DNA of 24,764 bases. Source: a virus. The stretch spans positions 1 through 24,764 of IMG/VR virus record IMGVR_UViG_3300021964_000501, one strand, 5' to 3'. Positions within the stretch are counted from its first letter, which is position 1, and every line of letters begins with the position of its first letter. Under the pieces are notes generated by a model. The model searched no databases. It saw only the letters and a program-made list of their open reading frames with translations, and was not told the origin of the DNA. This document shows, one piece after another, positions 1 through 24,764 of this stretch. The position numbers were made by a program, and so were the translations under genes.

Positions 1-1
1 A

Positions 2-145
2 GAAATTGAGGCGTCAAAAGTAAGACACAATGTTGAGTTGGAAAAAATTCAAGTTTTAACAGAATTTTATAACAAGAAAATTTTAGAATTAATGGAAAAA
101 GAGAAAGTTCAACCAATAGAAGATACAAATGGCAGCAATAGCTAA
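2..145 (+). CDS. 3' end of an unidentified gene (partial)
   Basis: The second reading frame is open from the window edge to a TAA at 143-145, while the other two + frames stop within the first 30 bases. The visible 47 residues are charged and Lys/Glu-rich, with a long predicted helix (around KILELMEKEK) and a polar tail ending in NGSNS. The gene overlaps the next start codon by 17 bases, as is usual in this compact genome, which supports it as real. The beginning is outside the window and I do not recognise a family. By position it is probably a virion or tail gene. Confidence 0.6.
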   Translation, partial: EIEASKVRHNVELEKIQVLTEFYNKKILELMEKEKVQPIEDTNGSNS

Positions 146-470
146 TTTAATAATAGATCAAGGCGCTAATTTCAGTTCAGATGTAACTGTAAAAGACGCA
201 AACGGAAACGCATTTAATTTGACTGGTTACACAACTGAAGCCAAAATGGCAAAAGGTTATGCGTCAACAAGAACAAGAACATCTATGACTTCAACGATTG
301 CCACGGACGCTACTTCAGGAGTAGTTGCCTTAGCAATGACAGCGGCTCAGACCGCAGCTTTAGACGCAGAAAGATATGTTTATGATGTAGAGATTACACA
401 AACTTCTACTGGTACAGTTACTAGAGTAATTGAGGGTTTAATTACTGTAAGACCCAACGTAACTACATAA
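129..470 (+). CDS. Small virion-type protein, tail fibre region
   Basis: The 113-residue product begins MAAIANLIIDQGA and is rich in Thr, Ala and Val with a beta-strand pattern, ending in a strand-rich ITVRPNVTT segment. Short proteins opening with a 'LxIxQGAxF' strand and a 'DxxGxxxxLTGYT' turn are common beside marine T4-like tail genes. The layout resembles small beta-sandwich domains such as the N-terminal baseplate-attachment domain of BppU-like proteins, but that link is inference from shape only. The start overlaps the upstream gene by 17 bases and has no clear Shine-Dalgarno sequence, so coupling to upstream translation is likely. No catalytic motif is visible. A structural role is inferred from position. 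Confidence 0.7.
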   Translation: MAAIANLIIDQGANFSSDVTVKDANGNAFNLTGYTTEAKMAKGYASTRTRTSMTSTIATDATSGVVALAMTAAQTAALDAERYVYDVEITQTSTGTVTRVIEGLITVRPNVTT

Positions 471-479
471 TAAAAGTAT

Positions 480-487
480 TATAAATA
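480..487 (+). promoter_or_regulatory. T4-type late promoter box TATAAATA
   Basis: An exact TATAAATA lies 19 bases before the ATG at 507, followed by a purine-rich ribosome site (AAGAGAGAGG). T4 late promoters consist of this single -10 element read by the phage sigma factor gp55. By T4 spacing, transcription would start near 493. Confidence 0.7.
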
Positions 488-506
488 TAACAAAAGAGAG
501 AGGTTT

Positions 507-755
507 ATGGCAAGTATTACAGCAAAGATTAATGCTTCTACTGGAAGCGGACCCAAAAAAGTTTCAGTAACCCTGCCTTCAGGTACTTCACTTCAAAACA
601 GTTCTCTTTCATTAAAATTATTAGGTGATGTTGACGTAAGTTCTTTAAATGATGGTGCATTATTGCAATACAGAGCTAGTGATGGTAAGTTCGTAAGTAG
701 AAACGAAATTGTTACTACTACTGGAACTTTAACATTTAACGGCGGAACATTTTAG
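507..755 (+). CDS. Small tail-fibre-associated protein
   Basis: The 82-residue protein is rich in Ser, Thr, Gly and Leu. Its 'DGALLQYRASDGKFVSRNEI' stretch is of the kind seen in phage fibre and collar proteins, where a 'LxYxxxxGKFxxxN' beta-hairpin recurs. It follows a late promoter box and a good GAGAGAGG ribosome site. The C-terminus (FNGGTF) resembles the end of the next protein (DGGNF). I do not recognise a named family. A virion role is inferred from the motif and from its place at the head of a run of fibre genes. Confidence 0.65.
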   Translation: MASITAKINASTGSGPKKVSVTLPSGTSLQNSSLSLKLLGDVDVSSLNDGALLQYRASDGKFVSRNEIVTTTGTLTFNGGTF

Positions 756-764
756 AGAGTAAAT

Positions 765-2480
765 ATGGCAACAGTAATACAGATAAAAAGAAGTTCATCT
801 ACTTCAGCACCAGCAACACTTAAACTTGGTGAATTAGCATATACTTATGGAACAGGTACACAAGGCAATCTTGGAGATAGAATTTTTATTGGTGAAGGTG
901 GCGTTGACGGTAACGGTGACGCAAATAATGTATCAGTAATCGGAGGTCAGTATTTTACAGATATGTTAGACCACGTACAAGGTACTCTAACAGGTAATTC
1001 AGCACTTACAGCAGACGCTAACTTAGCAATAGACACAATCAATATAGGTAACTCACTAACAACAGGTGGTGAAATTAGATTTAACGAAGGTACTAATAAC
1101 GGTAGTAACTTTATAGGAATTAAATCTCCTAATGCAGTAACAAGTTCTCAAACTTTTGTTTTACCTGATGGTGATGGTACTGCTGGTCAGTTCTTAAAAA
1201 CAGACGGTTCAGGTAATTTAGATTTTGATACTGTTAATCAATTTATTAATTTAGCAGGTGATACAGGTACAGACCAATACAATACTTCAGAAACTTTAAA
1301 TTTTTTAGGTACAGGTGGTATGACACAAACGGTTACAGACAATACTGTAACTGTAACTGCTACAGCATTAACAAATTCTAACTTATCTGGTTCTGCTGGA
1401 ATTACAAATGCTAATATAGCAAATCCTCAAACAACATTAGGTACTTCAGTTTTAACTTTAGGTGCAACTGAAACTGACCTTGCAGGATTAACTTCTTTAG
1501 TTGTAGATGATATTACAATCAACGGTCAAACAATTACTACAACAGCAGGTAATAAAGATATTGATTTAACACCTCACGGTACTGGTACAGTAATTGTACC
1601 ATCAGGTTATGAAGATAGAGCAGGTTTTGGAGATAATTCACTTGCAAATAAAACTTACGTTGACCAAGTTGCACAAGGTTTAGATACTAAACCATCTTGT
1701 AAACTTGCAACAACAGGTAACTTAACAGCAACTTATTCAAATGGTACTGCTGGTGTAGGTGCAACTTTAACATCAACATCAAACGGAACATTAACATTAG
1801 ATACTCTCGCAACAAATTTAAGTGATAGAATTTTAGTTAAAGATCAAACAGATGCTACTCAAAACGGTATCTACACTTTAACATCACTTGGTGATGTTTC
1901 AAATCCTTGGGTACTAACAAGAGCAACTCCGGAAGATCAACCATCAGAATTATCAGGTGGTGCTTTCGTATTTGTTGAAGAAGGTGCTGTTAACGCTAAT
2001 AACGGTTACACATTTACACACACAGGCGCTCCAACATTTGGAACAACTGATTTAGATGTAGCACAATTTTCTGGTGCAGGTCAAATAACTGCAGGTGCAG
2101 CTTTAAGTAAAAGTGGAAATACTTTAGATGTAGAAGTTGACGATTCTTCAATAGAAGTAAATTCAGACGCATTAAGAGTTAAGGCATTAGGTGTTGTTAA
2201 TTCTATGATTGCAAACAACACAATAACAACTAGTAAATTGGCAAATCCATTTATTACTTTAACAGATGAATCTTCAACAACAGGTAGAGTTTATTTAGAA
2301 CAAAATTTAGAGTTTTTAGCAGGAGAAGGTATTAACACAATCGTTGATAATAATACTATCAAGGTTGAAGGTGAGGATGCCTCTACTTCTAATAAAGGTG
2401 TTGCTTCATTTACCTCAGACAATTTTCAAGTAACTTCAGGTGAAGTTGAAATTGTAACTGTTGATGGAGGAAACTTTTAG
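765..2480 (+). CDS. Tail fibre-like structural protein with Mtd_N-type cap
   Basis: This 571-residue protein is Thr/Asn/Gly/Ser-rich and beta-structured throughout. Residues 1-50 (VIQIKRSS, LKLGELAYTYG, GDRIFIGEGG) fit the N-terminal capping domain known from the Bordetella phage major tropism determinant and many marine fibres. Around residue 115-150 there is the fibre motif SPNAVTSSQTFVLPDGDGTAGQFLKTDGSG, given here in part only as 'FVLPDGDG...GQFLKTDG'. The middle (about 295-440) has the 'YVDQVAQGLDTKPS ... RILVKDQTDATQNGIY' block common in phage tail proteins. A C-terminal 'ALSKSGNTLDVEVDDSSIEV' section follows. No enzyme motif is seen. The gene ends one base into the next start codon, and its last codons (DGGNF) carry the GGAGGA ribosome site for that gene. 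Confidence 0.8.
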   Translation: MATVIQIKRSSSTSAPATLKLGELAYTYGTGTQGNLGDRIFIGEGGVDGNGDANNVSVIGGQYFTDMLDHVQGTLTGNSALTADANLAIDTINIGNSLTTGGEIRFNEGTNNGSNFIGIKSPNAVTSSQTFVLPDGDGTAGQFLKTDGSGNLDFDTVNQFINLAGDTGTDQYNTSETLNFLGTGGMTQTVTDNTVTVTATALTNSNLSGSAGITNANIANPQTTLGTSVLTLGATETDLAGLTSLVVDDITINGQTITTTAGNKDIDLTPHGTGTVIVPSGYEDRAGFGDNSLANKTYVDQVAQGLDTKPSCKLATTGNLTATYSNGTAGVGATLTSTSNGTLTLDTLATNLSDRILVKDQTDATQNGIYTLTSLGDVSNPWVLTRATPEDQPSELSGGAFVFVEEGAVNANNGYTFTHTGAPTFGTTDLDVAQFSGAGQITAGAALSKSGNTLDVEVDDSSIEVNSDALRVKALGVVNSMIANNTITTSKLANPFITLTDESSTTGRVYLEQNLEFLAGEGINTIVDNNTIKVEGEDASTSNKGVASFTSDNFQVTSGEVEIVTVDGGNF

Positions 2481-2860
2481 TGGCAACAGTAATTAAACCA
2501 AAAAGATCCGAAACACCGAGTCAAATTCCAGGTGCTGCTGCTTTAGAAGTACACGAATTGGCAATGAATGTTACCGATGGTAAGTTATATACTAAAACAT
2601 CTGGTGGTGTTGTAAAAGAAGTTGGTGGTGCTGGTGCTGTAACTTTACAGGCAGTTACAAATGCAGGTGCCGTAACTAGTAATGATATTACATTAAACGG
2701 TGCAAATTTAGTTTTTGAAGGCTATCAGGAGAACGCATACGAAACAACTATAACGGTTGCAGAACCTACAGGAGATAGAACAATAACTTTTCCAGACGCA
2801 GATGGTGATGTAGCAATGGATGGCGATGCTTTAGCATACGCTATAGTATTTGGAGGATAA
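2480..2860 (+). CDS. Short structural protein with the same N-terminal cap
   Basis: The 126-residue product starts at GTG with GGAGGA about ten bases upstream, inside the previous gene. Its N-terminus (MATVIKPKRS, then LEVHELAMNVTDGKLYTK) parallels the previous protein's start (MATVIQIKRS, LKLGELAY), so the two share an Mtd_N-like cap. Residues about 85-110 (ETTITVAEPTGDRTITFPDA) match the 'ITxxxPTxDRTITxPDxxG' beta-hairpin repeated in many phage fibres. It looks like a short fibre or a cap-plus-tip unit. Its end (VFGG) again overlaps a ribosome site for the next gene. Confidence 0.75.
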   Translation: MATVIKPKRSETPSQIPGAAALEVHELAMNVTDGKLYTKTSGGVVKEVGGAGAVTLQAVTNAGAVTSNDITLNGANLVFEGYQENAYETTITVAEPTGDRTITFPDADGDVAMDGDALAYAIVFGG

Positions 2861-2864
2861 TTAA

Positions 2865-3212
2865 GTGGCAAGTACATTTAAAAATGCAGGAATAACAGTT
2901 CCAGTTGTGGATACATCCGCTGGTAATTTATTTACCGCTGGTGCAAGTGCAACCGCTGTAATTCACGCATTATATATTTCAAATAAAAGTACAAGTGCTA
3001 GTGCTACTGTAAATGTAAAAGTTACAACCGATGGTGGTTCTACTTTTTATCATATAGGTAAAAGTTTAGAGGTTCCGCCAAACAATACATTGACTTTAGA
3101 CAAACCAGTTAATTTAGAGGCTAACGATATTGTTAGAGTAGTTGCTGACGCAAATCCTGATTCGTCTTCAGTAGATGTTGAGGCATACGCAAGTATCCTT
3201 GAATTAACATAA
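2865..3212 (+). CDS. Small beta-rich virion protein
   Basis: The 115-residue protein has alternating strands typical of a jelly-roll or Ig-like fold: 'HALYISNKST', 'ATVNVKVTTDGGSTFYHIG', 'LEVPPNNTLTL', 'LEANDIVRVVADA'. Proteins of this size and pattern (interface of hydrophobic strands around a 'LxVPPNxTLxL' turn) recur in marine T4-like virions. It begins at GTG with GGAGGA eight bases upstream. No charge clusters, membrane segments or catalytic residues are visible. The structural role is inferred from composition and neighbours. Confidence 0.7.
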   Translation: MASTFKNAGITVPVVDTSAGNLFTAGASATAVIHALYISNKSTSASATVNVKVTTDGGSTFYHIGKSLEVPPNNTLTLDKPVNLEANDIVRVVADANPDSSSVDVEAYASILELT

Positions 3213-3215
3213 TAA

Positions 3216-3223
3216 TATAAATA
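3216..3223 (+). promoter_or_regulatory. T4-type late promoter box abutting a start codon
   Basis: An exact TATAAATA ends only seven bases before the ATG at 3231. With T4 spacing (box at -13 to -6) transcription would begin at about 3229, giving an essentially leaderless mRNA. No Shine-Dalgarno sequence lies between box and start. Confidence 0.65.
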
Positions 3224-3230
3224 TAGAAAA

Positions 3231-3860
3231 ATGCCATATCTAGTAGATCACACACCATCAGCTTCAGTAAAACAGAAATCTTTTAACGGAATTAGACGAA
3301 CAAAAGAGGGTATGTTATACTTAACTTCAATAAACCCTAACAAGGGTAATGAAACTATTGAAGTATCAAAATTTTATGAAGATGGTAAGTCTGATTTTGT
3401 TGGAAGAGGAGAAACAGATTATGTAGATGAAAGACTAGAGATGTTTGATGTCAACTATTTTACTTCAGACGGTACGGCATTTGAATTTACAATAGGAACA
3501 CCTGTGTTAAATGAGTCAAGGATTGCAGTATTTTTAGACGGTGTTCAACAAGTACCATTTTCTGACTTTACTTTAGTCAATAATACAGTAGTTACATTTA
3601 CACTAATACCAAAGACTGGATTAAGTATTGTAGTAGGACAAGTTAAAAAAAGATACTTCAATAATGATAGTGATAGATTTCAACAAATTAATTTTTCAGT
3701 AAATCCTACCACTACTTTTCTTATAAATAATACTAGTGGAGATTTAGTAAAACGATCAAACGCAGGAGTAACAAGAAACGCTGAAGGTTCAGACGATTTT
3801 GATACTTTTGAAGACACAACGGCAAGTTCATCAACTACTACTTACCAAAGTGCAGTATAG
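3231..3860 (+). CDS. Conserved marine-myovirus-type structural protein
   Basis: The 209-residue protein has an N-terminal half with 'MPYLVDHTPSASVKQKSFNGI' character (partly quoted) and 'GMLYLTSINPNKGNETIEVSKF'-like strands. A second domain around residues 75-145 has the pattern 'FEFTIGTPVLNESRIAVFLDGVQQ...DFTLVNNTVVTFT', a beta-sandwich seen in phage tail proteins where 'VxLDGVxQxPxxDFTxxGxTITF' is repeated. The C-terminus is a Ser/Thr-rich tail. The function is unknown beyond a likely virion role. It has no Shine-Dalgarno sequence but does have an abutting late promoter box. Confidence 0.7.
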   Translation: MPYLVDHTPSASVKQKSFNGIRRTKEGMLYLTSINPNKGNETIEVSKFYEDGKSDFVGRGETDYVDERLEMFDVNYFTSDGTAFEFTIGTPVLNESRIAVFLDGVQQVPFSDFTLVNNTVVTFTLIPKTGLSIVVGQVKKRYFNNDSDRFQQINFSVNPTTTFLINNTSGDLVKRSNAGVTRNAEGSDDFDTFEDTTASSSTTTYQSAV

Positions 3861-3882
3861 AAATAAGTAATTAGGGAAACAA

Positions 3883-6800
3883 ATGGCAGATTTTAAACTA
3901 GGTAGACTTAAATTTAAATGGAGAGGTGATTGGACAACCAGCACTGGTTATATAATTGACGATATAGTTAAATACGGTGGTAATTCGTATGTTTGTATAG
4001 CAAATCATACATCACCAAACAACGAAAATATTTTTTACACATCTCCTGCAACTTACACAACAAACTGGCAACTACACGGTGAATCATTTTACTTTAAAGG
4101 TGCCTATGCAGACGCAACTTGGTACAAATTAAACGACCTAGTATCTTATGGTGGTAAACAATACCGAGTTACAACTGCTCATACATCTTCAAGTGCAGTT
4201 TTAAACCAATCAAACTTTGAACAATATTCAGACGGTATCACTTTTAGAGGTGATTACGCTGATTCAACTCAATACAGATTAAACGACCTAGTTAAGTATG
4301 GGGGAAGAACATACAGAGTCACTACTGAACACACATCAGCTTCTGGTGGTGATATTAATATAGATTTAGCAAACTTTTCACTTTATAGTGAAGGTTTAGC
4401 ATTTAGAGGCGATTGGGCTGCAACAACTTATTACAGATTAGATGATATTGTAAAATTTGGTTCTTACCAATACAGATGTACAACTGCTCACACTTCAGGT
4501 GCAACAACAGATGATTTCGCTCAGGCAAACTTTTCTATTTATTCTGAAGGATTACAATTTGAAGATTCATACAACGCAGGTACGGTTTACTCAAAAGGTG
4601 ATGTCGTAACTCACGGTGGATATTCTTATGTGTATATTAATGATGAAGAAGCTGCAGGACAAACTCCTGCTGACAATTCATATTGGGATGTAGTAACAAC
4701 TGGATTTAATGCCGAAGGTGTATATGCTCACGGAACAACATACAAAACTGGTGATACAATTCAGTATGGTGGTAATTCTTACGTATGTATTTTAGACGCA
4801 ACTAATCAAAGACCTTCTAATACAGACGGAACTGTAAATTCAACTTATTGGAAACAAGTAGTTGGTGGATTTAATTGGAGAGGTACTTATGACGCTTCTA
4901 CAGCATACAATATAGGTGATGTAGTTAGATATTCTTCAAATTCATACATACAATTAAAAGATCAACAAACAAATATTACTCCTGGTTCAGACGCAACTGT
5001 TTGGACAATTCTTGCTCAAGGAGATACTGCCGCTGTATTAACTACACGAGGAGATTTATTATTTGAAAGTTCAGGTGGTGTATCTAGGTTACCTATTGGT
5101 ATGCCTGGTTCAGTTTTAACAACTGATGGACTAGATGTAAAATGGAGTGGTATATCAGGTAAAAACGTATTATGGGTTTCTCCAAGTGGTTCAGATGATA
5201 ACCCAGGTTCAGAATCATTACCTTATAAAACAATTCAATATGCTGCTACAAGAGCAAAAATAAATTCAGTAAGAGAAGTAAATAACGTATCTGGTGGTAC
5301 TGGTGGTACTGCTAATGTTTACAATGATGTTAAGGCAGTTGCTTATAAAGAAGTTACAGTTGTTTCTGTTCCTACAACTACTCAATTAACAGTAAATATA
5401 GGATATTCAACCGATACACATACTTATGTTAGTGGTGGAGAAATTAAAAAATCAGATAACTCAAATTTATCAGTTACAACCGCACCTTACAACCACGTAA
5501 CAGGTGTAGTTACAATTACAACTTCAGGTGTTCACGGATTATCTATTAATGATACTATAAGATTAAGAGGATTAGATTACACTCTTACAAGTGGTGCAGA
5601 AACAACTTTACCTTCTGTTGGTGCTGACACTTTCTTTAGAGTAGATACAACAGGTGTTTCTACGACAGTAGATATTCAAAACGGTACACACGATCATAAT
5701 GTAGATGATAAACTATACATTGATGGATCACTAATCGGTAATGCAACTGTTCCATTAACAATGGATGTTAAATCTGTTGCTGGAGATATATTAAGAATTA
5801 AAAACGGAACATATTCAGAAATTTTACCTTTAAGAATTAGAGCAGGTGTTTCTGTAATGGGAGAAACTTTAAGAAATACAAAAGTAACTCCTGCAACTGG
5901 TTCAGGTACACAAATTAAAACAGTTAAAATAATTAACAAACCAAGTTCAGGTGTAACAAACGGAGATTACAAATATATTCACTCTAGTAAAGTTGAAAAA
6001 TCTTATGTTGTTGCAAGTGTACCAGACTCAACAAATTTTACTGCTAACATTGGTACATCATCTTTAGTACACACATATAAAAGAGGTGGTAAAGTTACAA
6101 ATGCTGCTTTTGGATCATTTACAATATCAAATGTAGCATATGACAATGTAACAGGTATTGCAACTATAACTACTACTGGTGCTCACGGATTTTCAGTTAG
6201 TGATGCTGTAAAAATAACTGGTATGGATTTCAGTACACACGAAGGAACATTAACTCTTCCAAATGTAGGATCAGGTGCAGTATTCAGTTTACATAACGCA
6301 GGTGGTACTTGTGTTGAAATTAATACATATCACGGTGGTGCAGGATTTAGTGTTGGTGATATAATCACTTTATCATCAGCAAATATTGGTGGTAGTGGAG
6401 ATATGACTTTAGAAGTTACTTCTTTAGAAGATAATAATGCTTCTCATATGTTCCTATGTAATGACGCAAACAATATTAGAAACTTTACATTTACAGGTTT
6501 AACTGGCACAAAACGTGCTGGTGCTTTATATGAGGTAACTGTAACAAGTGCTAATTCATTTACAGTTCCTACTGCCATAGAAGATTTAGCACACACTTAT
6601 GTTAGTGGTGGTAATGTTATTGTTGAAGGTGCAGAATCAGTTAATGTTAGTGTTTCTAATTATGATTATGCTCACGCAGCTGGACAAATAACAGTTAACA
6701 CAAACTCAAATCACGGATTAACAACAGGTGATTTTGTAACTCTAGGAAAAGCAAAATTCAATATTACAGATGTAGGTGAAAGAGTATTACCTAAAGGTGT

Positions 6801-8547
6801 TATAATGGCTGCAGTAATATCATTAGACCCTAATGGAAATATCAGAACCGCTTCTCCATACATACAAAACTGTACATCAGCAAATACTGGTGCTTGTGGT
6901 ATGCAGATTGATGGTAACTTACATAAGAAAACATTCCCCAATTCAAACAAATCAATTTTAGGAAATGACTTTACACAAATCAACTCCGACGGTATGGGTA
7001 TTCATATCTTAGGAAATGGTCGTTGTGAGGCAGTATCAGTTTTCGTTTACTATGCAGAAAAAGCTATTTACGCTGAATCAGGTGGATTTATTAGAGGACT
7101 AAACTGTTCACACGCATACGGAGAACAGGCTTGTGTTGCAGAAGGTACGGATGAAGATGAGATACCAGTAAATATTCAAACTAGAGGTTTAATGTTGAAA
7201 TACAATGCCGCTGCTATCTTAGGTGGTGCAACGGTTTCAGATATTGAAAATATGATTTCAGTACAAGGACAAGGAACTGCTACAATTCAGGGAGCTACTT
7301 CAGGTGCAACTGCTACAATATTCAGATTTAATACGTCATTAGCATATTTACATATAGAAAACATAAGTGGTAATTTTCAAAACGGAGAAATTTGTACAAT
7401 TGAAAAAGAAGATTCTTCTACTTTTCAAATTACTTTAGATGGTAGTTTTGGTTCACCTGCTCAACAAGGTCAAAGAGGACCATTACTTGCAGTTAAATCA
7501 GGAACAACAGCTTTAAATGCACAAAATATACTTAAACTTGCTTCAAATGTTAAGATGGCAGGTGATACAAAGTATTACAGAATTGGGTTAGTATCTGAAG
7601 AAGATACAACAAACGGAACAGCAGTAATCAGATTAACGGAAGATATAGGAACAAGTAAGGCAAAAGGTGATGGTATATCAACAGATGTATCAAGTGGTTT
7701 CTCAAACATTCGTTTAACTGGACACGATTTCTTAAATATCGGTACTGGTGGTTTTGTAACTACAAACTATCCAAATATACCTACTCAACCTGCTGACCAA
7801 GATGATGAAATTATTGAAAATGATGGTGGTAGAATTTATTGGGTATCAACTGACCAACAAGGTGACTTTAGAGTTGGTGATCTATTCAAAATTGAACAGG
7901 CAACTGGTACTGCTACACTAAATGCAGACGCCTTTAACCTTTCAGGATTAAGTGAATTAAAACTTGGATCTATCGGTGCAGAATTAGGTGCCGCTATTAA
8001 CGAATTTAGTACAGACGAAACCTTAGGTGGTAATTCAAACAATGCTGTACCTACTGAAAATGCTGTATTAGGATATTTAACAAGAGATAATGCAGGCGTT
8101 GGTGCTTGGGTTCCACCAACAGGAACAACAGCTCAAAGACCAGTCGGTGGTCTTTTATACGCAGGTGCTATAAGATACAATACATCTCTAGTTGCTTGGG
8201 AAGGTTATAACGGATCAAGTTGGACAGGTTTAGGTGGTGGTACACCATACGTAACTGTTGTTGGAGATGGTTCTACGGTAATTGTTTCTGAAAGTAATCA
8301 AAGATTTTTAGTTAATACTGCTGCCGCTGAATGTACAATACAATTACCTGGTTCACCATTAACTGGAGACTCTGTAACATTTTTAGACTTAAACGGAACA
8401 TTTTCAACAAATAAATTAACAGTTGATAGAAACGGAAACGATATTATGAACCTTGCAGAAAATTTAACTGCCGAAACAGATCACGCAGCCTTTACACTAG
8501 TATATACTGGTGCAACTAACGGTTGGAAATTATTAGAGGTTGCTTAA
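3883..8547 (+). CDS. Giant tail fibre / beta-helix adhesin
   Basis: This 1554-residue protein is by far the longest in the window. Residues 11-380 are seven tandem modules of about 50 residues with a 'W/YRGxYxxxTxYxxxDxVxYGGxxYxC/V' pattern, close to the carbohydrate-binding fold of chitin-binding type 3 / CBM5-12 domains. Residues 381-423 are a fibre linker (LTTRGDLLF, GSVLTT). A pectate-lyase-like beta-helix starts at about 428 (LWVSPSGSDDNPG) and continues through 'NGTYSEILPLRIRAGVSVMG' (641-660) and the 'SPYIQNCT...NDFTQINSDGMGIH' block (991-1041) familiar from cyanophage structural proteins. Three copies of a separate module interrupt it. A 'TTAQRPVGGLLYAGAIRYNT' motif precedes a C-terminal domain (1454-1554) shared with the short fibre at 10121. 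A receptor or surface-glycan binding role is inferred. Confidence 0.85.
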   Translation: MADFKLGRLKFKWRGDWTTSTGYIIDDIVKYGGNSYVCIANHTSPNNENIFYTSPATYTTNWQLHGESFYFKGAYADATWYKLNDLVSYGGKQYRVTTAHTSSSAVLNQSNFEQYSDGITFRGDYADSTQYRLNDLVKYGGRTYRVTTEHTSASGGDINIDLANFSLYSEGLAFRGDWAATTYYRLDDIVKFGSYQYRCTTAHTSGATTDDFAQANFSIYSEGLQFEDSYNAGTVYSKGDVVTHGGYSYVYINDEEAAGQTPADNSYWDVVTTGFNAEGVYAHGTTYKTGDTIQYGGNSYVCILDATNQRPSNTDGTVNSTYWKQVVGGFNWRGTYDASTAYNIGDVVRYSSNSYIQLKDQQTNITPGSDATVWTILAQGDTAAVLTTRGDLLFESSGGVSRLPIGMPGSVLTTDGLDVKWSGISGKNVLWVSPSGSDDNPGSESLPYKTIQYAATRAKINSVREVNNVSGGTGGTANVYNDVKAVAYKEVTVVSVPTTTQLTVNIGYSTDTHTYVSGGEIKKSDNSNLSVTTAPYNHVTGVVTITTSGVHGLSINDTIRLRGLDYTLTSGAETTLPSVGADTFFRVDTTGVSTTVDIQNGTHDHNVDDKLYIDGSLIGNATVPLTMDVKSVAGDILRIKNGTYSEILPLRIRAGVSVMGETLRNTKVTPATGSGTQIKTVKIINKPSSGVTNGDYKYIHSSKVEKSYVVASVPDSTNFTANIGTSSLVHTYKRGGKVTNAAFGSFTISNVAYDNVTGIATITTTGAHGFSVSDAVKITGMDFSTHEGTLTLPNVGSGAVFSLHNAGGTCVEINTYHGGAGFSVGDIITLSSANIGGSGDMTLEVTSLEDNNASHMFLCNDANNIRNFTFTGLTGTKRAGALYEVTVTSANSFTVPTAIEDLAHTYVSGGNVIVEGAESVNVSVSNYDYAHAAGQITVNTNSNHGLTTGDFVTLGKAKFNITDVGERVLPKGVIMAAVISLDPNGNIRTASPYIQNCTSANTGACGMQIDGNLHKKTFPNSNKSILGNDFTQINSDGMGIHILGNGRCEAVSVFVYYAEKAIYAESGGFIRGLNCSHAYGEQACVAEGTDEDEIPVNIQTRGLMLKYNAAAILGGATVSDIENMISVQGQGTATIQGATSGATATIFRFNTSLAYLHIENISGNFQNGEICTIEKEDSSTFQITLDGSFGSPAQQGQRGPLLAVKSGTTALNAQNILKLASNVKMAGDTKYYRIGLVSEEDTTNGTAVIRLTEDIGTSKAKGDGISTDVSSGFSNIRLTGHDFLNIGTGGFVTTNYPNIPTQPADQDDEIIENDGGRIYWVSTDQQGDFRVGDLFKIEQATGTATLNADAFNLSGLSELKLGSIGAELGAAINEFSTDETLGGNSNNAVPTENAVLGYLTRDNAGVGAWVPPTGTTAQRPVGGLLYAGAIRYNTSLVAWEGYNGSSWTGLGGGTPYVTVVGDGSTVIVSESNQRFLVNTAAAECTIQLPGSPLTGDSVTFLDLNGTFSTNKLTVDRNGNDIMNLAENLTAETDHAAFTLVYTGATNGWKLLEVA
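3913..5022 (+). repeat. Seven tandem carbohydrate-binding-like modules (coding repeat)
   Basis: In the giant fibre the modules fall at residues about 11-66, 69-118, 119-171, 172-223, 224-274, 275-329 and 330-380. Copies 2-4 are the most alike (FRGDY/FRGDW, YRLNDLVKYGG, YRVTTxHTS). Copies 5-7 drift towards the 'NSYWDVVTTG / STYWKQVVGG' ending. The repeat is visible at protein level only; DNA identity between copies is partial. Confidence 0.8.
5338..6801 (+). repeat. Three dispersed copies of an HTYxxGG / HGxxxxD module (coding repeat)
   Basis: Copies lie at about 5338-5640 (residues 486-586), 5995-6282 (705-800) and 6523-6801 (881-973). Each has a strand pair ending in HTYVSGG or HTYKRGG, then 'Y(N/D)xVTGxxTITTxGxHGxSxxD' (third copy 'YAHAAGQITVNTNSNHGLTTGD') and in each copy a 'LPxxG' or 'VLPKG' turn. 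They are spaced within the beta-helix region rather than in tandem. Confidence 0.7.
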
Positions 8548-8552
8548 TAGGA

Positions 8553-8560
8553 TATAAATA
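8553..8560 (+). promoter_or_regulatory. T4-type late promoter box abutting a start codon
   Basis: An exact TATAAATA ends five bases before the ATG at 8566. With T4 spacing the predicted +1 coincides with the A of the start codon. The only purine-rich motif (AGGA, 8549-8552) overlaps upstream of the box, 13 bases from the start, and would be absent from a transcript started here. Confidence 0.65.
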
Positions 8561-8565
8561 AAGAT

Positions 8566-10056
8566 ATGAGTAAATTAACACAATTCACAGTAACAGGAAA
8601 AGAAAAAGACGATTTCTATGGTTTTCATATCACAGGAATTACAAATCAAACAGTAAGAAAAGTTATTACTAAATTAACAACTGGTGCTGAAAGAAATGAT
8701 AGTATCTATGAATATGCTCTTTCAAGTGCTTATGACGCTACTAGTGCTACATTTACAACTACACAATCTTTAGTTAGAAATAATGCTGAAAATTCTACTC
8801 AATCAGGTAAGTCAACTTTAAACGGTTTTGAATTTAATAATAACGGAACAAAACTTTATGCTGTTGATAAATTTCACGCAAGAATTATACAATACTCATT
8901 ATCAACTGGTTATGACGTATCTACATTGACTTACGAAAAAGAAAAAAGTATTTCTACTGAAGGTCAAAGTCCTGTTAATTTAACATTTAATAATGACGGA
9001 ACAAAAATGTTCGTTATTGAAAATGGAGGATCAAAAGCTGAAGCTTCACCTCAAATTGCTGCTGGTAATATAAATGAATATACTTTATCAAGTGCTTTTG
9101 ACGTTGCAACAGCAACTTATTCACAAAGATTTTCAGTTGCAACTCAGGATGCAAATATGATTGATTTACATTTTAATACAGTTGCTAGAGGTGCTGTTAA
9201 CCCTGGAGAATTATTATTTTTAGTTGGAGATGACGGTAACGATATTAATGAATATCTATTGACATCTGCTTATGATATTTCAACTGCTTCGTTTGTTGAC
9301 GCATATTCAATTGCTACTGAAGATGATAAACCAAGAGGAATTGAGTTTAATGCTGCTGGTACAAAAATTTATATATCAGGTGCAACAGGTAATGATGTTA
9401 TGGAATATCCATTAGTAACAGAATATGATATTTCAACTACCCAGGCAGTAACTTCAAATCAAAGTTTTAGAACAAATAATATAGATATTAAAGGATTTTC
9501 ATTTAATTCTGATGGAACAAAAATGTATGTTTTAGGTATTGGTGGAACTTTATGTGTTGATAATGGTGATGATGAAAAACCAATTACACATATAACTAGA
9601 ACCAGAAATGATATAAAATTATATGAAGGATTTACATATGTTTTTGATGTTTCTGATACTAAGTTATTACAATCTGATTTTAAATTTTCTATTACAAATG
9701 GTGGAACAAAATCAGGTGGAGTAGAATATACTACAAATGTAACTACTTCAGGTACAATAGGTGTTGCTGGTGCAACAGTAACTATTGAAATACCAAAGAA
9801 AAATGTAAGTTTGTTCCCAGGAAGTGCTGTTGGAGTATTATATTATTATGAAAGTAATTTTAGTGATACAGGTGGAAAAATCTACACACCTGAATGGAAA
9901 GGTGAATTACAACTAACTAAAACTGACGGAAAAGACAATATAGAAACTCGTTTTGAAACTAAAGAACAAGAAGACATCTTTAAAAATAGTTTCTTTATGA
10001 GGGCTGGTCTGACATTTAGTGTTGATAACGGAGATTTAAAAGTAGAATTAAATTAA
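8566..10056 (+). CDS. Beta-propeller tail protein with cupredoxin-like C-terminus
   Basis: The 496-residue protein has five repeats made of 'FxFNxDGTKMFV' (about 88-100, 138-150, 199-220, 258-270, 310-322) alternating with 'EYxLSSAYDxSTAxF' (49-63, 109-122, 171-185, 229-243, 280-293). This is the blade pattern of a propeller found in marine phage tail proteins. Residues 350-437 (KLYEGFTYVFDVSD, VEYTTNVTTSGTIG, LYYYESNFSDTGG) match the cupredoxin-like domain usually ending YYYCSNHSGMGG in related fibres. Here the Cys, His and Met ligand positions are Glu429, Phe432 and Thr435, so copper binding looks lost. The last 50 residues form a separate strand-rich tip. A role as fibre or host-recognition component is inferred. 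Confidence 0.75.
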   Translation: MSKLTQFTVTGKEKDDFYGFHITGITNQTVRKVITKLTTGAERNDSIYEYALSSAYDATSATFTTTQSLVRNNAENSTQSGKSTLNGFEFNNNGTKLYAVDKFHARIIQYSLSTGYDVSTLTYEKEKSISTEGQSPVNLTFNNDGTKMFVIENGGSKAEASPQIAAGNINEYTLSSAFDVATATYSQRFSVATQDANMIDLHFNTVARGAVNPGELLFLVGDDGNDINEYLLTSAYDISTASFVDAYSIATEDDKPRGIEFNAAGTKIYISGATGNDVMEYPLVTEYDISTTQAVTSNQSFRTNNIDIKGFSFNSDGTKMYVLGIGGTLCVDNGDDEKPITHITRTRNDIKLYEGFTYVFDVSDTKLLQSDFKFSITNGGTKSGGVEYTTNVTTSGTIGVAGATVTIEIPKKNVSLFPGSAVGVLYYYESNFSDTGGKIYTPEWKGELQLTKTDGKDNIETRFETKEQEDIFKNSFFMRAGLTFSVDNGDLKVELN

Positions 10057-10085
10057 AAATTTTTTATAGTTGAGATATAAACGAT

Positions 10086-10099
10086 TATAAATATAAATA
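10086..10099 (+). promoter_or_regulatory. Two overlapping late promoter boxes
   Basis: TATAAATA occurs twice with a two-base overlap (10086-10093 and 10092-10099). A related TATAAAC lies at 10076-10082. They stand 21 bases before the ATG at 10121, which has an AAGGA ribosome site. The doubling may allow two start points. Confidence 0.65.
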
Positions 10100-10120
10100 G
10101 AAATAAGGAAACATAGAATT

Positions 10121-10747
10121 ATGGCAACAATAAATTTAGGAAGAATTAAACCAGTATTCCAAGGGGCTTACAACGCAGGAACTGCTTATGTAGTTGACGA
10201 CATTGTAACTTTTGATGGTGAATCATTCATCTGTATTTTAGCTTCAACTGGTAATGCTACTTCAAATGCAACTTACTGGTCAAAAATCGCTAAAAAAGGT
10301 GATGATGTAACTCAATTAACTACACACGGAGATTTCTTATTTAGAGATGCTACTGGTGTACAAAGACTTGCAGCTGGTTCAAGTGGACAAGTATTAGTAA
10401 CTAAAGGTGCTTCGGCTGATCCAGTATGGGCAGACGCAACTGCTATCAATTGGGATGTAAAGGATGCTAATTTTACAGCTGTTTCTGGTGGCGCTTATAT
10501 TGGTAATACAACAAACGGTGCTTTTACAATGACTTTACCTGCTAACCCTAGTAATGACGATTATGTATTAATTGCTGACGGTTTTGGTAAATGGAAAGAC
10601 GCAAATCTAACGATTGCAAGAAACGGACAAAATATTGCTGGTGAAGCTGCTGATCTAATTGGTGACGCTAAATATGCAAGTTTAAGACTTGTGTACAAAA
10701 CAACGCCAGATGTAACTTCTTCATTTACAGGATGGGTGTTAACATAA
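10121..10747 (+). CDS. Short fibre, contracted paralogue of the giant fibre
   Basis: The 208-residue protein has the same three-part plan as the giant fibre at 3883 but without its centre. It has a similar start (MATINLGRIK against MADFKLGRLK) and one carbohydrate-binding-like module (residues 11-60: FQGAYNAGTAYVVDDIVTFD, then YWSKIAKKG). The linker at 61-105 (LTTHGDFLF, RLAAGSSGQVL) parallels LTTRGDLLF and RLPIGMPGSVL. The C-terminal domain (108-208) shares 'FTMTLPANPSNDDYV', 'LTIARNGQNI' and 'LVYK...GWVL' with the giant's IQLPGSPLTGDSV, LTVDRNGNDI and LVYT...GWKL. It is probably a virion fibre subunit or cap. The similarity is read by eye. Confidence 0.8.
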   Translation: MATINLGRIKPVFQGAYNAGTAYVVDDIVTFDGESFICILASTGNATSNATYWSKIAKKGDDVTQLTTHGDFLFRDATGVQRLAAGSSGQVLVTKGASADPVWADATAINWDVKDANFTAVSGGAYIGNTTNGAFTMTLPANPSNDDYVLIADGFGKWKDANLTIARNGQNIAGEAADLIGDAKYASLRLVYKTTPDVTSSFTGWVLT

Positions 10748-10768
10748 TACTATGAAGAAGATTAATAA

Positions 10769-10776
10769 TATAAATA
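10769..10776 (+). promoter_or_regulatory. T4-type late promoter box
   Basis: An exact TATAAATA lies 30 bases before the ATG at 10807. The leader contains a strong CAGGAGAAA ribosome site at about 10792-10800. Confidence 0.7.
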
Positions 10777-10806
10777 ATTTAAAAGAAAATTCAGGAGAAA
10801 AATTCA

Positions 10807-12297
10807 ATGGCTAGTTTATCAAATTTATTAGGCGGTGGAACAACTGTTGACCACAGAAAAGAGGGACTTCCATTATTCGGAATATGGGGAGATAACTCTG
10901 ACCAAAACCATAACGTCAACTATCGTATTTACGACTCAAGTTTTAATAACGTAGGGTCGCCTTGGGCTGCAGTATGTAACTCAACAACTAACTACCGTTT
11001 TGGTATGTTATCAGACGCTTCACACTCATATTCTTACAATGACCACGGTACTGACGTATCGCATTGTGATTTAACATCACAAGATTACACGACTTATACT
11101 TGTTACTTAAAATCAATGTATCAATGTGACCAATATCCTTGGGCACAATATTACACATCTTCAAAAGATGGTTTTATATCTTGGCACTCATATCATCAAA
11201 TAACAGCTTCATTTGAATTTACAACTGCTTGGTCTAAATTAAATCACGTCCTACCTGAAGGGATCAGACCAAGAAGATTGTTTACTAATAGAAGACAAAC
11301 TATGAGAGAATATAATGGTGGACAGGCTGCTGGTAATGGTCAAATAGATTATTACGATTATTCTACACATATGTTAGATGTAACTAATACTTACGCTACA
11401 GGTACTGGATATAACGAGAAAAACAAAACGCTTGTTATGGTTCACTCTGCTGGTGAAGGTTCAGATTCTGCTAAAACAATTCACGTTTTCAAATCAACTA
11501 AATGTTTAAACAAAGTTGATAGAATTAGTGAGTTTTTTACTAATTTAGAATCAACAGAATACTTTACTGATACTTGGTCAATTAGCAACTGTAGAAATAT
11601 TTGTGTTGTTCCAGGTAATAACGGTTGGTGTGGTTTTGGATATAAACAAGGTAACGGTATGCAATATGCTGCTTACAATTGTAATAACGGTGCAGGATTA
11701 GGAACAACTGGTGCTGCTAGAATTTACATTGGTTTCCAATCTTTTAACGGATCAACTACAACATCTTATAGTGCTGAGAACGGTCCTCAATACTACACTA
11801 AATTTAATACAACTTGGGACGGTACTTGGGGAATGATTTATGGTTCTTACTACTACTACGGAGTTGGTATTAACGGTTGGTGTATGAGTTTAGAAAATCC
11901 TAGAAAGTTTATAAGTATTAACCAGACTAAATCAAGTCGTGCTAATCCTTATATGGCTTGGGGTAAAACTGGATTCCACGGTGGTTATTCTGATAACACA
12001 GATGGTGAATCTTGGAGAACATATTGTTGGTCATTTGATCCTAAAGACTCAGATCATACAGTAGATACTAGAGTTTACTACGGTTCTGATAACTCGGATA
12101 ATACTAATCCGACAACTAATGGTGCTTCAACATCAACAACAGTTACAAACAAAACAGGTAACTACGGATTAACTGCATCTTACAACTACTTACACGGTGG
12201 ATTCAATTCTACTGTTTATCCACTAATGTGTCAAATTGATTGGTGGGGTAACTTTGGTTCAGGTGATAGTAGATACGGTGGAAAACACGGCGAATAA
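10807..12297 (+). CDS. Trp/Cys/Tyr/Asn-rich candidate receptor-binding protein
   Basis: The 496-residue protein has an unusual composition: I count 12 Cys and 15 Trp, with many Tyr, Asn, Gly and Ser. That is unlike its Thr/Val-rich fibre neighbours. The N-terminus (MASLSNLLGGGTTVDH) looks like an attachment segment. The body contains repeated 'GWCGFGYKQGNG', 'GWCMSLENPRKF' and 'WGKTGFHGGYSD' type stretches. The end is Gly/Trp-rich (WWGNFGSG). There is no signal peptide or membrane segment. Aromatic- and Cys-rich surfaces suit a sugar-binding or strongly crosslinked tip, so a distal adhesin role is inferred from composition and position. I do not recognise the family. Confidence 0.65.
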   Translation: MASLSNLLGGGTTVDHRKEGLPLFGIWGDNSDQNHNVNYRIYDSSFNNVGSPWAAVCNSTTNYRFGMLSDASHSYSYNDHGTDVSHCDLTSQDYTTYTCYLKSMYQCDQYPWAQYYTSSKDGFISWHSYHQITASFEFTTAWSKLNHVLPEGIRPRRLFTNRRQTMREYNGGQAAGNGQIDYYDYSTHMLDVTNTYATGTGYNEKNKTLVMVHSAGEGSDSAKTIHVFKSTKCLNKVDRISEFFTNLESTEYFTDTWSISNCRNICVVPGNNGWCGFGYKQGNGMQYAAYNCNNGAGLGTTGAARIYIGFQSFNGSTTTSYSAENGPQYYTKFNTTWDGTWGMIYGSYYYYGVGINGWCMSLENPRKFISINQTKSSRANPYMAWGKTGFHGGYSDNTDGESWRTYCWSFDPKDSDHTVDTRVYYGSDNSDNTNPTTNGASTSTTVTNKTGNYGLTASYNYLHGGFNSTVYPLMCQIDWWGNFGSGDSRYGGKHGE

Positions 12298-12323
12298 TAT
12301 TAACAATAAAAGGAAAATAAACA

Positions 12324-12590
12324 ATGGATTATTACTTTACACTTAACGGCGAACCTTTTACTGGTAATTCTGTAACTGGTGATGACGCAGTTGCAAAAGG
12401 TCAGGCTATCTTAAAAACTGGTATTGCTGAGGTTGAGTCTTGGAGATTATCTTTAGACGCAGATGAAAATGTAGTTGTATTTGGTGGAACTAAAAATGAA
12501 ACCGATGCTCAAACGCAAAAAGAATCTGAAAGAACTGCAAAAGTAGCTGCTGATAGAGCAAAAGCTGACGCTTTACACGCTACTGAATAA
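12324..12590 (+). CDS. Small hypothetical protein in the fibre block
   Basis: The 88-residue product has two parts. A beta-rich first half (MDYYFTLNGEPFTGNSVTGDDA, partly quoted; VESWRLSLDADENVVVFGG) is followed by a charged Ala/Lys/Glu helix from about residue 58 (ETDAQTQKESERTAKVAADRAK) that could form a coiled coil. It follows the candidate receptor-binding protein by 26 bases, with an AAGGA ribosome site and no promoter box of its own, so the two are probably co-transcribed. A fibre-assembly chaperone or small virion component is possible from position. No family is recognised. Confidence 0.6.
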   Translation: MDYYFTLNGEPFTGNSVTGDDAVAKGQAILKTGIAEVESWRLSLDADENVVVFGGTKNETDAQTQKESERTAKVAADRAKADALHATE

Positions 12591-12626
12591 TTTTAATTAA
12601 TTATTTACATTGCTGATTTTTATATT

Positions 12627-13289
12627 ATGGCGTATGACATTAAAGAGCTCACAAAAGAGATTCATCAAAATGCTGAACGACAAGAGTTTGTAAAAACTCT
12701 AATGAGTGGTACGATTCGTCCTGAATTGTACGCTATCTATTTGTATAATCAATTACAATGTTATTCTGTGCTAGAAAAGTATGGAATGCACAACGATTTG
12801 TTTAGACAAACACCTGGTCTACAAAGAGCAGAAAACATACATAGAGATTACAAAAAGTTATGGCCTGATTTATCAAATGCGCCACAAATAACTCCTAGTA
12901 CAAAACGATATATAGAACACATAGAAACTATACAAGACGATCCTGAAAAACTATACGGACACATTTATGTTAGACATTTAGGTGATCTGTCTGGTGGTCA
13001 AATGATTTCTAAAAAAGTACCTGTAAAAAGTTATTATGATTTTCAAGGTAGAGGACAAGAATATAAAAGAATAGTTAAAGAAATCATCAATGAATATTTA
13101 AACACTTATCAAATTAATGTAATGAATGAAGTAGAGTTTTGTTTTAAATCTGCTACAGAATTATTTATTGAAATGAATGAAATTAATAAACCTTTAGTAT
13201 TAACTAATGAAGTTTTTGAATTTACAACTAATAATAGAGATACTAAAAATGATCCTTTTAAAGGAACAAGTATTGAGGGTAAAGATTAA
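12627..13289 (+). CDS. ho: Heme oxygenase (biliverdin-forming)
   Basis: The 220-residue protein is a canonical helical heme oxygenase. It would open heme to biliverdin IXalpha with release of CO and iron, using reduced ferredoxin or a similar donor. His13 in 'LTKEIHQNAE' corresponds to the proximal heme ligand, and residues 119-125 (GDLSGGQ) form the distal helix with Asp120 and its flexible glycines. The preceding 'YGHIYVRHL' also fits the family. A terminal 'FKSATELFIEMNE' helix is followed by about 35 polar residues and no membrane anchor, so it should be soluble. The stop overlaps the start of the bilin reductase by one base. No Shine-Dalgarno sequence precedes the ATG, and no other in-frame ATG lies upstream before a stop. 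Confidence 0.95.
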   Translation: MAYDIKELTKEIHQNAERQEFVKTLMSGTIRPELYAIYLYNQLQCYSVLEKYGMHNDLFRQTPGLQRAENIHRDYKKLWPDLSNAPQITPSTKRYIEHIETIQDDPEKLYGHIYVRHLGDLSGGQMISKKVPVKSYYDFQGRGQEYKRIVKEIINEYLNTYQINVMNEVEFCFKSATELFIEMNEINKPLVLTNEVFEFTTNNRDTKNDPFKGTSIEGKD

Positions 13290-13969
13290 TGATTTGGGAA
13301 AGATTAATTAAACTACAAAAAGAAATCATAGAAGTTTTAGATAAACATTTAATAGAATACAAAGAACCAGGTATGGATAGATTTAATAATCCTAATTGGA
13401 CAAACCGTACTTGGAAGAATAAAAGTATTAGAAGAGCACACGTAGATGTAGTTGACGCTAGAGAATCAAAAGGATTGTGGATGGCACATATATGTCTATT
13501 TCCTAATACTACAAATGGTGGACCTATTTACGGTTTTGATATTATTGCAGGCAAGAGTAAAGTTACTGGTGCGTTCCACGACTTTTCTCCACTACTTAAA
13601 AAAGAACACGCATTAACAAAATACTTTATAGAAGAAAACAAATGGTTTACACCATCAAAGGTAAGAGAATTGCCTGATTGGGCAAAGAATATCTTTAGTT
13701 CAGGAATGATTGCTGCTGGTAATGTAAGAGAAGAAAAAGAATTAGAACAAATATGTACAATGGGTTTGTCAAACTTAAACGCATATATTGACAAGATAGG
13801 TGATTATGACAACGATTCTACTAAAGAAGATGTCATAAAAGCACAGAATTATTACTGTATTAATCAACAAAAGAATCCCCATACACCGAAAACAATGCAA
13901 TCTTTAGGGTTGCCTGAAGAAGATATTAAGTTGTTTTGTGCTGATAATCTCTTTCCTACCATTAAATAA
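13289..13969 (+). CDS. pcyX: Ferredoxin-dependent bilin reductase, PcyX type
   Basis: The 226-residue protein belongs to the bilin reductase family: 'WMAHICLFPN' then 'PIYGFDIIAGKSKVTGAFHDFSP' is the family core. Aligned with PcyA (Glu76, His88, Asp105), this protein has Asp53 in HVDVV, His67 in MAHIC and Asp84 in GFDII. His67 and Asp84 have the same 17-residue spacing as PcyA. Replacement of the Glu by Asp while keeping the Asp-His pair is the published hallmark of PcyX, a phage enzyme reported to reduce biliverdin by four electrons to phycoerythrobilin. PcyA would give phycocyanobilin. The start overlaps the heme oxygenase stop (TAATG), with GAGGG ten bases upstream, so both enzymes should be made together. 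Product identity is inferred from the residues. Confidence 0.9.
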   Translation: MIWERLIKLQKEIIEVLDKHLIEYKEPGMDRFNNPNWTNRTWKNKSIRRAHVDVVDARESKGLWMAHICLFPNTTNGGPIYGFDIIAGKSKVTGAFHDFSPLLKKEHALTKYFIEENKWFTPSKVRELPDWAKNIFSSGMIAAGNVREEKELEQICTMGLSNLNAYIDKIGDYDNDSTKEDVIKAQNYYCINQQKNPHTPKTMQSLGLPEEDIKLFCADNLFPTIK

Positions 13970-13973
13970 TTCT

Positions 13974-13981
13974 TATAAATA
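13974..13981 (+). promoter_or_regulatory. T4-type late promoter box
   Basis: An exact TATAAATA lies 21 bases before the gp13 start at 14003, with an AGAGGAA ribosome site between. It begins just after the pcyX stop and would drive the neck, stabiliser and gp16 genes. Confidence 0.75.
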
Positions 13982-14002
13982 GTAGTAACAAAGAGGAATT
14001 TT

Positions 14003-14824
14003 ATGGCTGTACCATCTACACGAGAAACACTAAAGCAATACGCATTAAGAGCATTGGGTAAACCAGTGATTGAAATAAATGCTGATGACGACCAATTAGA
14101 AGATAGAATAGACGAAGCTGTACAATATTTTCAACAGTTTCACTATGACGGTATTAGAAGAACATATCTAAAATACAAATTAACTGCTGAAGATAAAGTC
14201 CGTTTATCAGGTTTAAATGCTGAAAGTGAAACTAAATCAGATTTAAAAGATACTAATGTTTCAACAACTTGGTATGAAGATAAAAATTATCTAGTAGTTC
14301 CAGAGACCATACTTTCTATTATTAATATTTTTCCAATTACAAACAAAGGTAATATGAATCTATTTGATGTTAGATATCAAATGAGATTAAATGATCTATA
14401 TGATTTTTCTTCAACATCAATGGTTAACTATGATGTTGTATTAAGACATTTAGATTTTTTAGATCATATACTAGTAGGTGAAAAACCTATGAGATTTAAT
14501 CAACACGACAATAGACTTTATATTGATATGGATTGGAAAAATGATTTAGAAGAAGACGAGTACCTAGTTATAGAATGTTATAGAAGATTAGATCCAAATA
14601 CTTACACAGATGTTTTTAATGACATTTATTTAAAAAGATATACTACTGCTTTATTTAAAAAACAATGGGGCGCTAACTTATCTAAATTCAATGGAGTTGC
14701 AATGGTTGGTGGAGTAACTTTAAATGGACAACAAATATATTCAGAAGCATTAGCAGATATAGAAAAACTAGAAACAGAAATAAGAAGCACATTTGAATTA
14801 AACCCAGCCTTTATGATCGGATAA
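14003..14824 (+). CDS. 13: Neck protein gp13
   Basis: The 273-residue protein matches the T4-like head-completion (neck) protein gp13. The N-terminus has 'TRETLKQYALRALGKPVIEI' (quoted to 20), then 'DDDQLEDRIDEAVQYF' and 'HYDGIRRTYLKYKLT'. This helix and 'YDGIxRxYLKYK' signature is shared by marine T4-like gp13 proteins. In T4 gp13 acts with gp14 on the portal vertex after DNA packaging and forms the platform for tail joining. T4 gp13 is slightly longer (309 residues). The gene heads the canonical 13-14-15-16 run and has its own late promoter box. Confidence 0.92.
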   Translation: MAVPSTRETLKQYALRALGKPVIEINADDDQLEDRIDEAVQYFQQFHYDGIRRTYLKYKLTAEDKVRLSGLNAESETKSDLKDTNVSTTWYEDKNYLVVPETILSIINIFPITNKGNMNLFDVRYQMRLNDLYDFSSTSMVNYDVVLRHLDFLDHILVGEKPMRFNQHDNRLYIDMDWKNDLEEDEYLVIECYRRLDPNTYTDVFNDIYLKRYTTALFKKQWGANLSKFNGVAMVGGVTLNGQQIYSEALADIEKLETEIRSTFELNPAFMIG

Positions 14825-14828
14825 AACT

Positions 14829-15641
14829 ATGCCAGTTAATCATTACTTTCAAGGTGGCAACGGCATTGGTAATCAAAACGAGAAAAGACTTTACGAAGAC
14901 TTAATCGTAGAGGGTCTAAAGATTTACGGCCACGATGTTTATTACCTGCCAAGAACACTAGTCAATAGAGATTTAATTTTAGGAGAAGATACAGCTTCTA
15001 GGTTTGATGACTCTTGGATGATTGAGATGTATATAGAATCAACTGAAGGTTTTGCAGGTCAACAAGAAATAGTTTCAAAATTTGGTTTAGAGATTAGAGA
15101 AGATACTACATTTATGGTATCTAAAAGAGCGTGGGATTATCACGTAGGATTAAAAGATAGTTTAATTGCTACAGGTAGACCTAACGAAGGTGATATAATT
15201 TACTATCCGTTAATGAACTCATTTTTTGAGATACAATTTGTTGAAGATCAGGAACCTTTCTTTGCATTAGGTCAATTGCCGGTTTATAAATTAAGAGTAA
15301 CTCGTTGGGAGTATTCTTCGGAAGAATTAAATACTGGTTTAGAGGCAATAGATGGCGCTGAGGATAAGTACACATTAAATCAATTAAATTACAAATTTAC
15401 TTTAGAGAGTGGTCAAGTTGCTTTAAGTGGTGAAGGATCATTAAGATTAGAACAAGATTTATCATCTGGAGAACCTGCTTTCTTAATGAATGAAGATTTT
15501 ACAGAATTATCTATACAACAACAATCATCTTATGCTGCTAATACAGATTTAGATACTGAAGCAGGTTTTGATACCCAATCAGCGTTAGATGATATATTAG
15601 ATTTTACTGAAAGAAATCCATTTGGAGATGAGGATAATTAA
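14829..15641 (+). CDS. 14: Neck protein gp14
   Basis: The 270-residue protein begins with the gp14 signature 'VNHYFQGGNGIGNQNEKRLY', followed by 'DLIVEGLKIYGHDVYYLPR', 'LGEDTASRFDDSW' and 'FGLEIREDTTFMVSKRAW'. These are strongly conserved among T4-like neck proteins. gp14 completes the head-to-tail neck with gp13. The C-terminal third is acidic and Ser/Gln-rich. The gene starts four bases after gp13 and ends one base into gp15, so it is translationally coupled to both. Confidence 0.93.
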   Translation: MPVNHYFQGGNGIGNQNEKRLYEDLIVEGLKIYGHDVYYLPRTLVNRDLILGEDTASRFDDSWMIEMYIESTEGFAGQQEIVSKFGLEIREDTTFMVSKRAWDYHVGLKDSLIATGRPNEGDIIYYPLMNSFFEIQFVEDQEPFFALGQLPVYKLRVTRWEYSSEELNTGLEAIDGAEDKYTLNQLNYKFTLESGQVALSGEGSLRLEQDLSSGEPAFLMNEDFTELSIQQQSSYAANTDLDTEAGFDTQSALDDILDFTERNPFGDEDN

Positions 15642-16444
15642 TGTTAGGTAATAGATTTTATAATCAAAGTTTAAGAAAACTTATTGTTGCATTTGGACAA
15701 GTGTTTAATAATATAGTTATACAAAGAACTAATAGTACAGGTGGTGTAACTAGCAGAATAAAAGTACCTCTTGCATATGCACCTAAAGAAAAGTTTATGG
15801 TCAGATTAGATCAACAAGCAAATTTAAATAGTAGAGAATTTGCAACATCTTTACCTCGTATGGGTTTTGAGATTACTGGATTAAGTTATGACGCTACTAG
15901 AAAATTAACTCGTGTTCAAAAATACTCACAAGCAAAATCAGGTGAAGAAGGTAAGAAAGTAAACTTTAATTATACACCAGTACCTTACAATATAGATTTA
16001 CAACTATACCTTTTTACAGCAACTGCTGAAGATGGATTACAAATAGTTGAACAAATTTTACCTTACTTTCAACCTGACTATACAGTAACAGTTAATATGG
16101 TTCCTAATTTAGATATTAAAAGAGATATACCTATTGTATTAGGAAATATTAATTACGAGGATAGTTATGATGGTGAATTTACTAATCGTAGAGCTGTTAT
16201 ATATACTATTAACTTTACTGCTAAAACATACTTGTTTGGTCCTATGAATAATCAAGGTGTTATTAAAAAGACACAAGCAGATTTAGGGTCAGATACTAAC
16301 CCTCAATTAGCAAGAGAGGAAAGAATTGTAATATTACCTAATCCAACAACTGCTGAGGCTGATGATGATTTTGGATTTACAACTACAATTAGTTTTTTTG
16401 ATGACGGTAAAAGATTTGATCCATCAAGTGGAAATGATACATAA
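15641..16444 (+). CDS. 15: Tail sheath stabiliser / completion protein gp15
   Basis: The 267-residue product starts 'LGNRFYNQSLRKLIVAFGQV', the typical gp15 opening (FYN, then an IVAFGxxFNNI helix). It continues with 'RIKVPLAYAPKEKFMVRL' and 'LPRMGFEITGLSYDATRKL'. T4 gp15 is a hexameric ring that caps the finished tail, stabilises sheath and tube, and joins the neck; its length is similar (272 residues). A GAGGA ribosome site sits in the last codons of gp14. The C-terminus is acidic and Thr/Asp-rich. Confidence 0.93.
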   Translation: MLGNRFYNQSLRKLIVAFGQVFNNIVIQRTNSTGGVTSRIKVPLAYAPKEKFMVRLDQQANLNSREFATSLPRMGFEITGLSYDATRKLTRVQKYSQAKSGEEGKKVNFNYTPVPYNIDLQLYLFTATAEDGLQIVEQILPYFQPDYTVTVNMVPNLDIKRDIPIVLGNINYEDSYDGEFTNRRAVIYTINFTAKTYLFGPMNNQGVIKKTQADLGSDTNPQLAREERIVILPNPTTAEADDDFGFTTTISFFDDGKRFDPSSGNDT

Positions 16445-16932
16445 TGACTAAACTAGAAGATAAAGTAAATGAAATACTAGGTGTTGATACACCTACAACT
16501 GTACAAAAAGAATTTAATCCACCTGTTGAAAGAAAAGAAGGTGAATTAGAATTAGCTATAGAAAAAGATATTAATACAGATTATGATTATAGTAGAGAAA
16601 GTTATTACAATCTAATTGAAAAAGGACAAGAGGCAATTCAAGGTATACTTGATATTGCAAAAGAAGGTCAACATCCTAGAGCATATGAAGTTGCTGGACA
16701 ACTTATTGGTCAAGTAGGAACAACTGTTGATAAATTACAAGACTTACAAAAAAAATTAAAAGATTTAAAAGAAGTTCCTGGTAAAGCAAGTGCCAATATT
16801 AAAAATGCTTTATTTGTAGGCTCTACTGCTGAACTACAAAAAATGTTAAATAAAAAAACTGTTGAAACAAATAGTGAAAGAAAAAGTGAAAATGATAATG
16901 ACAAAAACTTCAAAGACATCACACCTAAGTAA
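16444..16932 (+). CDS. 16: Small terminase subunit gp16
   Basis: The 162-residue protein matches T4 gp16 in length and central helices. The core 'YSRESYYNLIEKGQEAI' with 'ILDIAKEGQHPRAYEVAGQLI' forms the long antiparallel coiled-coil hairpin that builds the terminase ring. It is followed by 'VDKLQDLQKKLKDLKEV'. The last 30 residues are Lys/Asn/Glu-rich and disordered in appearance. gp16 recognises viral DNA and stimulates the gp17 ATPase. The start codon overlaps the gp15 stop by one base. Unlike T4, gp17 does not follow directly: two genes are inserted. Confidence 0.93.
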   Translation: MTKLEDKVNEILGVDTPTTVQKEFNPPVERKEGELELAIEKDINTDYDYSRESYYNLIEKGQEAIQGILDIAKEGQHPRAYEVAGQLIGQVGTTVDKLQDLQKKLKDLKEVPGKASANIKNALFVGSTAELQKMLNKKTVETNSERKSENDNDKNFKDITPK

Positions 16933-16947
16933 TACTTTTATAACTCT

Positions 16948-16955
16948 TATAAGTA
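16948..16955 (+). promoter_or_regulatory. Variant late promoter box TATAAGTA
   Basis: TATAAGTA differs by one base from the T4 late box and lies 19 bases before the ATG at 16975, with a TGAGGAA ribosome site. The same variant precedes gp20 at 22510, which supports it as a functional form. Confidence 0.55.
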
Positions 16956-16974
16956 TCTGTATGAGGAATTATAT

Positions 16975-17577
16975 ATGATAGATGTAAGACAAATAGACTT
17001 GGAATTAGCAAAAAGTTTTCTAAAAACCGAAAGAGGTTATAGTGAAGATGAAGTCAGTAGATTGTTAGAAAAAACTACCACAGAGTTAAGAGGTAGTGTC
17101 TTTCTCAAAGATGAAAAAATAACAGTAAAAGGACCTATTTTTGAAAAATTTGTTAAAGGTGTTAATGTATGGTTGGGTGCTTTTGACGGTAATCAATTTG
17201 TAGGAATACATTGGCACGCTATTTCTTGGCACGCTGACTCAGATAAAAACTTTGATGAACACGATATTTTTGACGGTATGATGTTTGCAGAAAATGAAGA
17301 AGCTGCAAGAGCCTTAGATAAAAAATTTTTAGATATGAATAAAAATAATTTTGTAGTAAATTATTCATTTTGTTTTCCAGATGATGAATGGAAATTAGAT
17401 TTCAGAAAAACTTTAGGTTATACAAGTTGGGCTGCTGCTAAGTATCCAATAAAAAAAGGTTATGGTACACTTCATTATTTAAAAAGACTTTCAGGAACTG
17501 AAAGATTGAGTGAAGAAGAATTAAGAAAAAAACAAATTGAAAGATTAAAGAAAGAATTGGAGGATCTAGGTGGTTAA
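16975..17577 (+). CDS. Unknown protein inserted between gp16 and gp17
   Basis: I do not recognise this 200-residue protein. Residues about 65-90 form a strand pair with a His/Trp cluster (VWLGAFDGNQFVGIHWHAIS, then WHAD). The segment 'FRKTLGYTSW' (143-152) resembles the end of an acetyltransferase (GNAT) fold, where 'xxKxGFxxx' is common, so a small acyltransferase-like domain is possible but weak. The last 30 residues (EEELRKKQIERLKKELEDL, partly quoted) are a likely coiled coil. It has its own variant late box. It overlaps the downstream oxygenase by eight bases, suggesting the two are made and perhaps used together. Confidence 0.6.
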   Translation: MIDVRQIDLELAKSFLKTERGYSEDEVSRLLEKTTTELRGSVFLKDEKITVKGPIFEKFVKGVNVWLGAFDGNQFVGIHWHAISWHADSDKNFDEHDIFDGMMFAENEEAARALDKKFLDMNKNNFVVNYSFCFPDDEWKLDFRKTLGYTSWAAAKYPIKKGYGTLHYLKRLSGTERLSEEELRKKQIERLKKELEDLGG

Positions 17578-18223
17578 AGAATATAAATTTCCGAAAGAAA
17601 GTTTTATAGGTGGATGGTATATTAATCCAAACAACTGTGATTCTTTGATAGATTTATTTAAAAAAAATTCTAGCCTGCATAAGGAAGGTGTTATAGGTGG
17701 ACCATACAATATTAATAAAAATAATAAAGACTCTATTGATCTCGGAATACATCCTGATTACACAGACCCAGCGTTTTTAGAATACAAAAAAGCATTAAAA
17801 GAATGTGTTATTGAGTATGAAAAAATATATCCTGAATTAAAAAATTTTAATGCTTATGGAATGCAAGAAGGTGCTAATATACAGTATTATAAACCTGGTG
17901 CAGGTTATTTTGCTGAGCATTGTGAAAGAACATCTAAAAATGAAAATCGTTGTCTTGTATGGATGACATATTTAACAGATACACCTGATGCTGGTACACA
18001 TTTTAAATATCAAAATATTACAACACCTTGTAAAAAAGGTTTGACATTGATTTGGCCAACAGATTTTACACATACTCATAGTGGACAAATATCTAAAACA
18101 CACGAGAAATATATTATTACAGGATGGTTTGGATATGAAAAAAGTTTATGGGAAGATGATCCTAGAGAAATAAAAACAAATACAGATGGACAAAAATTTC
18201 AAACTTTTAAAAAAATATATTAA
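17570..18223 (+). CDS. 2OG-Fe(II) oxygenase
   Basis: The 217-residue protein resembles the phage prolyl-hydroxylase-like 2-oxoglutarate/Fe(II) dioxygenases. The core is 'GAGYFAEHCER' (His117, Glu119), 'RCLVWMTYLTDTPDAGTHF' and 'KKGLTLIWPTDFTHTHSGQI' (His168 or His170), ending 'KYIITGWF'. The metal triad would be H-x-E...H, with Lys180 as a candidate 2OG anchor. Most family members have H-x-D, so the Glu is a variation. The GTG start at 17570 overlaps the previous gene by eight bases and is preceded by GGAGG. The end overlaps the gp17 start by one base. The substrate is unknown; its place beside terminase suggests late expression. Confidence 0.85.
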   Translation: MVKEYKFPKESFIGGWYINPNNCDSLIDLFKKNSSLHKEGVIGGPYNINKNNKDSIDLGIHPDYTDPAFLEYKKALKECVIEYEKIYPELKNFNAYGMQEGANIQYYKPGAGYFAEHCERTSKNENRCLVWMTYLTDTPDAGTHFKYQNITTPCKKGLTLIWPTDFTHTHSGQISKTHEKYIITGWFGYEKSLWEDDPREIKTNTDGQKFQTFKKIY

Positions 18224-19857
18224 TGGCAGTAACAGACGCATATTTAGGTAACCCTAATTTAAAAAAGATAAACACACCACAAGAGTTTACTAAAGAGCAA
18301 ATTTTAGAATATCAAAAGTGTGCTAATAATCCTGTGTATTTTATGGAAACATATGTAAGGATTGTATCGCTTGATGAAGGTCTTGTGCCTTTTAAGATGT
18401 ATGATTTTCAAAAAAAGATAGTAGATACTATTCATAATAATAGATTTACAATTTGCAAACTACCTAGACAATCAGGTAAATCCACAACAACGGTTTCTTA
18501 TTTAATGCACTATGCAATGTTTAATCCAAATTCTAATATTGCTTTACTTGCTAACAAATCTTCAACTGCTAGAGATATATTAAGTAGATTACAACTTGCA
18601 TATGAAAATTTACCAAAATGGATGCAACAAGGTGTAGTAAACTGGAACAAGGGTAATATTGAACTAGAAAATAAATCAACAATAGTTGCCGCTGCTACTT
18701 CTTCAAGTGCTATTAGGGGTGGTTCTTATAATATAATATTCCTTGATGAGTTTGCTTTCGTACCTACAAACATTGCTGAAATGTTTTTCAGTTCCGTTTA
18801 TCCTACAATATCTTCAGGACAAAAAACTAAAATGGTTATCGTATCAACGCCTTATGGTATGAATCAATTTTATAAATTATGGATTGACGCAGAAAAGAAA
18901 AGAAACGATTATATTCCTATTGAAGTACATTGGTCAGAGGTGCCTGGTAGAGATGACGAGTGGAAAGAACAAACAATTAGAAATACATCTCCTGAGCAAT
19001 TTCAACAAGAGTTTGAATGTGAATTTTTAGGTTCTGTTAATACTCTTATTTCACCATCAAAAATTAAAGCCTTAACTTATGAATCACCTACAATATCAAA
19101 AGGAAGTGTGGATCAGTTTGAACAACCTATTAAAGGTCGTACATATGTGGTTACAGTTGATGTCGCAAGAGGTGTAGAAAAAGATTACTCAGCATTTGTA
19201 GTATTTGATGTAACTAAAATGCCATTTAGAGTTGTTGCAATTTATAAAAACAACGAAGTAAAACCTTTTGTATTTCCTAATATTATATCTGAAATTGCTA
19301 AACGATACAATCAAGCACATATTTTAACCGAGGTAAATGATATAGGTCAACAGATAGCAGAAGCACTACAATATGAAATAGAATATCCTAATGTATTAAT
19401 GTGTACTCAAAAAGGTCGTGCTGGTCAAATACTAGGCGCTATGTTTAGTGGTCGTGGTTCTTCTCTAGGTATGCGTATGACAAAAGCAACAAAAAAAGTA
19501 GGTTGTGCTAACATAAAGACACTTATTGAAGGAGACAAGTTGATAGTTAACTCTTTTAAAATCATACAGGAGATGTCAACTTTTGCCAAGAAAGGTCAAT
19601 CCTGGCAGGCTGAGGACGGTAGCAATGATGATTTAATGATGTGTTTAGTTATGTTTGGTTGGGTATCAAACCAAGGTTATTTTAAAGAATTAACAGATCA
19701 AAATGCTCGTATGCAGATGTATGCTGAACAACAAAATTTAATAGAACAAGATATGGCGCCATTTGGTTTCGTAGATGACGGCATAAATGAACAAGAACAA
19801 GAAACAGTTGATGAATATGGAGATAGATGGATACCTGTGGTTCGTAAAAACCACTAG
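18223..19857 (+). CDS. 17: Large terminase subunit gp17 (packaging ATPase/nuclease)
   Basis: The 544-residue protein carries the complete two-domain plan of T4 gp17. The ATPase half has Walker A at 81-88 (PRQSGKST), Walker B at 171-176 (IIFLDE, catalytic Glu176) and a coupling motif at 207-210 (VSTP). The RNase H-like nuclease half has acidic residues at Asp313 (TVDVARG), Glu370 (LTEVND) and Asp469/Asp470 (NDDLMM), corresponding to T4 Asp401, Glu458 and Asp542. It cuts the concatemer and drives DNA into the prohead through the gp20 portal. No Shine-Dalgarno sequence is visible, and the ATG overlaps the oxygenase stop (TAATG), so it probably depends on coupled translation. Confidence 0.96.
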   Translation: MAVTDAYLGNPNLKKINTPQEFTKEQILEYQKCANNPVYFMETYVRIVSLDEGLVPFKMYDFQKKIVDTIHNNRFTICKLPRQSGKSTTTVSYLMHYAMFNPNSNIALLANKSSTARDILSRLQLAYENLPKWMQQGVVNWNKGNIELENKSTIVAAATSSSAIRGGSYNIIFLDEFAFVPTNIAEMFFSSVYPTISSGQKTKMVIVSTPYGMNQFYKLWIDAEKKRNDYIPIEVHWSEVPGRDDEWKEQTIRNTSPEQFQQEFECEFLGSVNTLISPSKIKALTYESPTISKGSVDQFEQPIKGRTYVVTVDVARGVEKDYSAFVVFDVTKMPFRVVAIYKNNEVKPFVFPNIISEIAKRYNQAHILTEVNDIGQQIAEALQYEIEYPNVLMCTQKGRAGQILGAMFSGRGSSLGMRMTKATKKVGCANIKTLIEGDKLIVNSFKIIQEMSTFAKKGQSWQAEDGSNDDLMMCLVMFGWVSNQGYFKELTDQNARMQMYAEQQNLIEQDMAPFGFVDDGINEQEQETVDEYGDRWIPVVRKNH

Positions 19858-19869
19858 GTTTTGATCTAT

Positions 19870-19877
19870 TATAAATA
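19870..19877 (+). promoter_or_regulatory. T4-type late promoter box before gp18
   Basis: An exact TATAAATA starts 13 bases after the gp17 stop, in the context CTATTATAAATATC. It would give a leader of about 88 bases before the gp18 ATG, the longest leader in the window. Confidence 0.75.
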
Positions 19878-19970
19878 TCAGTAAGATTGAAATTTAAATA
19901 TGGGCGTATGAATAATACGAGTTTTGAACAAATATGACAACTAAATTAGCTAATTAGAGGAGAATAACTT
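19878..19970 (+). promoter_or_regulatory. Long gp18 leader with two inverted repeats
   Basis: The leader contains a short inverted repeat (CGTAT, five bases, ATACG at 19914-19928, positions within a base or so). It also has a perfect 12-base palindrome AATTAGCTAATT at 19944-19955, immediately before the GAGGAG ribosome site. A nine-codon open frame (MNNTSFEQI) lies inside. Stability is low because the repeats are AT-rich, so a regulatory role is only a possibility. Confidence 0.35.
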
Positions 19971-21914
19971 ATGGCATTTCAAGTATCACCTGGTGTTCTC
20001 GTACAGGAAAGAGATTTAACAAGAATCATTCCTGCAGTATCAACTTCAATCGGTGCATTTGCTGGTCAATTCAGCAAAGGACCTTTAGATGAAGTTGTTT
20101 CTATTTCTAGTGAACAAGAACTTGTAGATACCTTTGGTAAACCTGATACAAATAACTTTGAGTATTTTTTCAGCGCTGCTAACTTTCTACAATATTCTAA
20201 CTCATTGAGAGTAGTACGAGCAAAACAAGGATCAACACAAGTAAACGCTGCCGCTGGCGGAACAGGTTTGCTTATAAAGAACAAACAAGACTACGAAGAT
20301 AATTACTCAACAGGACAAGGTTCAGTTGGAACATTTGCTGCTAGATCAGCAGGTGCTTGGGGTAATAATCTTTTAGTCGCAACTTGTCCATCTGCTTCGG
20401 CATTTGAACAAATCACAACTACATCTCAACAGGTAGATCAATCAGATTTAGCAGTTGGAGATACATCAATATCTGTTGACTCAGACGCAACAAGTTACCT
20501 TAATGTTGGCGACATCATTGAGTTTTCTACAACTGGTGCTGGCGTAGATTTCACTACTGGTGAAAAATATAAAGTAACTAGTGTTGCTTCAACATCTATT
20601 GGTATTGTACAACATCCTAGAGGTGAAGGTGGATTAATTTCTGCTGTAGCTGATGATGCTAGAATCAAAAGAAGATGGAGATACGCAGATCAAGTTGATG
20701 GCGCTCCAGGAACTTCTGCTTATGTTTCTACAAGATCAGGCTCTGGTGATGAAATACACGTAGTTGTTATAGATGAAGACGGAGAAGTTTCAGGTGTACC
20801 TGGAACAGTTTTAGAATCTTATTCTAAACTTTCAAAAGCTTCAGACGCAAAAACACCACAAGGAGAGGTTAACTACTACCCAACAGTAATTAGTAATAAA
20901 TCTAATTATATATTTTGGATGGATCATAACACTTCTGGTACCAATTGGGGTAACGCAGCTGCAAATACACCATTTACTGCTGTTGATGTACCTACAAGTG
21001 AATCATTATCTGGCGGAATAGACGGAACTGCTTCTACTGACGGCGAATTAAAATCAGGTTACGACCTTTTTGCTGACGCAGATACAGTAGATGTTGGATT
21101 AATCATCGCTGGACCAAGTGGTTCATCTTCACACATTGAAAATCTGATTACTATTGCAGAAAATAGAAAAGACTGTGTGGTTTTTGCTTCACCGCAAAGA
21201 TCAGATGTAGTAAATGTAGCAAACTCAAATACACAAACAAGTAATGTAACTGGTTTCTTTGATGGAATTAGATCATCTTCTTACGTTGTATTTGATAGTG
21301 GTTACAAATACTGTTACGATAGATACAATGATGTGTATAGATATATACCATTAAACGGAGACATTGCTGGACTGGCTGCTAGAACAGATATTTTAGCTGA
21401 CGCTTGGTACTCACCTGCTGGATTAAATAGAGGTGTTATTAGAGGCGCTGCTAAATTAGCATACAATCCTACAAAATCACAAAGAGATGACCTTTACACT
21501 AGTAGAGTAAATCCAGTTGCAACATTCTCAGGACAAGGAACAATCTTGTTTGGAGATAAAACTGGTTTATCATCACCGAGTGCTTTTGATAGAATCAATG
21601 TTAGACGATTGTTCATAACTTTAGAGAAGGCAGTAGCAACTGCTTCTAAATTCCAATTGTTTGAATTCAATGATGAATTTACAAGAGCGAACTTTAGAAA
21701 CATTGTAGAACCTTTCCTTAGAGAAGTACAAGGTCGTAGAGGTATCACAGACTTTTTAGTAGTATGTGATGAAACTAACAACACTGGCGAAGTAATTGAT
21801 AGAAATGAATTTGTTGCAGAAATCTTTGTGAAACCTGCAAGAAGTATCAACTTTATCACTTTATCTTTTGTCGCAACCAGAACTGGCGTTTCTTTTGAAG
21901 AAGTGGCTGGGTAA
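19971..21914 (+). CDS. 18: Tail sheath protein gp18
   Basis: The 647-residue protein is close in length to T4 gp18 (659). The start 'FQVSPGVLVQERDLT' and 'STSIGAFAGQFSKGPLDE' is the classic sheath N-terminus. The C-terminal domain (about 540-647) has 'INVRRLFITLEKAV', 'FNDEFTRANFRNIVEPFL' and 'ATRTGVSFEE', the conserved region that interlocks neighbouring subunits. The middle (about 150-260) is a more variable surface insertion with strand-rich Ser/Thr sequence. The protein forms the contractile outer tube. It has its own promoter box, a strong GAGGAG ribosome site and a long leader, as expected for a protein needed in many copies. Confidence 0.95.
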   Translation: MAFQVSPGVLVQERDLTRIIPAVSTSIGAFAGQFSKGPLDEVVSISSEQELVDTFGKPDTNNFEYFFSAANFLQYSNSLRVVRAKQGSTQVNAAAGGTGLLIKNKQDYEDNYSTGQGSVGTFAARSAGAWGNNLLVATCPSASAFEQITTTSQQVDQSDLAVGDTSISVDSDATSYLNVGDIIEFSTTGAGVDFTTGEKYKVTSVASTSIGIVQHPRGEGGLISAVADDARIKRRWRYADQVDGAPGTSAYVSTRSGSGDEIHVVVIDEDGEVSGVPGTVLESYSKLSKASDAKTPQGEVNYYPTVISNKSNYIFWMDHNTSGTNWGNAAANTPFTAVDVPTSESLSGGIDGTASTDGELKSGYDLFADADTVDVGLIIAGPSGSSSHIENLITIAENRKDCVVFASPQRSDVVNVANSNTQTSNVTGFFDGIRSSSYVVFDSGYKYCYDRYNDVYRYIPLNGDIAGLAARTDILADAWYSPAGLNRGVIRGAAKLAYNPTKSQRDDLYTSRVNPVATFSGQGTILFGDKTGLSSPSAFDRINVRRLFITLEKAVATASKFQLFEFNDEFTRANFRNIVEPFLREVQGRRGITDFLVVCDETNNTGEVIDRNEFVAEIFVKPARSINFITLSFVATRTGVSFEEVAG

Positions 21915-21935
21915 TTAGTAGAGGAGAAATAAAAA

Positions 21936-22463
21936 ATGGCAAACATAAATGACTTCAAAGCTAAACTTGCTGGCGGTGGCGCAAGAGCCAATCAGTTTAA
22001 GGTAACAATGCCTTTTCCTGGTTACGCACAAGTTGGTGGAGAAATAGAAGACTTAGCTTTTCTATGTACAACAGCTCAAATACCTGCAATGAATGTTGGT
22101 CTTGTGAATGTTCCTTTTAGAGGAAGACAGATCAAAATTGCTGGTGATAGAACTTTCGGAGATTGGACTATTACTGTTCTTAACGATACAAACTTTAAGT
22201 TAAGAAATGCTTTTGAGAGATGGCAAAACGGTATCAACAATATGTCAGACAACGAGGGTTTATCAAATCCTGTTGACTATCAAGTTGACGCATTTGTAGA
22301 TCAGTTGGATAGAAATGGTAATACATTAAAATCTTATACTTTGAGAGGCGCTTTTCCTACGGAAGTAGCGGCTATTGATTTGAATTTTGGAACGAATGAC
22401 GAAGTAGAAACATTCGGAGTAACTTTTCAATATCAATATTTTGAAACAAACACTACTACATAG
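21936..22463 (+). CDS. 19: Tail tube protein gp19
   Basis: The 175-residue protein matches T4 gp19 (163 residues). It begins 'INDFKAKLAGGGARANQFKV' and continues 'EDLAFLCTTAQIPAMNVG', 'VPFRGRQIKIAGDRTFGDWT' and 'NDTNFKLRNAFERWQNGIN', all strong tube signatures. Hexamers stack to form the inner tube inside gp18. It follows the sheath gene by 21 bases with an AGAGGAG ribosome site and no separate promoter box. A strong terminator stands directly after it, so sheath and tube form one transcription unit. Confidence 0.95.
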   Translation: MANINDFKAKLAGGGARANQFKVTMPFPGYAQVGGEIEDLAFLCTTAQIPAMNVGLVNVPFRGRQIKIAGDRTFGDWTITVLNDTNFKLRNAFERWQNGINNMSDNEGLSNPVDYQVDAFVDQLDRNGNTLKSYTLRGAFPTEVAAIDLNFGTNDEVETFGVTFQYQYFETNTTT

Positions 22464-22474
22464 TAGATAAATTT

Positions 22475-22501
22475 AAAGGGCGCCGTCAAAAGCGCCCTTT
22501 T
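22475..22501 (+). terminator. Intrinsic terminator after gp19
   Basis: A perfect nine-base-pair stem (AAAGGGCGC at 22475-22483 paired with GCGCCCTTT at 22492-22500) encloses an eight-base loop and ends in TTTT. It is the most GC-rich short segment I see and the only convincing intrinsic terminator in the window. It separates gp18-gp19 from gp20. Confidence 0.9.
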
Positions 22502-22509
22502 AAAACTAT

Positions 22510-22517
22510 TATAAGTA
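22510..22517 (+). promoter_or_regulatory. Variant late promoter box TATAAGTA before gp20
   Basis: The box stands nine bases after the terminator and 23 bases before the gp20 ATG, in the context CTATTATAAGTAG. Apart from one base this copies the context of the gp18 box. An AAGGAA ribosome site follows. Confidence 0.6.
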
Positions 22518-22540
22518 GTTAGAGAAAAAAGGAATAAATT

Positions 22541-24067
22541 ATGGCAGAGTTATTTGGTTTTAATATAACACGAGTTAAACCACAAACAGATCCAAAACAA
22601 CAATTTAGTCAACCGGCAGCGGAAGACGGCACACAAGTAGTTGCCGCTGGTGGATTTTTTGGTAGTTACCTTGATATGGAAGGTACTGCTAAGACTGAGC
22701 AGGATCTAATCAGAAGATATAGAGAAATTGCTTTACACCCAGAGTGTGATATGGCGATTGAAGATATTGTCAATGAGGCAATTACTTCAAATGAAAACAA
22801 ACAATCTGTAAAAGTAATTACAGATGGATTAAACTATTCTTCAAAAATTAAAGTAAGAATAGAAGAAGAATTTTCTGAAGTATTAAGACTATTACAATTT
22901 AATACAAGAGGACACGACCTCTTTAGACGATGGTATGTTGATGGAAGAATCTTTTTTCAAAAGGTCATTGACGCTGAAAATACAAAAAACGGTATTGTAG
23001 AATTAAAATACCTTGATCCAAGAAAAGTTAAAAAAATTAGAGAAGTTAGAAAGAGAAGGCCTGAAGGTATGACTTCTCCTACTAATATTAATATTGCAGA
23101 TGAAACTATTGAATATTTTGTGTACAATGAAAGAGGTATACAAGGTGCAGCTGCTATACAAGGAATTAAAGTTGCTGTGGACACTATTGCATTTTGTCCA
23201 TCAGGAATGATAGATCAGAATAAGAATGGTTTAATATTATCTTATTTACATAAGGCAATTAAACCTGTCAATCAGTTAAGAATGATTGAAGACGCTGCTG
23301 TGATTTACAGAATTGCAAGAGCACCTGAAAGAAGAATATTTAAGATTGATGTAGGTAATTTACCTAAGGCAAAAGCAGAATCTTATTTAAGAGATGTTAT
23401 GGCAAGATATAGAAACAAACTTGTATATGACGCTTCAACAGGAGAAATAAGAGATGACAGAAATTATATGTCAATGCTTGAAGACTTTTGGTTACCAAGT
23501 AGAGAAGGTGGTAGAGGAACAGATATTACTACACTTCCAGGTGGTGCTAATTTAGGTGAAATAGCAGACATAGAATATTTTAGAGCAAAATTATATAGAT
23601 CATTAAACGTGCCTGTAAGTAGATTAGAGGCAAGTCAAGGTTTTAATCTTGGTCGTGCAAGTGAAATTAGTAGAGATGAATTAAAATTTACTAAATTTGT
23701 AGGCAGATTAAGAAAGAAATTTACTGAATTGTTTAATGATTTATTAAGAACACAATTAATAATTAAAGGTGTAATTTCTGAAACAGAATGGCCGTTAATT
23801 AGAGATAGTATATTTTACGACTTTTTACAAGATGGTCACTTTGCAGAATTAAAGAATACTGAAATGATGAGAGAAAGACTAAACTTGGCAAGAGAAGTAA
23901 GAGATTATGTTGGTAAATATTTTTCTGTTAATTATGTTAGAAGAAACATATTAAAACAAACAGAAGCAGAAATTAAAAAAATGGATGCTGAAATCAAAAA
24001 AGAAATTGATGACGGTATCATATCATCACCTGAAGTACAAACAACAGGCAATGATGACTTATTATAG
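22541..24067 (+). CDS. 20: Portal protein gp20
   Basis: The 508-residue protein matches T4 gp20 (524). Signatures include 'LDMEGTAKTEQDLIRRYREI', 'HPECDMAIEDIVNEAI', 'RRWYVDGRIFFQKVID', 'LKYLDPRKVKKIREV' and the highly conserved 'LPGGANLGEIADIEYFRAKL' with 'LNVPVSRLEA'. Twelve copies form the portal at the unique head vertex, the channel for DNA and the docking site for gp17 and later the neck. The C-terminal 50 residues are Lys/Glu-rich helix. The gene has its own variant late box after the terminator. Confidence 0.96.
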   Translation: MAELFGFNITRVKPQTDPKQQFSQPAAEDGTQVVAAGGFFGSYLDMEGTAKTEQDLIRRYREIALHPECDMAIEDIVNEAITSNENKQSVKVITDGLNYSSKIKVRIEEEFSEVLRLLQFNTRGHDLFRRWYVDGRIFFQKVIDAENTKNGIVELKYLDPRKVKKIREVRKRRPEGMTSPTNINIADETIEYFVYNERGIQGAAAIQGIKVAVDTIAFCPSGMIDQNKNGLILSYLHKAIKPVNQLRMIEDAAVIYRIARAPERRIFKIDVGNLPKAKAESYLRDVMARYRNKLVYDASTGEIRDDRNYMSMLEDFWLPSREGGRGTDITTLPGGANLGEIADIEYFRAKLYRSLNVPVSRLEASQGFNLGRASEISRDELKFTKFVGRLRKKFTELFNDLLRTQLIIKGVISETEWPLIRDSIFYDFLQDGHFAELKNTEMMRERLNLAREVRDYVGKYFSVNYVRRNILKQTEAEIKKMDAEIKKEIDDGIISSPEVQTTGNDDLL

Positions 24068-24077
24068 GAGATAAAAA

Positions 24078-24383
24078 ATGAGTGAAGAAGTAAAAAACTT
24101 TATAGACAAAATGGCACAAAATGATATGGTCGGTGCTGGAGATGCTTTTAAAGACGCATTAAGAGCTAAAGTTGGCGATCAATTAGATATTAAAAGACAA
24201 GATGTTGCTGGGAATATGTTCCAGGCACAACCCCATAGTGATCCAAAACCAGAGATCGCAGGTACAGGTACTTTTACACAAGATGGACAAGTTGAACCTA
24301 CAGGAGCAGAAGCACAACCAGAAACACCAGAGGTATCAAATGCAGAAAGTCAGTCAGTTAATACAGACGCAACAGGCGTTTAA
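24078..24383 (+). CDS. 67: gp67-like prohead core protein
   Basis: The 101-residue protein follows gp20 just as gp67 does in T4. Residues 5-47 (KNFIDKMAQNDMVGAGDAF, DALRAKVGDQLDIKRQDVA, NMF) resemble the gp67 start: a helix with 'NDxVxAxxxFxxAxxxK' then 'VAxNxF'. The second half is a Pro/Glu/Gln/Thr-rich disordered tail, while T4 gp67 has a very acidic one. In T4 this core protein is cut to internal peptides by the gp21 protease during head maturation. An AGGAG ribosome site lies ten bases after gp20. Assignment rests on position and the N-terminal pattern. Confidence 0.7.
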   Translation: MSEEVKNFIDKMAQNDMVGAGDAFKDALRAKVGDQLDIKRQDVAGNMFQAQPHSDPKPEIAGTGTFTQDGQVEPTGAEAQPETPEVSNAESQSVNTDATGV

Positions 24384-24579
24384 TAGTAATTCATATAACA
24401 ACTTAACGCCAGTATTAAAAGAGGCGATTAATGATGTTATGAAGTTAGTTAAGAATGAAGGCAATTTATTAATGAACTTTGAAAATGCAATTGAAAAAGT
24501 TGCAGAATTTCATAATGTTAATAAAGACGACATTGAAGAATACTTTGATGACGAACTAAAAGAACAAATAGAGGAATAA
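24340..24579 (+). CDS. Small acidic protein overlapping gp67-like gene (gp68 position)
   Basis: I place the start at ATG 24340, six bases after a good AGAGG (24329-24333), giving 79 residues and a 44-base overlap with the previous gene in another frame. An upstream ATG at 24202 would only add out-of-frame, Gln/Lys-rich translation of the gp67-like gene. A later ATG at 24439 would drop the 'NNLTPVLKEAINDV' helix. The protein has a helical body (LTPVLKEAINDVMKLV, FENAIEKVAEFHNVNKDDIE) and a very acidic tail. T4 has the core gene 68 at this position, but I see no sequence match that I can name, so the role is inferred. Confidence 0.6.
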   Translation: MQKVSQLIQTQQAFNSNSYNNLTPVLKEAINDVMKLVKNEGNLLMNFENAIEKVAEFHNVNKDDIEEYFDDELKEQIEE

Positions 24580-24580
24580 T

Positions 24581-24764
24581 ATGGCGTGGGTAACTGTTCC
24601 TGGAACAAATGGAATTTGGGAATATGAAAATACTGCTATAGTAACAGACACTTATAGAGATTCAGCTGATGGTGCAAACTCAACTATTACAAACGGCATT
24701 AGAAGTTGGGTAAGACCTGGTACTAGTGAAACACTAGAATGTTATATTAAATGTAGAACAACAG
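24581..24764 (+). CDS. 5' end of a probable virion protein (partial)
   Basis: An open frame starts at ATG 24581, one base after the previous stop, with GAGGAA just upstream, and runs off the window after 61 codons. The visible part begins MAWVTVPGTNGIWEYE and continues 'SWVRPGTSETLECYIKC'. The Trp/Thr/Gly-rich strand pattern is that of small marine T4-like structural proteins. In T4 the gp21 protease gene comes soon after; this is not a recognisable protease start. The function is unknown. Confidence 0.6.
   Translation, partial: MAWVTVPGTNGIWEYENTAIVTDTYRDSADGANSTITNGIRSWVRPGTSETLECYIKCRTT

Follow-up and report, generated by a model that had tools for sequence, protein, structure and literature searches.

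The window, a whole 24.8-kb IMG/VR record (IMGVR_UViG_3300021964_000501; 24,764 nt), carries two open reading frames (ORFs), for a heme oxygenase (HO; hemO) and a ferredoxin-dependent bilin reductase (FDBR; pcyX), inside a head/tail gene block (gp13–gp20) that lies entirely on the plus strand (Table 1). The last A of the hemO stop codon TAA is also the A of the pcyX ATG. A preliminary description of this DNA, made from the sequence alone, had the two genes fused by a one-base overlap; the overlap is there and the fusion is not, the pair being separate ORFs coupled by the overlap, with no fusion protein. Among relatives, the distance between the genes is −1 in 49 of 71 cases and −4, −23, −62 or 0 in the rest.

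Table 1 Features in and around the hemO–pcyX pair
Feature	Position	Strand	Remarks
TATAAATA, putative late promoter motif before tail gene	10769..10776	+	45/46 contigs; likely start of the transcript reaching hemO–pcyX
Tail/host-recognition-type protein, 496 aa	10807..12297	+	Weak beta-propeller-like model; conserved upstream partner
88-aa protein, probably tail-associated accessory	12324..12590	+	Directly 5′ of hemO in 59/67 contigs
Spacer before hemO	12591..12626	+	Recurrent TTTACATYGCTGGTTTTATATT next to ATG
hemO, heme oxygenase, 220 aa	12627..13289	+	Profile and solved-HO matches; proximal His13; GDLSGG distal motif
pcyX, ferredoxin-dependent bilin reductase, PcyX class, 226 aa	13289..13969	+	H51, D53, H67, D84, H97, D98
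TATAAATA, putative T4-type late promoter motif in the pcyX–gp13 interval	13974..13981	+	Present in 79/79 contigs
gp13-type neck protein, PHROG 'head-tail adaptor Ad2'	14003..14824	+	Near-invariant 3′ neighbour
2OG-Fe(II) oxygenase between gp16 and gp17	17570..18223	+	AlaS occupies this stretch in another sublineage

The position of the pair within the virion genes, with tail genes on its 5′ side and gp13 on its 3′ side, had already been described and proved to be conserved among relatives: gp13 follows pcyX in 79 of the 80 contigs with a readable next gene. Close gp13 relatives that lack the cassette exist (among L172–L212); the insert is therefore optional and, where present, occupies a single fixed slot. 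This slot lies at the edge of the pelagimyophage region named the host recognition cluster (PMC7029224). At all 103 loci with enough sequence, the upstream tail gene has an HO gene downstream, and HO–PcyX pairs are also found without that tail gene (Mosig, L168–L171). We rejected the tail protein as a virion-linked bilin-binding partner; because the cassette occurs without its gene and its moderate-confidence model shows no more than a resemblance to beta-propellers, we read it as a putative host-recognition protein.

Several relatives depart from this arrangement. Some carry a tandem duplication of the 496-aa tail gene together with the 88-aa gene (L123–L149). In L128 (11437–12513) and eight similar loci, a 358-aa ORF without a match in Pfam or PHROG lies between pcyX and gp13; its start resembles a signal peptide, and by eye the protein looks like a porin. 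A class I methyltransferase gene directly follows HO in L026 (231–875), L019, L023, L027 and L095 (8451–8923), standing between HO and PcyX in the loci where PcyX is visible.

A published kind of cassette in a probable pelagimyophage

The T4-like virion block is closest to those of Pelagibacter myophages. Identity to Pelagibacter phage Mosig (isolate EXVC030M, MT647606) is 78% for TerL and 77% for gp13, and is lower to HTVC008M and Methylophilales phages. The window is thus probably a fragment of a T4-like pelagimyophage, with SAR11-type bacteria as the likely hosts, judging from Mosig, the nearest isolate, which infects Pelagibacter. This lends indirect support to a host without phycobilisomes, which the preliminary description had considered.

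The hemO–pcyX cassette of pelagimyophages has been published, Mosig included (Nat Commun 2024, PMC11480375; PMC7892664), so that the earlier statement that PcyX was described from uncultured ocean phages needs correction: the published record covers the cassette, its origin in pelagiphages and an isolate. The cassette itself is ordinary for this phage group. Window and published cassette share the two genes, their order, the slot directly before gp13 and the phage group, and the encoded HO and PcyX are 63% and 73% identical, respectively, to those of Mosig. They differ upstream, where the window has the beta-propeller-like tail gene and the 88-aa gene and Mosig has 2OG oxygenases, and in the gp16–gp17 slot, which in the window lacks the AlaS gene of some relatives. 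As far as we checked, what is new is the promoter pattern, the link to a ferredoxin, the presence of four heme-synthesis genes together with the cassette and a clade with altered catalytic residues, all described below.

The encoded enzymes belong to the HO and PcyX families

Both proteins matched their own families far beyond chance, as the preliminary description had anticipated. The hemO product matches PF01126 over the catalytic domain (E = 2.5e-22) and solved HO structures with E values down to 5.9e-15, and it retains the proximal His13, Glu17 and the G119-D120-x-S122-G123 motif of the distal helix, in agreement with the His and GDLSGG helix first read from the sequence. Conversion of heme to biliverdin IXα by an enzyme of the HemO/HO-1 type is a well-supported prediction from these relatives.

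The reductase matches PF05996 (E = 4.6e-17), and its best solved match is PcyX_EBK42635 (PDB 5owg; full length, E = 6.9e-117), compared with 4e-12 for cyanobacterial PcyA; against the NCBIfam PcyA model it scores 83.6 bits, far under the cut-off of 206. It is about three quarters identical to 5owg, with which it shares the catalytic residues, and one loop is two residues shorter. D53 aligns with Asp55 of 5owg, at the position of PcyA Glu76, and H67 and D84 align with PcyA His88 and Asp105. Asp55 is specific to PcyX: characterized PcyX yields phycoerythrobilin (PEB), and the enzyme of the freshwater phage CB_2, which lacks this Asp, makes PCB (PMC11480375). In a tree of 44 proteins that included PcyA, PebS and PcyX, as the preliminary description had proposed, the window protein falls inside the FDBR family and within the PcyX set together with Mosig (98/100). 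Outward from this set lie phage-like contigs from metagenome bins (MAGs), FDBRs of acetic acid bacteria, PcyA and the distant PebS, some of them on long branches; the clade is separate from cyanobacterial and cyanophage PcyA, and P-SSM2 PebS and the second-type FDBR of Synechococcus WH7803 are far outside, again on long branches. Profile, structure match, tree and residues thus agree with the original reading of the gene as pcyX. Given the 5owg match, the PcyX-specific Asp at D53 and the tree placement, PEB rather than PCB is the expected product. Relatives of the reductase turned up on 90 stretches of viral contigs.

The pathway would begin with HO, which opens heme to give biliverdin IXα, CO and Fe2+, and PcyX would then add four electrons by way of 15,16-dihydrobiliverdin to form PEB, with a ferredoxin as the electron donor. 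This enzymology is well supported, by analogy with characterized relatives.

Other systems with an FDBR are similar in part. Cyanophages with pcyA or pebS are T4-like too, fall into the same group at family level (Kyanoviridae) and use the same enzyme family; however, their PcyA is 22–30% identical and belongs to another clade, and the genes occupy another genome position in phages of cyanobacterial hosts. The hemO–pcyA–alaS cassettes of CB_2 and Bradyrhizobium ORS278 likewise combine HO with an FDBR, and AlaS is present in some relatives of the window. More distant PcyX-like genes (53–57% identical) occur in L395, L396 and L397 near Hsp20-like, ClpS-like and HO genes; L395 is a 335-kb contig in a Marinimicrobia MAG with a phage terminase match, probably from a large phage that was binned together with bacterial sequence. 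In L441, a Nonlabens xiamenensis contig, the FDBR is nearly identical in the tree to that of cyanophage P-TIM40, which may reflect contamination or phage sequence.

Late promoter motifs flank the pair

The window has nine copies of TATAAATA, the motif of the T4 late promoter core, always on the plus strand, where 4.8 occurrences are expected over both strands together. Across contigs it stands upstream of gp13 (79 of 79) and of the tail gene (45 of 46) and is absent before the 88-aa gene (0 of 59), HO (0 of 67) and PcyX (0 of 79). Because the motif precedes gp13 and the tail gene and never HO or PcyX, the pair is probably transcribed late in infection. On the simplest reading, a single late transcript would start at the motif before the tail gene, run through the 88-aa gene, hemO and pcyX, and end where the putative gp13 promoter begins. 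Among the genes of Mosig is one for a putative late sigma factor. No Shine–Dalgarno-like motif precedes hemO in the 59 contigs with the 88-aa gene upstream. Sigma-70 promoters and terminators predicted around the cassette were discarded, their numbers being near those from shuffled sequence.

Purifying selection and an altered sister clade

In the clade around the window, codon models give ω values of 0.17 for HO, 0.11 for PcyX, 0.14 for gp13 and 0.23 for the tail gene. The pair is thus kept as protein under purifying selection, and the constraint on PcyX is no weaker than that on HO. In a sister clade of 13 contigs (L132, L133, L143, L145, L218–L229; for example, 3300000219_000013 and 3300006340_000012), both ORFs are open and in the same slot, and catalytic residues have changed: in HO, His13 is Tyr and GDxSGG is RDxxEG; in PcyX, D53 is Glu, with an additional D84V in six contigs. 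Here ω rises to 0.83 for HO and 0.77 for PcyX, compared with 0.33 for gp13. Fisher tests for a nonsynonymous excess of the cassette over gp13 gave P values of 0.014, 0.002, 0.066 and 0.43 and were significant in two of the four pairs. It looks as though both genes have been relaxed jointly, as expected for a single shared pathway, although they may instead have diverged rapidly towards a new role.

Open frames without HO His13 and GDxSGG, with D53E and in part D84V, together with the near-invariant position in the virion block, would also fit a binding or structural role of the proteins in or near the virion that needs no catalysis. The raised ω of the altered clade speaks for relaxed constraint over a second job, and with it against a retained non-enzymatic function there, even with the cassette–gp13 comparison significant in only half of the pairs; we regard such a role as very unlikely.

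Ferredoxin and heme-synthesis genes in relatives

The preliminary description had also suggested looking for ferredoxins and bilin-binding proteins. The 24.8-kb window encodes neither a ferredoxin nor AlaS, and ferredoxins were found in three relatives. Mosig_00003 is an adrenodoxin-type 2Fe-2S ferredoxin, the sole match among 50,697 phage records. A ferredoxin 45% identical to it, detected by direct tblastn and adjoining a polymerase-sized ORF as in Mosig, is encoded by the 177-kb relative 3300008952_000005 (hereafter G001), and a profile search detected another in a 67-kb relative (G002). Ferredoxin and PcyX thus occur together in three well-covered records, and neither was matched in phages HTVC008M and Melnitz. 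A Fer2 family search of 16 records returned no ferredoxin, a weak negative, as those of G001 and G002 were found otherwise. Similar adrenodoxin-type ferredoxins occur on many viral contigs, not only on those known to carry the cassette, and the link between ferredoxin and cassette is therefore suggestive only. Relatives of the window phage would in this way bring their own electron donor for PcyX. As for bilin-binding partners, no GAF or phycobilisome family matched in 10 PcyX-bearing records, again a weak negative, because the same search tool missed the G001 ferredoxin.

G001 also encodes AlaS and a hemF–hemB–hemC run alongside an intact HO–PcyX pair. AlaS and hemF–hemB–hemC recur on separate contigs (L270–L277), with AlaS observed in a single sublineage. 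Coproporphyrinogen oxidase, porphobilinogen deaminase and GMP reductase genes have been noted in PMP-MAVG-4, a 'deep ecotype' phage that recruits mainly below 200 m (Zaragoza-Solas et al., PMC7029224). G001 shares genes of these three types, the last being GMP reductase-type, and is probably kin of PMP-MAVG-4 on the strength of these markers. In the literature checked, we found no link between the PMP-MAVG-4 heme-synthesis genes and a bilin cassette. An annotated ferrochelatase in Mosig (Mosig_00059, L082:16904–17674) has no Pfam match and resembles only ferrochelatase-named PHROG families. It is also similar to an oxygenase-like ORF in L204, so that the annotation is doubtful and we left this gene out of the heme-synthesis set.

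What the phage may gain

PEB is a light-harvesting chromophore, and a role in light use has been proposed for cyanophage pebS and pcyA. In engineered cells, PEB made by PcyX is built into cyanobacterial phycobilisomes (PMC13197396), and in the window phage it could likewise load a light-harvesting or light-sensing protein. However, Pelagibacter, the host of the nearest isolate, is not a phycobilisome host, the GAF and phycobilisome searches in relatives gave no match (the weak negative above), and G001, with its intact pair, shares markers with a deep-recruiting phage of which it is probably kin. We consider a light role improbable.

Alternatively, iron supply may be the purpose, an idea also raised previously (PMC11480375). 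HO would release Fe2+ from the heme of the host, for use by Fe(II)/2OG oxygenases, ribonucleotide reductase and further iron-dependent enzymes or for the virion, and PcyX would only clear biliverdin so that HO keeps turning; we hold this explanation to be an appreciable possibility, though less likely than not. It would suit the many annotated iron enzymes of Mosig, among them a number of 2OG-Fe(II) oxygenases encoded immediately 5′ of its cassette, the 2OG-Fe(II) oxygenase of the window between gp16 and gp17, and a locus (L126:8759–9887) in which HO is followed by a 2OG-Fe(II) oxygenase in the place of PcyX and no PcyX is present. Yet selection holds PcyX slightly more tightly than HO, and one relative, G001, would boost heme synthesis, itself a consumer of iron. 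Iron held in tail fibres through HxH motifs was rejected, the window tail proteins showing no excess of the motif (one in the 1,554-residue fibre and none in the others).

On whether the reduced bilin itself, rather than iron alone, is what selection maintains, we are nearly evenly balanced and lean towards the bilin. The heme-synthesis genes of G001 favour it, since a phage that synthesizes heme and then degrades it gains no iron overall, and the constraint on PcyX fits it. Against it, the heme genes might serve heme proteins instead, and the locus with HO alone (L126) runs counter to its prediction. The empty search for bilin-binding families, a weak negative, the lack of ferredoxin and AlaS in the window and the single sublineage with AlaS also count against it. 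Taken as a whole, the reading that best explains the locus, and one that we hold to be fairly probable, is a pelagimyophage hemO–pcyX cassette that would convert heme to PEB, expressed in a late unit and perhaps maintained for the bilin.

Why phages of hosts without phycobilisomes carry a pathway for a pink pigment is an acknowledged question (PMC11480375). It becomes testable in specifics through the putative late operon, the ferredoxin and heme genes that these phages encode and the altered clade, namely the time of expression, the electron donor, rescue by iron or by bilin, and the habitat of the altered copies. More speculatively, and on balance doubtfully, some pelagimyophages may encode the greater part of a private route from glycine to phycobilin, with the last two enzymes made late with the virion genes and PEB put to a use other than light harvesting. 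This would mean PEB with an undescribed use in infected cells, in a host without phycobilisomes and possibly in the dark ocean. G001 holds the whole set: 5-ALA synthase, HemB, HemC, HemF, heme oxygenase, PcyX and a phage ferredoxin.
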